Part shown: positions 1 to 64,000 of the stretch, piece by piece | Layout of the letters: each line of letters begins with the position of its first letter | Numbering within the stretch: the first letter of the stretch is position 1 | Assembly (NCBI GenBank): GCA_016215645.1 | Contig: JACRIX010000060.1 | Coordinates: forward strand, 1 to 64,000 | Source: Rhodocyclales bacterium | GTDB lineage: Bacteria > Pseudomonadota > Gammaproteobacteria > Burkholderiales > Rhodocyclaceae | Reading direction: 5' to 3' | Length of the DNA: 64,000 nt | Made by a program: the position numbers and the translations under genes | Notes under the pieces: model-generated | What the model was told of the DNA's origin: nothing | Seen by the model: only the letters and a program-made list of their open reading frames with translations | Database searches by the model: none

Positions 1-1
1 C

Positions 2-1381
2 ATGCTCGGCCTGTCGACCCACGCCTGGAAGGTTAATTTCTGCAAATTCACCAACGAGACGCGCAACGGCATCGAAGACTCCAGCCGTTACTCCGGCCTC
101 AAGTTCCTCGCCGCCTGCCACGGCACCACCGCCGGCGGCGGCTATGAGCTGGCGCTGGCCTGCGACGAGATCGTGCTGGTCGACGACCGCTCCTCCGCCG
201 TCAGCCTGCCCGAAGTACCCCTGCTCGGCGTGCTGCCCGGCACCGGCGGCCTCACCCGCGTCACCGACAAGCGCCGTGTGCGCCGCGACCACGCCGACAT
301 CTTCTGCACCCTGACCGAAGGCATCCGCGCCCAGCGCGCCAAGGAATGGCGCCTGATCGACGACTACGCCAAGCCCCAGGTCTTCGCCGAGAAGGTGAAG
401 CAGCGCGCCACCGAACTTGCCGCCAAGAGCGACCGCCCGGCCGACGCCAGGGGCATCGCCCTGACCCCGGTCAAGCGCACGATCGACGAGGCCGGCTACC
501 ACTACGAAACGGTGGACGTCACCATCGACCGCGCCGCGCGCCGCGCCACGCTGACCGTCAAGGCGCCTGCTGCCCCGGTGCAGTCGGCCATCGACCAGAT
601 CGTTGCCGCCGGCGCCAACTGGTGGCCGCTGCAGATGGCGCGCGAACTCGACGACGCGATCCTGATGCTGCGTACCAACGACCTCGAAGTCGGCACTTGG
701 GTGCTCAAGACCACGGGCGATGCCGCCCTCGCCCTGGCCGCCGACGCCGTGCTCGACCAGCAGCGCGGCCACTGGTTGGTGCGCGAGACCATCGGTATGC
801 TGCGCCGGACCCTGGCGCGCCTCGACGTCACCTCGCGCACCCTGATCGCCCTGGTCGAGCGCGACTCCTGCTTCGCCGGCACCTTGGCCGAATTGCTGTT
901 CGCCGCCGACCGCGGCTACATGCTGGCCCTGCCCAACGCCGCCGCCGAGGAAGGCCGCGTCACGCTGTCGACGATGAATTTCGGCGACTACCCGATGGTC
1001 AATGGCCAGTACCGCATCGGCGCCCGCTTCTACGGAGAAGAAGGCCCGATTGCCGCCGCGAAGGCCGCGATCGGCAAGCCGCTGGGCGCCGCCGCCGCGC
1101 TGGAACTCGGCCTCGTCACCGCGACCCCGGACGACCTCGACTGGGACGATGAGATCCGCATCGTCCTCGAAGAGCGCGCCAGCCTGTCTCCCGACGCACT
1201 GACCGGCATGGAAGCCAACCTGCGCTTCGGTCCCGGCGAGACCATGGAAACCCGCGTCTTCGGCCGCCTCTCAGCCTGGCAGAACTGGATCTTCATCCGC
1301 CCCAACGCCGTCGGCGAAGGCGGCGCGCTGAAGGTCTTTGGCAGCGGCAACAAGGCCAAATTCAATTGGGAACGCGTCTAA
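2..1381 (+). CDS. boxC: Benzoyl-CoA-dihydrodiol lyase BoxC (5'-truncated by window edge)
   Basis: The C-terminal 459 residues of a crotonase-family protein of about 550 residues; the start lies before the window. A crotonase core is seen early in the fragment (GTTAGGGYELALACDEI, then the LPEVPLLGVLPGTGGLTR region), followed by a long extension characteristic of BoxC rather than short enoyl-CoA hydratases. BoxC opens the dihydrodiol/epoxide-derived ring of benzoyl-CoA hydrolytically, giving 3,4-dehydroadipyl-CoA semialdehyde and formate. It is followed 40 bases later by boxB and then boxA, the standard box set, which fixes the assignment. The first codon read here is internal and is not a proposed start. 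Confidence 0.95.
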   Translation: MLGLSTHAWKVNFCKFTNETRNGIEDSSRYSGLKFLAACHGTTAGGGYELALACDEIVLVDDRSSAVSLPEVPLLGVLPGTGGLTRVTDKRRVRRDHADIFCTLTEGIRAQRAKEWRLIDDYAKPQVFAEKVKQRATELAAKSDRPADARGIALTPVKRTIDEAGYHYETVDVTIDRAARRATLTVKAPAAPVQSAIDQIVAAGANWWPLQMARELDDAILMLRTNDLEVGTWVLKTTGDAALALAADAVLDQQRGHWLVRETIGMLRRTLARLDVTSRTLIALVERDSCFAGTLAELLFAADRGYMLALPNAAAEEGRVTLSTMNFGDYPMVNGQYRIGARFYGEEGPIAAAKAAIGKPLGAAAALELGLVTATPDDLDWDDEIRIVLEERASLSPDALTGMEANLRFGPGETMETRVFGRLSAWQNWIFIRPNAVGEGGALKVFGSGNKAKFNWERV

Positions 1382-1421
1382 AACCCCAACCACAGATAGA
1401 ACCCACCCCACGGAGAATGCA

Positions 1422-2846
<1,425 letters not shown>

Positions 2847-2948
2847 GACGCGGCACCCCGCCTGATCCGGATTCCGGCCACCCTCCGCGGTGGCCGGAAG
2901 GCTGGTATCGTTCGCCCGTCGAACCCCCAACCGACCGAAGGACATGAC

Positions 2949-4184
2949 ATGACCACGATCATGCGCCAGCACCTGATCGATCCCGAGATCTGCATCCGCT
3001 GCAACACCTGCGAGGAAACCTGCCCGGTCGATGCCATCAGCCACGACTCTCGCAACTACGTCATCGACGCGGCCAAGTGCAAGCTTTGCTACAACTGCAT
3101 CTCGCCCTGCCCCACCGGCGCCATCGACAGCTGGCGCAACATGCCGGCGGACCAGGCCTACCCGACCGCAGAGCAGTTGTTATGGGACACGCTGCCCGGC
3201 CAGATCGCGCTCGACGCGCCTGCAGAAGTCGGCGCTGGCGGTACGGCGAGCGAGACGCCCGCAGATGTCGAACGCATCGCCGCCGCCTCCACCGCCGGCC
3301 AGGGCGGTGCTGCGCCCCCGCCGTGGTCGGCCGCCCACCCCTACATCAACCTTTACGGTATCCACAATCCCGCCGTGGCTACCGTCAGCGGCAATTTCCA
3401 GCTCACGGCCGAGGATGCCTCCAGCGACATCCGCCACATCGTGCTGGATTTCGGCAACGCCTCGTTTCCGGTGCTGGAAGGCCAGACCATCGGCATCCTT
3501 GCCCCGGGGCTGGACGCCAACGGCAAACCCCACCACGTGCGCCTGTACTCCGTGGCCAGCCCGCGCGACGGCGAGCGCCCCAAGTACAACAATCTATCGC
3601 TGACCGTGAAGCGCGTCACCGAGGACCACGACGGCAAGCCCGCGCGCGGCATCGGCTCGAACTACCTGTGCGACCTGAAGAAGGGCGACAAGGTCAATGT
3701 CGTCGGCCCTTACGGCACCAGCTTCCTGATGCCCAACCACCCGGGCAGCAACCTGCTGATGATCTGCACCGGCACCGGCTCGGCGCCGATGCGCGCCATG
3801 ACCGAACGCCGCCGCCGCAAGTTCAGTGCCGGCGAATCCCTCGGCAAGCAGATGCTCTTCTTCGGCGCTCGCAGCCCCGGCGAACTGCCCTACTTCGGCC
3901 CGCTGACCAAGCTGCCCAGGGAATTCATCGACATGAACCTGGCCTTCTCGCGCGTGCCGGGCGAGCCCAAGCGCTACGTGCAAGACCTGCTGCGCGAGCG
4001 CGGCGGCGACGTGGCGCGCCTGCTGCGCGACGAAAACACCTACGTCTATCTTTGCGGCCTGAAGGGCATGGAGCAAGGCGTCGAAGAAGCCTTCACCGAA
4101 GCCTGCCGCGCCAACGGCCTCGACTGGCAAGCGCTGCGCCCGCAGCTGCTGCTACAGGGGCGGTATCACGTGGAAACCTACTGA
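2949..4184 (+). CDS. boxA: Benzoyl-CoA epoxidase reductase subunit BoxA
   Basis: 411 residues. The N-terminus holds two 4Fe-4S ferredoxin motifs ([12 protein letters not shown] near residue 16 and [12 protein letters not shown] near 46). A linker follows, then a ferredoxin-NADP-reductase-like half: an FAD-binding RLYSVAS motif near residue 198 and a [10 protein letters not shown] nucleotide motif. It passes NADPH electrons to BoxB. The linker (about residues 90-125) is Ala/Gly/Thr-rich and is partly encoded by a copy of the dispersed AGTCGGCGCT repeat, read as VGAGGTA. A start 12 bases downstream (MRQHLIDPE) is also possible. Confidence 0.95.
3225..3250 (+). repeat. Dispersed repeat copy 1 (inside boxA)
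   Basis: Core AGTCGGCGCT followed by GGCGGTACGGCGA. It encodes VGAGGTA in the linker between the ferredoxin and flavin domains of BoxA, a position where added or altered residues would be tolerated. Nearly identical over 23 bases to the copies at 4203 and 44671. Confidence 0.8.
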
Positions 4185-4202
4185 CCGACCAGGAGCGGGG
4201 CA

Positions 4203-4227
4203 AGAGTCGGCGCTGGCGGGACGGCGA
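4203..4227 (+). repeat. Dispersed repeat copy 2 (boxA to MDR gap)
   Basis: Core AGTCGGCGCT followed by GGCGGGACGGCGA, just after the boxA stop in the 110-base gap before the next gene. It differs from copy 1 by a single base over 23. Confidence 0.8.
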
Positions 4228-4294
4228 CGGCCGTATCATTGCCGCGCGCGGCCAACGGACGACGGCCGGTACGCCCCCTCCCTGAGGAGACCCC

Positions 4295-5290
4295 ATGCAA
4301 GCCTGTTATATCCAGCGTTACGGCAATGCCGAGGTGGTTCGTGTCGGCGAATTGCCGGTGCCGACTCCCGGCCCGGGCGAGTTGCTGTTCCGCATGGAAG
4401 CGGCCAGCGTCAATCCGGTCGATTTCAAGATCCGCATGGGCATGCTGCGGGCGCTGCAGGCCTACCGCATGCCGGCGATCCTGGGCAACGATGCGGCCGG
4501 TGTGGTCACGGCGCTGGGGCCGGGGGTGGCAGGCTTCAAGCTCGGCGACCGGGTGGCGGCGCGGCTGGACAAGGCGCGCATGGGCGCCTTCGCCGAATTC
4601 GTGGTGGCGCGGCCGCAGCACCTGGCAAAGATTCCGGAGGGCGTGAGCTACGCCCAGGCCGCAGCCGTGGCGCTGGCCGGGCTGACGGCTTGGCAATGCC
4701 TGACCGAAGTGCTATGCATTGCCCCCGGCGAACGGGTGCTGATCCATGCCGGTGGCGGCGGTGTCGGGCACCTGGCGATCCAGCTCGCCAAAGGGCTGGG
4801 CGCCCATGTCACGACCACGGCCTCGGCAACGAGCCACGACTGGCTGCGCGAGCTCGGCGCCGATGCCTGCGTGGATTACCGCGACACCGACTTCACGCAC
4901 GAATGCGCGCCCTTCGACGCGGTGCTCGATGCAATGGGCGGCGACACCCTGCTGCGCTCGATCGGTCATACCCGACGCGGTGGTCGCGTGGTCAGCATCG
5001 GCGACATGCCGACCCCGGAAGTGGCGACCGCGTTCGGCAAACCCTGGCTGGTGCCGGTGTTCTGGCTGCTCTCGCGCCGGCCGCGGGCGGCGGCGCGCGC
5101 GCAGGGGGTGGCCTACCGTTACTGGTTCATGCGTGAGGACGGTGCCCAGTTGGCCAGGCTGCTGGACAAGCTGGCGCGCGGCGAACTGCAGCTGCGGATC
5201 GAACGGGAATTCACACTGGCACAGGCGCCCGACGCGTTGCGCCTCATCGCGGCGGGCCGGGTGCGCGGCAAACTGGTGGTCCGGCCTTGA
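4295..5290 (+). CDS. Zinc-independent MDR-family NAD(P)H:quinone oxidoreductase-like protein
   Basis: 331 residues, the usual length for quinone-oxidoreductase-type medium-chain dehydrogenases. The N-terminal GroES-like half contains the AASVNPVDFKIR and GNDAAGVVTALG segments. The Rossmann half contains a nucleotide-binding run, HAGGGGVGHLAIQLAK, near residues 150-165. Structural-zinc cysteines are absent. A GGAGA ribosome site precedes the ATG. It follows the box operon on the same strand after 110 bases, so co-transcription is possible, but nothing in the sequence ties it to benzoyl-CoA chemistry. The substrate cannot be told; reduction of a quinone or an enone is the family norm. Confidence 0.75.
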   Translation: MQACYIQRYGNAEVVRVGELPVPTPGPGELLFRMEAASVNPVDFKIRMGMLRALQAYRMPAILGNDAAGVVTALGPGVAGFKLGDRVAARLDKARMGAFAEFVVARPQHLAKIPEGVSYAQAAAVALAGLTAWQCLTEVLCIAPGERVLIHAGGGGVGHLAIQLAKGLGAHVTTTASATSHDWLRELGADACVDYRDTDFTHECAPFDAVLDAMGGDTLLRSIGHTRRGGRVVSIGDMPTPEVATAFGKPWLVPVFWLLSRRPRAAARAQGVAYRYWFMREDGAQLARLLDKLARGELQLRIEREFTLAQAPDALRLIAAGRVRGKLVVRP

Positions 5291-5405
5291 GCGGTACCCG
5301 CCACGCCATTGCCACGGCTTGGCGCAGCAATGGTGTCGACAGGCAGACTTCAAAGCTAGAATTGGCCGGCTCCCGTTCCTTATCCAAGAAAAGGTGATTT
5401 AATTT

Positions 5406-6080
5406 ATGGACTCGAATCTCAAGCAAGGCAAAGCGGCCCGTTTCATACCCTTGGCGCTGGTATTTCTGGTGATCGTGTTTGCGGCATTGACCGCCATGTT
5501 TTTCGCCAAGAGCAACGATCTCGAAGCGGCGCTGACCGACGCCCAGGCCAACGCCACCAAGGCACAGCAGGATGCGCAGGCCCTGCGCAAGAAGGGCGAG
5601 GATGGCCTCAAGGCCGCCAATGCCAGGATTGCAGCGCTGGAGCAGGAACGTGCAGACGCCGAGAAGATGAAAGTCCTGCTTGCCGCCATCGAGCCTCAAC
5701 TGACACCGGTATTGGAAGCGGCCAGCCGCGCCAAGACCGGCAAGCCGGATGCGCGTGCCGCCGGCCTGGTCGGCCTCGGCCTGATCGGCCAGATTGTGCA
5801 CGGGCAGAAACATGACGCCGCACTGGCTACGCTGGAACGGGCCTTGGCCATTGACGGTGCCAACTGCCCGGCCGGCCTGGCGATCAATCTTGCCGGGACA
5901 AAGAAGCTGGATGTCACGCCCGAATGTGCGGCGCTGCTGCCTGCCGCACCGGCCGCGAAAGATGCCAAGCCGGCGGCGGAAGCCAAGCCCGCCGCCGAAG
6001 CCAAACCGGCCGCCGAGGCCAAGCCAGCACCCGAAACCAAGCCGGCCCCCGAGGCGAAGTCGGCAGCGCCGGCAAAGTAA
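5406..6080 (+). CDS. Membrane-anchored coiled-coil protein with Ala/Lys/Pro-repeat tail, function unknown
   Basis: 224 residues, not recognised. One transmembrane helix near residues 14-34 (LALVFLVIVFAALTAMFFA) follows a short basic N-terminus, so the body probably lies outside the cytoplasm. Residues 38-100 are a heptad-like Ala/Glu/Lys/Gln coiled coil. The last 50 residues are imperfect tandem copies of AEAKPA / PETKPA. Such tails are common in envelope or polymer-binding proteins, but this alone gives no function. The gene stands alone and ends in a strong hairpin region shared with the convergent gene at 6156. Confidence 0.6.
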   Translation: MDSNLKQGKAARFIPLALVFLVIVFAALTAMFFAKSNDLEAALTDAQANATKAQQDAQALRKKGEDGLKAANARIAALEQERADAEKMKVLLAAIEPQLTPVLEAASRAKTGKPDARAAGLVGLGLIGQIVHGQKHDAALATLERALAIDGANCPAGLAINLAGTKKLDVTPECAALLPAAPAAKDAKPAAEAKPAAEAKPAAEAKPAPETKPAPEAKSAAPAK

Positions 6081-6087
6081 GCAAGGC

Positions 6088-6143
6088 CGGCGCAAAGCGC
6101 CGGGGCCGTTTCGTAGCCTTGCCGGGTCACCGGGCAAGGCTAC
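6088..6143. terminator. Double hairpin between convergent genes
   Basis: Two stem-loops follow each other. CCGGCGC-AAA-GCGCCGG (6088-6104) is followed by CCGTTTCG. TAGCCTTGCC...GGCAAGGCTA (6115-6143) has a 10-base perfect stem and a 9-base loop. They sit between the plus-strand gene ending at 6080 and the minus-strand gene ending at 6156, so a bidirectional terminator is likely. T-tracts are weak. Confidence 0.6.
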
Positions 6144-6155
6144 GGGTTGGCGCTC

Positions 6156-6422
6156 CTATTTGCGCCCCTGTCCGGTGATCCGGCGCAGCAGCACTTCACG
6201 CTCCGCTTCCTGATGACGTCGGATGTTGTCGCGCGCATGGATCCAGGGGAATACGAAGAATACCGGACCAAGCAAGGCCAGCATGACGAGGAAGGCCTCG
6301 TCGAAGCCGCAGCCGAGGAACACGACTATCGGCGCCACGGCAACACCCGTCATGAGGAAATCGACCAGATCGTCGGGTTTGGTGTAACCGCAGACGGCAA
6401 AAAATCGGGCAAGCATGATCAT
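6156..6422 (-). CDS. Small two-helix membrane protein, function unknown
   Basis: 88 residues with two hydrophobic segments (about residues 20-38 and 43-60) and a charged C-terminus (RRHQEAEREVLLRRITG). A ribosome site GGGAGA lies about 5 bases before the ATG; a second ATG two codons in is also possible. No family recognised. Upstream (6423-6716) is a 294-base gene-free stretch holding a perfect palindrome at 6520 and otherwise nothing I can name. Confidence 0.55.
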   Translation of the reverse strand: MIMLARFFAVCGYTKPDDLVDFLMTGVAVAPIVVFLGCGFDEAFLVMLALLGPVFFVFPWIHARDNIRRHQEAEREVLLRRITGQGRK

Positions 6423-6519
6423 CTCCCTGCGCCCGCCCAGCCGGTTGAATCGATCGGCCGGCGGCCGCTTCCACCCAGGACGTCGGGGATCGATATCCTC
6501 TGGGCTTGGCCAGATTTAC

Positions 6520-6537
6520 GGCGGAACCGGTTCCGCC
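6520..6537. repeat. Perfect 18-base palindrome in gene-free stretch
   Basis: GGCGGAACCGGTTCCGCC reads the same on both strands and is followed by TTTACC. It could be an operator or a short hairpin. No plus-strand gene ends just before it, which argues against a simple terminator. Confidence 0.4.
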
Positions 6538-6716
6538 TTTACCGTGGCTGCCGAATACGGCGCTCCCCGTGCGGCGACAGGATCTCTGGAATGCAAGCGT
6601 ACCCGGCGATATATCGCTGGCTATTCCTGAAAATAAGCGCATGCTGGTTCGGTTGCCGGCCACGTATGGACCGGAAACCATCGCCCGACGACCGGCGACC
6701 AGGCAGAGGAGCCGCC

Positions 6717-6908
6717 ATGGACAGCATCACCCCCATCCCCAACGTGATACCCCCACTACCCATTCCGCTCCCTGCGGCAGACCAGCCGAATGAGGTGGCA
6801 CCGGAGGCGCTGATGCCCTATGGGGAGGCTGCCAAGGCGATTTTTGTCAAAGCCAACGGCTTGCCTGCCTACAGGAAGTCGATCAAGTTCGTCCGACGCG
6901 CCGATTGA
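6717..6908 (+). CDS. Small protein with Pro/Ile-rich N-terminus, function unknown
   Basis: 63 residues. A strong AGAGGAG ribosome site sits 6 bases before the ATG. The N-terminal third alternates Pro with Ile/Leu (ITPIPNVIPPLPIPLP), and the C-terminus is basic. It precedes, by 14 bases, another small gene with its own good ribosome site, so the two look co-transcribed. Not recognised. Confidence 0.5.
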   Translation: MDSITPIPNVIPPLPIPLPAADQPNEVAPEALMPYGEAAKAIFVKANGLPAYRKSIKFVRRAD

Positions 6909-6922
6909 GCGAGGAGCAAACC

Positions 6923-7057
6923 ATGTCCAAGATCCGAAAAGGCAACAAGGAAACCCGCAAGGCCCCAAAGCTCAGCCCCAAGGCAAAGAAAGCTGCCAAA
7001 GTTGCGCGCAGACACGATGGTGACATCGTCCCGTTCATACCTGTCGCGGAACGGTAG
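6923..7057 (+). CDS. 44-residue very basic protein, function unknown
   Basis: Starts MSKIRKGNKETRKAPKLSPK and contains a second Lys/Ala cluster before ending DGDIVPFIPVAER. A GAGGAG ribosome site lies 6 bases upstream of the ATG, and the preceding small gene ends 14 bases away. The composition resembles small nucleic-acid-binding proteins, but no family is recognised. The good ribosome site and tight spacing are the main support that it is real. Confidence 0.45.
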   Translation: MSKIRKGNKETRKAPKLSPKAKKAAKVARRHDGDIVPFIPVAER

Positions 7058-7090
7058 CAACCCCGGCGGCGGCCGGCGGGACGGCCCTGC

Positions 7091-7393
7091 TCAATCGGCG
7101 AAGTGGTATTCCGCCGCGGTGACCGCGCCAGCGGTCAGGGTCACCTTGCAAGTATGGCGTCCGTAGCTTTTCGGCTCGCCGAGCAGGACCGCGCCCGATT
7201 CAGGCACCGTCCCCGCGAGTTTCCACTCCTCGATGAAAACCTTGAGCTTCGCCCCGGTCATCCCGGGTGTTAGCTGTTTGCACACGGACCGCATCCGGTC
7301 TTCACCCGTAGCATTGAAATAGGTGACGAAGATAACGGCAAGAATGATGGGAGCCCCTATCAGGAGTCCCAGACCTTTGGCAAGTGGCGTCAT
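7091..7393 (-). CDS. Small membrane-anchored protein, function unknown
   Basis: 100 residues. One N-terminal hydrophobic helix (about residues 7-26) is followed by a soluble domain with two cysteines (SVCKQL and RHTCKV) that could form a disulfide outside the membrane. The helix could also act as an uncleaved signal. No family recognised. It is convergent with the small basic gene ending at 7057. Confidence 0.5.
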   Translation of the reverse strand: MTPLAKGLGLLIGAPIILAVIFVTYFNATGEDRMRSVCKQLTPGMTGAKLKVFIEEWKLAGTVPESGAVLLGEPKSYGRHTCKVTLTAGAVTAAEYHFAD

Positions 7394-7459
7394 GGCGCGG
7401 ACCGGAAGTGACGGCGCAGTCTACAACCAATGGGCGTGCCAGGGCCGTCGCCTGCACTG

Positions 7460-7487
7460 CTGAAAGTCGGCGCCGGCGATTCGGCGA
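7460..7487 (+). repeat. Dispersed repeat copy 3 (intergenic)
   Basis: CTGAAAGTCGGCGCC followed by GGCGATTCGGCGA, in the 113-base gap between the minus-strand genes starting at 7393 and ending at 7507. The last core base differs (C for T), and the arm differs from the consensus at two positions. Confidence 0.65.
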
Positions 7488-7506
7488 GCGGCGCCCCTTG
7501 AATGCA

Positions 7507-7938
7507 TCAGGGCCGAATGTAGGCCCAGCCTTCGCGCTGCTTCTGCATCAACTCGACAACGCCTGCCTTGACGTAGCTGATCTTGTCGATCATGTCGTCG
7601 CGTTTGATCTTCTGATTGGTCATGGTGTTCTCGCAAGCCACCACCTTCACGCCCTGGGCCATGGCATCGATGATGCGGTTGGCAACAGTCGCGTCGGCCT
7701 TGAGCATGCCGATACCGGGGCCGTAGGCCACGATCTCTACCTCGGTATTGGCGGCACCGAGATCGGTCTGCACGTTCTTCGCGTTATTCAGCGCAAGATT
7801 CCACTTGGCCGGGTCGGCATCGCTGACCTGGAAGATCACGCGGGCCTTGGTGCTGGCATCGGCGGCGAGCGTCGGCAAGGGTGCGGCAATGGCAAGGGCG
7901 GCGGCAAACAGGGTGGCGCAGGCGGCATGTCGAATCAT
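7507..7938 (-). CDS. Secreted DsrE-like family protein
   Basis: 143 residues. The start at 7938 gives a clear signal peptide (MIRHAACATLFAAALAIAAP, cleavage near TLAADA) behind a GGAG ribosome site. The mature part is a DsrE/DsrF-type fold: a VIFQVSDADPAKWNLALNNA strand-helix, an EIVAYGPGIGML loop, a conserved Cys in VVACENT, and a C-terminal GWAYIRP. DsrE-family proteins often handle sulfane sulfur or persulfides; the periplasmic members are poorly understood. The mature region aligns along its length with the C-terminal domain of the anti-sigma factor at 8614. An ECF-type promoter in front of it matches the one in front of the divergent sigma factor, so it is probably a regulon member. Confidence 0.8.
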   Translation of the reverse strand: MIRHAACATLFAAALAIAAPLPTLAADASTKARVIFQVSDADPAKWNLALNNAKNVQTDLGAANTEVEIVAYGPGIGMLKADATVANRIIDAMAQGVKVVACENTMTNQKIKRDDMIDKISYVKAGVVELMQKQREGWAYIRP

Positions 7939-7982
7939 GGTGTCTCCTCGGTCGTGTGGTTTTTTGGGCGCTACACGCATGA

Positions 7983-8008
7983 GACGCACCAGGCGGCATC
8001 TTTATTCC
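7983..8008 (-). promoter_or_regulatory. ECF-type promoter for the DsrE-like gene
   Basis: On the minus strand GGAAT, 17 bases, then CGTC. The expected start of transcription lies about 35-40 bases before the DsrE-like ATG. It mirrors the element at 8034-8059; together the -35 parts form the inverted repeat TTATTCCC...GGGAATAA (8002-8009 and 8033-8040). Confidence 0.6.
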
Positions 8009-8033
8009 CAGTGCACCGCAGCATGAGATTGCG

Positions 8034-8059
8034 GGAATAATCCGGACTGACTTGACGTC
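8034..8059 (+). promoter_or_regulatory. ECF-type promoter for the sigma/anti-sigma operon
   Basis: On the plus strand GGAAT, 17 bases, then CGTC, the general shape of ECF-sigma promoters (GGAA-type -35 and CGTC-type -10). It ends 12 bases before the sigma-factor ATG, so the transcript would have a very short leader, and no Shine-Dalgarno is visible there. That fits autoregulation with leaderless or near-leaderless translation. Confidence 0.6.
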
Positions 8060-8071
8060 ATACGATCATCC

Positions 8072-8617
8072 ATGACCCTGCTTTCCTTTCTGTTTCACAG
8101 CCGCCAGTGGCGCACCGCCCTTGAGGGCGCCCGCCCCGGGCTTTACCGCGTCGCCTATTCCTGGTGCCGGGACGCGGCGCTGGCCGATGACCTGGTGCAG
8201 GAAGCCACGGCCAAGGCGCTGGAGCGTGGCGACCAGCTGCGCGATCCGGCGCGCCTGAAGAGCTGGCTGTTCGCCATCCTCTCGCGCTGCTGGCACGACT
8301 ACCTCCGCGCCCGACATCCGCACGAGGACATCGATGAACTGGCGGAAGAGTACCTTGCCGGCCCGGATTCGCCTGCCGACGACGTCGAGCGCAGCCAGAC
8401 CGTGGCGCGGGTGCGCGCCGCGGTGGCCCGCTTGCCTGTCGGCCAGCGCCAGGTGCTGACCCTGGTCGACCTGGAGGAATTCGGTTACGCCGAGGTCGGC
8501 GCGATCCTCGACATACCGATCGGCACGGTGATGAGCCGGCTGCACCGCGCCCGCCGCGCCCTGCGCGACGACTTGCTGCGCGCCGAGGCACAGGTGCCGT
8601 TGCGGAGGGTCAAATGA
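8072..8617 (+). CDS. ECF-family RNA polymerase sigma factor
   Basis: 181 residues, typical for a group 4 sigma factor. Region 2 spans about residues 20-85 (DLVQEATAKALERG, then SWLFAILSRCWHDYLRAR). Region 4 spans about 115-170 (LPVGQRQVLTLVDLEEFGYAEVG, then the helix-turn-helix IPIGTVMSRLHRARRALRDDL). The stop overlaps the start of the anti-sigma gene by 4 bases (ATGA), so the two are translationally coupled. The paired GGAAT-N17-CGTC elements upstream suggest it transcribes its own operon and the divergent DsrE-like gene. Confidence 0.9.
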   Translation: MTLLSFLFHSRQWRTALEGARPGLYRVAYSWCRDAALADDLVQEATAKALERGDQLRDPARLKSWLFAILSRCWHDYLRARHPHEDIDELAEEYLAGPDSPADDVERSQTVARVRAAVARLPVGQRQVLTLVDLEEFGYAEVGAILDIPIGTVMSRLHRARRALRDDLLRAEAQVPLRRVK

Positions 8618-9288
8618 AGACGGAAATTTCCGACGCGGAACTGAACGCCTTCGTCGATGGCGAGCTCGATTCCGCCGATCGCGAACGCGTACTGGCCGCG
8701 GTGGCGGTCGACGGTGAGCTGGCGCAACGCGTCTGTGCATTGCGTCTGCTGAAGGAGCAGTTGCGCCATGCCTATGCCGAGCCGCCCGCGGCATCCCGGC
8801 GCGGCGTCGCGCCGCGGCCCTGGCGAGCCCTGGCGATGGCGCTGATGCTGGCGGGCGCGGCGGGGGCGGGATGGATCGCCCGCGACCAGTCCGCCGCCAC
8901 GGAAATCCTTGCGAGCCGGGGTGATGCCGCCCACGTCATCCTGCATCTTGCGGCCGGGGATGCCGAGCGCGCGCGCAACGCGCTGGACGATGCCGAGGGT
9001 CTGCTGCGCGCGGCGAACGACGCAGGCCGTCCGATCGCGGTGGAACTGGTGGCCAATCGTGGCGGCCTCGACCTGTTGCGCGTCGACCTTAGCCCCCATG
9101 CCGCGCGAATCGCAGCGCTGCGCCGGGCGCATCCCAACTTCGAACTGGTCGCCTGCGGACAAACCATCGAGCGCCTGCGCGAAAAGGGCATCGAGGTGCG
9201 CCTGCTGCCCGGCACCCGCGTTGCCAGCTCGGCACTGGATCAGATCGTCACCCGCATGAACCAGGGCTGGTCCTACCTGCGCATCTGA
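8614..9288 (+). CDS. Transmembrane anti-sigma factor with periplasmic DsrE-like domain
   Basis: 224 residues. The N-terminal 55 residues (ISDAELNAFVDGELDSADRE...) resemble the cytoplasmic sigma-binding domain of anti-sigma factors, but without the zinc-binding His/Cys motif. One membrane helix follows (about residues 69-90, ALAMALMLAGAAGAGWIA). The remaining 130 residues align with the secreted DsrE-like protein at 7507: VILHLAAGD, ELVANRGGLDLL, LVACGQT with the matching Cys, and the terminal GWSYLRI. The only periplasmic cysteine is the one in VACGQT. I infer that this domain senses a thiol, sulfur or related signal outside the cytoplasm and releases the sigma factor. Confidence 0.8.
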   Translation: MKTEISDAELNAFVDGELDSADRERVLAAVAVDGELAQRVCALRLLKEQLRHAYAEPPAASRRGVAPRPWRALAMALMLAGAAGAGWIARDQSAATEILASRGDAAHVILHLAAGDAERARNALDDAEGLLRAANDAGRPIAVELVANRGGLDLLRVDLSPHAARIAALRRAHPNFELVACGQTIERLREKGIEVRLLPGTRVASSALDQIVTRMNQGWSYLRI

Positions 9289-9290
9289 GG

Positions 9291-10607
9291 CTAAAGCTTC
9301 AGCGCGATCAGCGCGATCGAAGGTACGAAGACGATCAGCGCGGTACGCAGCAGGTCGGAAAGCAGGAAGGGTCCAATGCCGATGAAGGTCTCCTTCATCG
9401 GCGTGTCCTTGGCCATGCTGCTGATGATGTACACGTTCATGCCCACCGGCGGCGTGATCAGGCCGATTTCTACCACCATCAGGGCGATGATGCCGAACCA
9501 GATCGCCTTGCCCTCCGGATCGAGGCCCCAGAAATCCATGCCCATGATGATGGGGAAGAAGATCGGGATGGTCAGCAGCAGCATCGACAGGCTGTCCATG
9601 ATGCAGCCGAGGAACAGGTAGATGATGATGATCACCAGCATCACCAGCAACGGCGAAAGGCCGAGGCCAACCACCCACTTGGCGAGTTCGGTCGGCATTT
9701 GCGTCAGCGCCAGGAAGACGTTCATGATGTCGGCGCCAAGCAGGATCAGGAAGATCATGGCCGTGGCCTGCGAAGTGCCATAGACGCATTCGAGGAAACC
9801 GCGCTTCCTCAGGCCACCCGAGCGCCAGGCGACGAACGCGGTGGCGAGCGTACCTACCGCAGCCGCTTCCGTGGGCGTGAAGTAGCCGCCATAGATGCCG
9901 CCGATGACGACGACGAAAATCAGGATAACCGGCCAGGTTTCAAGGATTGCCGCCAGGCGGTCGGCCCAGGTCGCACGCTCGGCGGCGGGTGCAGACGTCG
10001 GATCCACGCGGGCCATGATGGCAATCACGATCCAGTAGCCGAGCATGGCGACAATGCCGGGAATCACGGCGGCCATGAACAGCTTGGCGATGTTTTGCTC
10101 GGTGAGGATGGCGTAGATCACCAGCGGCACCGAGGGTGGGATCAGGATGCCCAGGGTGCCGCCGGCGGCAATCGCCGCCGTCGCCAGGCGCCCGGAATAC
10201 TTGTGCTCGCGCAGCGCCGGCAAGGCCACCTGGCCCATGGTGGCGGCGGTGGCCAGCGAGGAGCCGCAGATCGCGCCGAAACCGGCGCAAGCACCGACCG
10301 CGGCCATGGCCAAACCGCCGCGCCAGTGGCCGATCAGCGTGGCGCCAGCGCGGAACAGGGCCTTGGACAGGCCGCCGTGGGTGGCGAACTGGCCCATCAG
10401 CAGGAACAGCGGCACCACCGAAAGGTCGTAGATCGAGTAGCGCGCGTAGGCCGATGTCTTCATGTAGCTGAGCAAGGGCGAGGGGCCGGCGACCCAGACG
10501 TAGCCGATGCAACCGGCAACCAGCATGGCCATGCCGATGTGGACTCGCAGCACCAGCAGCAGGATCATCAGCCCGCCGATCAGCATGCCTTGTTCGATAC
10601 CGCTCAT
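9291..10607 (-). CDS. dctM: TRAP transporter large permease DctM
   Basis: 438 residues with about a dozen hydrophobic segments, the normal DctM size. The start MSGIEQGMLIGGL is set by a 4-base ATGA overlap with the upstream dctQ stop. The family sequence AGFGAICGSSLATAATMGQVALP and the ILIPPSVPLVIYAILTEQ stretch are seen. Forms the ion-driven channel with DctQ; substrate arrives through DctP. Its position directly downstream of the pad operon on the same strand suggests an aromatic acid such as phenylacetate as substrate, which is inference. Confidence 0.93.
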   Translation of the reverse strand: MSGIEQGMLIGGLMILLLVLRVHIGMAMLVAGCIGYVWVAGPSPLLSYMKTSAYARYSIYDLSVVPLFLLMGQFATHGGLSKALFRAGATLIGHWRGGLAMAAVGACAGFGAICGSSLATAATMGQVALPALREHKYSGRLATAAIAAGGTLGILIPPSVPLVIYAILTEQNIAKLFMAAVIPGIVAMLGYWIVIAIMARVDPTSAPAAERATWADRLAAILETWPVILIFVVVIGGIYGGYFTPTEAAAVGTLATAFVAWRSGGLRKRGFLECVYGTSQATAMIFLILLGADIMNVFLALTQMPTELAKWVVGLGLSPLLVMLVIIIIYLFLGCIMDSLSMLLLTIPIFFPIIMGMDFWGLDPEGKAIWFGIIALMVVEIGLITPPVGMNVYIISSMAKDTPMKETFIGIGPFLLSDLLRTALIVFVPSIALIALKL

Positions 10608-11128
10608 TTGTCGGCTCCGGTGAAATCGACCCAGGCGGTATAGAGGGCCGCACAGCCGAGCAGGAAGAAGGACGGCACCATCGGCGCATAGGCCCACCAG
10701 GTAGGCAGGTTGAGCAACATCGAGGCGTCGCCGTTGGCGCGCAGCTCGAACATGCCCAGCGTGATGCGCCAGGCGAAGACGAAACCGGCGACGGCGAGCA
10801 ACAGGCTGGCGACGATATCGAGGAACTTGTTGAACTTCGGCGGCGCGCTGGTAGTGAAGAAATCGACAATGATGTGGCCGCGGATCATCTGGCAAAAGGG
10901 CAGCGCCATGGACACGGCGACTGCCGACATGGCCTGCACCAGTTCGTAGTCTCCCAGCACGGGCTTGCTGAACAGCGCGCGGCCGACGATGCTGCCCACC
11001 GACATCAGCGACATCGCGATCAGCATCAGCCCGGAACCAATCGCAAAGGCCCGGCAAACCTTGTTCAAAACCCTGCCAACGAGGGCCGCGGGCTGCGCGT
11101 CCTTGTCGACGTATATGGCGTCAGCCAT
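10604..11128 (-). CDS. dctQ: TRAP transporter small permease DctQ
   Basis: 174 residues with four hydrophobic helices, as usual for DctQ. The segment GRALFSKPVLGDYELVQAMSAVAVSMALPF in the first half is family-typical (N-terminus, helix, E-L-V-Q loop). Translationally coupled to dctM by ATGA overlap; 99 bases downstream of dctP. Confidence 0.9.
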   Translation of the reverse strand: MADAIYVDKDAQPAALVGRVLNKVCRAFAIGSGLMLIAMSLMSVGSIVGRALFSKPVLGDYELVQAMSAVAVSMALPFCQMIRGHIIVDFFTTSAPPKFNKFLDIVASLLLAVAGFVFAWRITLGMFELRANGDASMLLNLPTWWAYAPMVPSFFLLGCAALYTAWVDFTGADK

Positions 11129-11227
11129 GAGGAACTCCTAAGTGGTATGCGCTCCCCTGGCTACCCTGGGCCGACAGTGGGGAGTTTGCCGGACACCGCG
11201 CACACGGTGTCCGGCGCGCTGCGCTTG

Positions 11228-12259
11228 TTACTTGGTGTACTTCTTGATCAGGTCCTGTGCCGTCTTGAACAGCTTGGGACCGTCATGCCCGGCCTTGGTC
11301 ATGTTGGCCATCCACTCGTCGTCGAGGTTGTCGGTGGCCTTTTTCCACTTCGCCAGTTCGGCGGCCGGGATCACGTTGATGGTGACACCCGAGGCCTTGG
11401 TTTTCTCGCGGCCGGGGCCGTCGTCGGCTTCCTGGACGCGTCCGGCCATGGCAGAAAACTCGATTCCGGAATTGGCATCGATGACCTTCTTCAGGTCGGC
11501 CGGCAGCGAGTCGTACTTGGCCTTGTTCATGGCGATGGTGAATACCGTGGTGTACAGGGCGTTGTACTTCGGATCGGTCTCGGCGGCGTACTTGACAAGC
11601 TCATTGACCTTGATGCTCGGCACCACCTGGTAAGGAATCACCGCCCCTTCGATGACGCCCTTGGACAGGGCCTCGGGCACGGCGGGAACCGGCATGCCGA
11701 CCGGCGTCGCGCCCATCGCCGCCAGCATCTTGTTGGTCATCCGGGTTGGGGCACGAAACTTCATGCCCTTGAAGTCGTCCATCGACTTCATCTGCTTCTT
11801 GGTGGTGAACAGATAGCCGGGGCCATGCACATGGACAGCGAGAACCTTGACGTCCTTGAATTCGTGCTGGGCATGAGTCTGGGTGAATTCCCAGGCGGCG
11901 CGGCTGGTGGCTTCCGCGTTGGTCATGGTGAACGGCAGTTCGAAGACTTCCGACATCGGGAAGCGGTTGGCGGAATAGCCGAGCACCGTCCACACCACGT
12001 CGGCGACGCCGTCCTTGGCCTGGTCGAACAACTGGGGCGGCGTACCGCCGAGCTGCATGGCCGGGTAGATCTGGCACTTGATGCGGTTGTTGGATTCCTT
12101 GCCCAGCTTGGCACACCAGGGCTCGAATACGCCGGTGTGAATGAAGGTCTGGGCCGACAGGAAGTGGTGCACCTTAAGGGTGACTTCCTGCGCCTGAATC
12201 GCGAACGCGGTTCCGGCAATCGATGCAGCGATCATGGTTTTTGCCAGCAGCTTTTTCAT
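11228..12259 (-). CDS. dctP: TRAP transporter substrate-binding protein DctP
   Basis: 343 residues with a signal peptide (MKKLLAKTMIAASIAGTAFA). Mature DctP-type domain: HHFLSAQTFIHTGVFEPWC near the start, GGTPPQLFDQAKDGVADVVW, and the KGMKFRAPTRMTNKMLAAMGATPVGMP core carrying the conserved carboxylate-binding Arg. First gene of dctPQM. The 185-base gap upstream (12260-12444) separates it from padJ and is AT-richer than its surroundings; it holds the likely promoter, but no clear -10/-35 pair could be fixed. The substrate is probably an organic or aromatic acid. Confidence 0.92.
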   Translation of the reverse strand: MKKLLAKTMIAASIAGTAFAIQAQEVTLKVHHFLSAQTFIHTGVFEPWCAKLGKESNNRIKCQIYPAMQLGGTPPQLFDQAKDGVADVVWTVLGYSANRFPMSEVFELPFTMTNAEATSRAAWEFTQTHAQHEFKDVKVLAVHVHGPGYLFTTKKQMKSMDDFKGMKFRAPTRMTNKMLAAMGATPVGMPVPAVPEALSKGVIEGAVIPYQVVPSIKVNELVKYAAETDPKYNALYTTVFTIAMNKAKYDSLPADLKKVIDANSGIEFSAMAGRVQEADDGPGREKTKASGVTINVIPAAELAKWKKATDNLDDEWMANMTKAGHDGPKLFKTAQDLIKKYTK

Positions 12260-12444
12260 CTACGTCTCCTCTTGGTTTGGCGAGTCTGTCGCCTTATTGA
12301 CATCGGTTTGCCACAAACATACACACGCGATTGAATCTACAGCAGTTTTTCCGCACCGCCAAGCAACATGCACTATAGTTCATGTGGCTTGGCAACGAAC
12401 TCGAACAATAATACATTATCCGCCATTCAAAAACTTGATTCCTG

Positions 12445-13764
12445 TCACTTCGGCCGCTTGTCGATCACGCGCCTGGCCTTGCCAACCAGCGTGCGTTCCA
12501 CCTTGTCGGTCTCGACCACGTGCACCGTGGAGGAAACGCCGACCAGCACCTTGATCCGGTGTTCGACCTCGCCACCGATTTCCTTGCGCTGCTGCTCGGT
12601 CAGCTTGTCGGACAGGTCGGCGCGCACCTCGACGAAGACATCGAGCTTGTCCAGGTGGCCGTCGCGGGTGACCTGCAACTGATACTGGGCGCAGAGTTTG
12701 GGATGCTTGAGCAGGATTTCCTCGATCTGCGTCGGAAACACATTCACGCCACGAATGATCAGCATGTCGTCGCTGCGGCCGGTGATCTTCTCCATGCGCC
12801 GCATGGTCCGCGCCGTGCCCGGCAGCAAGCGGGTCAGATCGCGGGTGCGATAGCGGATGATCGGCAGCGCTTCCTTCGACAGCGAGGTGAACACCAGTTC
12901 GCCCATTTCGCCGTCGTCCAGTACCGCGCCGGTTTCCGGGTGGATGATCTCGGGGTAGAAGTGATCTTCCCAGATGGTCGGGCCGTCCTTGGTCTCGGCG
13001 CATTCGCAGGCCACGCCCGGGCCCATGACTTCCGACAGGCCGTAGATGTCGATGGCATCGATATTGAGCCGTTCCTCGATCTCGCGGCGCATCTCGTTGG
13101 TCCACGGCTCGGCGCCGAAGAGGCCGACGCGCAGACTGGTTTCGCGCGGGTTGATGCCGAGCTTGATCATCTCGTCGGCGATGGTCAGCACGTACGAGGG
13201 CGTACAGCAGATCATGGTCGGCTTGAAATCCTGGATCAGCTGGATCTGCTTCTCGGTCTGGCCGCCCGACATCGGGATCACGGTGGCGCCCAGGGCTTCG
13301 CCGCCATAGTGGGCGCCGAGGCCGCCGGTGAACAGGCCGTAGCCGTAGGAGTTCAGGATCATGTCGTCGGCGCTGCCACCGGCGGCGCGCATCGAACGCG
13401 CCATCAACTGCGCCCACATCGCGATGTCGTTCTTCGTATAGCCGACCACCGTCGGCTTGCCGGTGGTGCCCGACGAGGCGTGGATGCGCACCACATCGCG
13501 CATCGGCGTCGCGAACATGCCGAAGGGATAAGTTTCGCGCAGGTCGGCCTTGGTGGTGAAGGGAAACTTCGCCAGGTCGGAAAGCTGCTTCAGGTCGTCC
13601 GGATGCACACCGGCGGCGTCGTACTTGGCGCGGTAGCGGGGTATGTTGTCGTAGGCGTGCCGGATCGACCACTTCATGCGTTCGAGTTGCACCGCCCGCA
13701 GCTCGTCCTTGCTGGCTTTCTCGATGGCTTCCAGGCCGCTGCCCGGCGATTTCTTTGTGCTCAC
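12445..13764 (-). CDS. padJ: Phenylacetate-CoA ligase (AMP-forming) PadJ
   Basis: 439 residues, the length of phenylacetate-CoA ligases. AMP-binding motif SSGTTGKPTVVGYT at residues 97-110, then FGAEPWT, YGLSEVMGPG and the C-terminal RSDDMLIIRGVNVFPTQIEE block of PaaK-type enzymes. It makes phenylacetyl-CoA from phenylacetate, CoA and ATP. Last gene of the pad operon, starting 11 bases after padI. PaaK would be an equally good family name; the pad context decides the symbol. Confidence 0.93.
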   Translation of the reverse strand: MSTKKSPGSGLEAIEKASKDELRAVQLERMKWSIRHAYDNIPRYRAKYDAAGVHPDDLKQLSDLAKFPFTTKADLRETYPFGMFATPMRDVVRIHASSGTTGKPTVVGYTKNDIAMWAQLMARSMRAAGGSADDMILNSYGYGLFTGGLGAHYGGEALGATVIPMSGGQTEKQIQLIQDFKPTMICCTPSYVLTIADEMIKLGINPRETSLRVGLFGAEPWTNEMRREIEERLNIDAIDIYGLSEVMGPGVACECAETKDGPTIWEDHFYPEIIHPETGAVLDDGEMGELVFTSLSKEALPIIRYRTRDLTRLLPGTARTMRRMEKITGRSDDMLIIRGVNVFPTQIEEILLKHPKLCAQYQLQVTRDGHLDKLDVFVEVRADLSDKLTEQQRKEIGGEVEHRIKVLVGVSSTVHVVETDKVERTLVGKARRVIDKRPK

Positions 13765-13775
13765 CCCTGCTCCCC

Positions 13776-15143
13776 CTATGCCTTTGCCCCGTGGGCCAAT
13801 TGTTTTACAAAGCCGAGATTTTCCACGACCTTGGACTGTATGTGTGAAATCTGATCATCGCTGAGGTGGCGGAAGCGCCCCATGGCTTTCAGGTACTCCG
13901 TCACCGGCAGCGGATCATCGACCGGCCGCGTGAAATGCAGGCCGTCGGCCCGCGTGTACTCCCAGAGCATGACGAAGGTGGTGTCCACGGCCTTGCGCGC
14001 CACTTCCATGTTCTGGTCGGTGGGAAAGCGCCAGCCGGTGGTGCAGGGCGAATACACGTGCAGGTAGGCGAAGCCGCGCCTGGAAGCCTCGATCGCCTTG
14101 TCCAGCTTGTCGTAGAGATCTTCCATGCAGGCCGTGGAGGCCGTGGCGACGTACTCGCAGCGATGATTCACCATGATCAGCGGCAGGTTCTTGGCGTCCT
14201 GGGTCTTGCCCTGCGAGTGCACGCCGCCCGCGCCCTGCCCCACCGGCGTGGTCGAGGTCCAGGCACCGTAGGGCGTGCAGCTCGAACGCTGCATGCCGGT
14301 GTTCATGTAGCCCTCGTTGTCCACCACCATGAACAGGATCTGCTCGTTGCGTTCGGCGGCGCCGGAAAGCGACTGGAAGCCGACGTCCGACGCCCCGCCG
14401 TCACCGGCGATGGCGAGCGCCGTGACCTCGCGGCCGATGCGCTTGTAGTGGCGCTTGACCCCGGCCAGCATGGGCGCGGTGTTGGTCAGCAGCGGATGGA
14501 AGACCGGCACCTTGGTGCCCGTGGTGCCGTTGAAGCCCACCGAACCCATGCCCGGCACGCAGCCCGGCGGCGTCGCCAATACCGTATCCGGCCCGACGCG
14601 ACGCAGGGTGTGGCGCATCAGGAGTTCGGTATTGCAGCCCTGGCAGCCGGCCAGGCCCGGGGCGAACAGGTCTTCCCAGCCGCCGACCTCGTTGTAGATG
14701 CGCGAGGTCGTCACCAGCTTCAGCGCGTCGTGCGGGCAGGCTTTGACACAGGAAGGATTGCCCTCGCACATGTCGCACTTGGCGACGCGGCCGGTGGCCT
14801 CGTCCAGGGCGATGCCGGCGTAGGCACAGCCGACGGTGCACAGCAGGCAATCGACGCACTTGGCTGCGTCCCAGCCAATCACGCCATTCGACAAGTCTTT
14901 GCCCAGGGCACCCGCCGGGCAGACCGTGACGCACTTCGGATCGCCGCACTGGCGGCAGAGCGCGAGTTCATAGCCGGTTTCGGCCGTGCCGCCGATCTGG
15001 ATGCGCGATCTCGCCGTACCCCCCAAGGGGGCTTCCTTCAGGGCGTCGTCAGCGCCGACTTTTGTATTGGCACATGCGCTCATGCAGTCGCCGCAGCCGT
15101 CGCACTTGGCGGCATCGAAGGCGATGGTGTTATAGGCGCCCAT
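13776..15143 (-). CDS. padI: Phenylglyoxylate:acceptor oxidoreductase beta subunit PadI (TPP and Fe-S)
   Basis: 455 residues. The N-terminal 150 residues form a multi-cluster ferredoxin domain with CDGCGDCMSAC, CRQCGDPKCVTVCP, CVDCLLCTVGC and CDMCEGNPSCVKACP. The rest is the thiamine-diphosphate half of a 2-oxoacid:acceptor oxidoreductase (PPGCVPGMGS, GDGGASD followed about 30 residues later by NEGY). It decarboxylates phenylglyoxylate and forms benzoyl-CoA with the other Pad subunits. Between the first two Fe-S motifs the loop is partly encoded by a split copy of the dispersed repeat (KVGADDALKEAPLGGTA). Confidence 0.92.
   Translation of the reverse strand: MGAYNTIAFDAAKCDGCGDCMSACANTKVGADDALKEAPLGGTARSRIQIGGTAETGYELALCRQCGDPKCVTVCPAGALGKDLSNGVIGWDAAKCVDCLLCTVGCAYAGIALDEATGRVAKCDMCEGNPSCVKACPHDALKLVTTSRIYNEVGGWEDLFAPGLAGCQGCNTELLMRHTLRRVGPDTVLATPPGCVPGMGSVGFNGTTGTKVPVFHPLLTNTAPMLAGVKRHYKRIGREVTALAIAGDGGASDVGFQSLSGAAERNEQILFMVVDNEGYMNTGMQRSSCTPYGAWTSTTPVGQGAGGVHSQGKTQDAKNLPLIMVNHRCEYVATASTACMEDLYDKLDKAIEASRRGFAYLHVYSPCTTGWRFPTDQNMEVARKAVDTTFVMLWEYTRADGLHFTRPVDDPLPVTEYLKAMGRFRHLSDDQISHIQSKVVENLGFVKQLAHGAKA
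15011..15063 (-). repeat. Dispersed repeat copy 4, split form (inside padI)
   Basis: On the minus strand the core AAAGTCGGCGCT is followed by about 30 extra bases (ending in a CCCCCTTGGGGG run) and then GGTACGGCGA, the usual right arm. It encodes VGADDALKEAPLGGTA in a loop of the ferredoxin domain. It looks like the standard repeat with an insertion between its halves. Confidence 0.6.
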
Positions 15144-15145
15144 GA

Positions 15146-16405
15146 TTATCTCCAGGTCCGCGACATGATTTCCCGGGCCGTTTTCATTGGCTCGGCGAGG
15201 AAGCGCTCCCTGAGCGGAGCCAGGTCGATGCGGCGCAGGATCAGCTGACTCATCACGCCGGCGTCGAAGAATTCATTGACGCCATAGATGCCGGTCAAGC
15301 GGCCCTCGTGGAAGATCACCTTGAGGTAGCGGCCGCTGGCTTCATCGAAGCGCGTCACCACCTCGCCGCCCTCGGGCACCTTGCTGGAGCCGACCGAAAT
15401 CGCATGGCGGCCGAAGAAGTGGTAAGTATTCACCGGGATTCCACCCGGGTATGCCTTGATCCCCGGATCGCCGGCCATGGCCATGCCGGCGATGCGGCCC
15501 TGCTCGGCGGCATCGGGCAGGATCGCGTTCATCACCCTGGCATCGGAATAGAAACTCTTGGCCTGGGCGCAATCGCCGGCGGCAAATACGTTGGGCACGC
15601 TGGTCTGCATGCTTTCGCTGACCAGGATGCCCTTGTCGCGCGCCACCGTTGCGCCGTCGCCGGCGAGAAAGTCCATGTTCGGCCGCACGCCGGTGGCCAC
15701 CAGCAGCAGGTCGGCTTCCAGCGTGGCGCCGCTTTCCAGCGTCAGCGTCGCCCCGGTGGCAGAAGGAGCGAGCTTGACCACGCGACTGCCGGTAAGGATG
15801 GTGGCGCCGTTGTCGGTGAAGGCCTTTTCGATCAGCGCCGCCGCCGTGGCGTCGAAATAACCATCGGTGAGTTGCCTGGCCATTTCGACGATGGTGACCT
15901 TGGCCCCGGCCTTGACCAGGTTCTCGGCGGCATGCATGCCGACCAGGCCCGCACCCATGACCACGGCCTGCTTCGAGGCCTTCATGGCCGCATTCAGTTG
16001 GGTGGCATCGTCCAGCGTGCGCAGCACGTGGTAGCCGACCTGTTCGATGCCCGGAATCGGCGGAATCGCCGGCGAGGCGCCGGTCGCCAGCAGCAGCTTC
16101 TCGTAGCCGATCTCGCTGCCGTCGGCCAGTTCGGCGGCATTGCGCGCCGGATGCAGTGCCTTCAGCGCCTTGCCGCGCTTGAGGCTGATTTTCTGCTCAG
16201 CGAAGAATTTCTCGTCGCGCAGGAAGACATTGTCGGGCGCGGAGCGGCCGGATACGACGTAGGGCAGCACCGTCGGTGAATACGGCAGGTGCGGATCGCG
16301 GGTCAGCATGGTCAGGCTGCCCTCGGGATCGTGCATGCGGATCGCGGTCAGCGCTTCGAGCGCGGCGTGGCTGCTGCCTACCACCAGGTATTTGGTTTGT
16401 TCCAT
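15146..16405 (-). CDS. padH: Phenylglyoxylate:acceptor oxidoreductase FAD subunit PadH
   Basis: 419 residues of the pyridine-nucleotide-disulfide oxidoreductase class: an FAD-binding Rossmann start (LVVGSSHAALEALTAIR), a second NAD-binding motif VVMGAGLVGMHAAENL near residue 150, and the FAD-contacting NVFAAGDCAQ near 275. It passes electrons from the oxidoreductase core to NAD+ (the known enzyme reduces NAD+). Separated from padI by 2 bases and from padG by 11, in one operon. Confidence 0.9.
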   Translation of the reverse strand: MEQTKYLVVGSSHAALEALTAIRMHDPEGSLTMLTRDPHLPYSPTVLPYVVSGRSAPDNVFLRDEKFFAEQKISLKRGKALKALHPARNAAELADGSEIGYEKLLLATGASPAIPPIPGIEQVGYHVLRTLDDATQLNAAMKASKQAVVMGAGLVGMHAAENLVKAGAKVTIVEMARQLTDGYFDATAAALIEKAFTDNGATILTGSRVVKLAPSATGATLTLESGATLEADLLLVATGVRPNMDFLAGDGATVARDKGILVSESMQTSVPNVFAAGDCAQAKSFYSDARVMNAILPDAAEQGRIAGMAMAGDPGIKAYPGGIPVNTYHFFGRHAISVGSSKVPEGGEVVTRFDEASGRYLKVIFHEGRLTGIYGVNEFFDAGVMSQLILRRIDLAPLRERFLAEPMKTAREIMSRTWR

Positions 16406-16416
16406 GGCCCCTGTCC

Positions 16417-17661
16417 TCAGTCGTTCTCGTTGAGCCAGACCGGCTCGGTGGATGCCGGGCCGCTGAGCAGGGCTTCGGTCGCTTCGATGACGCGATGGAA
16501 GTGCCCAACAGTGATGTCCGCCCCGGCCAGGCCACCGATGAAGCTTTGCGCAGGCACGTGGCGGCCGAGGCGATACAGCGCGCCCAGCGTCTCCTGGTAC
16601 ATCGGGCCGCAGTTCCAGCGGAAGCCGACGGAACGATCGACCACGCCGAGCGCCCGGACGTTCTTCAGCGATTTCATCAGTACGTCGACCGGGAAAGGGC
16701 TGAAGGTCTTGATCTTGATCAGGCCGACTTTCTTGCCGGCATCGCGCGCCTCGTCGATCGCATCCTTGCCGGCGCCGCTCATGCTGCCCAGGGTCATGAT
16801 CGCGTAGTCGGCATCCTCCATGCGGTAGTCCTCGACCAGCGGCGCATAGCTGCGGCCGAAGCGCTTAGCCCACTCCTCATGCACTTCCTCGATCACGCGC
16901 AGCGAATTCTGCATGCCGCGGCACTGACCCTTGCGGTAACGGACGAAGGTTGACGGCCCGCGGCCAGAGGACCCACCGGTCAGCGGATCGACCGCCATCG
17001 GCCGCAGCGGATCGAGGGCGACATGCCAGTTCACATCCTTGACGCCCATGAAGGCATCGACCTCGGCCTGGTCCGGCAACTCGACGCGCGAGGTGCCATA
17101 GGAAAGATAATTGCCGTCGAGGCAGACATTTACCGGCAGCATCACGTCGTGGTGTTCGGCGATCTTGAAGGCCATGATGGTGGTGTCGAGCACTTCCTGC
17201 ACGGTCTCGCAATACACCTGCACCCAGCCCACCTCGCGCACGGTCATCGCATCCTGGTGCCCACCCCACACCGACTGCGGCGTGATGCCGTCGCGTGTGA
17301 CGATGGACATCACGATCGGCAGGCGCATGCCCGAAGTACGGAAGTAGGGTTCGAACATGAAGGCCAGGCCCGGACCGCAGGTCGCCGTGTAGGTGCGGGC
17401 GCCGGCCAGCGCGCCACCCTGTAGCACGGAGAGCACCGAATGCTCGCCCTCGGCATCGACGATGTCGGCATCCATGCGGCCATCGGCGATCAGCTTGGCG
17501 ACGTGCTCGACCAGTGAGGATTGCGGCGTGATCGGATACACCGCCACCATGTCCGGGCGCGCCAGCGCCACGCCCAGCGCGGCGGCTTCGTTGCCCTCGC
17601 AGAGGATGACCTTCTGTTTCGGCTTCGCCTCAACGGGCGCTTCGAGAGTGGTGGTACTCAT
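16417..17661 (-). CDS. padG: Phenylglyoxylate:acceptor oxidoreductase alpha subunit PadG
   Basis: 414 residues from MSTTTLEAPVEAK, chosen because GGAGG lies 8 bases upstream. 2-oxoacid oxidoreductase alpha family: EGNEAAALGVALARPDMVAVYPITPQS at the start of the pyrimidine-binding domain, VDAEGEHSVLSVLQGGALAGART, and the CoA-side domain to the C-terminus. It partners PadI and PadE. Upstream lies an unusual 112-base gap to padF in an otherwise tight operon. Confidence 0.92.
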   Translation of the reverse strand: MSTTTLEAPVEAKPKQKVILCEGNEAAALGVALARPDMVAVYPITPQSSLVEHVAKLIADGRMDADIVDAEGEHSVLSVLQGGALAGARTYTATCGPGLAFMFEPYFRTSGMRLPIVMSIVTRDGITPQSVWGGHQDAMTVREVGWVQVYCETVQEVLDTTIMAFKIAEHHDVMLPVNVCLDGNYLSYGTSRVELPDQAEVDAFMGVKDVNWHVALDPLRPMAVDPLTGGSSGRGPSTFVRYRKGQCRGMQNSLRVIEEVHEEWAKRFGRSYAPLVEDYRMEDADYAIMTLGSMSGAGKDAIDEARDAGKKVGLIKIKTFSPFPVDVLMKSLKNVRALGVVDRSVGFRWNCGPMYQETLGALYRLGRHVPAQSFIGGLAGADITVGHFHRVIEATEALLSGPASTEPVWLNEND

Positions 17662-17664
17662 GCC

Positions 17665-17787
17665 GCTGCCTCCGATCGCATGTCGATAGTTCTTTGGTCG
17701 GCGCGTCGGCAGCATGCAGCAATCGCGGACGCTACGCCCCCGCTCGCTTCGCTCACGGGTCCCCCTCCGCTGCTCATGCTGCCTCCG
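17665..17787. repeat. Gap between padF and padG bounded by a 10-base direct repeat
   Basis: GCTGCCTCCG occurs at 17665-17674 (the ribosome site of padG on the minus strand) and again at 17778-17787 (the last codons of padF). The sequence between them contains CCCCCGCTCGCTTCGCTCACGGG and matches no gene. It resembles a small insertion or duplication that gave padG a second copy of its translation-initiation region. Confidence 0.4.
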
Positions 17788-18070
17788 GAATCATGGTGAT
17801 CGCGCGTTGCGGGCATTCGTTGGCGCAGATGCCGCAGCCCTTGCAGGTCTTCAGGTTGAAATCGAACCAGGCCGGCTTTTCCTCGACGCACTGCACCGGA
17901 CAGTAGAGCCAGCAGACGGCGCATTTCACGCACTTGTCGCGATCGACCACCGGCCGCATGCTGCGCCAGTCGCCAGGCAGCATCGGACTCATGACGGTGG
18001 CGACGGGGCTCAGGTCGTCGGGTACATTGGCCTGGACCAGGTTGAACATCGGATAGCTGCTGTGCCTCAT
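17774..18070 (-). CDS. padF: Phenylglyoxylate:acceptor oxidoreductase delta subunit PadF (ferredoxin)
   Basis: 98 residues with two 4Fe-4S motifs: CVKCAVCWLYCPVQC (about residues 48-62) and CKGCGICANECP (about 75-86). The delta-subunit ferredoxin of 2-oxoacid oxidoreductases carries electrons between the TPP site and the flavin subunit. Its ATG overlaps the padE stop by 4 bases, so the two are translationally coupled. Confidence 0.9.
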   Translation of the reverse strand: MRHSSYPMFNLVQANVPDDLSPVATVMSPMLPGDWRSMRPVVDRDKCVKCAVCWLYCPVQCVEEKPAWFDFNLKTCKGCGICANECPQRAITMIPEAA

Positions 18071-18639
18071 GCCACCGCCCTCCGCTCGATCGTGTGCACC
18101 GTCGTCTCCTTGTACCCGCGTTCCAGCGCCAGCAGGTTCTGCTTGAGCCCGGCGTCGCGGAAATCCGAATCCTCCAGCGAGCGCTTCAGGGCCTCCAGCG
18201 ACACCACGCCGGTGGTCCTGGCAAAGGCGCCCAGCATCAGGGTGTTGGTGATGGGCTTTTTGAAGATCTCCAGCGCGATGCCGATCGCATCGCACAGACC
18301 CACGGTCGCCACGTTCGGAGCCAGCGTCACCTCGGCCAAGGGCTTGTTGCTGGCCTGGACCAGGGTGCCGCCGGGCTTGAGGCCGGCGAAGATGTCGACC
18401 GAGCGGGTCAGCGTCGGATCGACGCAGATCAGGCAGTCCGGGGCATAGATGTTGGTCATCTGGCGGATCGGCTTGTCGCTGCGGCGCAGGAAGGACACCA
18501 CCGGCGCACCGCGTCGCTCGAAGCCGAAGGACGGAATCGACACCGCGTACTTGCCCTCTTCGAGCAGCGCGGCCGCGAGCATCGCCGCCGCCGTTACGGC
18601 GCCCTGCCCGCCTCGTCCATGAAAGCGTACTTCGTACAT
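18067..18639 (-). CDS. padE: Phenylglyoxylate:acceptor oxidoreductase gamma subunit PadE
   Basis: 190 residues from MYEVRFHGRGGQGAVTAAAM, the signature start of the gamma subunit (GRGGQG, CoA/TPP contact), followed by SFGFERRGAPVVSFLR. A weak purine-rich ribosome site precedes the ATG. First of the padEFGHI block; 62 bases downstream of padD. The alternative, a general pyruvate or 2-oxoacid oxidoreductase, is made unlikely by the padBCD and padJ neighbours. Confidence 0.9.
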   Translation of the reverse strand: MYEVRFHGRGGQGAVTAAAMLAAALLEEGKYAVSIPSFGFERRGAPVVSFLRRSDKPIRQMTNIYAPDCLICVDPTLTRSVDIFAGLKPGGTLVQASNKPLAEVTLAPNVATVGLCDAIGIALEIFKKPITNTLMLGAFARTTGVVSLEALKRSLEDSDFRDAGLKQNLLALERGYKETTVHTIERRAVA

Positions 18640-18701
18640 CGCCTCTCCTCCTTTCGCCGGAACTCGTCGGTCCCGCCGCTTGTATTTCAGACTTCCAGCG
18701 C

Positions 18702-19616
18702 CTAGCTGCCGCCCGGCATCATTTTCCAGCCCGGCTTGGCGGCCGGACCGGATGGACCACGCCCACGCACCGGCAGGTGATCCACCGCCAGTCCCTGCGT
18801 ATAGGCCGCGCGCCGGACCAGGGTGTATTTCATCACCCAGCCGCTCGCCACCACCAGCAGTCCGGCGAGCAGTGCGGTCATCGACCGTCCGGGCAAACCG
18901 ATCAGTGCAGCCACCAGCACCACCGCCGGCAGGCCGTGCCCGACGGTCTGGAAGCGCGGGCCGAAGGCGTCGAGCACTTTCAGGGCGGCGACAGGCGCAC
19001 CGCTCCGGGTCAGGCCGCCGAGGAATCTTCGCCAGCACCAGACGCGCACCGCCAACAGCACCAGCAGCAGCCCCAGCAGACGGGTGCCCGGTCCCGCGCC
19101 AGCCAGAGCCGCGGCGCTGATCGCGAATCCTGCGCCCTCGGCCAGGCCGGTGGAAACCATCAGCGGCACGCTGGCCGGATGGCGCCAGGCCGGGATGCCC
19201 TTGTTCGCCGCCAGGATCCGTGCCTGACTGTAGAGGAAGGCGAGGCCGCAGGCGCCGACGACCACCGTCAATACCACCGAGCCGGTGAATATCGCCAGCG
19301 CGCCCGTCGCGAAAACAGCCAGCGCAACCACGGCTTCACGCGTCATCCAGGAGGTGGCGAAGTGCCGATAGACGTTCATCGCACGCCAGGGGCGGCCGAT
19401 CTCGAACCAGACGCAGGTCAGGCCACAGGCGATCAGCGCCAGACCAAGCAATACGGCGACACGCGTGGCGAAAGCATCGAGCCCGGCAAAGGCCGCCACC
19501 AGCAGCAGGCCGCCACCGGAGCCGCCGCAAATGAAGTTGGCCGCGGCGCGCCAGTCCCAGTTGCGCTGCTGCTTCGGGGCCGCAAGTTCCACGGCACGCG
19601 GATTGAATGGCTTCAT
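18702..19616 (-). CDS. padD: Phenylacetyl-CoA:acceptor oxidoreductase membrane subunit PadD
   Basis: 304 residues with about eight hydrophobic helices, of the DmsC/NrfD class of quinone-interacting membrane anchors. It starts MKPFNPRAVELAAPKQQRNW. The C-terminal tail is hydrophilic (DHLPVRGRGPSGPAAKPG). It anchors PadB-PadC and delivers electrons to the quinone pool. Separated from padC by 109 bases that contain GC-rich hairpins. Confidence 0.88.
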   Translation of the reverse strand: MKPFNPRAVELAAPKQQRNWDWRAAANFICGGSGGGLLLVAAFAGLDAFATRVAVLLGLALIACGLTCVWFEIGRPWRAMNVYRHFATSWMTREAVVALAVFATGALAIFTGSVVLTVVVGACGLAFLYSQARILAANKGIPAWRHPASVPLMVSTGLAEGAGFAISAAALAGAGPGTRLLGLLLVLLAVRVWCWRRFLGGLTRSGAPVAALKVLDAFGPRFQTVGHGLPAVVLVAALIGLPGRSMTALLAGLLVVASGWVMKYTLVRRAAYTQGLAVDHLPVRGRGPSGPAAKPGWKMMPGGS

Positions 19617-19635
19617 GGATTGGCTCTCCCCCCAG

Positions 19636-19656
19636 CCCCCTCGCCAAGCGAGGGGG
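19636..19656. repeat. Perfect 9-base-pair hairpin inside the pad operon
   Basis: CCCCCTCGC-CAA-GCGAGGGGG lies between padC and padD. A second smaller stem (GCCCCTTCGGGC, about 19699-19712) follows. There is no T-tract, so it is more likely an mRNA-stabilising or processing structure, or a GC-rich repeat, than a full terminator. Confidence 0.5.
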
Positions 19657-19725
19657 TGACTGTGGTTCGCCGCGTCGCGGCTCCGGTTTGTGGCTGGCGC
19701 CCCTTCGGGCGGCCGTGCGTGGCGC

Positions 19726-20373
19726 TCATGACATGTCCCACACGTAATACACGCCGGGCTCGGTACCGAGTTCCTCGTGCATGCGGAAATGCTGTGTTTC
19801 GGCCAACAGCTTGTTGACACTGCTTTCCGGATCGTCGATGTCGCCGAAGCCCATGGCACCCGAGATGCAGGAATTGACACAGGCCGGCGTCACCTCGGGA
19901 TCGACACCGGGAACCTTGCCGGTACGCTCTGCATGGTCGATGCGGTCCTTGCAGAAAGTACATTTCATCGAGACGCCGATGCGCGCCGGATCGAATCGCT
20001 TGGCCTCGGAGGCCATCGGCGAGTCACCGTAGGCATAGCGCGGTTCATGCACGATGGAGCGGGCATCGTAGGGGCAGGCCATGACGCAGTTGGCGCAGCC
20101 GATGCACAAGTCGTAGTCGATCGCCACCAGGCCGTCGGCGCGCTTGGTCGTCGCCCGCGTCGGACAGACATGCTCGCACGGCGGATCGCCGCAATGCATG
20201 CAGGCCACGGGCAGGAAGGTACGGCGCACGTCGGGAAACTCGCCGCTCTCGATGTCGAGCACGCGCCGCCACTGGATGCCCGGCGGCGTCGCGTTGGCGC
20301 CCTTGCAGGCGGCGGTACAGGTCTGGCAACCGACGCAGCGGCGCAGGTCGATGGTCATCACATATCGGGTCAT
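19726..20373 (-). CDS. padC: Phenylacetyl-CoA:acceptor oxidoreductase iron-sulfur subunit PadC
   Basis: 215 residues of the DmsB/NrfC type. Four cysteine clusters are seen in order: CVGCQTCTAAC (residue 13 on), CMHCGDPPCEHVCP, CIGCANCVMACP and CTFCKDR with CVNSC. It carries electrons from PadB to PadD. The start overlaps the padB stop by 4 bases. No signal peptide is seen, so it faces the cytoplasm. Confidence 0.92.
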   Translation of the reverse strand: MTRYVMTIDLRRCVGCQTCTAACKGANATPPGIQWRRVLDIESGEFPDVRRTFLPVACMHCGDPPCEHVCPTRATTKRADGLVAIDYDLCIGCANCVMACPYDARSIVHEPRYAYGDSPMASEAKRFDPARIGVSMKCTFCKDRIDHAERTGKVPGVDPEVTPACVNSCISGAMGFGDIDDPESSVNKLLAETQHFRMHEELGTEPGVYYVWDMS

Positions 20374-23126
20374 GCCGCGGCCCTCCCTTCCATGCGTCGC
20401 ACCGCGACCCGCACGATGTCGGCGCCGGAACCGGTGGCGTCGGTCAGGTCCAGCGACATCGGCGCGATGCTGTTGAGGCTGGGCGCTTCCATGGTCCTGG
20501 CGAAGGGCGTGGCCCAGTGGTCGAACTGGCCGATGATGACCAGGGTATCGGGACGCACGCCCTGCACCAGCGCCGCCTTGCCATAGGTGGCGCCGATGTG
20601 CGAGCGCACTTCGATGCGATCGCCCTCGGCAATGCCCAGCGAGGCTGCCGTCTTGGCATTCATGATCACGCCGGCATGGCCGCGCAGGTTTTGCGCGACT
20701 TCATGCATGACCTCGATCGCCGCGTTGCCGCCGGCGTGGTACTGCATGCTCTTGGTGGTGAGCAGCCAGAAGGGAAAGTCGGCTGCCTTGGCGCCGGACT
20801 TTTCCAGGTTGCGAATCCAGCGCCCCGGCACGTCGTGCCATTCCGGCAGCGCCGTGTATTCGGAAAGCTGCTCGTCCCACCAGTTCATCTTCTTCTCGTG
20901 CAGACGGCGACCGAGTTCGCGTCCGGCGCGCATCAGGCGCTCCTGGTAGGGCAGTTCGTAACGCAGGCCATGCTGTTCCATGGTCGGCGTCAGGTACCAC
21001 TCCAGCCGCGACATCGGCACGGTGTAGAAACCGTTCTCCTCGAACCACTTCAGGTCGTGCTCTTCGCGGCCTTCCGACATCGTGCGGGTCGCGGCGCGAC
21101 AGACGGCATCCCAGACCTGTTCGGAGCTCGGCGGCGTCGCGGGATCGAGGCGGAAGTCGTAGCCCTCGCCCTGCAGCGGCGAGACGCCGGAAATGCCTTT
21201 GTTGATGGCCTTGACGTAGGGTTCGAGCAGGCCGGTGCGGCGGGCCAGTTCGGTGGTGATCCAGGTGAAGTCGCGCGCCTCGCCCTGTGGCTCGACGGCC
21301 TTGGCGCGCAGCACCACGCCCTTGTGATCCCAGAACTGCTCCATGTACTTGGTGCCGCCCATGCGGATCATCTGCGTCGATTCGAGGTCGGTCGCTTCGG
21401 GCAGCAGCACGTCGGCCATGTAGTTGGTCTCGTCGACCGTATAGGCAAAGCAGGCCATGAAGGGGAACCTGGCCACGGTTTCGGCCAGGTGGCGCGTATC
21501 CCAGAAGGAAATCGAGGGATTCGAGCGATACACCAGCCAGACCTCGGGCAGGGTCGGCATCGGCATGCTCCAGTCGTCGGGGCGCTCGTTCTGGAACATC
21601 CAGGCCAACTGGGTCGGGCCGAGTGCCTGGCTCCAGGCGCCGTTGGCGCCGACGATGGGCACCAGGGTCTGGTGCAGGTTGCGGGTCGACGGCGACTGCT
21701 GCCACTCTTCCTTGCTGGTCGGGTTGAAGTACTGGACCATGAAGCCGTCTTCGCCCGGAGCGACCGAGAGATGACGGTTGTCGCGCGACTTGTTGAGCCG
21801 CACCGTGGTGCCGACCAGGCCGCCGGGGTTTTCCAGCGAGCCGACCAGCGCTGCCAGTACGGTGCGTGCCCAGCAGCACTCGAAGGCGCCCCAGCCGTTG
21901 TTGACCGACTTGCCCAGGGTCACCGACACCGGGCGCAGCGGCAGGGTCTTGCCGTCGATCGTTATGGTCTCGCCGATGCTGGCGGCCTCGAGGTATTCAT
22001 TGGCAATGCGGCGGATGGTTGCGGCCTTGACGTCGCAGATGGTCTCGGCCCATTCCGGCGAATACTTTTCGATGTGCTCGGACAGCATCTCGTAGGCCGT
22101 CTTGCCCTCGACCTCGCTGTACTCGCGGCGCTCCTTGTCGGCATCCACCACCACGGCCTTGCCGACGCGATAGCAGCCGGCCACGGCGGGCTTGGCGCCC
22201 GGCGTGTCATGGGCCACGGCGCTGGCGCTGTTCTCGTCCCAGACCAGCGGCTTGCCGCTGTGCGGATCGCGCAGGTAGAGGCCGTCGGGCGCGACGAGAT
22301 AGGGCGAGGCGGTGCGATCGCGCAGGAAGGGAATGTCGAGCTTCTGCAAGCCGTTCTCGCGCACCAGCACATGGATCAGCGCGAACAGGAAGGCCGGATC
22401 GGTCTTCGGCCGGATCGGCACCCATTCCGCCGAACAGGCGCCGGTGGCGGAGAGATGGGGCTCGACCTGGACGCGCTTGTAGCCACGCACGCGGGCGTCG
22501 GCATGGCGCGTCACGGCGCAGGGGCCGCCGGTGACATCGACATTGGCGCCGACGGCGATCACGTAGCGCGCATTCGGCGTATCCGAGGCGACGGTGAAGC
22601 CGCGATGCCAGAACTCGCCGTAAAGATGCTCGGAATGCACGCACTTGACGCCCTGGCCCGAGCCGAAGCTGAAATCGACGTCGCCCCAGGCGGCGAGGAA
22701 GGCCGGGAAGGTACCCATGTAGTTCGACGGCGTGCCGCCGTGGCCCAGGCTCACCGCGACCCGCGGCAGGCCGGCCTCGTCGAGCAGGCCCTTGGCGCGC
22801 ACCGCCTTGAGCTTGCCGGCGACGATGTCGAGCGCCTCGTCCCAGGAGATCGGCACGAAGCCCGGATCCTCGTTGCGGCCCTTTTTCGGGTTGGTCCGCT
22901 TCATCGGCGTGCTGATGCGATTCGGGTTGTAGGTCTTCTGCACCAGCCCGTAGGCCTTGACGCAGACACGCCCCTTGGCCGGATGCACATCGGCGGCGGC
23001 AAAATTCGGTTCGATTTCGGTGGCAACGCCATCGACCACCTTGACGTTCATCAGGTCGGGCCCGGAGACGCAGTTGTAGCAGTAGCTGGGCACGCGCTTT
23101 ACCGACTTGGGCTGGGCTGCTTCCAT
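20370..23126 (-). CDS. padB: Phenylacetyl-CoA:acceptor oxidoreductase molybdenum subunit PadB
   Basis: 918 residues from MEAAQPKSVKRVPSYCYNC; GAGGAAG lies about 6 bases before this ATG. Starts at 23132 and 23144 are also possible. Molybdopterin bis-MGD oxidoreductase family: N-terminal Cys motif, GRVCVKAYGLVQKTYNPNR, PISWDEALDIVAGKLK, and a C-terminal dinucleotide-binding domain (NAKTAASLGIAEGDRIEVRSHIG). It oxidises phenylacetyl-CoA to phenylglyoxylate in two steps. No twin-arginine signal, so it is cytoplasmic-facing. The N-terminal Fe-S motif reads CYNC, then 34 residues, then C; the usual third Cys is replaced in GPDL. Confidence 0.9.
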   Translation of the reverse strand: MEAAQPKSVKRVPSYCYNCVSGPDLMNVKVVDGVATEIEPNFAAADVHPAKGRVCVKAYGLVQKTYNPNRISTPMKRTNPKKGRNEDPGFVPISWDEALDIVAGKLKAVRAKGLLDEAGLPRVAVSLGHGGTPSNYMGTFPAFLAAWGDVDFSFGSGQGVKCVHSEHLYGEFWHRGFTVASDTPNARYVIAVGANVDVTGGPCAVTRHADARVRGYKRVQVEPHLSATGACSAEWVPIRPKTDPAFLFALIHVLVRENGLQKLDIPFLRDRTASPYLVAPDGLYLRDPHSGKPLVWDENSASAVAHDTPGAKPAVAGCYRVGKAVVVDADKERREYSEVEGKTAYEMLSEHIEKYSPEWAETICDVKAATIRRIANEYLEAASIGETITIDGKTLPLRPVSVTLGKSVNNGWGAFECCWARTVLAALVGSLENPGGLVGTTVRLNKSRDNRHLSVAPGEDGFMVQYFNPTSKEEWQQSPSTRNLHQTLVPIVGANGAWSQALGPTQLAWMFQNERPDDWSMPMPTLPEVWLVYRSNPSISFWDTRHLAETVARFPFMACFAYTVDETNYMADVLLPEATDLESTQMIRMGGTKYMEQFWDHKGVVLRAKAVEPQGEARDFTWITTELARRTGLLEPYVKAINKGISGVSPLQGEGYDFRLDPATPPSSEQVWDAVCRAATRTMSEGREEHDLKWFEENGFYTVPMSRLEWYLTPTMEQHGLRYELPYQERLMRAGRELGRRLHEKKMNWWDEQLSEYTALPEWHDVPGRWIRNLEKSGAKAADFPFWLLTTKSMQYHAGGNAAIEVMHEVAQNLRGHAGVIMNAKTAASLGIAEGDRIEVRSHIGATYGKAALVQGVRPDTLVIIGQFDHWATPFARTMEAPSLNSIAPMSLDLTDATGSGADIVRVAVRRMEGRAAA

Positions 23127-23149
23127 GCTCATCTTCCTCACCATTTCCC

Positions 23150-23965
23150 TCAATTCATCCGTTGCGGATGCGAATAGACGCAATGCCGTTCGCCGCGCGC
23201 GAAACCGATCAGCGTCACTCCCGATTCGTTCGCCACCCTGACCGCCATGCCGGTGGGTGCCGAGACCGCGGCGACCACGGCAATGCCGACAGCGGCGGAC
23301 TTCTGCACGATTTCGTAGCTGGCGCGGCTGGTCATCAGCACGAAACCGCCGTCAAAGCCTCGCCGCTGTCGCGCCACGGCGCCGATCATCTTGTCCAGGG
23401 CATTGTGGCGGCCGACGTCCTCGCACAACAGTTCGATGGCTCCGCTCGCATCGCACCAGGCGGCGGCATGCACCGCGCCGGTCAGGCCGAACAGTTGCTG
23501 GCGGCCCTGCAACTGGCCGAGGGCGCGGCTTACCGCTCCTGCGGCAAGCATCGCCGCCGAGTCGACGCGGCTGCCACGGCGCGCCAGCTGGTCCAGGCTC
23601 TCCGTGCCGCACAGGCCGCAGCCGGTGCGTCCGGCCAGGCTGCGCCGGTGCTGCTTGAGCGCCTGCGCCCGCTCGGCGGTGAGCTGCATCTGCACTTCGA
23701 TGCCGGTGCTGCGCTCGACGATCTCCAGATCGAGGATTTCGCCGACGCGCCCGACGATGCATTCGCTGAGGCTGAAACCGAAGGCGAAGTCTTCCAGGTC
23801 CGTTGGCGTTGCCAGCATCACGGCATGGGAAATGCCGTTGTAGACCAGGGCGACCGGCACTTCTTCGGCGAGGGTCTCGTCACAGGCGACGACGGCGCCG
23901 CCGGCACGGCGACTTGCCGGGTAGCATCGAAACGCCTCCATCTCCGTGCCTGCTGCGTCCTGCAT
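23150..23965 (-). CDS. fdhD: Sulfur carrier FdhD, molybdenum-cofactor sulfuration factor
   Basis: 271 residues (a start at MEAFRCY, 8 codons in, is also possible). FdhD family: LATPTDLEDFAFGFSLSE near residue 53, the conserved GRTGCGLCGTESL cysteine pair near 112-118, LCEDVGRHNALDKMIG, and TSRASYEIVQKSA. FdhD moves sulfur from a cysteine desulfurase to bis-MGD enzymes. It is the first gene of the pad operon, ending 23 bases before padB, so its likely client is PadB; no formate dehydrogenase gene is in the window. Confidence 0.92.
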   Translation of the reverse strand: MQDAAGTEMEAFRCYPASRRAGGAVVACDETLAEEVPVALVYNGISHAVMLATPTDLEDFAFGFSLSECIVGRVGEILDLEIVERSTGIEVQMQLTAERAQALKQHRRSLAGRTGCGLCGTESLDQLARRGSRVDSAAMLAAGAVSRALGQLQGRQQLFGLTGAVHAAAWCDASGAIELLCEDVGRHNALDKMIGAVARQRRGFDGGFVLMTSRASYEIVQKSAAVGIAVVAAVSAPTGMAVRVANESGVTLIGFARGERHCVYSHPQRMN

Positions 23966-24009
23966 TTAGGCCTGCTCCTCCGAGGCGGGCGTGGCGCCCT
24001 GTTTCCAAT

Positions 24010-24050
24010 ACGATACAGTTTGTTGCTTTTACAAGCAAGCTTTTTGTATC
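24010..24050. promoter_or_regulatory. Promoter/operator between fdhD and paaX
   Basis: An inverted repeat GATACA (24012-24017) ... TGTATC (24045-24050), separated by 27 bases. On the minus strand a promoter-like pair TTGCTT (24033-24038) and TATCGT (24010-24015) with a 17-base spacer would serve fdhD-pad. The GATACA arm overlaps the -10. The same arrangement recurs at 25146. I infer these to be PaaX operators. Confidence 0.5.
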
Positions 24051-24113
24051 ATATAAGTATCGCCTTATACGGGATACTGAATACAATCACCCCACGCAGC
24101 CGCCTCGCCTACA

Positions 24114-25133
24114 ATGCCGCCACAAGGGATACACCCGCCCCGCAAACCAACGCACCGCATCGGAAACGAATTGAAAAGCCGACACCTGAGCCAGTGGATC
24201 AGCAACTTCCTCGACCAGCACCCGACCCGTGCGAACTCGCTGATCATCACCATTTACGGTGACTTCATCGCCCCCCATGGCGGCACGGTCTGGCTCGGCA
24301 GTTTCATCCGCCTGGTCGAGCCGCTGGGGATCAACGAGCGCATGGTGCGCACCAGCGTATATCGCCTGTCGCAGGAGAAATGGCTGGTCTCGGAACAACT
24401 CGGGCGGCGCAGCTACTACAGCCTGACCGCCTCCGGCCGGCGCCGCTTCGAGCAAGCCTATCGCCGCATCTATTTCATTCCGCAGGACACCTGGACCGGG
24501 GAATGGCAACTGGTTCTGATCCCAGGCTCACTGGCCGGGGCGCAGCGCGATCAGTTGCGCAAGGAGCTCACTTGGGCGGGCTACGGCGCATTCGCTTCGG
24601 GCATCCTGGCCCATCCATCAGCCGATTCCGAGGCCCTGCTCGACATCCTTCAGGAGACCGGCGCCCACGACAAGGTGGTGGCCATGCGCGCCGCCAACAT
24701 CAGCGCCCTGACCAGCAAGCCGTTGCAGGAGCTGGTTCATGAATGCTGGAACCTCGATGCGCTGACCGCCAAATACACCGACTTCATCGAACGCTTCCGG
24801 CCAGTGCTGCGCACCCTCCGTGGCACCAGCGATCTCGATCCCGCGCAGTGCTTCATTGTTCAGACCCTGCTGATGCACGACTTTCGCCGCGCCCTGCTGC
24901 ATGATCCGCAGTTGCCCGCGCAACTGCTGCCGGCCAACTGGAGCGGCGGCGTGGCGCGCCAGCTGTGCCGGGACATCTATGCGATCACCTGGCCCCATGC
25001 CCAACGCCATCTGCTGACCGTCTGTGAAACCGCCAGCGGCCCCCTGCCACCGGCAGCCGCCTACTTTCATGAGCGCTTTGGCGGACTTGCGACCCCGGCA
25101 ATGGACCGGGATCAGGCAAGCGCCCTGAATTGA
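24114..25133 (+). CDS. paaX: PaaX-family transcriptional repressor of phenylacetate metabolism
   Basis: 339 residues. PaaX features: an N-terminal winged helix (SLIITIYGDFIAPHGGTVWLGSFIRLVEPLGINERMVRTSVYRLSQEKWL, about residues 42-92), the central PaaX domain, and a C-terminal HRLRR-type region. PaaX proteins bind phenylacetyl-CoA and then release DNA. It diverges from fdhD-pad and precedes an acyl-CoA synthetase gene, with matching inverted repeats in front of each. A TTG start at 24171 would give a shorter product beginning LKSRHLSQW, closer to family starts; no strong ribosome site favours either. Confidence 0.88.
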   Translation: MPPQGIHPPRKPTHRIGNELKSRHLSQWISNFLDQHPTRANSLIITIYGDFIAPHGGTVWLGSFIRLVEPLGINERMVRTSVYRLSQEKWLVSEQLGRRSYYSLTASGRRRFEQAYRRIYFIPQDTWTGEWQLVLIPGSLAGAQRDQLRKELTWAGYGAFASGILAHPSADSEALLDILQETGAHDKVVAMRAANISALTSKPLQELVHECWNLDALTAKYTDFIERFRPVLRTLRGTSDLDPAQCFIVQTLLMHDFRRALLHDPQLPAQLLPANWSGGVARQLCRDIYAITWPHAQRHLLTVCETASGPLPPAAAYFHERFGGLATPAMDRDQASALN

Positions 25134-25145
25134 TGGATATCAATC

Positions 25146-25192
25146 GATACATTTTTATTAACTGTTGCGCATAGTTTTGTATCTGATATAGT
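25146..25192 (+). promoter_or_regulatory. Promoter and putative PaaX operator before acyl-CoA synthetase gene
   Basis: GATACA (25146-25151) ... TGTATC (25178-25183), spacing 26, closely like 24012-24050. A promoter-like TTGCGC (25165-25170), 16-base spacer, TATAGT (25187-25192) overlaps it; the right arm falls in the spacer, which would suit repression. Confidence 0.55.
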
Positions 25193-25242
25193 TCGGCCCT
25201 GAGGTAATCTGTCGATAGTGCAGCCCCTCGGGGGAGAACATC

Positions 25243-27327
25243 ATGAACACGGCGTCAACGATCGCCATCGGCAATTCAAACGCCGTCCGGTTGGCGGTCG
25301 GCCTGTTTCACCAGGCCGCAGCCGCCGGCAGAGCATGCCTGGAAGCGGCGGAACTGGAATCGCTGCTCGCCGCCATGGGGCTGGATGTTGCACCAGGCGC
25401 AGCCGGCGCCACGGACGTGCGTATCAGCCTCAACCGCACCCGCGAGTTCGGCATGGTCCTCAGTGCCGGCCTGGGCGGGCTCGATGCCGACCTAGACGAA
25501 GCTAATTTCCGCCGCGACCGCGCCTCGGTGTATGCCGCCACGGAATTGACCGATGCGGACGACTTTCTCTCCCTGTTCAAACGCACCATCGCCTGGCAAC
25601 GGCTCGCTGCGACGGCTCACCGCAATGGCGACGCCGCCCCCGAAGAGGCCTTGCGCTCCAGCTTTGCGGCGCTGCTGGCCTTTGCCGCCGGCCCCTGGGA
25701 GTCGGAAGATCTGCTGCCGCAAAGCCTGGAGCTGAATCCCGTGCGCGTCGGCGGTGTACTTTCCGTCGGCAACGCCAGTTGCGAGTTTTGTCCATCGCCG
25801 CCGCCACGCCTGTCGCGCCCGATACACAAGATCGACAAACTGATCCACCCCACGTCGATCGGCATCATTGGCGTCTCCTCGAGCAGCATGAACTTTGGCC
25901 GCATCATCCTGAAGAACCTGATGGGCAGCGGCTATCCGAAGGAGCAGTTGTGCATCATCCGGCCCGGCGAGACCGAGATCGACGGCGTGCGCTGCGTCGA
26001 AGGACTCAAAGCCCTGGACGGCAAACTCGACCTGCTGATCGTCGCGGTCGCTGCCAGCGCGGTATATGACCTGGTCGACGAGATCATCGAGACCGACGCC
26101 GTCGAATCCGTGATGCTGATTCCCGGCAGCCTCGGCGAAACCCGCGCCAGCCGCGAACCGGCGGCGGCACTGGCTGCGCGCATCAACGCCGCCCACGGCA
26201 AACCCGGGGGCGGCCCGATCTTCCTCGGTGCCAACTGCCTCGGCGTGGTCTCGCATCCGGGCAGTTACGATTCGTGGTTCATTCCGCTCGAGCGCCTGCC
26301 CAAGCCGCCGAAGAAGGCCGAGCGCAATTCGGTGATGCTCTCCCAAAGCGGCGCCTTCATGATCACCCGCATCAGCCAGAATCCCTGGCTGGATCCGCGC
26401 TACATGCTGGCCCTGGGCAATCAGACCGACCTGACCCACGGCGACATGCTTTCCTGGTTCGCTGATCGTCCGGAGATCGACAGCATCGGCATTTACATCG
26501 AAGGCTTCAAGGACGGCGACGGCCTCGACTTCGCCCGCGCCGTGCGCAAGGCGGTCGCCAAAGGCAAGGACGTGGTGGTCTACAAGTCCGGCAAGACGGC
26601 GCCCGGCATGGGCGGCGTGATGGGCCACACGGCCTCGATCGCCGGCGGCCCGATACTCTTCGAATCCGTGGTACGCCATGCCGGCGCCATCGTTGCCGAG
26701 GACTTCAACAGCTTCGACGACCTGTTCTACATCGCCGGCGCCTTGCATGACAAGGCGATCGGCGGCAGGCGCCTGGGCGCCATCAGCGGCGCCGGATTCG
26801 AGGCCGTCGGCATGGCCGATTCGATCGAGTCCGAAACCTTCGCCATGGAGATGGGTGTGCTCGAAGCCGGCACCGTCACTGCGCTCGAAGGCGTCCTCAA
26901 GGCCAAGAAGCTCGATGCCCTGGTCGAGGTTCGCAATCCGATCGACATCAATCCGGGCGCCGATGACGAAGCCCACCTGCAAATCGTCGACGCCTTCCTG
27001 CGGGATCCGAACATCGACGCCGTGGTGGTCGGACTCGACCCGACAGCGCCTTCGGTGCGCGCACTGGAATCGAGCAAGCTGCGCCCCGGCTTCGACATCA
27101 ATGACCCCAAGAGCACGGTACATCTGATGCCGCCACTGGTGGATCGCAACGAGAAGCCGGTCATCGGCATCGTCGATGGCGGCAATCTTTACGACGTCAT
27201 GAGCGCCCGACTGATGGACCAGGGCGTCTGCATTTTCCGCAACTGCGCGCGCGGCACGAAGGCGCTGGTACGCTACGTCGAAGCCCGCCTCAACGCCGAA
27301 TCGATTCGCCGACGGCAGTCGAACTGA
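25243..27327 (+). CDS. Acyl-CoA synthetase (ADP-forming) family protein with partial ATP-grasp N-terminus
   Basis: 694 residues. Residues 1-180 resemble the C-terminal half of the ATP-grasp domain of these enzymes (REFGMVLSAGLGGL, then LELNP near 165). From about 195 comes the CoA-binding domain (IHPTSIGIIGVSSSSMNFGRIILKNL) and succinyl-CoA-ligase-like domains (VMLSQSGAF, LALGNQTDLTHGDML). GVMGHTASIAGG carries the position of the phosphohistidine. The nucleotide-binding front half of the ATP-grasp fold is missing. Expected role: interconverting an aromatic acid and its CoA thioester, or a related transfer. The substrate is unknown; paaX and pad neighbours suggest an aryl-acetyl compound. Confidence 0.7.
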   Translation: MNTASTIAIGNSNAVRLAVGLFHQAAAAGRACLEAAELESLLAAMGLDVAPGAAGATDVRISLNRTREFGMVLSAGLGGLDADLDEANFRRDRASVYAATELTDADDFLSLFKRTIAWQRLAATAHRNGDAAPEEALRSSFAALLAFAAGPWESEDLLPQSLELNPVRVGGVLSVGNASCEFCPSPPPRLSRPIHKIDKLIHPTSIGIIGVSSSSMNFGRIILKNLMGSGYPKEQLCIIRPGETEIDGVRCVEGLKALDGKLDLLIVAVAASAVYDLVDEIIETDAVESVMLIPGSLGETRASREPAAALAARINAAHGKPGGGPIFLGANCLGVVSHPGSYDSWFIPLERLPKPPKKAERNSVMLSQSGAFMITRISQNPWLDPRYMLALGNQTDLTHGDMLSWFADRPEIDSIGIYIEGFKDGDGLDFARAVRKAVAKGKDVVVYKSGKTAPGMGGVMGHTASIAGGPILFESVVRHAGAIVAEDFNSFDDLFYIAGALHDKAIGGRRLGAISGAGFEAVGMADSIESETFAMEMGVLEAGTVTALEGVLKAKKLDALVEVRNPIDINPGADDEAHLQIVDAFLRDPNIDAVVVGLDPTAPSVRALESSKLRPGFDINDPKSTVHLMPPLVDRNEKPVIGIVDGGNLYDVMSARLMDQGVCIFRNCARGTKALVRYVEARLNAESIRRRQSN

Positions 27328-27353
27328 AACCAACACCCCAAGGAGGAAACACC

Positions 27354-27755
27354 ATGAGCGACACCCTCAAGCCCGGCCTTTCCGCCACCCGCCGCATCGA
27401 CATCGACCGCGAGCGCACCATCAGTTTCATGGGCGACGACTGCCGCGTGTACTCGACGCCCAAGCTGCTCTACGACATCGAGATGGCCTGCCGCGACCTG
27501 CTGCTCCAGCATATCGACGCGGGCAAGGATTCGGTCGGCACGCGCGTCGAACTCGACCACGTCGGCGCCACGCTGATGGGCATGTGGGTGGACGTCACCG
27601 TCACACTGACCGAGGTCAATGGCCCGGCCGTGAGCTTCGAATTCAAGGCCCGCGATGCGGTGGAGGAAGTCGCACGCGGCAAGCATAACCGTTTCATCGT
27701 CGGCATCGAAAAGACTGCGCAGCGCCTGCAAGCCAAGCGCGCCAAGGCGGGCTGA
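27354..27755 (+). CDS. Hotdog-fold thioesterase, FlK-like
   Basis: 133 residues of the FlK-type thioesterase family. The likely Thr-Glu-His catalytic set is seen in YSTP (about residue 36), DIEMAC (about 44) and LDHVGAT (about 70). GGAGG lies 7 bases before the ATG, 27 bases after the synthetase gene, so the pair forms an operon. It probably hydrolyses an acyl-CoA linked to phenylacetate metabolism, perhaps recovering CoA from dead-end thioesters; that is inference. Confidence 0.75.
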   Translation: MSDTLKPGLSATRRIDIDRERTISFMGDDCRVYSTPKLLYDIEMACRDLLLQHIDAGKDSVGTRVELDHVGATLMGMWVDVTVTLTEVNGPAVSFEFKARDAVEEVARGKHNRFIVGIEKTAQRLQAKRAKAG

Positions 27756-27767
27756 ACCGAAGTCCGG

Positions 27768-27796
27768 GAGTCGGCGCTGGCGGCACGCCGATTTTC
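27768..27796 (+). repeat. Dispersed repeat copy 5, forming a hairpin with T-tract
   Basis: GAGTCGGCGCTGGCGG then CACGCCGATTTTC. TCGGCG and CGCCGA pair perfectly around a 9-base loop and are followed by TTTT, 13 bases past the thioesterase stop. This copy may act as that operon's terminator. Confidence 0.7.
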
Positions 27797-27879
27797 GATT
27801 GACTGCTTCGGCCACGGCAAGCGGAATCAGCCGGGCGTGATCGCAGACCTTCCCGCGCACCCCGCCACAGCACCGAATC

Positions 27880-28416
27880 TCAGACCTCGTCCTGCGTGCG
27901 AGCCGCGGCGTCGGGCAAGACATCGGCAAAGCCGAAGCGACTGAAATCGCGCACCCGCATCGGGTAGAGAACCCCATCCAGGTGGTCGCATTCATGCTGC
28001 ACGACGCGGGCATGAAATCCCTCGACCCGGCGCTCGAAGCGCCGCCCCGTTTCGTCGTAGCCGGCATAGTAGAGGCGCTTCCAGCGCGGTACCCAGCCGC
28101 GCAGCCCGGGCACTGACAAGCACCCCTCCCAGCCCTCCTCTTCCTCGTCACCGAAAAGTGTCAGATCGGGATTGATCAGCACCGTTTCCGGCACCGGCGG
28201 GGCATCGGGATAGCGCGGATTCGACCGAAAGCCGAAAATCACCACCCGCAGATCGACGCCGATCTGCGGCGCCGCCAGGCCCGCGCCGTCGAGATGCGCC
28301 ATGGTGTCGCGCATGTCCCGCAGCAACCCGGCGAGTTCCGCCGTTCCGAATTCCGTCACCGGCTGCGCCACGCGCAGCAGCCTGGGATCGCCCATGCGCA
28401 GGACTTCGCGAATCAT
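27880..28416 (-). CDS. def: Peptide deformylase
   Basis: 178 residues from [14 protein letters not shown]. All three metal-site motifs are present: [10 protein letters not shown] (about residue 46), EGCLSVP (about 104) and HECDHLDG (about 147). It removes the N-formyl group from new proteins using Fe2+. A start 7 codons upstream is open but adds residues not usual in the family. The 115 bases upstream to mtiP contain a CCTCCCGCGGGGGGG run and no gene. Confidence 0.93.
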
Positions 28417-28531
28417 TCCGTCGCCGTGCCGCCCCAAGGCGGAATACGCCTCCCGCGGGGGGGCAGCGCGCCGGGTTTGCGAGCGTTACCTGCCCGCGAA
28501 GCGGAATCCCAGGTACGCAAAGCGAGGGTGA

Positions 28532-29269
28532 TCATTGTGCGCAAAGCCCCTCGATGACGCGGCGGACACGCGCCATCGCTTCGTGCAACACGGACTCGAG
28601 GTCGTCGAACTTGATGCCGTGCAAGGAATCGGCCCGTCCGGCAGCCCAGTTCGCCACCACGCACAGCGCCGCATACGGCAGGTCCAGTTCCCGCGCCAAC
28701 CCGGCCTCCGGCATGCCGGTCATGCCGACGATGTCGGCGCCGGCGCCCTGCATGCGGTTGATCTCGGCGGCGGTTTCCAGGCGCGGCCCTTGCGTCGTCG
28801 CATAGACGGCGCCGTCGGCAACGGGTTCGCCGATGCGCCGCGCAACGTCGAGCAGCATCTTGCGCACCTCGGCTGCATAGGGTTCGGTGAAGTCTACATG
28901 CACCACCGGTCCATCGCCGCCCGACTGGAAAGTCATCTCGCGGCCCCACGTATAGTCGATGATCTGGTGCGGCACGACCAGAACGCCGGGCCCTAGATCG
29001 GCGCGAATGCCACCGACCGAAGCCACCGACACCACTTGTGCAACGCCAACGCTGTCCAGTGCGTGCATGTTGGCACGGTAATTCACCAGGTGCGGCGGAA
29101 TGGTGTGGCCGTAGCCGTGGCGGGCAACGAATACGACATCCTGGCAGCCGATGCGACCGAAACTCAGCGGGCCGGAAGGCTCGCCGTAGGGCGTGCGCAC
29201 CACTTCGCGATGCGAGACGTCGAGATTGGCAAGTTGCGTAAGGCCACTGCCGCCGATGATGCCAAGCAT
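28532..29269 (-). CDS. mtiP: S-methyl-5'-thioinosine/thioadenosine phosphorylase
   Basis: 245 residues, PNP/MTAP family. It starts MLGIIGGSGLTQL behind AGGGGA. Phosphate-site motifs FVARHGYGHTIPPHLVNYRANMHAL (about 50-75) and YATTQGPRLETAAEINRM (about 167-184) are seen. It phosphorolyses methylthio-nucleosides in methionine salvage. Pseudomonas-type members use methylthioinosine; I cannot exclude methylthioadenosine, so the symbol is tentative. Confidence 0.85.
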   Translation of the reverse strand: MLGIIGGSGLTQLANLDVSHREVVRTPYGEPSGPLSFGRIGCQDVVFVARHGYGHTIPPHLVNYRANMHALDSVGVAQVVSVASVGGIRADLGPGVLVVPHQIIDYTWGREMTFQSGGDGPVVHVDFTEPYAAEVRKMLLDVARRIGEPVADGAVYATTQGPRLETAAEINRMQGAGADIVGMTGMPEAGLARELDLPYAALCVVANWAAGRADSLHGIKFDDLESVLHEAMARVRRVIEGLCAQ

Positions 29270-29310
29270 AAAAATCCCCTGAGTATTCAATCGGAACGAA
29301 TTTTGCCCCG

Positions 29311-29319
29311 TGCTAGAAT
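29311..29319 (+). promoter_or_regulatory. Extended -10 element before typA
   Basis: TGCTAGAAT, an extended -10 (TG, one base, TAGAAT), 52 bases before the typA ATG. The -35 region is weak (TCGGAA, spacer 17), consistent with an extended -10 promoter. Confidence 0.4.
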
Positions 29320-29370
29320 AGCAGGCTTTTTTTCCGCATTGCATCGCATTGCAACAACGCCAAGGTCCCT

Positions 29371-31191
29371 ATGTCCCGCGCCCTCAGAAACATTGCCATT
29401 ATCGCCCACGTTGACCACGGCAAGACCACCCTCGTCGACCAGCTGCTGCGCCAATCCGGCACCTTCGCCGCCCACCAGGCCGTCACCGAACGGGTGATGG
29501 ATTCCAACGATCTGGAAAAAGAGCGTGGCATCACCATCCTGTCGAAAAACTGCGCCATCGACTATCAGGGCACCCACATCAACATCGTCGACACCCCCGG
29601 GCATGCCGACTTCGGCGGCGAAGTCGAGCGCGTGCTGTCGATGGTCGACGGCGTGCTGCTGCTGGTCGATGCCGTCGAAGGCCCGATGCCGCAAACCCGC
29701 TTCGTCACGCGCAAGGCGCTGGCGCTGGGCCTCAAGCCGATCGTCGTGGTCAACAAGATCGACCGCCCCGGTGCACGTCCCGACTGGGTCATCAGCCACA
29801 CTTTCGACCTGTTCGACAAGCTCGGCGCCACCGAGGAACAGCTCGACTTTCCGGTGGTCTTCGCCTCGGCCCTGAACGGCTTCGCCATGCTCGACGCGAC
29901 CAAGCCCGGCACGGACATGGCTCCGCTCTACGAAGCCATCATCAAGCACACGCCGCAACCGGACGTCGATGTAGACAAGCCGCTGCAACTGCAGATCTGC
30001 TCGATCGACTACAACAGCTACGTCGGGCGGATTGGCATCGGCCGCATCAAACAAGGCCGCATGAAGGCTGGACAGGAAGTCGCCGTGATGTACGGCGACG
30101 AGAACAAGGGCAAGGCCAAGATCGGCCAGATCATGATGTTCACCGGGCTAGAGCGTGAACAGGCGACCGAAGCGGAAGCCGGCGACATCGTGCTGGTCAC
30201 CGGCATCGAGCAGGTCGGCATTGGCGTCACCATCTGCGATCCGGCGGCTCCCGTCGGGATGCCACCGCTGGTGGTCGACGAACCGACGCTGACCATGAAC
30301 TTTCAGGTCAATACCTCCCCTCTGGCCGGCAAGGAAGGCAAGTACGTCACCAGCCGGCAGATTCGCGAGCGCCTCAACAAGGAACTGCTGGCCAACGTCG
30401 CCCTGCGCGTCGAAGAAACCGACGATGCCGACGTGTTCCTTGTCTCCGGTCGCGGCGAACTGCACCTGACGATCCTGCTCGAAACCATGCGCCGTGAAGG
30501 CTACGAACTGGCGGTATCCCGCCCGCGCGTGCTGTTCAAGGACATCAATGGCGAAAAGTGCGAACCCTACGAGCTGCTGACGGTGGACATCGAAAACGAC
30601 CACCAGGGCGGCGTGATGGAAGAACTCGGCCGCCGTCGTGGCGAACTGCTCAACATGGAGTCCGACGGCAAGGGCCGCGTGCGGCTCGAATACCGCATCC
30701 CCGCCCGCGGCCTGATCGGCTTCCAGGGCGAATTCCTGACGGCGACGCGCGGCACCGGCATGGCCAGCCACATCTTCGACGACTACGGTCCGATGGCCGG
30801 CGTCATGGCCGAACGCCGCAACGGCGTGCTGATCTCGCAGGACGACGGCACGGCCGTGGCCTACGCGCTGTGGAAGCTGCAGGACCGCGGCCGCATGTTC
30901 GTCAGCCCGGGCGACCCGCTCTACGAAGGCATCATCATCGGCGTCCATAGCCGCGACAACGACCTCGTGGTCAACCCGATCAAGGGCAAGCAGCTCACCA
31001 ACGTGCGCGCCTCGGGTACCGACGAAGCGGTGCGTCTGGTGCCGCCGATCCTGATGACCCTCGAATCCGCGGTCGAATTCATCGCCGACGATGAACTGGT
31101 CGAGATCACGCCCAAGTCGATTCGCCTGCGCAAGCGCCACCTCAAGGAGTTCGAGCGCAAGCGTGCCAATCGCGAGGACAGCAGCAGCTAA
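29371..31191 (+). CDS. typA: Ribosome-associated GTPase TypA/BipA
   Basis: 606 residues, full family length. GTPase motifs: G1 AHVDHGKTT (about residue 13), the switch region ERGITIL, G3 [12 protein letters not shown]4 NKID and G5 SALNG. EF-G-like domains follow, with the BipA C-terminal domain ([15 protein letters not shown]). It acts on the 30S/70S ribosome in subunit assembly and stress adaptation. Its stop overlaps the convergent formyltransferase gene by 4 bases. Confidence 0.97.
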
Positions 31192-31880
31192 GCCAGCTGG
31201 TTCTCTTCGCCAATGGCAGCGAAGAAATCCGCGTCCAGGTTGGGTGAAAAAATCGACGGTGCGAAGCTCGCGCCGTCGACGCACGATCCCTTCGCCGGCG
31301 TCAGGCTCAGACGCCCGTCGCGCACCCAGCGCAAAAACTGAAGCGTCGAGTAGTACTGGGCAAGGAAGATTTTGTGGCGGTTCGCCGCAACGGAAAGCGA
31401 TCGATCGATGGGGATCGCCGCCTGGATCACCGAACGCCCGGTATCGATGCCGTCATCCACCGCATGCAGGGTGCAACCCATGAACGTACTGGTTGAGGCA
31501 AGCGTATCCTCGAACCCGTGCATGCCTTTGAAGGCGGGCAGCAAAGACGGATGGCAATTGAAGATCCGCCCCAGGTTTGCCTTCAGGAAGCTGCCGCGAA
31601 ACAGGCGCGTGTAAAAACTCAGGAATATCAGGTCCTGATTCGCCTGATAGCGCTCGTGAAGCGCGTCCGAAAAGGACAGCCCGTCCGGCGACGGAATTAC
31701 GCCAGCGCGCATTCCGGAGGAACGCGCAACGTCGACAAAGCCGCATTCCCTGTCGGCGACGGCTTCAAACGTCAGCTCGCGAACGAAGGCATGGCTTGCC
31801 AGCCTGGAAAGCACTCCGCCACCGGTGCTGCCCACGAAAATCACCCTGCCGGCCCTGGCTGAATTGCTAGACAAGTTCAT
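31188..31880 (-). CDS. Formyltransferase-family protein, PurN-like
   Basis: 230 residues. Formyltransferase fold: VIFVGSTGGGVLSRL at the start, DLIFLSFYTRLFRGSFL, then the catalytic-type FNCHPSLLPAFKGMHGFE (Asn-x-His-Pro, about residue 108) and GCTLHAVDDGIDTGRSVIQ with the conserved Asp. It overlaps the WbqC gene by 14 bases, so the two are co-transcribed. The active-site set implies formyl transfer to an amine. An amino-sugar is the likely acceptor given WbqC, but a GAR-transformylase-like role cannot be ruled out. Confidence 0.75.
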   Translation of the reverse strand: MNLSSNSARAGRVIFVGSTGGGVLSRLASHAFVRELTFEAVADRECGFVDVARSSGMRAGVIPSPDGLSFSDALHERYQANQDLIFLSFYTRLFRGSFLKANLGRIFNCHPSLLPAFKGMHGFEDTLASTSTFMGCTLHAVDDGIDTGRSVIQAAIPIDRSLSVAANRHKIFLAQYYSTLQFLRWVRDGRLSLTPAKGSCVDGASFAPSIFSPNLDADFFAAIGEENQLA

Positions 31881-32577
31881 AGTCCCTGATCATCTCCAAC
31901 ACGCGCTCCCCCGGGTTGTTCATCAACACGTCGATGATCGACAATCCCGGCACGAAGCGGCTGGCCCGAACCTGAGGATACTCGCGCAGCCTTGGCCTGA
32001 CGAAGGAAAGCGTCACGCCGCGCTCCAGGAAGTAGCGCTTGTCGTAAAGCGCGGTTCCTCCCATGGCATTCACATAACTTGCCGCGCCGAACGACTTGGT
32101 GATGGCGATCAGGCGATCCGCCCGCTCCATGCCGCGCGATGCGGAGGCACATTCCGACGAGCGCACAATGTGCTTGCCCGATCCAAGTGATTTGAACACT
32201 TCTTCAATCGACGCCGTGGCAACTTCCGAAATTGTTTCCCGGCCCGGCGTCATCACGGCTTCGACATAGCTGAATCCGGCGTCGAAACAGGCGGCCTTGC
32301 CGTAGGCGAGCCGTATCTGCTTGAGGAATTTCTGGCGAAAGGCCGTGTAGCCGTGGAGTTTTACCTCATGGATCCGATCGTTCTGGCTGGCATTGGCGAC
32401 GGGTAGGGTGAACGTGAATTCCGATCCGTTGATCAGCAGGCGATTGCGATTGATCCAGCCCCTGGGAATGTAGTTGACGTCGTCATAGACGACGAAAACG
32501 TCGCTGGCCTCGACCAGCGAAAAATAGCCGAGATAGGGAAACACATACGGCTGCATGACCGCTACCACAGGCGACAT
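31867..32577 (-). CDS. WbqC-family protein
   Basis: 236 residues. It begins MSPVVAVMQPYVFPYLGYFSLVEASDVFVVYDDVNYIPRGWINRN (residues 1-45), the conserved family N-terminus, with the later LYDKRYFLERGV and NNPGERVLEMI segments. WbqC proteins are often found in O-antigen and glycan gene clusters and are proposed to act on activated sugars or amines. Here only the formyltransferase accompanies it. Confidence 0.85.
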   Translation of the reverse strand: MSPVVAVMQPYVFPYLGYFSLVEASDVFVVYDDVNYIPRGWINRNRLLINGSEFTFTLPVANASQNDRIHEVKLHGYTAFRQKFLKQIRLAYGKAACFDAGFSYVEAVMTPGRETISEVATASIEEVFKSLGSGKHIVRSSECASASRGMERADRLIAITKSFGAASYVNAMGGTALYDKRYFLERGVTLSFVRPRLREYPQVRASRFVPGLSIIDVLMNNPGERVLEMIRDYELV

Positions 32578-32592
32578 CAGTCAGGCCTTGCG

Positions 32593-32616
32593 CAAAAACG
32601 GGAGCCATGGCTCCCG
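32593..32616 (-). terminator. Rho-independent terminator after tpx
   Basis: Read on the minus strand, CGGGAGCCATGGCTCCCG folds into a hairpin (a perfect 18-base palindrome) followed by TTTTT. It lies about 50 bases after the tpx stop. Confidence 0.8.
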
Positions 32617-32624
32617 TTGCTGGT

Positions 32625-32654
32625 CTGAAAGTCGGCGCTGATGGCACGCCGAAT
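32625..32654 (+). repeat. Dispersed repeat copy 6 (intergenic)
   Basis: CTGAAAGTCGGCGCT then GATGGCACGCCGAAT, between tpx and its terminator. TCGGCG and CGCCGA again form a perfect 6-base stem with a 9-base loop. Confidence 0.75.
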
Positions 32655-32665
32655 TCCGGAGTACA

Positions 32666-33169
32666 TCAGCCAAGCGCCTTCAATGCCGCCTCGTAATCCG
32701 GCTCCTGGGCGATTTCGGGCACCATCTGGCTGTGTATTACCTTGTCGCTCTCGTCTAGCACGACCACGGCGCGCACGGTCAGTCCGACCATCGGGCCCTC
32801 GGCAAAGGCAACGCCCCAGGCTTTCATGAATTCAGGATGGCGGAAGGTCGACAGATGGGCGACATTGGCCAGCCCTTCCATATCGCAAAAGCGCTTGGCG
32901 GCGAATGGCAGGTCGCCGGAAACGCACAACACGACGGTATTCGCCAGGCCGCCGGCCGCCTCGTTGAACTTGCGCGTCGATTTGGCACAGGTAGGCGTAT
33001 CGATGCTCGGGTAGATATTCAGTACCTTGCGCTTGCCGGCGTAGTCCTTCAGGCTGACATCGGCAAGCGTGCCGCTGGTCAGGGTCATGGCCGGTGCATT
33101 GGCTCCGACGCCGGGGAAGTCGCCGTCGACGCGGACGGGAGTGCCTCGCAGGGTGATGGTTGTGCTCAT
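32666..33169 (-). CDS. tpx: Thiol peroxidase Tpx
   Basis: 167 residues, the normal Tpx length. The peroxidatic Cys lies in the segment [16 protein letters not shown] (about residue 61). The resolving Cys lies in RFCDMEGL (about 94), 33 residues on, matching atypical 2-Cys Tpx. It reduces peroxides, especially alkyl hydroperoxides, with thioredoxin. It has its own terminator; tatD lies 39 bases upstream, so it may be transcribed from the end of the isc cluster or from its own promoter. Confidence 0.95.
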
Positions 33170-33208
33170 TTGCCTCTCCTCTCTGGGTGGTGGGTATCGT
33201 TGGGGAAG

Positions 33209-33982
33209 TCAGTGTAACCGAGCAAGCCGCGGAAGTACCGCCATGGCATTGGCGGTCGTCGCCGCCGCCAATGCTTCCACGGACATGCCGCGCAGGCCGG
33301 CCATCGCACGGGCGATGGCGGGAAGCTGATCCGGGGCATTCCGCCTGCCGACCTGCCATTCGGGCGCAATGTCGGGGGCATCGGTTTCAAGGACGATCGC
33401 GTGGAGCGGCAAGGTCGCCGCCAATTCGCGGATGCGGTTGGCACGGGGGAAGGTCATCGCGCCACCGAAGCCAAGCTTGAAGCCGAGCTTGATGAATTCA
33501 TCGGCCTGTTGCCGGCTGCCGTTGAAGGCGTGGGCAATGCCACCCGCTACCGGGCAGCGACGCAGCTGTTTCAGCACCGGATCTATCGCACGGCGCACAT
33601 GCAGCAACACCGGCAAGCCAGCCTCGCGCGCGATCTGCAACTGGGAACCGAACCAGTATTCCTGGCGAACATCATCGCGCGGCTCGACATACCGATCGAG
33701 GCCGATTTCACCAATGGCCAAGGGCTGCTCACGGACCACGGTTTCGCGCAGGGCATCGAGATCCTCGTCGCGCGCACGATCAACGTACATGGGGTGGATG
33801 CCATAGGCCGGCAGGCAGCCGCCATGGTCGCGGCACACGGCGGCGACGGCGCCAAAATTGGCGCGCTCCACGGATGGTACGACAATCAGGCCAACGCCGG
33901 CCTGTGCCGCCGCCTCGGTCACCGCATCGCGATCACCGTCGAACGCTGCGGCATCGAGATGGCAGTGGGTATCGACCAGCAT
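33209..33982 (-). CDS. tatD: TatD-family metal-dependent hydrolase
   Basis: 257 residues. Metal-site motifs DTHCHLD (residues 4-10), GIGLD-type AIGEIGLDR (about 89), LLHVRRA (about 127), HAFNGS (about 151) and ETDAPD (about 200). 3'-5' exonuclease or deoxyribonuclease activity is known for the family. It begins 3 bases after iscX on the same strand, so it is probably the end of the isc transcript. Confidence 0.9.
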   Translation of the reverse strand: MLVDTHCHLDAAAFDGDRDAVTEAAAQAGVGLIVVPSVERANFGAVAAVCRDHGGCLPAYGIHPMYVDRARDEDLDALRETVVREQPLAIGEIGLDRYVEPRDDVRQEYWFGSQLQIAREAGLPVLLHVRRAIDPVLKQLRRCPVAGGIAHAFNGSRQQADEFIKLGFKLGFGGAMTFPRANRIRELAATLPLHAIVLETDAPDIAPEWQVGRRNAPDQLPAIARAMAGLRGMSVEALAAATTANAMAVLPRLARLH

Positions 33983-33985
33983 GTC

Positions 33986-34180
33986 CTATTCGACTTCGTC
34001 GATCCAGGCCTGCTGGATGGCTTCAAGTTTCTTCTCGCCGCAGTGGCTTTCGCTTTCCTCAAATCCGGGCAGGGCCATGACCCAGGTCATAAGATCGACA
34101 AAATTCAGGCGTGTTGGATCTACCTCGGGGTGGGTCTGCGCCAGTTCAATGGCAATTTCAAGGCTGTCGGTCCATTTCAT
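33986..34180 (-). CDS. iscX: Fe-S cluster assembly protein IscX
   Basis: 64 residues, starting [19 protein letters not shown] and ending EAIQQAWIDEVE, the IscX pattern with an acidic surface for IscS and iron binding. Its ATG overlaps the fdx stop by 4 bases. It modulates IscS in the isc system. Confidence 0.93.
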   Translation of the reverse strand: MKWTDSLEIAIELAQTHPEVDPTRLNFVDLMTWVMALPGFEESESHCGEKKLEAIQQAWIDEVE

Positions 34181-34524
34181 TTCTTGGAATGCCCCTCTTT
34201 GACCATGTTGATCGTGTACTTCGGAATCTCGATCACCAGCGGGGTCTGACCGACGACGGCCTGGCACGACAAGCGCGAGGTAGGCTCAAGGCCCCAGGCC
34301 TTGTCGAGCAGATCTTCCTCAAGTTCCTCGGCCTCGCCCAGGGACGTGAAGCCTTCACGGATCACCACATGGCAGGTGGTACAGGCGCAGGACTTCTCGC
34401 AGGCATGTTCGATCTCGATGTCGTTGTTCAGGAGCGCGTCGCAGAGGGTGGTACCCGGCGCGGCATCGAGCACGGCGCCTTCCGGACACAATTCCACATG
34501 CGGCAGGATGATGATCTGGGTCAT
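34177..34524 (-). CDS. fdx: 2Fe-2S ferredoxin of the isc system
   Basis: 115 residues. Adrenodoxin-type cluster ligands: [10 protein letters not shown] (about residues 42-51) plus a later Cys in RLSCQAVV (about 87). It supplies electrons for cluster assembly on IscU. Overlaps hscA and iscX by 4 bases each. Confidence 0.95.
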
Positions 34525-36395
34525 GCGTCAAGTCCTATCTGATCAATCTTCTTTCCGGACAGCGCCTTGCTCACGCTCTTGTTCATGCGCCGCGCGGCAA
34601 ATTCGTCGGTGCCCTTGCTCAGCGCATCCATGGCCTGATCGATGGCGCGTCGATCGTCACCCATGATCGCCGCCTGCAGGCGGACGATGGCATTGTCGAC
34701 CAGGCCGCGCTCCTGGGCGCTGAGCAATTCCGCATCTTCCTTCAAGGCCGATTGCACGGCCTCGATCAGGCGCTGCGCCTCGACCTGGGCTTCCCGCAGG
34801 GCGCGGCGGAAGGCATCATCCGAGGCGTGGCTGAAGCTGTCCTTCAGCATCGCGGCAATTTCATCGTCGGAAAGGCCATAGGATGGCTTGACCTCGATGC
34901 GGGCCTCATGGCCGCTGGTCAACTCCCGCGCCGCAACGGACAACAGGCCATCGGCATCCACCTGGAACGTGACGCGGATGCGTGCCGCGCCGGCCACCAT
35001 CGGTGGAATGCCACGCAATTCGAAACGCGCCAGGCTGCGGCAATCCGAAACCAGTTCGCGCTCGCCCTGCACCACATGTACCGCCAGGGCCGTCTGGCCG
35101 TCCTTGTAGGTGGTGAATTCCTGGGCGCGGGCGATCGGGATGGTGCTGTTGCGCGGGATGACTTTTTCCACCAGCCCGCCCATGGTTTCGAGCCCCAGTG
35201 AAAGCGGGATCACGTCGAGCAGCAGCCAATCATCGCCGGCGGCACGATTCCCCGCGAGCAGATTCGCCTGGATCGCCGCACCCAAAGCGACCACTTTGTC
35301 CGGGTCAAGATTGTTGAGCGGCTCCTGGTGGAAGAATTCGCCGACAGCGTGCTGAATCTGCGGCATGCGCGTGGAACCGCCGACCATCACCACACCCTTG
35401 ATGTCCTCCGGCGACAGACCGGCATCGCGCACTGCCTTGCGCGTCGGCACCAGGGTTTTCTGCACCAGGGTGCGCGTGATCTCGGTGAAGATATCGGTGG
35501 TCAGGGTCACATCGACATATTCCCCACTCCCGAGTTTGACGGTGATCGGGGCTTCGCTGTGCTGGGAAAGATATTCCTTGGCCTCGCGCGCCCGCACCTG
35601 GAGCAGGCGCACGTCCTGCGGCGACAGGGGTGCAAGACCGGCCTGTTCGATGATCCAGCAGAATACGCGATGGTCAAAGTCGTCGCCACCGAGTGCCGAG
35701 TCGCCACCCGTGGCCATGACTTCGAAAACGCCCCTGGACAAACGCAGGATGGAAATGTCGAAGGTACCGCCACCAAGGTCAAACACCGCATAGACGCCCT
35801 CGGCGCCATTGTCGAGCCCATAGGCAATGGCCGCGGCAGTCGGTTCATTCAGCAGGCGCAGCACGCTGAGCCCGGCCAGGCGCGCCGCATCCTTGGTGGC
35901 CTGGCGCTGGGCATCATCAAAATAGGCCGGCACAGTGATCACGACACCGGTAAGATCGCCGCCCAACGACGCTTCGGCACGCACACGCAGCGCCTTCAGA
36001 ATCTCGGCGGAAACCTCGACCGGACTTTTGATGCCCTGGGCCGTCTTGAGCTTGACCATGCCCTCGGCGTCGATGAAATCGTAGGGCAGCATTTCGACGT
36101 GGGCAATGTCCTTGCGGCCGCGCCCCATGAAGCGTTTGGCGGAGACTATCGTATTGCGCGGATCAGAGGCCTGGTGGGTCTGGGCGGCATAGCCGACTTC
36201 GATATCGCCACTTGCGGCATAGCGCACGATCGAGGGCAGCAAGGGATGCCCGCGTTCATCGCTGAGCACGACGCTCATGCCGCTGCGCACGGTAGCGACC
36301 AGCGAGTTGGTGGTGCCCAGGTCGATGCCGACCGCAAGCCGATGTTCGTGGGGAGCAGCGGACTCGCCGGGCTCCGCGATTTGTAGGAGTGCCAT
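34521..36395 (-). CDS. hscA: Hsp70-type chaperone HscA
   Basis: 624 residues. Hsp70 ATPase domain: [15 protein letters not shown] (about residue 23), [18 protein letters not shown] (about 205) and [13 protein letters not shown] (about 340). Substrate-binding domain: [21 protein letters not shown] (415 on). It binds the IscU LPPVK motif and drives cluster release with HscB. Coupled to fdx; separated from hscB by a 219-base hairpin-rich gap. Confidence 0.96.
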
Positions 36396-36465
36396 GTGTA
36401 TTAACGCGAAAATTCACCGCCAAGCGCACTTGACAGTTTTCGAGCGACGCGAGCCAGACAATAAG

Positions 36466-36595
36466 CCCCCCGCGAGGGGGGATGGGGGGGCGGGCAAAAT
36501 CTACCCGCCCGCAATGCAACGTAGGTCAAAAGTTTCATGCTTTGGGTTGCCTAATCGGAGCTCTGGGCGTTCATCAGTGGCGCCCTCGCGGGCGC
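36466..36595. repeat. Three hairpins in the hscB-hscA gap
   Basis: CCCCCC-GCGA-GGGGGG (36466-36481), GGGCGGG...CCCGCCC (36488-36510) and GCGCCC-TCGC-GGGCGC (36580-36595) follow one another in the only large gap (36396-36614) of the isc operon. None has a good T-tract. They may set different mRNA levels for hscA-fdx-iscX versus the upstream genes, or be GC-rich repeats. I see no gene in this gap. Confidence 0.55.
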
Positions 36596-36614
36596 TGCAG
36601 ATTATTCGAAAATA

Positions 36615-37157
36615 TCAGGCGAGAACGGCCTCGAGCGCATCGTCGATTTCGGTGAGCAGCTTTTCCTGGAACATCAGTTGGCGCACCAGCCCGGCTGCCG
36701 CGACGTAGTCATGCTGCGCGTCGATCAGATCCCGCAAGCGCTGGTATTCCTCCTTGATCTCAATGACCAACTTGCGCCGCACACCATCCAGCACCGTGTC
36801 GTCAGCGCCGACTTTTGCCTCGCCCACCGCCTCGCGCAATTCCATCTGCGCCACCAGGAAATCCATGGGCATGGCCGTATTGCTCTCGATCTGGGCATCG
36901 TGGCCTTGCAGTTGCAACAAGTAGCGGGCGCGCGCCAGCGGTGACTTCAGCGTCTGGTAGGCCTCGTTGACGCGCGTCGCCCATTGCATGGCCAGCCGCT
37001 GGTTGGCGTCGGAGCCCTGGGTGTGCTTGTCAGGATGCACCTGGGCCTGGATATCGCGAAAGCGCGTTTCCAGTGCCACCGTATCGACGCCCTGCGCGCG
37101 ATCAAGGCCAAACAGCGCGAAGTGGTCGGCGGAGAAATCCAGAGTAAAGGTCGTCAC
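36615..37157 (-). CDS. hscB: J-domain co-chaperone HscB
   Basis: 180 residues from a GTG start (read as MTTFTLDFSADHFALFGL), 13 bases after iscA; an upstream extension would overlap iscA. The J domain contains VHPDKH (about residue 40) and the C-terminal three-helix IscU-binding domain follows. It brings IscU to HscA. The helix junction EAKVGADDTVLDG is encoded by a copy of the dispersed repeat. Confidence 0.92.
   Translation of the reverse strand: MTTFTLDFSADHFALFGLDRAQGVDTVALETRFRDIQAQVHPDKHTQGSDANQRLAMQWATRVNEAYQTLKSPLARARYLLQLQGHDAQIESNTAMPMDFLVAQMELREAVGEAKVGADDTVLDGVRRKLVIEIKEEYQRLRDLIDAQHDYVAAAGLVRQLMFQEKLLTEIDDALEAVLA
36791..36816 (-). repeat. Dispersed repeat copy 7 (inside hscB)
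   Basis: On the minus strand AAAAGTCGGCGCT then GACGACACGGTGC. It encodes KVGADDTV in a surface helix connection of HscB. Core exact; arm degenerate. Confidence 0.65.
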
Positions 37158-37170
37158 GACGGCCTGTGGC

Positions 37171-37578
37171 TCAAACGTTGAATGACTCGCCGCAACCACA
37201 AGCATCCTTGACGTTCGGGTTGTTGAACTTGAAGCCCTCATTGAGGCCTTCGCGCGCATAGTCGAGTTCGGTACCGGAGAGATACGGCAGGCTCTTCGGA
37301 TCGACCAGAACCTTCACCCCGTGGCTGATGAACTCGATATCCTCGGGATTCGGGCCATCGGCAAATTCAAGCTTGTAGGCCATGCCCGAGCAACCGGAGG
37401 TACGCACGCCGAGGCGAATGCCAATGCCCTTGCCGCGCTTGGCGAGGAACTTGGCGATATGGTCCGCGGCCCTGGCACTCAGGGTAACCGGGCTCGCACG
37501 CTCGGCCCCCTGCCAATTCACGGGAACGGCCTGTGGTGCCTCCGCCGCCTCGGAAGTCGTCGTGGTACATGCGCTCAT
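37171..37578 (-). CDS. iscA: Iron-sulfur cluster assembly protein IscA, N-terminally extended
   Basis: 135 residues. The HesB/IscA core begins at [16 protein letters not shown], with the three conserved cysteines in [12 protein letters not shown] (about residue 63) and ACGCGESF (128-130). About 30 residues at the front ([18 protein letters not shown]) exceed the usual length of about 107; they are low-complexity and may be a tag-like addition. A-type carrier for 4Fe-4S maturation. Two bases downstream of iscU. Confidence 0.92.
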
Positions 37579-37580
37579 GA

Positions 37581-37964
37581 TCAGGCTCCGTGCTTTTTCT
37601 TGTAGTCGGCCACCGCGGCCTTGATGGCATCCTCGGCGAGGATGGAACAGTGGATTTTCACCGGCGGCAACGCCAGTTCCTCGGCGATCTGGGTGTTCTT
37701 GATTTCCAGTGCCTGATCGATGGTCTTGCCCTTGACCCACTCGGTCACCAGCGACGACGAGGCGATCGCGGAACCGCAGCCATAAGTCTTGAACTTGGCG
37801 TCCTCGATGACGCCGTCCTTGCCGACCTTGAGTTGCAACTTCATGACGTCGCCGCAGGCCGGCGCGCCAACCATGCCGGTGGCGATCCCTTCGTCATCTT
37901 TGCCAAACGAGCCGACGTTGCGGGGGTTCTCATAGTGATCCAGGACTTTTTCGCTATATGCCAT
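37581..37964 (-). CDS. iscU: Fe-S cluster scaffold IscU
   Basis: 127 residues. Cluster cysteines in GAPACGDVM (about 37), [12 protein letters not shown] (about 63) and [10 protein letters not shown] (about 106), plus the HscA recognition motif LPPVK (about 99-103). It builds clusters from IscS sulfur and iron. Confidence 0.97.
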
Positions 37965-37976
37965 TTTGGTGCTCCT

Positions 37977-39188
37977 TTAATGCGCAGCCCACTGCACTGA
38001 ATTCAAATCAACGCCGTCCTTGTACATTTCCCACAGCGGCGACAGTTCGCGCAGCTTGCCGAGCTTGTCATGCAGCAACTTGATGGTGAAATCGACGTCG
38101 GCCTCGGTGGTGAAGCGCCCCAGCGTGAAGCGGATCGAGCTGTGCGCCAGTTCGTCCGAGCGCCCCAGTGAACGCAGCACATAGGAAGGCTCCAGGCTGG
38201 CCGAAGTGCAGGCCGAACCGCTCGATACCGCGATGTCCTTGATCGCCATGATCAGGGACTCGCCCTCGACGAAATTGAAGCTGACATTGAGGTTGTGCGG
38301 CACGCGCTGCTCGATGTCACCGTTGATGTAGGTTTCCTCGATATCCATCAGGCCCTTGAGCAGTTTGTCGCGCAGCATGCGGATGCGCTCGTTCTCGGTG
38401 GCCATTTCTTCGCGCGCGAGGCGGAAACTCTCGCCCATGCCCACAATCTGGTGCGTCGCCAGCGTGCCCGAGCGCATGCCGCGCTCATGGCCGCCGCCGT
38501 GCATCTGCGCCTCCAGCCGGATGCGCGGCTTGCGCCGCACATACAGCGCGCCGATACCCTTGGGACCGTACGTCTTGTGCGCGCAGAACGACATCAGGTC
38601 AACTTTCAGCTTCGACAGATCGAGCGGCATCTTGCCGGTGGCCTGGGCGGCATCCACGTGGAAAATCACGCCCTTCTCGCGGCAGATCTCGCCGATTTCG
38701 GCGATCGGCTGGATCACGCCGATTTCGTTGTTTACCGCCATCACCGACGCCACCACGGTATCCGGGCGCAATGCGGCCTTGAACTGCTCGATGGTAATCA
38801 GACCGTTTTCCTGCGGCGTCAGATAGGTCGCCTCGAAGCCCTGGCGTTCCAGTTCCTTGACGGTATCGAGCACGGCCTTGTGCTCGGTCGACACCGTAAT
38901 GATGTGCTTGCCCTTGGTTCCGGCATAGAAATGCGCAGCCCCCTTGATGGCGAGGTTATTCGACTCGGTGGCGCCGGAGGTCCAGATGATTTCCTTGGCA
39001 TCGGCGCCGACCAGGGCGGCCACCTGGTCACGCGCCTCCTCGACGGCCTTTTCTGCGTCCCAGCCATAGGCATGGGAACGCGAGGCCGGGTTGCCGAAAT
39101 GCTCGGTCAACCAGGGGATCATTTTCGCGGCAACCCGCGGATCGACCGGTGTCGTAGCCGAATAGTCCAGATACACCGGCAGTTTCAT
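37977..39188 (-). CDS. iscS: Cysteine desulfurase IscS
   Basis: 403 residues from [20 protein letters not shown], the conserved family start; further in-frame starts exist 12 and 39 bases upstream. PLP lysine in [11 protein letters not shown] (about residue 205) and active Cys in [17 protein letters not shown] (about 327). It supplies sulfur for Fe-S clusters, thiolated tRNA and, via FdhD, the molybdenum enzymes. A second desulfurase gene precedes it. Confidence 0.96.
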
Positions 39189-39216
39189 GCCTGAATCCAT
39201 TAACGATTTCTCCAGT

Positions 39217-40374
39217 TCATCCGACAAGGGCGCTCAGGCCCCTGAGTTGCAAGATTGTAGTATCCAAGGCACCCAGAAAGGCGCGCACCTGCGCAACAGT
39301 GTTGTTCGCGCCAAGGCTCACGCGCACGGCACCTCGCGCCAGGCCTGGCGCCATTCCCATCGCCAGCAGCACGTGGGACGGCTCCGGATTGGCGCTGGAA
39401 CAGGCCGCACCCGCCGCCACGGCAAATCCCGCACGATCAAGTTTCCCGACCAGCGTTTCGCCGTCGATGCCGTCGAAGGCAAAGTAGCAGGTATTCGGCA
39501 GGCGTTCGGCAGCCGCGGCAAAAATGCTCGCCCCCTGCGCCGACAACCCTGCTTCAAGGTCCGCCCGCAAGCTCACCAGCTCGCGCGAGCGCTGATCCAT
39601 CGCCGCTGCCGCGCGCTCGGCGGCGACACCGAAGCCGACGATCGCCGCGACGTTCTCGGTGCCGGAGCGCAGGCCGCGCTCGTGACCACCACCGGCGATC
39701 AGGGGCTGTAGTTCGACTCGCTTGTCCACCACCAAGGCGCCGGCGCCCTTGGGACCACCCAGTTTGTGCGCGGAGAGCGTCATGGCATGGACGCCCGCGG
39801 CGTTCAGCGAACGAAAGTCCATCGCCACCCGACCGCAGGCCTGGACGGCGTCGGTATGAAACCATGGCCGCAGCGATGCGGCCTGCGCCGCCAACCCGGC
39901 CACATCCTGTACCGCGCCCGTTTCATTGTTGGCCAGCATCACGGAAACAATCACAGGCTTTTCGGCGAGCACCGCCTGAAAGTCGGCGCTGGCGACACGG
40001 CAATTCTGATCGACGGCGATCTCGCGCAGTCGCCAGCCGGACGTCCGCAACTGCCTGGCCGGCTCGCGCACGCAGGGATGCTCGATCGACGATATGGCAA
40101 TCAAGCCTGGCGCAAGACAGGCCGCCGCCCCCTTGATGAACAGGTTGTTGGCTTCCGAACCGCCACTGGTGAACACGATCTCGGTCGGATGCGCGCCGAC
40201 GGCATGGGCCACCCGCTGCCGCGCCTCGTCGATCGCCCGTCGCGCCGCTCGCCCGTATTCGTGACGGCTGGATGCATTGCCGAACCGGGCATCCAGATAC
40301 GGCAGCATGGCGTCCCGCACCGGCGCATCAAGCGGCGTGGTGGCGTTGTGGTCGAAATAGACGGGGGAGAACAT
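39217..40374 (-). CDS. Second cysteine desulfurase, NifS/IscS-like
   Basis: 385 residues. Starts [27 protein letters not shown] lysine in [13 protein letters not shown] (about 200) and active Cys in [17 protein letters not shown] (about 326). It is clearly a paralogue of the next gene but diverged (about NifS level). It lies between iscR and iscS, so it is under IscR control; 28 bases to iscS. Residues [13 protein letters not shown] are encoded across a copy of the dispersed repeat. Confidence 0.9.
39976..40003 (+). repeat. Dispersed repeat copy 8 (inside second desulfurase)
   Basis: CTGAAAGTCGGCGCT then GGCGACACGGCAA. Antisense to the gene, which therefore reads ASADFQ here. Compared with typical NifS sequence there is no length change, so the repeat replaced residues rather than inserted them. 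Confidence 0.7.
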
Positions 40375-40392
40375 TGGACGTTGCTGCGATGT

Positions 40393-40884
40393 TCAGGCGG
40401 CGGCGAGTTCCTCGGCGGAACGACGCGGACGACGCATGGGACGCTCGTCATGCAGCACTGCCGCCTGGCCGGTCCGCTCACGCTGCTGCGCCACAAGTTC
40501 GGCCAGCGTCACGGAACTCAAGTATTCGAACATCTTCTCGTTGAGGCTGGTCCATAGCTCATGCGTCATGCACGGACGCTGATCCTCGGCACAATTGCCC
40601 TTGCCGCCACAGTTGGTCGCATCGAGCGACTCGTCCACCGCGTGGATGATATCGGCCACGGATACATCCCCCAGCGGCTTGGAGAGGCAATAGCCGCCGC
40701 CCGGACCTCGCACACTGGATACCAGGCTGCGACGCCGCAACTTGCCGAACAATTGTTCGAGATAGGAAAGGGAGATCTTTTGTCGTTCACTGATACCGGC
40801 AAGTGTGACCGGACCAGTGTGCTGGCGCAGGGCCAGATCGATCATCGCAGTTACGGCAAAACGGCCTTTGGTGGTCAGTCTCAT
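40393..40884 (-). CDS. iscR: Fe-S cluster regulator IscR
   Basis: 163 residues, Rrf2 family. An N-terminal winged helix ([21 protein letters not shown] at residues 1-21, [13 protein letters not shown]) and the cluster ligands in [21 protein letters not shown] (Cys92, 98, 104 and His107). With a 2Fe-2S cluster it represses the isc operon. Two IscR-type boxes lie directly upstream. Confidence 0.96.
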
Positions 40885-40932
40885 GTCTACTCTCCGTAGG
40901 GTTAGGCACCAGGAAAACGCTCCGGGAAATCA

Positions 40933-40957
40933 ATACCCGAGCATTTCCATCAACTAT
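40933..40957 (-). promoter_or_regulatory. IscR type 1 box (promoter-proximal)
   Basis: On the minus strand ATAGTTGA, 9 bases, then TCGGGTAT: a 25-base site in the pattern of E. coli type 1 IscR sites (ATA-S-YYGA ... TCRR-S-TAT). Located 49 bases before iscR. Confidence 0.65.
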
Positions 40958-40961
40958 ATGT

Positions 40962-40986
40962 GGGCTTGACCATTTTAGTCAACTAT
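40962..40986 (-). promoter_or_regulatory. IscR type 1 box (distal)
   Basis: On the minus strand ATAGTTGACT, AAAAT, then GGTCAAGCCC: a strong left half and weaker right half, 4 bases from the other box, as in the tandem sites of E. coli iscR. It overlaps the cysE stop codon. Confidence 0.55.
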
Positions 40987-41727
40987 TTTCGAGATCAATT
41001 TCGGATCGAAGTTGTCGGCCGTCGCCACATCGTCTTCCAGTGCAACACCACAACGTTCCATGGTCTTGAGCAGGGCTTCGATCCGGCGATCGGTTTCCAC
41101 GGCGTGGTCAAGAAGACCGTGGATGGCTTGCGCCATCGGATCGTCTTCGGCACGTGTTACGGCATAGGCCGAAAACCCCATCTGCCCCGCCTTCACCTCG
41201 CGGTCGATTTCGCTGCGGTCCTCGATGATGCGCGCCGGAATTCCCACAGCGGTCGCGCCGGGGGGAACGTCGCGTACCACCACGGCGTTCGAGCCCACCT
41301 TCGCGCCGGTACCCAGCGTGATCGGCCCCAAAACCTTGGCACCCGCGCCAATAACCACGCCGCGCTGCAAGGTCGGGTGTCGTTTGCCCTTGCTCCAGGA
41401 GGTGCCACCGAGCGTGACGCCGTGATACAGCGTGCATTCGTCCTCGATCACGGCGGTTTCACCAATGACCACACCCATGCCGTGGTCGATGAAAACGCGA
41501 CGCCCGATCGTGGCACCGGGATGAATTTCAATGCCGGTGATGGCGCGCGTGAAATGCGACAAGGCACGCGCCATCCAGCGCAGCCTTGCGCCCCAAAGCC
41601 AGTGTGAAACCCTGTGCAATGTAAGGGCATGAAATCCCGGATAGCAGGTCAGCACCTCCCACGTCGAACGGGCGGCGGGATCGCGCTCGAAAACGCAGGC
41701 GATGTCTTCACGAAGATGAGCGAACAT
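40975..41727 (-). CDS. cysE: Serine O-acetyltransferase CysE
   Basis: 250 residues. Left-handed beta-helix hexapeptide repeats from about residue 65, including [25 protein letters not shown] and HGVTLGG. It makes O-acetylserine, the cysteine precursor, next to the operon that consumes cysteine sulfur. Fifty-seven bases after trmJ. Confidence 0.94.
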
Positions 41728-41784
41728 GGATGAATCTATTGAAATTTTATGAAATGGTAAAAATCCCGAGCAGAAAGGTCAAGT

Positions 41785-42594
41785 TTATTTCGACTTTTCC
41801 TTGTTTCCATCGGGGTTTTGATTCTTCTCCGCACGGCAGGGAGCGCCGGGCAAGGGATTTTCCAGTGCGGCAATCATGCCGCGCAGGATGTTGATTTCCT
41901 CCTTCTCCGGCACGGCACGCGCCAACAGTCGGCGCATGCGGGGTATCAGGCGCTTGGGACTTGCCGGATCGAGAAAGCCGCTGCCGACCGCCGCGCGCTC
42001 GATATGGGCAACCAGGCCTTCCACCTCTTCGTGGCTGGCGACCTTGCCGGCACCCGAAATCACCGGCGGCGAGCCCGGGTCGAGTGCCGCCAGGCGCAAC
42101 TCGTAGCACATCACCTGTACTGCCGCAGCGAGGTTGAGCGAGCTGAAGTCGGGCGCAACCGGAACCGTCGCCCAACGCCGGCACAAGCCCAGCTCGTCGT
42201 TGGAAAGCCCCGACGTCTCGTTGCCGAACACCAGCGCTACCTCACCGGTACCGGCCACTTGCACCACCTCCGCCGCGGCGTCGCGTGCCCACAGCGCCGG
42301 GGTCGCCAGCTCACGCCGACGCGCCGTAAGGGCAACCGCGAGCAGCGTGCCCTGCAAGGCCGCGGCCATCGACTCCACCACCCTGGCGTGAACCAGCAGG
42401 TCGGTGGCACCGGCCGCCATGGCATCGGCCTGGGCATGGGGAAACTCCCTGGGATTGACCAGCACCAGGCGCGACAGACCCATGTTCTTCATGGCGCGAG
42501 CCGCCGCGCCGATGTTGCCGGGATGGCTGGGATGCGAGAGCACCACGCGGATACGGTCGAGAAGCTGGCTGGAAGTATCTGGCGCGGTTGTCAT
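41785..42594 (-). CDS. trmJ: tRNA (cytidine/uridine-2'-O-)-methyltransferase TrmJ
   Basis: 269 residues. SPOUT methyltransferase: IRVVLSHPSHPGNIGAAARAMKNMGLSRLVLVNP (about 10-43), ALVFGNETSGLSNDEL (about 117) and SSLNLAAAVQVMCYEL. It modifies position 32 of tRNA anticodon loops. Upstream of cysE-isc and divergent from suhB, as in E. coli (which lacks cysE here). Confidence 0.93.
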   Translation of the reverse strand: MTTAPDTSSQLLDRIRVVLSHPSHPGNIGAAARAMKNMGLSRLVLVNPREFPHAQADAMAAGATDLLVHARVVESMAAALQGTLLAVALTARRRELATPALWARDAAAEVVQVAGTGEVALVFGNETSGLSNDELGLCRRWATVPVAPDFSSLNLAAAVQVMCYELRLAALDPGSPPVISGAGKVASHEEVEGLVAHIERAAVGSGFLDPASPKRLIPRMRRLLARAVPEKEEINILRGMIAALENPLPGAPCRAEKNQNPDGNKEKSK

Positions 42595-42689
42595 GCTGTG
42601 TCCCGGAAGCGCTGGGCCGGGAGGGTATCCCGAGATAGAATTGCGGGCTCGCTCACCCTGTGTGACATTACGTCCGCCCCGCCCGAATC

Positions 42690-43496
42690 ATGCATCCCAC
42701 GCTGAACATCGCCATCAAGGCCGCCCGTCGCGCCGGCCAGATCATCAACCGCGCCAGCCTCGACATCGAAAAGCTGAAAATCGACGTCAAGCGGCAGAGC
42801 GACTTCGTCACCGAGGTGGACCGCGCGGCGGAAGCGGCAATCCTCGATGTACTGCGCGAAGCCTATCCGAGCCACGGAATTTTAGCAGAGGAGTCCGGCC
42901 TGGCCGGCACCAGCGCCGACTCCGAATACCAGTGGATCATCGATCCGCTCGATGGCACCACCAACTTCATCCACGGCCTGCCGCAGTATGCAATATCGAT
43001 CGGCCTGGCGCACAAGGGGGTGATGACGCAGGGCGTAGTCTACGACCCGAACCGCAACGAGTTGTTCACTGCGACGCGCGGCGCCGGCGCCTTCCTCAAT
43101 GACAAGCGTATCCGCGTCAGCAAACGCGTGAAGCTTGACGAGGCCCTGGTCGGCACCGGCTTTCCGTTCCGCATGTTCGACCATATCGACGCCTACCTGG
43201 CGATCTTCCGCGACGTCGCGCAAAAAACCGCCGGCATGCGGCGTCCCGGCGCTGCCGCGCTTGACCTCGCCTGGGTGGCCTGCGGCCGCATGGACGCGTT
43301 CTGGGAACTCGGCCTCGCACCATGGGACATGGCGGCGGGCACTCTGCTGATCACCGAAGCCGGCGGCCTGGTCGGCGACCTCTCGGGTGAAGCGAACTAT
43401 ATGAAGACCGGCAACATCATCGGCGGCAATCCGAAGATCTTCGGCCAACTGCTGCAACTCATCGCGCCGCATCGGACAGCGGCACTTCCGGCCTAG
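42690..43496 (+). CDS. suhB: Inositol-1-monophosphatase family protein SuhB
   Basis: 268 residues. Metal-site motifs: EEsG (ILAEESG, about 65), [15 protein letters not shown] (about 84-98) and [15 protein letters not shown] (about 211). In E. coli SuhB also joins the rRNA antitermination complex. The segment [11 protein letters not shown] before the WIIDPLDG motif lies over a possible copy of the dispersed repeat. Confidence 0.94.
42905..42924 (-). repeat. Possible dispersed repeat copy 9 (inside suhB)
   Basis: On the minus strand GGAGTCGGCGCTGGTGCCGG. The 10-base core is exact; the right arm is not conserved. The gene reads TSADSE here. Confidence 0.5.
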
Positions 43497-43514
43497 GACG
43501 GCGCCCGGCCCCAC

Positions 43515-46106
43515 ATGGCGGCCCAGCCCTCGCCCGCCGAGTTGGCGGCCCACACCCCCGTCATGCAGCAGTGGCTGCGCCACAAGGCGCCGCATGAAGA
43601 CAAGCTGCTGTTTTTCCGCATGGGTGATTTCTACGAGCTGTTTTACGAGGACGCCGAACGTGCCGCGCGCCTGCTCGACATTACGCTGACCGCACGCGGC
43701 CAATCGGCCGGCAAGCCGATCGCCATGGCCGGCATCCCCTATCACGCCGTCGACGGCTACCTGGCAAAGCTGGTCAAGCTCGGTGTATCGGTGGCGATCT
43801 GCGAGCAGATCTCCGATCCGTCGCAGGCCAAGGGCCCGGTCGATCGCGCCGTGACGCGCATCGTTACGCCGGGCACCCTGACCGATGCCAATCTGCTCGA
43901 TGAACGCCACGAGAGCCTGCTGCTGGCGCTCACCATCGATCGACAGCGCGCCGGGCTGGCCTGGCTCAATCTGGCCAATGGCGATCTGCGGCTGCTGGAA
44001 ACCTCGCTCGTCGCCCTGCCCGCCCATTTCGAACGCCTGCGCCCGGCCGAACTGCTGCTGCCGGACGCCTTGCGTTCCGATGTACCAAATTCACCGGCAG
44101 TGATTCAACGCCTGCCTGACTGGCATTTCGACGAGCGTGCTGCTGCTCACGCGCTGGCCGAGCACTTCGGCACCCGCGACCTGGCCGGCTTCGGCATCCA
44201 TGCCGAAACCCTGGCCCTGGCCGCCGCAGGCGCCTTGTATCGCTACGCGCAGGCGACGCAGTTCCAGTCGCTCGCCCATGTCACCCAACTCACCGTGGAA
44301 CATGAGGGCAGCTTCCTGCGCCTGGATGCCGCCACCCGACGCAACCTGGAACTCTCCGAAACCCTGCGCGGCGAAGCCTCGCCCACCCTGCTCTCGCTGC
44401 TGGATAGTTGCGCGACCAGCATGGGCTCGCGCTGGCTGCGCCATTGCCTGCACCATCCATCGACCGACAGGAGCATTCCGCGTGCGCGCCACGAAGCCGT
44501 GGCGGCCCTGATCGGCGAATCCGGCAACGGCCCGGCGGCCCATATCGCCAAGGCACTGGTCGGCATTGCCGATATCGAGCGCATCGCCTCCCGCATTGCG
44601 CTGAAGAACGCCCGCCCCCGTGACCTGTCATCGCTGCGTGACAGCCTGGCGCGACTCGACGAGATACGGCGAATAGTCGGCGCTGGCGGTACGGCGACCC
44701 GCCTCGCCGAACTTCTGGCCGCGCTCGCGACGCCCCATGCCTGTGTCGGTTTGCTCACTGACGCCGTGGCCGCGGAGCCGTCGGCGCTGCTGCGCGAAGG
44801 CGGCGTCATCGCGCCGGGCTACAGCGCCGACCTCGACGAACTGCGCGCGATCCAGGACCACTGTGGTGCCTTTCTGGTCGAGCTGGAAGCCCGTGAACGC
44901 GAACGCAGCGGTATCGCCAGCCTCAAGGTCGAATTCAACAAGGTGCACGGCTTCTACATCGAAGTCACCCACGCCAATATCGACAAGATCCCTGACGACT
45001 ACCGTCGCCGGCAAACCCTGAAGAACGCCGAACGCTACATCACTCCCGAGTTGAAGGCCTTCGAGGACAAGGCGCTATCTGCCAACGAGCGCGCGCTGGC
45101 CCTCGAACGCCAGCTCTGGGACGAGCTTCTGGGTGCGTTGGCCACCCACATTCCCCAGTTGCAGAAGATCGCCCGCGCAATCGCCGAACTCGACGGCCTG
45201 GTGGCCTTCGCCACCGCCGCACTGCGCCACGACTATCGCGCTCCCGAGTTCTGCGACGAGGCCCTGCTCGAGATCGAGGCCGGGCGCCATCCTGTGGTTG
45301 AGCGTCAGCTCGATACCCAAGCGGCAAGCTTCATCGCCAACGACACGCGCTTCGGTGCCGGCCGGCGCATGTTGCTGATCACCGGCCCGAACATGGGCGG
45401 CAAATCCACCTACATGCGCCAGGCAGCGCTGATCGTGCTGCTCGCCCACTGCGGCAGCTTCGTGCCCGCAACCCGTTGCCGCCTGGGACCCATCGACGCG
45501 ATCTACACCCGCATCGGGGCGTCGGATGACCTCGCCTCGGGGCGCTCCACCTTCATGGTGGAAATGACCGAAGCGGCGGCGATCCTGAATGGCGCCACCG
45601 AGAAATCACTGGTGCTGATGGACGAGATCGGGCGCGGCACCTCGACCTTCGACGGCGTCGCCCTGGCCTTCGCCATTGCCCGGCATCTGTTGGACAAGAA
45701 CCGCGCCTGGACACTCTTTTCGACCCACTATTTCGAGCTGACGCGACTGGCGCAAGATTCGCCGGTATGTGCCAATGTCCATCTCGACGCGGTGGAGCAC
45801 GGCCACAAGATCGTATTCCTCCATGCTGTCGAAGAAGGTCCGGCTTCACAAAGCTATGGCGTACAGGTCGCGGCGCTCGCCGGCATGCCACCAGCCGTGG
45901 TGCGCGAGGCCCGTCGCCGTCTGACCCTGCTGGAAAACCGGGAGGCCGGTTCACTGCAGCAGCCGGATCTCTTCGCCAGTGCTCCGCCCCTGCCCGAGCC
46001 ACCGCATCCGGCACTGGATGCCCTGCGCGACCTGAATCCCGACGACCTGAGCCCACGCGAAGCGCTCGATCGGATCTACCAACTGGCGCGACTGGCGAAA
46101 GAGTGA
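43515..46106 (+). CDS. mutS: DNA mismatch repair protein MutS
   Basis: 863 residues, full length. N-terminal mismatch-binding motif [11 protein letters not shown] (Phe-x-Glu, about residue 35-45), clamp and lever domains, Walker [10 protein letters not shown] (about 625), Walker [17 protein letters not shown] (about 700) and a C-terminal helix-turn-helix. In the core lever region [16 protein letters not shown] is encoded by a near-perfect copy of the dispersed repeat. Confidence 0.97.
44671..44698 (+). repeat. Dispersed repeat copy 10 (inside mutS)
   Basis: Core AGTCGGCGCT then GGCGGTACGGCGA, identical over 23 bases to copy 1 in boxA 41 kb away. It encodes VGAGGTA, as in BoxA. Confidence 0.8.
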
Positions 46107-47053
46107 AACGACTCTCCGCGCTGATCCTGGCTGCATTGATGGCGTTGCCATCGCAGGCAGAGACGCTGTCCTTCGGGCTCTTCGGCGATACCCCCTACAA
46201 CGCCTGGGAGCGCCGGCATCTGCCCGAGTTGATCGCTGAAATGGATCAGGATGATCTCGCCTTCGTGATCCACGACGGCGACATCAAGAGCGGATCGAGC
46301 GAGTGCAGCGACACGGCCTTTCTCGACATACTCGGTGTATTCCAAAATTCGAAGCACCCGCTGATCTACGTCCCCGGGGACAACGAATGGACCGACTGTC
46401 ACCGCCGTAGCAACGGCGGCTACGATCCGCTCGAGCGCTTGGCGAAATTGCGCGAATTATTTTTTGCCGACGAGTTCGCCCTCGGCAGGCGCAAACTGGC
46501 CCTGGAACGCCAGAGCCGCGACCCGACCTTCGCGCCCTATCGCGAAAATGTGCGCTGGCAAGCCGCAGACGTACTCTTCGTCGGACTCAACCTGCCGGGA
46601 AGCGAGAACAACTTCCATGGCATCACAGGCAGCGGCCCGTCGCCGGAATATCTCGCCCGCGGCTTTGCCAATCGCGCCTGGCTGGAACAGGCCTTTGCCG
46701 AGGCACGCCGGCGCAAGCTGGCAGGCATCCTGATTGCGATTCAGGGCAATCCCGGGTTCCACGCCGCCAGTGCCGGCCGTGCGCCGACCGGCTACGCGGA
46801 CTTTCTGGATCAACTACGGCGCGAATCCATGAATTTCGCCGGGCAAGTCGTGCTCGTCCATGGCGACACCCACCAGCAACGGGTCGACCAGCCGATGGAG
46901 AACCCGGATACAGGAGAGATCGTCAGAAACTTCACCCGCGTCGAGACGTTCGGCTCGCCATCCTTCGGCTGGACCAAGGCCAGCATCGATCCCGCCAACC
47001 CCAGGCTGTTCCGCTTTGAACCGCGAGTTTTCGCCAGGCCGAACCTTCAATAG
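46103..47053 (+). CDS. Secreted calcineurin-like metallophosphoesterase
   Basis: 316 residues from a GTG start overlapping the mutS stop (GTGA). Signal peptide ([19 protein letters not shown]). Phosphoesterase metal motifs: GLFGDTPY (about 26), HDGDIKSG (about 53), VPGDNEWTD (about 92) and VLVHGDTH (about 250). Activity on a phosphoester in the periplasm is likely; substrate unknown. Coupling to mutS seems incidental. Confidence 0.75.
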
Positions 47054-47088
47054 AATGGCCGCGCATGAATGACGGGATGCCCTGATAG

Positions 47089-48186
47089 ATGGATGCCGAC
47101 GGCAACGCGACTATCCTCGCGGTAGATGACCACCCGGTCAATTTGCTGCTGGTCAAGAAGCTGCTGCAACCGCATTACCGGGTGCGCACCGCAAACTGCG
47201 GCGCCAGGGCCCTGGAAGAAGCACGGTCGTCGTCGCCGCCGGACCTGATCCTGCTCGACGTCATGATGCCGGACATGAGCGGCTATGAAGTCTGCACCCA
47301 GCTCAAGGCAAACCCGGCGACGCATGACATCCCGATCATTTTCGTCACCGCGATGTCTGAAATCGAAAGCGAGGAGCAGGGACTGTCACTGGGCGCCGTC
47401 GACTACCTGACCAAGCCGATCAGCACACCGATTCTTCTGGCACGGGTGAGGAATCATCTCGCCTTGCGGCGCCAGGCGATCGAACTTGAGGAACTTAACC
47501 GTTCCCTGGCGCAGCGCGTTGCCGACGGTGTGGCCCAGGTCGAACGCTTCAGCCGGCTGCGCCGCTTCTTCTCACCAGCGGTTGCCGACATGCTGCTGAC
47601 CGGGGATGCAGAAGATCCGTTGAAGACCCATCGGCGGGAAATCGTCGTGGTCTTTCTCGACCTGCGCGGCTACACCTCATTCACGGAAGCATTCGGCGCC
47701 GACGAAGTAATGCACGTGCTGGGCGAATTTCACGCCGCAATGGGCCAGTTGATCATGTCCTATGGCGCAACGCTGGAGCGATTTGCCGGCGACGGCATGA
47801 TGATTTTCTTCAATGATCCACTGGAAATTGATGATCCGGCGGGGTCCGCGCTGCGGATGGCCCTGGAAATGCAGCAGCGTTTCAGCGAATTGCAGGCGCT
47901 GTGGCAGACACGGGGCTACACCCTGTCGATGGGCATAGGCATCGCGCAAGGCGTGGCAACCATCGGTGCCATCGGTTTCGAGGGCCGCCGTGATTACGGC
48001 GCAATCGGCAGCGTGACCAACCTCGCGGCACGACTGTGCAGCGAAGCGCGCGGCGGGCAGATCCTGATTGACCGCCAGGTGGCAAGCCATGCTGCCTCGT
48101 CGGTCACCACCCGGTCAGCCGGGGAGGTCAAGCTCAAGGGCTTTGCGGCTCCCGTGGAGATCTTCGAGCCCGCCGCCAATCGGTAA
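47089..48186 (+). CDS. Response regulator with class III nucleotide cyclase output
   Basis: 365 residues. Receiver domain about residues 8-125: DD near 17-18, phosphoacceptor in LILLDVMMPDMSG (about 60), T in FVTAM, K in LTKPIS. A coiled linker (about 130-155) leads to a class III cyclase domain (about 180-355): first metal Asp in FLDLRGYTSF, second in RFAGDGMMIFF, and the transition-state Asn/Arg in VTNLAARLC. Cyclic AMP is the probable product; the specificity residues are not the standard Lys/Asp pair, so cGMP is not excluded. A CRP-like gene lies 0.7 kb downstream on the same strand. No histidine kinase is adjacent. Confidence 0.85.
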   Translation: MDADGNATILAVDDHPVNLLLVKKLLQPHYRVRTANCGARALEEARSSSPPDLILLDVMMPDMSGYEVCTQLKANPATHDIPIIFVTAMSEIESEEQGLSLGAVDYLTKPISTPILLARVRNHLALRRQAIELEELNRSLAQRVADGVAQVERFSRLRRFFSPAVADMLLTGDAEDPLKTHRREIVVVFLDLRGYTSFTEAFGADEVMHVLGEFHAAMGQLIMSYGATLERFAGDGMMIFFNDPLEIDDPAGSALRMALEMQQRFSELQALWQTRGYTLSMGIGIAQGVATIGAIGFEGRRDYGAIGSVTNLAARLCSEARGGQILIDRQVASHAASSVTTRSAGEVKLKGFAAPVEIFEPAANR

Positions 48187-48217
48187 ATTTCCGGCGTAGG
48201 CAGCCCTGCATCCACAA

Positions 48218-48649
48218 TCAGTGGAACTCGTCCTCGTGGGGAACAGGCGCGGGGAGCACAAGGATGCCCTCGTCAAGCAACTCCATGGTTTCGTCCGCGC
48301 TCGCCACACCACGAATGCTTCGGGACGGAGCTTCGTCGTAGTGGATCCGGCGCGCCTCTTCAGGAAACCGCTCCCCAACGTTCTCCGCCTGTTTCGCCGC
48401 CAGCGCCAGGACCTGAAACAGCTGGGCAGCAAGGGCGGGCGGCACAGCCGGCACCACGCCTTGCTCGACCGGGGCGTCCGCAGCACTGCGGCGAACATGT
48501 GGCGCCGAAGGCAACAGGCTTACCGCCGCCGTCTGACAATGCGGACAGAGAACCAGTTGCCGTTCGCTTTGCTCGCGAAAGGCATTGGACGACGCGAACC
48601 AGCCCTCGAACCGATGGCCGGAATCACAAAGTATGTTGAGGACGATCAC
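48218..48649 (-). CDS. DUF1178 family protein
   Basis: 143 residues from a GTG start (IVLNILCDSGHRFEGWFASSNAF), the conserved family opening. CPHCQTAAVSLLPSAPHV holds a two-Cys zinc-ribbon half, paired with the early Cys-His. The central 40 residues are Ala/Val-rich. The C-terminus IHYDEAPSRSIRGVASADE matches the family block. Function unknown. Confidence 0.8.
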   Translation of the reverse strand: MIVLNILCDSGHRFEGWFASSNAFREQSERQLVLCPHCQTAAVSLLPSAPHVRRSAADAPVEQGVVPAVPPALAAQLFQVLALAAKQAENVGERFPEEARRIHYDEAPSRSIRGVASADETMELLDEGILVLPAPVPHEDEFH

Positions 48650-48854
48650 GGTCTGGAGTCTGCGCGACGTGGCTGTGAAACAGCCGAAGAATGCATTGTA
48701 GCCGCGCAATCTCCGCCCCGTATTTTCCGCAGCGAGCGCGTATTTTCCACAAGGGTCGCGGGACCGGCTTTCGTTTATCCTGATCCGATGCGGCCAACCG
48801 TTTGCTTGCATGCGCATGCGCAATCCAGGCCGATCCGCGATCAGGGAGCACGAG

Positions 48855-49778
48855 ATGGCTCAGCAACAAGCCCTTCCGGTACGTACCGCATCACCCGGTG
48901 AAATCATATTTTCCGAAGGCGCGATGGGAAACCCCTTGATGTACGTGATCAAGGAAGGTTCGGTCGAAATTTCCATCACCCGTGGCGAGCGCAAGGTCGT
49001 GCTGTCCACGCTGGAGCGGGGCCAATTCTTTGGCGAAATGGCCTTGCTGTCGACGGAGCCGCGCAGTGCCACTGCCAAGGCCCTGAGCTATTGCGAATTC
49101 CAGGTCATTGAAGGCGACGCGCTGGAACGCCTGATCGACAAGTCTTCGCCCATCATCCGCTACATGCTGCGAACCCTGATCACGATGGTGAAGAGAAAAG
49201 ACGAACTGGTCGCCCGCCACGCCATGGGCTTCTCCGTGGTGGTTGCCTATGCCCAGTTGCTGGAACTGATAGCCGTGCCGGAAGCAACATCCGGCAAGCT
49301 GCGCCGCGACCGTGAAGCAGAAGTATCGCTGCCTATGGACGACGCCGTTGACAAATGCATGCGCATCCTGAGGCATTCCCGGCAGGAAGTCACCGCAACG
49401 CTAAAACACATGTTCAAGCTGGGTCTGATCACCATCGAGTCCGGCCGGCCAGGCTACCGCAAGGTCCGCCTCAATGACAAAGTGGTCACGGTCGACGACG
49501 GAAAGCCGGCGTATCAGAACCTCCGCTTCAACCACGAGGACATCGTCAAAAAGGCACAGAACCTGCCGGAATCGGCAAACCAGGATCTCGCCGGATTCAT
49601 CCGCACCGAACTCGAACTGGTCGATCTCGCGGAAATCGAAGCCATGATCGGTATTGACCGTGAAGCCATCCTGCGCAAACTCGCCCAGGACGATCTGGCC
49701 GACGAATTGTTCGTCTTCCGCAAGTCAGCCGTACTGCGCCATCTCGAGGAAAAGGGTGCCGGTTACTTTTCCGGCTGA
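48855..49778 (+). CDS. CRP-like cyclic nucleotide-binding protein
   Basis: 307 residues from MAQQQALPVRT with AGGGAG upstream. Cyclic-nucleotide domain about 10-115 with the phosphate-binding cassette FGEMALLSTEPRSATA (about 60-75), including the Arg and Ser/Thr contacts for cAMP. A dimer helix and helix-turn-helix-like region follow (about 160-205), then a 100-residue C-terminal extension not seen in CRP. The extension ends in helical segments (AILRKLAQDDLADELFVFRKS). The nearby cyclase makes cAMP signalling plausible. It may be a CRP-type regulator or a non-DNA-binding sensor. Confidence 0.75.
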   Translation: MAQQQALPVRTASPGEIIFSEGAMGNPLMYVIKEGSVEISITRGERKVVLSTLERGQFFGEMALLSTEPRSATAKALSYCEFQVIEGDALERLIDKSSPIIRYMLRTLITMVKRKDELVARHAMGFSVVVAYAQLLELIAVPEATSGKLRRDREAEVSLPMDDAVDKCMRILRHSRQEVTATLKHMFKLGLITIESGRPGYRKVRLNDKVVTVDDGKPAYQNLRFNHEDIVKKAQNLPESANQDLAGFIRTELELVDLAEIEAMIGIDREAILRKLAQDDLADELFVFRKSAVLRHLEEKGAGYFSG

Positions 49779-49795
49779 GCGAAATATAAGGGGAT

Positions 49796-49880
49796 TGGTG
49801 CCCGGAACCGGAATCGAACCGGTATGGCTTGCGCCGAGGGATTTTAAGTCCCTTGTGTCTACCAATTTCACCATCCGGGC
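49796..49880 (-). tRNA. leuZ: tRNA-Leu (anticodon TAA)
   Basis: 85 bases including encoded CCA. The acceptor stem GCCCGG pairs with CCGGGC; the anticodon loop is CTTAAAA; a class II long variable arm (CGGCGCAAGCCG-like) and GGTTCGATTCC T-arm are seen. Last of a three-tRNA set after pgsA, as in E. coli glyW-cysT-leuZ. Confidence 0.95.
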
Positions 49881-49907
49881 CCGAGCTCGGCTCGATGCGG
49901 GGGGATT

Positions 49908-49981
49908 TGGAGGCGCGACCCGGAATCGAACCGAGGTACACGGCTTTGCAGGCCGCTGCATAACCACTCTGCCATCGCGCC
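49908..49981 (-). tRNA. cysT: tRNA-Cys (anticodon GCA)
   Basis: 74 bases including CCA. The acceptor stem GGCGCGA pairs with TCGCGCC, the discriminator is U, the anticodon loop is CTGCAAA and the T-arm is GGTTCGATTCC. Confidence 0.96.
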
Positions 49982-50043
49982 GCGAAGGACTTGAACAGAC
50001 GTGAAGTTAAAAGGGGGAAAGCAATGGCTTTCCCCCAGGAAAC

Positions 50044-50119
50044 TGGAGCGGCAGAAGAGTCTCGAACTCTCGACCTCAACCTTGGCAAGGTTGCGCTCTA
50101 CCAACTGAGCTACTGCCGC
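50044..50119 (-). tRNA. glyW: tRNA-Gly (anticodon GCC)
   Basis: 76 bases including CCA. The acceptor stem GCGGCAG pairs with CTGCCGC, the D-arm is GCTCAGTTGGTAGAGC, the anticodon loop is TTGCCAA and the T-arm is GAGTTCGAGACTC. First of the three tRNAs, 38 bases after pgsA. Confidence 0.97.
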
Positions 50120-50156
50120 AAAACAGCCGCGCATTATAGCGGGAGCAACCACGCTG

Positions 50157-50720
50157 TCAACGACTCCGCGCCGAGATTTCGGGCCATGCCTTGCGCAGGT
50201 AATACCCCATCGACCAGAGCGTCAGCAGCGCCGCAATCCAGAGCGCCACGGTTCCCAGCAATACGATGTCCAGCGGGCCGAGCGGCGCATGCCAGAGCAG
50301 CATGGGAATCGCCGTCATCTGGGCTATGGTCTTCAGCTTGCCAATCAGTGAAACCGCCACGCTCTTGGCGGCGCCGATGCTCGCCATCCATTCGCGCAAT
50401 GCCGAGATCGCGATTTCGCGGCCGATGATGATGAAGGCAAGGACCGCATCCGCGCGATCCAGTTTGACCAGCATCACCAGCGCTGCGGCGACCATCAGCT
50501 TGTCGGCCACCGGATCAAGGAAGGCGCCGAAGGCCGACATCTGGTTGAGCCGGCGCGCCAGCCAGCCGTCGATCCAGTCGGTCACGGCCGCCACCAGAAA
50601 GGCCGCGGTGGCAATGAAATTCTGTTCGGCCACGGGCAGCGGCAGGTAATACACGCCGACCACCAGCGGGATCAGCAGGATGCGCGCCCAGGTCAGCAGG
50701 TTGGGAATGTTCAGCGGCAT
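50157..50720 (-). CDS. pgsA: CDP-diacylglycerol-glycerol-3-phosphate 3-phosphatidyltransferase PgsA
   Basis: 187 residues, four or more membrane helices. CDP-alcohol phosphotransferase motif DWIDGWLARRLN...GAFLDPVADK (D-G-x2-A-R-x8-G-x3-D-x3-D). Starts MPLNIPNLLTWARILLIP. Makes phosphatidylglycerol phosphate at the inner membrane. Starts 1 base after the uvrC stop. Confidence 0.96.
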   Translation of the reverse strand: MPLNIPNLLTWARILLIPLVVGVYYLPLPVAEQNFIATAAFLVAAVTDWIDGWLARRLNQMSAFGAFLDPVADKLMVAAALVMLVKLDRADAVLAFIIIGREIAISALREWMASIGAAKSVAVSLIGKLKTIAQMTAIPMLLWHAPLGPLDIVLLGTVALWIAALLTLWSMGYYLRKAWPEISARSR

Positions 50721-50721
50721 C

Positions 50722-52557
50722 TCAGCGGAAGGCGCGGTGGATCGCTTCGGCCAGCCGCCGTGAAATGCCCTCGACGCGACACAGGTCCTCGATGGTCGCC
50801 GCCTTGACCCCGTCCAGCCCACCGAACTGCGCCAGCAGCTTGCGGCGCCGCGCCGGCCCGATCCCGGCCACATCCTCCAGCCTGGAACGCCCGCGGGCCT
50901 TGGCGCGCCTTGCGCGATGGCCGACGATGGCAAAGCGGTGCGCCTCGTCGCGTATTTCCTGAATCAGGTGAAAGCCCGGATGGTCCATGTCCAATTGTAG
51001 CGGCAGCGCCCGCCCATGAACGAAGAGGGTTTCCAGGCCGGGCTTGCGTTCCTCGCCTTTGGCCACGCCGACGCTGGCCAGATGATCCAGTCCAAGTTCG
51101 GCAAACACCTCGCGGGCCACACGATGCTGGCCCTTGCCCCCGTCGATCAGGACCAGGTCAGGAGCCACGGTGTCGCCCGTCGCCACTTTTTCGTAGCGCC
51201 GTGTCAGCGCCTGGCGCATCGCCGCGTAGTCGTCACCCGGCTGGATTCCGGAAATATTGAAGCGGCGATACTCGCCCTTCTTCATCGCGCCATCGACACA
51301 GACCACGCAGGAGGCCACCGTGCCCTCGCCCATGGTGTGGCTGATATCGAAGCATTCGATGCGCTGCGGCAGGTCTGCCGCACCGAGGGCTTCCTGCAGC
51401 GCGATCAGCCGTCCGCTGCTGCGCGCCTTGGCCTGCCAGCGCGCCCGCAAGGCCAGGCGGGCATTGTTCAGCGCCATCTCCATCCAGGCCCGTTCCATCT
51501 CGTTGCGCGGCCCGGCGGCATTGATTCCCTGCGGGATGTCGTCCAGGGGAAAGGCGCTCAGAATCACTCGCGACGGTGACGGCTGCTCCGCATAGTGTTG
51601 CGCGATGAATGCCGCCAGACCGTCGGCGACATCGAGTTGGGTTGCGTCGCCCACCTGCGGGAAATGGGCACGATCCCCCAGGTGCAAGCCACCTCGAATC
51701 ATGGCCAGATTCACGCAGAGGCTGCCCCGCTCGACAACGGCCGCCACAATGTCCACATCCGCATCCTGCGTCGAGCTTACGTACTGACGATGCAGCACGG
51801 CCTGCAGGGCGCGGATCTGATCGCGCAGTTGCGCGGCTTCTTCGAAGTGAAGCGCGGCTGCCGCCGCGTCCATCTGTCGCGTCAACCGATCAATCACCTC
51901 GGCATGTCGGCCACGCAGGAACATCTCCGCCAGGCGCACATCGACCGCATAGTCCGTCGCCGATACAAACCCGACACAGGGCGCCTTGCAGCGTTTGATC
52001 TGATGCATCAGGCAGGGCCGCGAGCGATGCGCGAATACGGCTTCCTCGCAGGTGCGCAGAAGAAAGGTTTTCTGGATCAGCTGGATGCTCTCGCGCACGG
52101 CCAGGCCATTCGGAAAGGGGCCGAAGTAGTGTGATTTTTTTTCGAAAGCGCCGCGATGGTAGAAAAGCCGCGGAAACTCGCCACCGGAGAGTCCGATATA
52201 GGGATAGGACTTGTCGTCGCGAAAGAGGATGTTGTACTTCGGCGTCAGCTTCTTGATCAGCGTGTTCTCGAGAATCAAGGCCTCGGCCTCGGAACGCGTT
52301 GCCGTGGCCTCCATGGCCGCCACCTGCTGCAACATCAGTGCGATGCGCGGACTATGGCCGGTCTTCTGAAAATACGAGGAAACACGCTTCTTCAGGTTTT
52401 TCGCCTTGCCGACGTAGAGCACGGCTCGATCCAACGCCAGCATGCGATAGACACCCGGGGCCTCGGTCAGCGAGGCGAGAAACTCCTTGGCATCGAAAGC
52501 GGGGCTCTGTTTGTCAGTATCAGGCGTCGAGTTCGGCACGGATCTGGCGGAACACAT
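50722..52557 (-). CDS. uvrC: Excinuclease ABC subunit UvrC
   Basis: 611 residues. N-terminal GIY-YIG-type domain (EAPGVYRMLALDRAVLYVGKAKNLKKRVSSYF, about 32-63), the UVR domain near 205-235, the C-terminal RNase H-like endonuclease (FDISHTMGEGTVASCVV, about 400) and a terminal helix-hairpin-helix. Makes both incisions in nucleotide excision repair. The first 20 residues overlap the upstream glycosylase gene by 38 bases; a GTG start at 52539 would shorten the overlap. Confidence 0.96.
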   Translation of the reverse strand: MCSARSVPNSTPDTDKQSPAFDAKEFLASLTEAPGVYRMLALDRAVLYVGKAKNLKKRVSSYFQKTGHSPRIALMLQQVAAMEATATRSEAEALILENTLIKKLTPKYNILFRDDKSYPYIGLSGGEFPRLFYHRGAFEKKSHYFGPFPNGLAVRESIQLIQKTFLLRTCEEAVFAHRSRPCLMHQIKRCKAPCVGFVSATDYAVDVRLAEMFLRGRHAEVIDRLTRQMDAAAAALHFEEAAQLRDQIRALQAVLHRQYVSSTQDADVDIVAAVVERGSLCVNLAMIRGGLHLGDRAHFPQVGDATQLDVADGLAAFIAQHYAEQPSPSRVILSAFPLDDIPQGINAAGPRNEMERAWMEMALNNARLALRARWQAKARSSGRLIALQEALGAADLPQRIECFDISHTMGEGTVASCVVCVDGAMKKGEYRRFNISGIQPGDDYAAMRQALTRRYEKVATGDTVAPDLVLIDGGKGQHRVAREVFAELGLDHLASVGVAKGEERKPGLETLFVHGRALPLQLDMDHPGFHLIQEIRDEAHRFAIVGHRARRAKARGRSRLEDVAGIGPARRRKLLAQFGGLDGVKAATIEDLCRVEGISRRLAEAIHRAFR

Positions 52558-53149
52558 TCTGAAAGTCGGCGCTGGTAAGACGGCGCGTTTGCGTGTTGTA
52601 GCGGCTGCAATGGTAGCTGTCGATCAGCACGCGGCCCTCGGGTAGCGCGTGACGCGCGCCGTGGGCAAAGGTACAGGCAGACTGCTTCAAGGCCGTCGCC
52701 ATCAGCACGGCCTTGTGCGCCACCAGCCCCAGCGCCAGGACCACCTGAACCTCGCGCGCCTGTGCCAATTCAGCGGCGAGGTAAGGATTGCAGGTCTTGA
52801 TCTCCGCAGGCTCGGGCTTGTTCTCCGGCGGCAGGCATTTCACGGCATTGCTGATGCGGCAATCGATCAGTTGCAGGCCATCATCGGCGGCGACCGATTG
52901 CGGGCGTGATGCGAAGCCGTAGGCATGCAGGGTCTCGTAGAGCAGGATCCCGGCATAATCGCCCGTGAAGGGCCGCCCGGTGCGGTTGGCGCCGTGCATG
53001 CCAGGCGCCAGCCCGACCACCAGCAGGCGCGCCGCCGGGTCGCCGAAAGGCATGACCGGCCGGGCGTGATACTCGGGATGGCGGCTGCGTACGTCGGCGA
53101 GGAAGCCGGCGAGGCGCGGACAGGCGGTGCAGTCGAGAAGTGAATCCAT
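52520..53149 (-). CDS. Fe-S uracil-DNA glycosylase, family 5-like (UDGb)
   Basis: 209 residues. The early Cys pair DCTACPRL (about 6-11) and later Cys residues (ISNAVKCLPPENK, KTCNPYL) can hold the 4Fe-4S cluster. Motif GLAPGMHGANRTGRPFTGDY (about 46-65) and SYHCSRYNTQTRRLT are those of UDGb; the usual Pro after SYH is Cys here. Removes uracil and related damaged bases. Upstream of uvrC, making a repair pair. Residues TSADFQ are encoded by a repeat copy. Confidence 0.85.
   Translation of the reverse strand: MDSLLDCTACPRLAGFLADVRSRHPEYHARPVMPFGDPAARLLVVGLAPGMHGANRTGRPFTGDYAGILLYETLHAYGFASRPQSVAADDGLQLIDCRISNAVKCLPPENKPEPAEIKTCNPYLAAELAQAREVQVVLALGLVAHKAVLMATALKQSACTFAHGARHALPEGRVLIDSYHCSRYNTQTRRLTSADFQNVFRQIRAELDA
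52559..52587 (+). repeat. Dispersed repeat copy 11 (inside glycosylase gene)
   Basis: CTGAAAGTCGGCGCT then GGTAAGACGGCGC, antisense to the gene, which reads TSADFQ. It lies just past the uvrC start, within the region where the two genes meet. Confidence 0.7.
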
Positions 53150-53169
53150 TCGGCTAGGATACCGGCTAC

Positions 53170-54216
53170 ATGAACACAGACAAACTCCGCTGCGACATTT
53201 TCTGCGCCGTGATCGACAACTACGGCGACGCGGGTGTCTGCTGGCGGCTCGCCCGGCAACTGGCGCTGGAATACCGCTGGCGGGTAAGGCTCTGGATCGA
53301 CGATCCGGCACCTTTGTACCGGTTGGCGCCCGATTGCGCTGCCGGCCCGGTTGACCTCAGACTCTGGCCGGATACGTGGCAAGGCACCGACCCCGCGGAC
53401 GTAGTCATCGAAGCCTTTGCCTGCGAGCTTCCGGCAGCCTATGTCGAGGCCATGGCGGCCCGCGTCAGGGTGCCGGCCTGGATCAACCTCGAATACCTCT
53501 CGGCCGAAGCCTGGGTCGCCGGCTGCCACATGCTGCCATCGCCGCACCCATACCTGCCGCTGGTGAAGCATTTTTTCTTTCCCGGCTTTGACGCTTTCAG
53601 TGGCGGCTTGCTGCGCGAGAGCGACTACGATCTGCGCCGTTCTGCCTTCGACGAAGCGGAGTTTCGCGCCGAATTCACGCTGCCACCGCGCGAACCGGAG
53701 GAATTGCTGGTTTCCCTGTTTGCCTATCCACACCATCGGCTGCCGGAAATGATGCCTGCCATGGCAAGCTCGCCGCGACCGATCAGGCTGCTTCTGCCCG
53801 GATCCAGCGAGGCCGCCGGCCGCGAACAAGGTTCGCTCAGCATCCATCCCTTACCCTTTCTGCCCCAGGTCCGCTACGACGAGATTCTCTGGGCCTGCGA
53901 CCTGAATTTCGTGCGCGGTGAGGATTCCTTCGCCCGGGCGCAGTGGGCCGCCAAGCCCTTCGTCTGGCACATTTATCCCCAGGCCGACGACGCGCACATG
54001 ATCAAGCTCGACGCGTTTCTTGCGCGCCATCCCGCCGGCGCCCTGCTAACGACTTTCTGGCATGCCTGGAACGGGCGCGACCGGCTGGACTGGCCGCTGT
54101 TCGAGGCCTTGCTGCCCACGCTGGTCGAACCCGCGCAACAGTGGGAAAAGCAACTGCGCGCGCTCCCGGATCTCACCGCCACCCTTGTGCATTTCTGCCT
54201 TGCGCGGCTAAAATAG
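53170..54216 (+). CDS. earP: EF-P arginine rhamnosyltransferase EarP
   Basis: 348 residues. EarP family: CDIFCAVIDNYGDAGVCWRLARQL at the start (Asp near 16 and 20), and the C-terminal FVRGEDSFARAQWAAKPFVWHIYPQ block with its Arg/Glu/Asp set. Attaches rhamnose from dTDP-rhamnose to Arg32 of EF-P. It directly precedes efp, whose residue 32 is Arg. Divergent from the glycosylase gene with only 20 bases between. Confidence 0.94.
   Translation: MNTDKLRCDIFCAVIDNYGDAGVCWRLARQLALEYRWRVRLWIDDPAPLYRLAPDCAAGPVDLRLWPDTWQGTDPADVVIEAFACELPAAYVEAMAARVRVPAWINLEYLSAEAWVAGCHMLPSPHPYLPLVKHFFFPGFDAFSGGLLRESDYDLRRSAFDEAEFRAEFTLPPREPEELLVSLFAYPHHRLPEMMPAMASSPRPIRLLLPGSSEAAGREQGSLSIHPLPFLPQVRYDEILWACDLNFVRGEDSFARAQWAAKPFVWHIYPQADDAHMIKLDAFLARHPAGALLTTFWHAWNGRDRLDWPLFEALLPTLVEPAQQWEKQLRALPDLTATLVHFCLARLK
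54185..54214 (+). promoter_or_regulatory. Promoter before efp
   Basis: TTGTGC, 18-base spacer, TAAAAT, at the end of earP and 35 bases before the efp ATG. It would let efp be expressed apart from earP. Confidence 0.5.
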
Positions 54217-54249
54217 CGGGTTTTAAATTTCCGCTGCAGGAAGCTCGCC

Positions 54250-54807
54250 ATGAAAATCGCCCAGGAACTCCGCGCCGGCAATGTCGTGATGGTCGGCAAC
54301 GATCCGCTCGTCGTGCAAAAGGCTGAATACAACAAGGGTGGCCGCAGCGCTGCCGTCGTCAAGTTCAAATTCAAGAACCTCCTCACCGGCGCCGCGTCGG
54401 AGTCCATCTACAAGGCTGACGACAAATTCGAACAGGTGGTGCCCGAGCGCAAGGAATGCACCTACTCCTATTTCGCCGATCCGATGTACGTCTTCATGGA
54501 CGCCGAGTACAACCAGTACGAGGTCGAGGGCGAAAACATGGTGGATGCCGTGAACTACCTGGAAGACGGCATGCCCGTCGAAGTGGTGTTCTACGACGGC
54601 AAGGCAATTTCCGTGGAAATGCCCAACAGCGTGGTGCGCGAAGTGATTTACACCGAACCCGCCGTCAAGGGCGACACCTCGGGCAAGGTCATGAAGCCGG
54701 CCAAGCTCAGCACCGGCATGGAACTGCCCGTGCCGCTCTTCGTCGAAATCGGCAACAAGATCGAAATCGATACCCGCACCGGCGAATACAAGAACCGCGT
54801 CAAGTAA
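54250..54807 (+). CDS. efp: Elongation factor P
   Basis: 185 residues, three beta-barrel domains. The loop [16 protein letters not shown] places Arg at residue 32, the rhamnosylated type, matching the adjacent earP. The C-terminal [16 protein letters not shown] is family-typical. Relieves ribosome stalling at polyproline. Followed by a good terminator. Confidence 0.97.
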
Positions 54808-54828
54808 TACGCTCGCGACGATCGGCAA

Positions 54829-54855
54829 GGGCAGCGGCGGCTGCCCTTTTCGTTT
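54829..54855 (+). terminator. Rho-independent terminator after efp
   Basis: GGGCAGC-GGCG-GCTGCCC stem-loop followed by TTTTCGTTT, 22 bases past the efp stop. The convergent amidohydrolase gene ends next to it. Confidence 0.85.
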
Positions 54856-56019
54856 CTACGGGGCCAGTACGCGCTCAGCCAACCGCACCCAGTAGCGAAT
54901 CCCGGTGGCGATGATTTCATCGTTGAAATCATAGTGAGGGCTGTGCAGCATGCAGCCTCCCTCGCCCGGGCCGTTGCCCAGCCACACATAACAGCCCGGC
55001 ACGACCTTGGCCATGTAGGCGAAATCCTCGGCCCCCATGCTCGGCGCCAGTTGCGTGAATACCTTGCCCTCGCCCGCCACATGTCGCGCAACTTCACGCG
55101 CAATGGCACAGGGCTCTGCCGCGTTTACGGTCGGCGGATAGCCGCGTTCGAAGCGCAGGTCGATATTGACCCGGTAGGTGGCCTCGATCCCGGCGCAAAT
55201 CCGGCGCAAGCCGCTTTCGAGGGCATCCTGCAGGTCGCCCTTGAAGCTGCGCACGGTGCCGCCCAGCACCGCTTTTTCCGGCAGCACGTTGTCGGCATGC
55301 CCGGCCTGAAAGCGCGTCACGCTGACCACGGCGGCATCCTGGGGATCGGTATTGCGCGACACCAGCGACTGTAGCGCCTGCACCAGCGCACTGCCGGCAA
55401 GCACCACATCCACGGCCTGGTGCGGCATGGCGGCATGGCCGCCGCGACCGGTAATCTGAATGTCGAAGCGGTCGGCTCCCGCCATCACCGGGCCCTCGGT
55501 AACGCCGAAGCTGCCTGCCGCCATCCCGGGCCAGTTGTGCAGACCGAACACCATGTCCATGGGAAAGCGCTCGAACAGGCCTTCTTCGACCATGACCCGG
55601 CCGCCGCCCTCATGTTCTTCCGCCGGCTGAAAAATGAAATACACGGTGCCGTCGAAACTGCGCAGCTTGTGCAGCGCCTCGGCGGCACCGACCAGCATTG
55701 CGGTATGTCCGTCGTGACCGCAGGCGTGCATGCGGCCATGGTGCGTCGAATGATGCGGAAAACTGTTGAGTTCGGTCAGCGGCAGCGCATCCATATCGGC
55801 CCGCAGGCCAATGGCGCGCGAACTGCTGCCCATGGATATTTTCGCCACGATGCCGGTGCGGGCGATGCCGCGATGTACTTCGAGGCCAATGCCTTCGAGA
55901 TACTCCGCAACCCGCGCCGACGTGCGTTCCTCGGCGAAAGCCAGCTCCGGATGGGCATGAATGTCGCGGCGCAAGGCAGCGATCTTGGGCGTCAAGGCAG
56001 GCAGGATGTCGTTGATCAT
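54856..56019 (-). CDS. M20-family amidohydrolase (hippurate hydrolase-like)
   Basis: 387 residues from MINDILPALTPKI. M20D features: RRDIHAHPELAF (about 18-29), HACGHDGHTAML metal site (about 98-109), PAEEHEGGGRVMVEEG (about 132) and a terminal SMGAEDFAYM block. Likely hydrolyses N-acyl amino acids. In an aromatic degrader, benzoyl-glycine or phenylacetyl-glycine are possible substrates, but there is no direct support. Confidence 0.85.
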   Translation of the reverse strand: MINDILPALTPKIAALRRDIHAHPELAFAEERTSARVAEYLEGIGLEVHRGIARTGIVAKISMGSSSRAIGLRADMDALPLTELNSFPHHSTHHGRMHACGHDGHTAMLVGAAEALHKLRSFDGTVYFIFQPAEEHEGGGRVMVEEGLFERFPMDMVFGLHNWPGMAAGSFGVTEGPVMAGADRFDIQITGRGGHAAMPHQAVDVVLAGSALVQALQSLVSRNTDPQDAAVVSVTRFQAGHADNVLPEKAVLGGTVRSFKGDLQDALESGLRRICAGIEATYRVNIDLRFERGYPPTVNAAEPCAIAREVARHVAGEGKVFTQLAPSMGAEDFAYMAKVVPGCYVWLGNGPGEGGCMLHSPHYDFNDEIIATGIRYWVRLAERVLAP

Positions 56020-56155
56020 GGCAGGTCCATCGCGGCACACAATTTTCTCTACAACTCCATCCTAGCAGCCCCACCGCCGTGTGGCGAGATACCGGGGACA
56101 GTAGCGATACCGGCGGGGACTTGGCGAGCAAACGGTGCTGGTCTACCATTTCAGT

Positions 56156-57448
56156 ATGGCAATCAGTTCGAATCTGTCGGTTACCAGCCCATACGCCCCT
56201 GCCGTGGCCCGCGCCATCTCGGTGCGCGACCCGGAGTCACTGGCGCGGCAGATTCCTGCGCTTGCCGTCCCCAGCGTCGCGGTAAGCATCGGCGCCAGTA
56301 CGCAAGCCCCCCTGCTCTACAACTCGGCCGGCTTGCTGCGGTCCTTGGCGCAACTGGATTCGAACGGCTCCCTGCCCGCCGGAACGAGTTCCGATACCGG
56401 CTCGGCCGGCTTGCAGGGCGATCTTGAAACCGTGCTCGGACTCAATTCCGAGACGGGTTTCCTCGGCACCCCTGACCCCATCGGTTCGCTCGCCAATCTG
56501 TCTGCGGACTCGACACAGGCGCTCAATGCGGTACTCGCCGACGGAGCCGGCAACGATCAGGCCTTGCAGGAATTGCTTGCACAAGCCTTGAATGCCTCGT
56601 CGTCGGGAATGGACCGGACCCGCTCTGCCGCCACCGTGGTCAATGCCACGGGGGTGTTGCGGTCCGGCGCCTCGGATCAGATGCTCAAGGCACTGGATGC
56701 CCTGCGCGGAACCAATCTCGGCTTGGCCGCGACCGGAATCGATGCGGGAATTTCCAGCTCCGCCGCCCTCAACCACAGCAGCTTGCAGGCGGTGACCAGC
56801 CTCGATGCCAACAGCCAGAGCTTCAACCGGACGATGTCGGCAAAGCTGGAAGAGGCAGTCGCCGGGATTGATTCGTCCCGGCCGCGACGCCGTTCACAGG
56901 CACGCGCCGGTGCCAACGATCTGCTGATCTCGGGAGCCTCGCTCCTCACTTCTGCAACTACCGACCTCACCGCAATCGATGTCGACACGAGTTCGCTTGC
57001 CGATCAGCTGTTGGCGGCCCCTGTTCTGCCGACCGACGCGTTCGCGCGGCTCGCAGCAAGGCTGCCGCGCGTCGCCGTTGAGCCGGCCGTAGATCGCTTT
57101 GGCACGGATGTCACCACTGACAATGCGCTGGACGCGGCGCTGGCCGGGCGCCCGGTAGCGGCGACGCGAACGAGCCCGGAAGCGCTGACTGACAGGGCGG
57201 GCGGCATCACTGCCGAGGCCGCCTCGGCCACTCCGCGTACCACCACCCAGACGAGCCCCGACCTGACCACGCCGTCGGTGACTCGCGAACCCCGCTATGC
57301 TGAAATCGCGGCCTCGATGAACATGGGCGCCGCCGTATACCGCTTCCAGACCACCGTCGCGCCAAACCGGATTCCCCCCGGCGAAGTAGACCCGCTGCGG
57401 ACGGTGCTGCAGATCCGCTCGACTCCCGCGATCAATAGAGTCGCCTAG
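56156..57448 (+). CDS. Cysteine-free Ala/Ser/Thr-rich protein, function unknown
   Basis: 430 residues (a GTG start 21 bases upstream is possible; no strong ribosome site). No cysteines, no membrane helix, no signal peptide seen. Composition is Ala, Ser, Thr and Leu-rich with long disordered-looking stretches, e.g. 320-385. The C-terminal 50 residues (ASMNMGAAVYRFQTTVA) are more ordered. This composition is common in secreted, filament or hook-related proteins, but no family is recognised. Confidence 0.55.
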   Translation: MAISSNLSVTSPYAPAVARAISVRDPESLARQIPALAVPSVAVSIGASTQAPLLYNSAGLLRSLAQLDSNGSLPAGTSSDTGSAGLQGDLETVLGLNSETGFLGTPDPIGSLANLSADSTQALNAVLADGAGNDQALQELLAQALNASSSGMDRTRSAATVVNATGVLRSGASDQMLKALDALRGTNLGLAATGIDAGISSSAALNHSSLQAVTSLDANSQSFNRTMSAKLEEAVAGIDSSRPRRRSQARAGANDLLISGASLLTSATTDLTAIDVDTSSLADQLLAAPVLPTDAFARLAARLPRVAVEPAVDRFGTDVTTDNALDAALAGRPVAATRTSPEALTDRAGGITAEAASATPRTTTQTSPDLTTPSVTREPRYAEIAASMNMGAAVYRFQTTVAPNRIPPGEVDPLRTVLQIRSTPAINRVA

Positions 57449-57493
57449 GCTGGCTGACCAGTTGCGCGTGGTTTCCGGTATCGTCACCGGCCC

Positions 57494-58645
57494 ATGGACG
57501 TCAAACTACGCCGCATCGCGCACCTCGACATGGATGCGTTCTACGCTTCGGTCGAGCTTCTGCGCTATCCAGAACTGCGCGGCCTGCCTGTGGTGATCGG
57601 CGGCAGTCGCGACCACCAACCCGAGAGCCGGCCCGATGGCAGCCGGAGCTTCTCCCGCTTGCGCGACTATGCCGGACGCGGCGTCATTACCACCTCGACT
57701 TACGAAGCACGTGCCTTGGGCGTCTTTTCCGGCATGGGGGTGATGAAAGCGGCCCGACTGGCGCCCGATGCGATTTTGCTGCCCGTCGATTTTGCCGCCT
57801 ACCGTCACTATTCTCGCCTGTTCAAAGCCGCCGTTGCCCGTGTCGCACCTCACATTGAAGATCGCGGCATCGACGAGATCTACATCGACCTGACCGACCT
57901 GCCCGAGGACAGCGCAGCCCTGGCAAGGCGGATCAAGAACGCCGTGCGCGACGCCACCGGCCTGAGTTGCTCGATCGGCATCAGCCCCAACAAACTGCTC
58001 TCGAAAATCTGCTCCGACCTCGAAAAGCCGGATGGACTGACCCTGCTGGGACCGCAGGACATCAAGGACCGCATCTGGCCGCTGCCGGTACGAAGAATCA
58101 AGGGCATCGGGCCGCGTGCCGCCGAAAAACTTGCCGGACTCGGCATCACGACCATTGCCGAGCTGGCCGATGCCGAGCCAGCCATGCTGCAGGAGCAATT
58201 CGGACGCAGCTACGCGGCCTGGTTGCACGCCGCCGCCCATGGGATCGACGAGCGGCCGGTGGTAACGCATTCCGAGCCGCGGTCCATCAGCCGTGAAACC
58301 ACCTTTGAACGCGACCTGCATCCACGACGTGACCGCGAGGCGCTGTCGACTATCTTCACCGAGCTTTGCATCCGCGTCGCCGACGATCTTCGACGCAAGG
58401 GCTACAGGGCACGCACCATCGGCATCAAGCTGCGCTTTGCGGATTTTCGTACCGTGACCCGTGACCTGAGCCTGACCGAGGCAACGGCCGATGCGGCATC
58501 AATTCGCCATGCGGCCACGGAATGCCTGCGGCGGGTGCCACTGGAAAGCCGGTTGCGCCTGCTCGGCGTGCGTACCAGCGGCCTGACGGCGCATGACGAC
58601 CAAGGCGCAAACGCATTCTCGGCCCAGGGCGAATTGCCGCTATAG
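57494..58645 (+). CDS. dinB: DNA polymerase IV
   Basis: 383 residues. Y-family catalytic set: HLDMDAFYASVE (Asp near 13) and RGIDEIYIDLTD (Asp-Glu near 125), then helix-hairpin-helix IKGIGPRAAEKLAGLGI and the little finger domain. A loop after PVVIGGS (about 35-60) is about 20 residues longer than usual. The C-terminal QGELPL resembles a beta-clamp binding motif. Confidence 0.93.
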   Translation: MDVKLRRIAHLDMDAFYASVELLRYPELRGLPVVIGGSRDHQPESRPDGSRSFSRLRDYAGRGVITTSTYEARALGVFSGMGVMKAARLAPDAILLPVDFAAYRHYSRLFKAAVARVAPHIEDRGIDEIYIDLTDLPEDSAALARRIKNAVRDATGLSCSIGISPNKLLSKICSDLEKPDGLTLLGPQDIKDRIWPLPVRRIKGIGPRAAEKLAGLGITTIAELADAEPAMLQEQFGRSYAAWLHAAAHGIDERPVVTHSEPRSISRETTFERDLHPRRDREALSTIFTELCIRVADDLRRKGYRARTIGIKLRFADFRTVTRDLSLTEATADAASIRHAATECLRRVPLESRLRLLGVRTSGLTAHDDQGANAFSAQGELPL

Positions 58646-58703
58646 CAGTCCACTCGGCGTAGTATTGTGGCTGCACAAGGCTCCGCCGCAGGAACAACAA
58701 GAA

Positions 58704-59807
58704 ATGGCCAGCATCGACAGGGAAAAGGAAACCACCACGATCGAGCAGGAGGAGCTACGCGGCATTGCGCGCTCCGTTGGCGAGATCGAGTGGCTGCTGT
58801 TGATCGTTGTCCTGCTGTATCACGCCTTCGGCGGCATCCATCCCGAGGACCAGCCCAGCGCCGTGCTGGCGATGGTTCTCTATGGCGCATGCATCATGGG
58901 ATTTCGCTACGCCTTCTTCTTCAAGCATGAATCGCGCTGGAAGCTGGCCGTCGAAACCTGGATCATGACCGCCTTCATCACCTGGACCCTGCTGCACACC
59001 GGGCGCCTGGAGAGCCCGCTGCTCAACTCCTACCTGCTGGTCATCATCACCAGCGCGCTGGCGCTGGGAAAGCTCACCACGCTGCTGGAGCTGGCCCTGA
59101 TTGCGGCCTGCATCGTCATGCTCGGCGAAGGTGAGACGCGGGACATCTTCACCCTGAAATACGCCGCCGGAATGTTCGCCCAGTTCGCGCCCTTCGTGCT
59201 GGTGGCCTACATCACCACCATGTTCGCCTCCGACATCCGCTATGGACTGAATCAGGTCAAGCTGATGGCGGAAACCGACGAATTGACCAAGGCACTCAAT
59301 CGCCGCGGCTTTGCCATCATCGCCGATCGCCTTTTCGGACAAGCGGTGCGCTACAACCGGCCGATCAGCCTGGTCCTGCTGGACTGCGACAACCTGAAGC
59401 AAGTCAACGACGGCATCGGCCACAAGGCCGGCGACGCCTTGCTGGTGGGCCTGGTGAAATGCATACACGGCCATTTGCGCCACACCGACATTCTGGTTCG
59501 CCACGGCGGCGACGAATTCATCATCCTGCTGCCGGAAACGCCCATCATGGGGGCCATCGACGCAGCGGAAAAGATCCGCACGGCAATTGCCGAAAATGCC
59601 CTGGCGATCGACGGCCAACTGGTCAAGACCACGGTCAGCGTCGGCGTATCAAGCTATCCCGACGACGGCAGCACGCTCGACCTGATGCTGGCCCATGCCG
59701 ACCGGAACATGTACCAGGCCAAGCTCGCGGGGCGCAACCGCGTGGTCTATCAGTCGGTCGTGGCGGCAGCGGCCGCCGCGACCGCCGAACCCAGACTGAA
59801 GACCTAG
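58704..59807 (+). CDS. Membrane GGDEF diguanylate cyclase
   Basis: 367 residues. Five to six membrane helices occupy about residues 27-180; the GGDEF domain spans about 195-355 with [12 protein letters not shown] intact at about 270. No I-site (RxxD) is clear upstream of it. Probably makes cyclic di-GMP in response to a membrane-perceived signal. The stop overlaps the convergent gdh stop by 4 bases. Confidence 0.88.
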
Positions 59808-61081
59808 GGATACAGCCCGCGCTGCTCACGTGCCGCCAGTACCCGCTCGCAGGCGACGATGAACGCGGCGGTCCGCAGTGACAGGCCCCGCGTCTCGGCT
59901 ATTTGCCAGATTGCAGCGAATGCCTTGACCATGATGCTTTCCAGGCGCGCATTGATCTCGTCCTCGCTCCAGAAGAAACTGGAGAAATCCTGTACCCACT
60001 CGAAGTAGGACACCGTCACGCCCCCCGCATTGGCCAGCACATCCGGGACCACCAGAACGCCGCGTTCACGCAGGATGTCGTCGGCCGCCGGCAAGGTCGG
60101 ACCATTGGCTCCCTCCACCACGATGCGGGTACGCAAACCCGCCGCCCGCCTGGCCGTCAGTTGTCCTTCAAGTGCGGCGGGAACGACATACTCGGACTCC
60201 ACGGCCCAGAATTCCTCGTTGCCGATGCCCTCTGCTCCGGGAAAGCCTGTCAGGCTGCCCTGTGTGGCCACATAGGCGATCGCCGCGGCAACATCGATCC
60301 CGGCCGGGTTGAACAGCGTCGCTTCGGCATCCTGCACGGCGACAATCACCGCACCGTGCTCGGCAAAGATACGCGCCGCAATGCTGCCCACGTTTCCGAA
60401 TCCCTGCACCGCGACACGCGAACCGCGTATCGGCACCGCCGAACGCTTGCCGGCTTCACGGGCGGCGATGAAGACACCGCGCCCGGTAGCCTCGTGCCGC
60501 CCCAGCGAGCCGCCCAGGGCCACCGGCTTGCCGGTGACCACACCGCTCGCGGTATGCCCGACATTCACCGAATAGGTATCCATCATCCAGGCCATGACTT
60601 GCTGGTCGCTGCCGACGTCGGGGGCCGGGATGTCCTTGTCCGGCCCGATGACAATCCCGATTTCGGAGGTATAGCGGCGGGTCACCCGCTCCAGTTCGGC
60701 ACGCGACAAGGCACGCGGATCGATGCGAACGCCGCCCTTGGCCCCGCCAAAAGGCAGGCCCAGCGCGGCATTCTTCACCGTCATCCAGCCCGCCAGGGCC
60801 ATGACCTCGTTGAGTGATACGTCGGGATGGAAGCGCACGCCACCCTTGCCGGGTCCGCGCGACAGGTTGTGCTGCACACGGTACCCCTCGTAGTGGGCCA
60901 CCGTGCCATCGTCGCGCACGATCGGCACATCGACCACCAGCACGCGCTTGGGATGCTTGAGCGTCTCTATCCAGTGCGACAAGCCGCCGAGGTGGGGAGC
61001 GACGCGATCGATCTGCTCCAGGAAACTGGACCAGGGTTCCGGACGCGCCGGATCGAGATACGAGAGCGTGGTGGCCGGCAT
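59804..61081 (-). CDS. gdhA: Glutamate dehydrogenase (NAD-type)
   Basis: 425 residues from [14 protein letters not shown] with GAGGAGG upstream. Glu/Leu/Phe/Val dehydrogenase family: the [10 protein letters not shown] and catalytic-Lys segment [12 protein letters not shown] (about 112-123), the Rossmann motif [15 protein letters not shown] (about 220), and [12 protein letters not shown] near 350. NAD-linked Glu oxidation is likely. The regulator upstream at 61095 ends 13 bases before this start on the same strand. Confidence 0.9.
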
Positions 61082-61094
61082 TCTCGATACCTCC

Positions 61095-61640
61095 TCAGAT
61101 GGACGACGCGGCACGCGCGCCCTGGTCGTAGCGGCCCGAGAGCGTTCGCAACAACCGGGCAAGGTCACCGATGCGCAGGTTCTCTTCCTCGGCGCCGGAA
61201 AAGCCGGGCATCAGGCACGCCTCGCGCACCTGGCGATAGCGCTCGCATAGCGACTGGCCCTCGCCAGTACAGGACCAGAACATCTCCTTGCCCCGACGTT
61301 CACCGCTGACCAGGCCGAGATTGGCCAGCTTCTTGACCGCATACGACACGACGTGGGTATCTTCGATATTGAGTACGAAGCAGATGTCGGCCAGTTTCTT
61401 CTCGCGCCCACGATGATTGACGTGATGCAGGACCAGGATCTCGGTTTCCGTCATGTCCTTGATGCCGGCCGCCGACATGCATCGGATCATCCAGCGGCCA
61501 AACGCATGGCTGGCAATGATCATGCCGAACTCAAGCTCCGAGAGCTCGGGACATTTGTCCGATACCAGATGCTCGGAGGAAACGATGCGGCGCACATCGT
61601 CCCCATCGCTGGAGGATACTGCACGTGCCTTTCTGACCAT
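61095..61640 (-). CDS. Winged-helix (MarR-like) transcriptional regulator
   Basis: 181 residues. A winged helix lies about residues 68-125: [50 protein letters not shown]. The flanking helices are typical of the COG5631-type MarR-like regulators. Divergent from the dctPQM operon across a 122-base AT-rich gap and upstream of gdh; it could control either. Ligand unknown. Confidence 0.82.
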
Positions 61641-61682
61641 GTGAACGCTCCAATAACTCAGCGATATAATTTAAACATTTTA

Positions 61683-61711
61683 TTGACGTTTTGTAAATGT
61701 AATGTTAACGT
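61683..61711 (+). promoter_or_regulatory. Candidate promoter for second TRAP operon
   Basis: TTGACG, 17-base spacer, TAACGT, in the AT-rich gap between the regulator and dctP. An imperfect inverted repeat (TTAAACATT ... AATGTTAA) surrounds it and could be the regulator's binding site. Confidence 0.35.
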
Positions 61712-61762
61712 ACCGCTCGTCTGATCTGCTTTCGAACCGAAACTTTCCTGAGGAACCCGCTG

Positions 61763-62731
61763 ATGAAAACCTGCCTTCGCACCTTCGTCGCCGCACTCGG
61801 TTTCACCGCCCTGACCGTCTCGGCGCAGACCAAGTGGGATATGCCCACACCCTACCCGGCGGCCAATTTCCACACCGAGAACATCACCCAGTTTGCCGCC
61901 GACGTCGATAAGGCCACCGCCGGCAAGTTGAAGATCACCGTGCATTCCGGCGGCTCGCTCTACAAGGCACCCGAAATCAAGCGCGCGCTACAGGGTGGCC
62001 AGGCGCAGATCGGCGAAATCATCTTCAGTGGCTATGCCAATGAGAACCCCTTGTTCGGCACCGACAACGTCCCCTTCCTGGCGACTTCCTACGCCGAAGC
62101 GAAAAAACTCGCGGCGGCCCAACGACCGGCGATGGATGCCCTGCTGGCCAAGCAGGGACTGAAGATACTGTTCTCCGTGCCATGGCCACCGCAGGGCATC
62201 TACTCGTCGAAACCCATCAACGCCGGTGCCGACCTGAAGGGCGTCAAGTGGCGCGCCTACAGCCCGCAAACTTCGCGCATCGCGGAACTCGTCGGCGCCC
62301 AACCCGTCACCATCCAGGCAGCGGAACTCTCGCAAGCGCTGGCCACCGGAGCCGTCGCCGCATTCATATCGTCCAGCGCGACCGGTTATGACAGCAAGGT
62401 CTGGGAGCAAGTCAAGTACTTCTATGACATCCAGGCCTGGTTGCCGAAGAACGCGGTGCTGGTCTCGCAGAAGGCCTTCGACGCACTCGACAAGCCGACC
62501 CAGGAGGCCGTGCTGAAGGTCGCCGCCGAAGCGGAAGCCCGCGGCTGGAAGACCAGCGAGGAAAAGACCAAGTTCTGGGTTGAGCAACTGACCAAAAACG
62601 GCATGACCGTCGCCGCACCGTCGGCGGCGTTGAAAGCCGACCTGAAAAAGGTCGGTGACACCATGATCGGCGAATGGCAGAAGACCGCCGGCGCCGAAGG
62701 CCAGGCCATTCTCGACGCCTACCGCAAGTAA
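61763..62731 (+). CDS. dctP: TRAP transporter substrate-binding protein DctP (second system)
   Basis: 322 residues with signal peptide (MKTCLRTFVAALGFTALTVSA). GAGGAA precedes the ATG. DctP domain: PTPYPAANFHTENITQFAADV, GSLYKAPEIKRALQGGQAQIGEI, and the DLKGVKWRAYSPQTSRIAELVGAQPVT core with the ligand Arg. Clearly different from the system at 11228 (lower similarity). Substrate unknown. Confidence 0.92.
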   Translation: MKTCLRTFVAALGFTALTVSAQTKWDMPTPYPAANFHTENITQFAADVDKATAGKLKITVHSGGSLYKAPEIKRALQGGQAQIGEIIFSGYANENPLFGTDNVPFLATSYAEAKKLAAAQRPAMDALLAKQGLKILFSVPWPPQGIYSSKPINAGADLKGVKWRAYSPQTSRIAELVGAQPVTIQAAELSQALATGAVAAFISSSATGYDSKVWEQVKYFYDIQAWLPKNAVLVSQKAFDALDKPTQEAVLKVAAEAEARGWKTSEEKTKFWVEQLTKNGMTVAAPSAALKADLKKVGDTMIGEWQKTAGAEGQAILDAYRK

Positions 62732-62735
62732 GCGC

Positions 62736-63257
62736 GTGTCGATCCGGCGCGCGCTCGACGGTCTCTACGGTGCCGCCGCCTGGATGGCGGCACTGTTCAT
62801 GATCGGCACCCTGGCGATGATCCTGCTGTCGGTCGGCGGGCGTCTGTTCGATTTTCACATCCGCGGCACGGATGCCTATGCCGGCTACTGCATGGCAGCC
62901 GCCGCCTTCCTCGCCCTGGCCCATACCCTCAAGCGCGGCGAGCACATTCGCGTCACCCTGATCCTCGACCACACCGGGCCACGCACCCGCCATGCCCTGG
63001 AGCTCTGGAGCCATGCCGGCGGCCTGCTGTTTGCCGTGCTGCTGGCCTGGTTCTCGGCGCGCCTGGTCTGGCAATCGTTCCAGTTCAATGACATTTCGCA
63101 GGGCACGGATGCCACACCGCTGTGGATCCCGCAACTGGGCATGGCCGTCGGCTGCGCAATCTTTGCGATCGCCCTGGCCGAGGAAGCGGTCGCCGTCCTT
63201 CGCGGCGAGAAGCGGCACTCGCGCGAACCGGGCAGCGAGCCGGTGAGAAGCGAGTAA
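62736..63257 (+). CDS. dctQ: TRAP transporter small permease DctQ (second system)
   Basis: 173 residues from a GTG start 4 bases after dctP. Four hydrophobic helices, with GTDAYAGYCMAAAAFLALAHTLKRGEHIRV in the second region as typical for DctQ. Confidence 0.88.
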   Translation: MSIRRALDGLYGAAAWMAALFMIGTLAMILLSVGGRLFDFHIRGTDAYAGYCMAAAAFLALAHTLKRGEHIRVTLILDHTGPRTRHALELWSHAGGLLFAVLLAWFSARLVWQSFQFNDISQGTDATPLWIPQLGMAVGCAIFAIALAEEAVAVLRGEKRHSREPGSEPVRSE

Positions 63258-63260
63258 ATC

Positions 63261-64000
63261 ATGAGCCTGGCAATTACCTTCGCCCTGATCATCGCCCTGT
63301 TCGCCCTGCTCGGCAGCGGCATCTGGATCGGCCTGGCGCTGCTCGGCGTCGGCTGGATGGGCATGGAGCTGTTCACCCCGCGCGCCGCCGGCGATGCCAT
63401 GGCCGTCACCATCTGGGGCGCCTCCTCGTCCTGGACATTGACTGCGCTACCGATGTTCCTCTGGATGGGCGAGATCCTGTTTAGAACGCGGCTCTCCTCC
63501 GACATGTTCAAGGGCCTCGCGCCCTGGCTGGAGGGCTTGCCGGGACGCCTGCTCCACGTCAATGTCATCGGTTGCACCATCTTTGCTGCCGTTTCCGGTT
63601 CATCGGCCGCAACCTGCGCCACCATCGGCAAGATCACCCTGCCCGAACTCGCCAGGCGTGGCTACCCTGAAGGCATCACCATCGGTACACTGGCCGGCGC
63701 CGGCACGCTGGGCCTGCTGATTCCACCGTCGATCATCATGATCGTGTATGGCGTCGCCGCCGAAGTGTCGATTGCCAAGCTCTTCATCGGCGGCGTACTT
63801 CCGGGCCTGATGCTCGGCCTGCTGTTCATGGGATGGATCATCGTCTGGGCGTTGATGAATCCCGGTGCCGTACCGCCGGCCACCGAGCGCTACAGCTTCG
63901 CCCAGAAGCTGTATGCCTCGCGCCACCTGATCCCGGTAGTGCTGCTGATCGCGCTGGTGCTGGGCTCCATCTATATCGGCGTCGCCACCGCGACGGAAGC
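63261..64000 (+). CDS. dctM: TRAP transporter large permease DctM (cut by window end)
   Basis: About the first 246 residues of a DctM protein; the gene runs past the window. Starts MSLAITFALIIALFALLGSG, 3 bases after dctQ. VSGSSAATCATIGKITLPEL and LLIPPSIIMIVYGVAAE match the family core. Confidence 0.9.
   Translation, partial: MSLAITFALIIALFALLGSGIWIGLALLGVGWMGMELFTPRAAGDAMAVTIWGASSSWTLTALPMFLWMGEILFRTRLSSDMFKGLAPWLEGLPGRLLHVNVIGCTIFAAVSGSSAATCATIGKITLPELARRGYPEGITIGTLAGAGTLGLLIPPSIIMIVYGVAAEVSIAKLFIGGVLPGLMLGLLFMGWIIVWALMNPGAVPPATERYSFAQKLYASRHLIPVVLLIALVLGSIYIGVATATE

Follow-up and report, generated by a model that had tools for sequence, protein, structure and literature searches.

The window, that is, the whole stretch of 64,000 nucleotides analysed, contains an ECF sigma factor and a membrane anti-sigma factor which, as a pair, probably sense reduced sulfur species in the periplasm by means of a DsrE-fold domain of the anti-sigma. 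Read from the sequence were the domain architecture, the DsrE fold of the sensor together with its single invariant cysteine, and a motif common to the sigma gene and the divergent DsrE gene; in relatives, the motif or direct linkage was also found at sox genes, at a sulfur transporter and at a YeiH-type exporter. A sulfur signal would be the simplest account because an invariant cysteine, a recurrent linkage to sox and secreted DsrE genes and the promoter occur together; both the signal and the release step discussed below are inferred.

The module is built of three genes. A secreted DsrE-family protein of 143 aa is encoded on the reverse strand (7507..7938), matching Pfam DsrE over the cut-off (E = 1.7e-7) and having a hydrophobic N-terminus and a single cysteine, Cys102 (codon 7633-7635, reverse strand), which is present in 51/51 linked homologues (alignment A4). 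Divergent from it lies the gene of the sigma factor, of 181 aa (8072..8617, forward strand), where Pfam Sigma70_r2 and Sigma70_r4_2 as well as the NCBIfam sigma70-ECF superfamily are over cut-off; with regions 2 and 4 present and other domains absent, the protein is by its domain matches an ECF (group IV) sigma factor. The third gene (8614..9288, forward strand) overlaps the sigma gene by 4 bases and encodes the membrane anti-sigma, of 224 aa, whose C-terminal domain was assigned to the DsrE fold from alignment A3, the structural model and the fold match. On either side of the module, the window carries putative benzoyl-CoA box-type genes and a putative TRAP transporter; among 26 loci from the family and genus, these flanking genes are conserved with the module only in the nearest relatives.

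A search of the contigs of named genomes with the window anti-sigma as a single sequence gave no match, and an alignment search of the named genomes gave 163 relatives; the analysis covers the 80 best of these. The initial annotation had proposed that the C-terminal part of the anti-sigma is related along its length to the divergent secreted protein, and the comparison bears this out. In the window, both proteins carry VAC-x2-T and GW-[AS]-Y-[IL]-R, and they share 22% identity (27/121 columns) with E = 3e-5 in a single BLASTP comparison. Profiles of the sensor domain and of the secreted DsrE matched each other with a probability of 97.2 (E = 2.9e-11) when built from 25 and 14 sequences, and of 99.6 (E = 6.3e-25) when built from 80 and 51, the anti-sigmas being the best 80 of 163. 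Moreover, among all solved chains, the C-terminus of the anti-sigma matched MTH1491 (1l1s) both as a single sequence (E = 1.5e-4) and as a profile (E = 7.8e-13). The structure predictions, whose comparison had been suggested at the outset, also converge on one fold: the AlphaFold model of the anti-sigma (80-sequence alignment, best 80 of 163; mean pLDDT 88.1) and that of the secreted DsrE (51-sequence alignment; mean pLDDT 88.5) both have 1l1s as their best fold match, with TM-scores by target length of 0.89 and 0.96, respectively, followed by ST0148 and, lower down, by YchN and DsrEFH; 1l1s, 2pd2, 1jx7 and 2hy5 are among the best matches of the anti-sigma model. The Pfam DsrE family, for its part, left the window anti-sigma unmatched, its sole Pfam match being a sub-threshold zinc-finger, and at E <= 0.01 it was found in 19/80 anti-sigmas (best 80 of 163), the window copy not among them. 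On profiles and models, then, the sensor domain and the secreted protein both belong to the DsrE/DsrF-like fold family, and a chance resemblance is ruled out by the BLASTP, profile and fold matches.

In the model, the anti-sigma consists of a three-helix N-terminal domain, presumed to bind the sigma factor (residues 7-53, 8632..8772, forward strand; helices 7-14, 20-32 and 34-53), a long helix with the presumed membrane span (residues 69-101, 8818..8916, forward strand) and an alpha/beta domain which, from the model and the profile matches, is the presumed periplasmic DsrE-fold sensor (residues 107-223, 8932..9282, forward strand). The N-domain gave weak profile matches to the N-domains of MucA and RseA (E about 0.03), while RseA_N was matched by 1/80 and zf-HC2 by 13/80 of the anti-sigmas (best 80 of 163) at E <= 0.01. 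The motif HxxxCxxC was found in 0/80 of the same best 80 of 163, so that a ZAS zinc anti-sigma is ruled out and the earlier remark that the classic zinc motif is missing holds for the whole set. With regard to topology, a hydrophobic stretch separates the two domains in 80/80 anti-sigmas and an excess of K/R lies on its N side in 76/80 (best 80 of 163), and therefore the DsrE domain is predicted to lie in the periplasm. As for the secreted partners, the N-terminus is strongly hydrophobic in 46/51, and some of the remaining five look start-truncated. Only four columns are invariant in the alignment of the best 80 of 163 anti-sigmas, namely G86, C181, W219 and Y221. Cys181 (codon 9154-9156, forward strand), thus invariant in 80/80, would be the sulfur-binding cysteine; the next commonest, Cys41 in the presumed cytoplasmic domain, occurs in 73/80 (best 80 of 163).

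The intergenic region of the window shows by eye two copies of GGAATA-N16-CGTC, one towards each gene: the predicted ECF-type promoter of the DsrE gene (7983..8008, reverse strand), a pattern match in the organism's own genome, and that of the sigma/anti-sigma operon (8034..8059, forward strand), which ends 12 bases 5' of the sigma start codon. This motif, with a spacer of 15-17, was scored on the 80 sigma-upstream regions (best 80 of 163) and was found towards sigma in 75/80 and in the opposite direction in 61/80, where dinucleotide shuffles averaged 0.06 and never exceeded 1. In regions with a divergent DsrE gene it points towards sigma in 51/52 and towards DsrE in 51/52 (best 80 of 163), which supports the earlier proposal that the secreted DsrE is a likely member of the regulon. 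In the same set (best 80 of 163), the motif also faces divergent SoxY (3/3), SulfTransp (1/1), SoxB (1/1) and a further DsrE gene (1/1), as well as four of five other divergent genes. These four include a divergent SoxC at locus L092 (TIGR04555 over cut-off, NCBIfam name sulfite dehydrogenase), a SoxC look-alike, recognized by eye, at L114 and, at L155, a metallo-hydrolase with a below-cut-off relationship to persulfide dioxygenase. On the strength of this pattern, the sigma factor is predicted to be autoregulated through an ECF-type two-block promoter.

With regard to distribution, a full-length relative of the anti-sigma (E < 1e-38) is present in 14/150 genomes of the family, and any match at E <= 0.001 in 26/150, those beyond the 14 being partial; in the genus, the anti-sigma was found in 12/31 genomes. 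A plasmid search gave 11 records, each covering about half of the query. The carriers in the best 80 of 163 are beta- and gammaproteobacteria, largely sulfur oxidisers, and include Sulfuricella, Sulfurimicrobium, Sulfuritalea, Sulfurisoma, Thiobacillus, Hydrogenophilus, Cupriavidus, Pandoraea, Acidiferrobacter, Thiogranum, Thiohalobacter and further gammaproteobacteria. In the 150 family genomes, SoxB over the cut-off accompanies the anti-sigma in 13/14 genomes (the sole exception being G073) versus 47/136 of those without it (Fisher p = 2.7e-5, kinship uncorrected).

The gene neighbourhoods were obtained with a simple gene-calling scorer made here and with family models built here and spot-checked against Pfam and NCBIfam; the sets of 26 and 80 loci partly share their genomes and cannot count as independent, and two of the loci (L104 and L111) come from one genome. 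Within the 26 family and genus loci, sigma lies directly 5' of the anti-sigma in 25/25 where the contig allows, and a divergent DsrE gene is present in 18; one contig is cut, and the other 7 are without DsrE and lie among soxYZ, soxA, soxX and soxB, one of them (L042) opposite a Sulf_transp gene. At L048, SoxY, SoxZ, SoxA, SoxX and SoxB were over the NCBIfam equivalog cut-offs. In the named genomes (best 80 of 163), the sigma/anti-sigma pair was found in 75/80 loci, DsrE divergent and strictly adjacent to sigma in 49/80, any DsrE in 61/80, and at least one sox gene in 18/80, with two or more in 15. Neither DsrE nor sox was found in 7/80 (best 80 of 163), of which two have contigs starting at sigma (L083, L093), one (L128) was labelled sox otherwise, and four (L127, L150, L152 and L155) lack both by the models built here on adequate contigs. 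A TauE/SafE gene adjoins the DsrE gene in many loci, and the gene that follows DsrE often encodes a Porin_O_P protein (cluster of 25).

To the question raised at the outset, whether the secreted DsrE gene is always divergent, the answer is no, strict adjacency being found in only 49/80 named loci (best 80 of 163), and constant linkage of DsrE is ruled out. In fact, homologous anti-sigma genes without a linked DsrE gene, which had been named beforehand as refuting the proposal, do exist, and in the best 80 of 163 they mostly have sox genes in place. This replacement of DsrE by sox helps the sulfur reading and weakens any mechanism needing an adjacent DsrE gene; the sigma/anti-sigma pair standing among sox genes in other lineages makes the sulfur signal suggested by the initial annotation likely. 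A tree of 78 sigmas requires 4 changes of the sox label, 4 being forced by starred branches, so the sox link has arisen or disappeared on more than one occasion; L128, whose sox genes were labelled in one gene-calling round and lost in another, was placed by hand in the sox group of this tree.

Elsewhere in the genomes, a strict form of the motif (GGAATAWW-N14-CGTC) gave 35 matches in 12 module-carrying genomes, with 2 in the reversed control. Of these, 12 were at sigma, 4 at linked DsrE, 1 at a linked sulfur transporter, 3 at soxY, 3 at unlinked DsrE, 2 at a YeiH-type exporter and 10 at others. The last ten comprise two matches 5' of secreted thioredoxin-like genes (a Redoxin by Pfam at L264 and, at L267, a gene so named by eye, with no Pfam match), four overlapping reading frames, and four which were left unread (G050, contigs C10, C22, C28 and C45). 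That 10/35 strict matches are not 5' of a named sulfur gene speaks against the proposed reading. Two of the soxY matches (G046 and G101) belong to an unlinked sox operon about 100-120 kb from the module and lie some 50 bp 5' of soxY, facing it, and the motif lies 5' of a YeiH-type exporter in 5 genomes (L207, L215 and L217 among them). In the genus, the 12 anti-sigma carriers had 45 strict matches and the 19 other genomes 14 (reversed control, 5 in all 31). In seven of the ten genus sox loci read, the motif is upstream of soxY yet faces away, which also counts against the proposed reading; the three sox loci without the motif are those of the window's genome and of two genomes without the anti-sigma. 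One of the seven (G153) belongs to a genome in which the anti-sigma was not detected, as was also the case for a genome with the motif 5' of YeiH (G168). These two cases weigh against the reading as well, as do G073 and the four loci (L127, L150, L152 and L155) that have neither DsrE nor sox. A looser pattern applied to all genes of the named loci (best 80 of 163; reversed control in brackets) was found at sigma in 75/80 (0), DsrE in 55/72 (1), SoxX in 0/8 (1), SoxB in 1/15 (1), TauE in 0/13 (0) and other genes in 13/616 (19), while the SoxY count, 4/14 versus 2/14 in the reversed control, also counts against the proposed reading. In the window's own genome, the strict motif occurs at sigma and DsrE only and the sox operon (contig C25) is without it; a sox promoter is therefore rejected there, and the visible regulon, as far as the motif defines it, is sigma, anti-sigma and DsrE only.

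In the mechanism proposed, the N-terminal domain would keep sigma at the membrane in the rest state. A sulfane sulfur or thiosulfonate group would then be loaded onto the sensor cysteine, Cys181, either directly or through a periplasmic carrier that hands it over (the secreted DsrE or SoxYZ), and the loaded domain would change its shape or assembly, freeing sigma through opening or proteolysis. Free sigma would transcribe its own operon and the secreted DsrE gene, and sox too in some lineages. The secreted copy might, as first proposed, compete for the signal or deliver it. Sulfane sulfur or thiosulfonate on Cys181 is the most likely signal group, since in most loci the targets beside the sensor include DsrE or SoxY, periplasmic carriers that work through a cysteine, and since in another organism a DsrE protein is described, in the sections concerned, as carrying thiosulfate (PMC4175335).

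The main rival, in which the signal is sulfite and the module a detoxification switch like RpoE4 and SigE of the alphaproteobacteria rather than a sensor of sulfane sulfur, is considered rather unlikely. Its appeal is that ECF26 RpoE4 and SigE are described as responding to sulfite and driving sulfite dehydrogenase genes (PMC6527743, PMC3511301). Moreover, the TauE/SafE family beside DsrE and the YeiH family, with its motif in 5 genomes, both carry annotations as exporters of sulfite or sulfate, and the divergent SoxC of L092 carries the sulfite dehydrogenase name. Nevertheless, the module is linked to genes for thiosulfate (soxYZAXB), a DsrE fold in which one cysteine is invariant suits a sulfur carrier better, and 0/13 TauE genes counted have the motif 5' of them (best 80 of 163). 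A bare cysteine gives an S-sulfonate only from an oxidised partner, a route by which sulfite would still be chemically possible as the signal.

DsrE-family proteins form homo- and hetero-oligomers, as in DsrEFH and TusBCD, which lends some substance to an unlikely second alternative, in which the sensor domain serves only to dock the secreted DsrE or some other carrier, being itself free of sulfur; G86, W219 and Y221, the most conserved residues besides the cysteine, could then be contact residues. Cys181, however, is present in 80/80 anti-sigmas (best 80 of 163) and is kept in loci without DsrE on the stretch read. A general periplasmic sensor of thiol or disulfide stress, whose sulfur linkage would mirror only the life style of hosts that are largely sulfur oxidisers and have sulfur genes as frequent neighbours (best 80 of 163), is very unlikely: DsbC-type genes do precede sigma at L108 and L109 and the secreted redoxin of L264 has the motif, but the single invariant sensor cysteine allows no conserved intramolecular disulfide (best 80 of 163), and the promoters found repeatedly at DsrE and sox are specific.

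To return to loading of sulfur onto Cys181, it is possible, and proposed here tentatively by analogy, that the DsrE domain of the sensor assembles with the secreted DsrE, as DsrE, DsrF and DsrH do with one another, into a single periplasmic sulfur relay of unlike subunits, SoxYZ taking the place of the secreted protein where DsrE is missing. If so, the secreted DsrE would be a detachable, self-induced receptor subunit, and the transcription switch would read the loading state of a carrier and not a free compound.

Sulfite-responsive ECF systems, ECF sigma control of sox genes in Arcobacter and ArsR-type sox repressors are, by the accounts consulted, already known. The ECF26 systems of Sinorhizobium meliloti (RpoE4) and Starkeya novella (SigE) respond to sulfite (PMC3511301, PMC6527743) and resemble the present module, by their descriptions, in having an ECF sigma with an adjacent anti-sigma, a sulfur-compound signal, a sulfur-oxidation target and, in S. 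meliloti, autoregulation. Unlike here, their target is a sulfite dehydrogenase, and a DsrE domain is not mentioned in the parts concerned, which leave the sensing mechanism open (PMC3511301, PMC6527743). ECF sigma 2 of Arcobacter butzleri activates sox genes, as determined by microarray and RT-PCR (PMC3445524), and is similar in this respect, although the organism belongs to the Campylobacterota, the genes are described as unlinked pairs and the sections concerned mention no DsrE sensor domain (PMC3445524). SoxR and sHdrR, together with SoxT1B, are described as ArsR repressors through which sox genes respond to sulfane sulfur (PMC11582611, PMC10451225, PMC12423496); sulfane-sulfur control of thiosulfate oxidation and a YeeE-type transporter beside sox are common features, whereas these repressors are cytoplasmic and need sulfur import, and sensing by the membrane anti-sigma would take place in the periplasm. 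The fold common to the sensor and the secreted DsrE is also that of MTH1491 (1l1s), ST0148 (2pd2), YchN and DsrEFH, but these are stand-alone soluble proteins, while here the fold also sits in an anti-sigma factor. Finally, in DsrE3A/TusA of Metallosphaera cuprina, a DsrE protein is described as carrying thiosulfate on a cysteine and passing it on (PMC4175335), a model for the chemistry proposed, although these are archaeal sulfur-trafficking proteins with no sigma factor involved. No published description of a DsrE-domain anti-sigma was found in the portions of the literature consulted; among the published ECF groups, the sigma factor may be numbered already.

The sensing of extracytoplasmic sulfur by sulfur oxidisers is described as poorly understood (PMC11582611). 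The module offers a concrete candidate for such periplasmic sensing, with a named cysteine, a promoter and target genes, and occurs in strains that can be cultivated, for example Sulfurisoma sediminicola BSN1; its promoter may also serve as a transferable part for a sulfur biosensor. If the proposed reading is true, these bacteria would possess an anti-sigma factor that senses by means of a sulfur-carrier fold.

The module pairs an ECF sigma gene with a membrane anti-sigma carrying a DsrE-fold C-terminal domain. Two sigma/anti-sigma pairs of this DsrE-sensor kind stood in tandem at each of the loci L101 and L149, with a DsrE gene coming after the second pair. In L045, L047, L113, L138, L139 and L116 a further, more distant secreted DsrE gene immediately followed the first. 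At the 5' end of the window, the genes at 2-4184 resemble those that degrade benzoyl-CoA by the box pathway (putative BoxC, BoxB and BoxA).

The predicted sigma motif was also found as divergent pairs, about 40-50 bp apart, in two genomes, G157 (contig C142, 260-324) and G162 (contig C181, 563-639), in neither of which an anti-sigma was detected; here the module may be interrupted by contig ends. In five genomes, the motif lay upstream of a YeiH-type (Cons_hypoth698) transporter of 561-584 aa (locus positions: L207 12741, L215 6479, L217 4995, L260 4607, L265 4657). Seven genomes from the same genus as the window kept the motif in the stretch that separates soxY from kup (or from another gene), pointing away from soxY (L207 9763-9788, L208 5994, L209 6799, L210 6006, L211 6342, L212 5693, L216 5728); this orientation might give rise to a small or antisense RNA.

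A Porin_O_P protein adjoined DsrE in L080 (3311-4720) and in 24 other members of the same cluster, and was also present at sox operons (L131, L134). At these DsrE and sox loci, the protein might give sulfur compounds a passage across the outer membrane.
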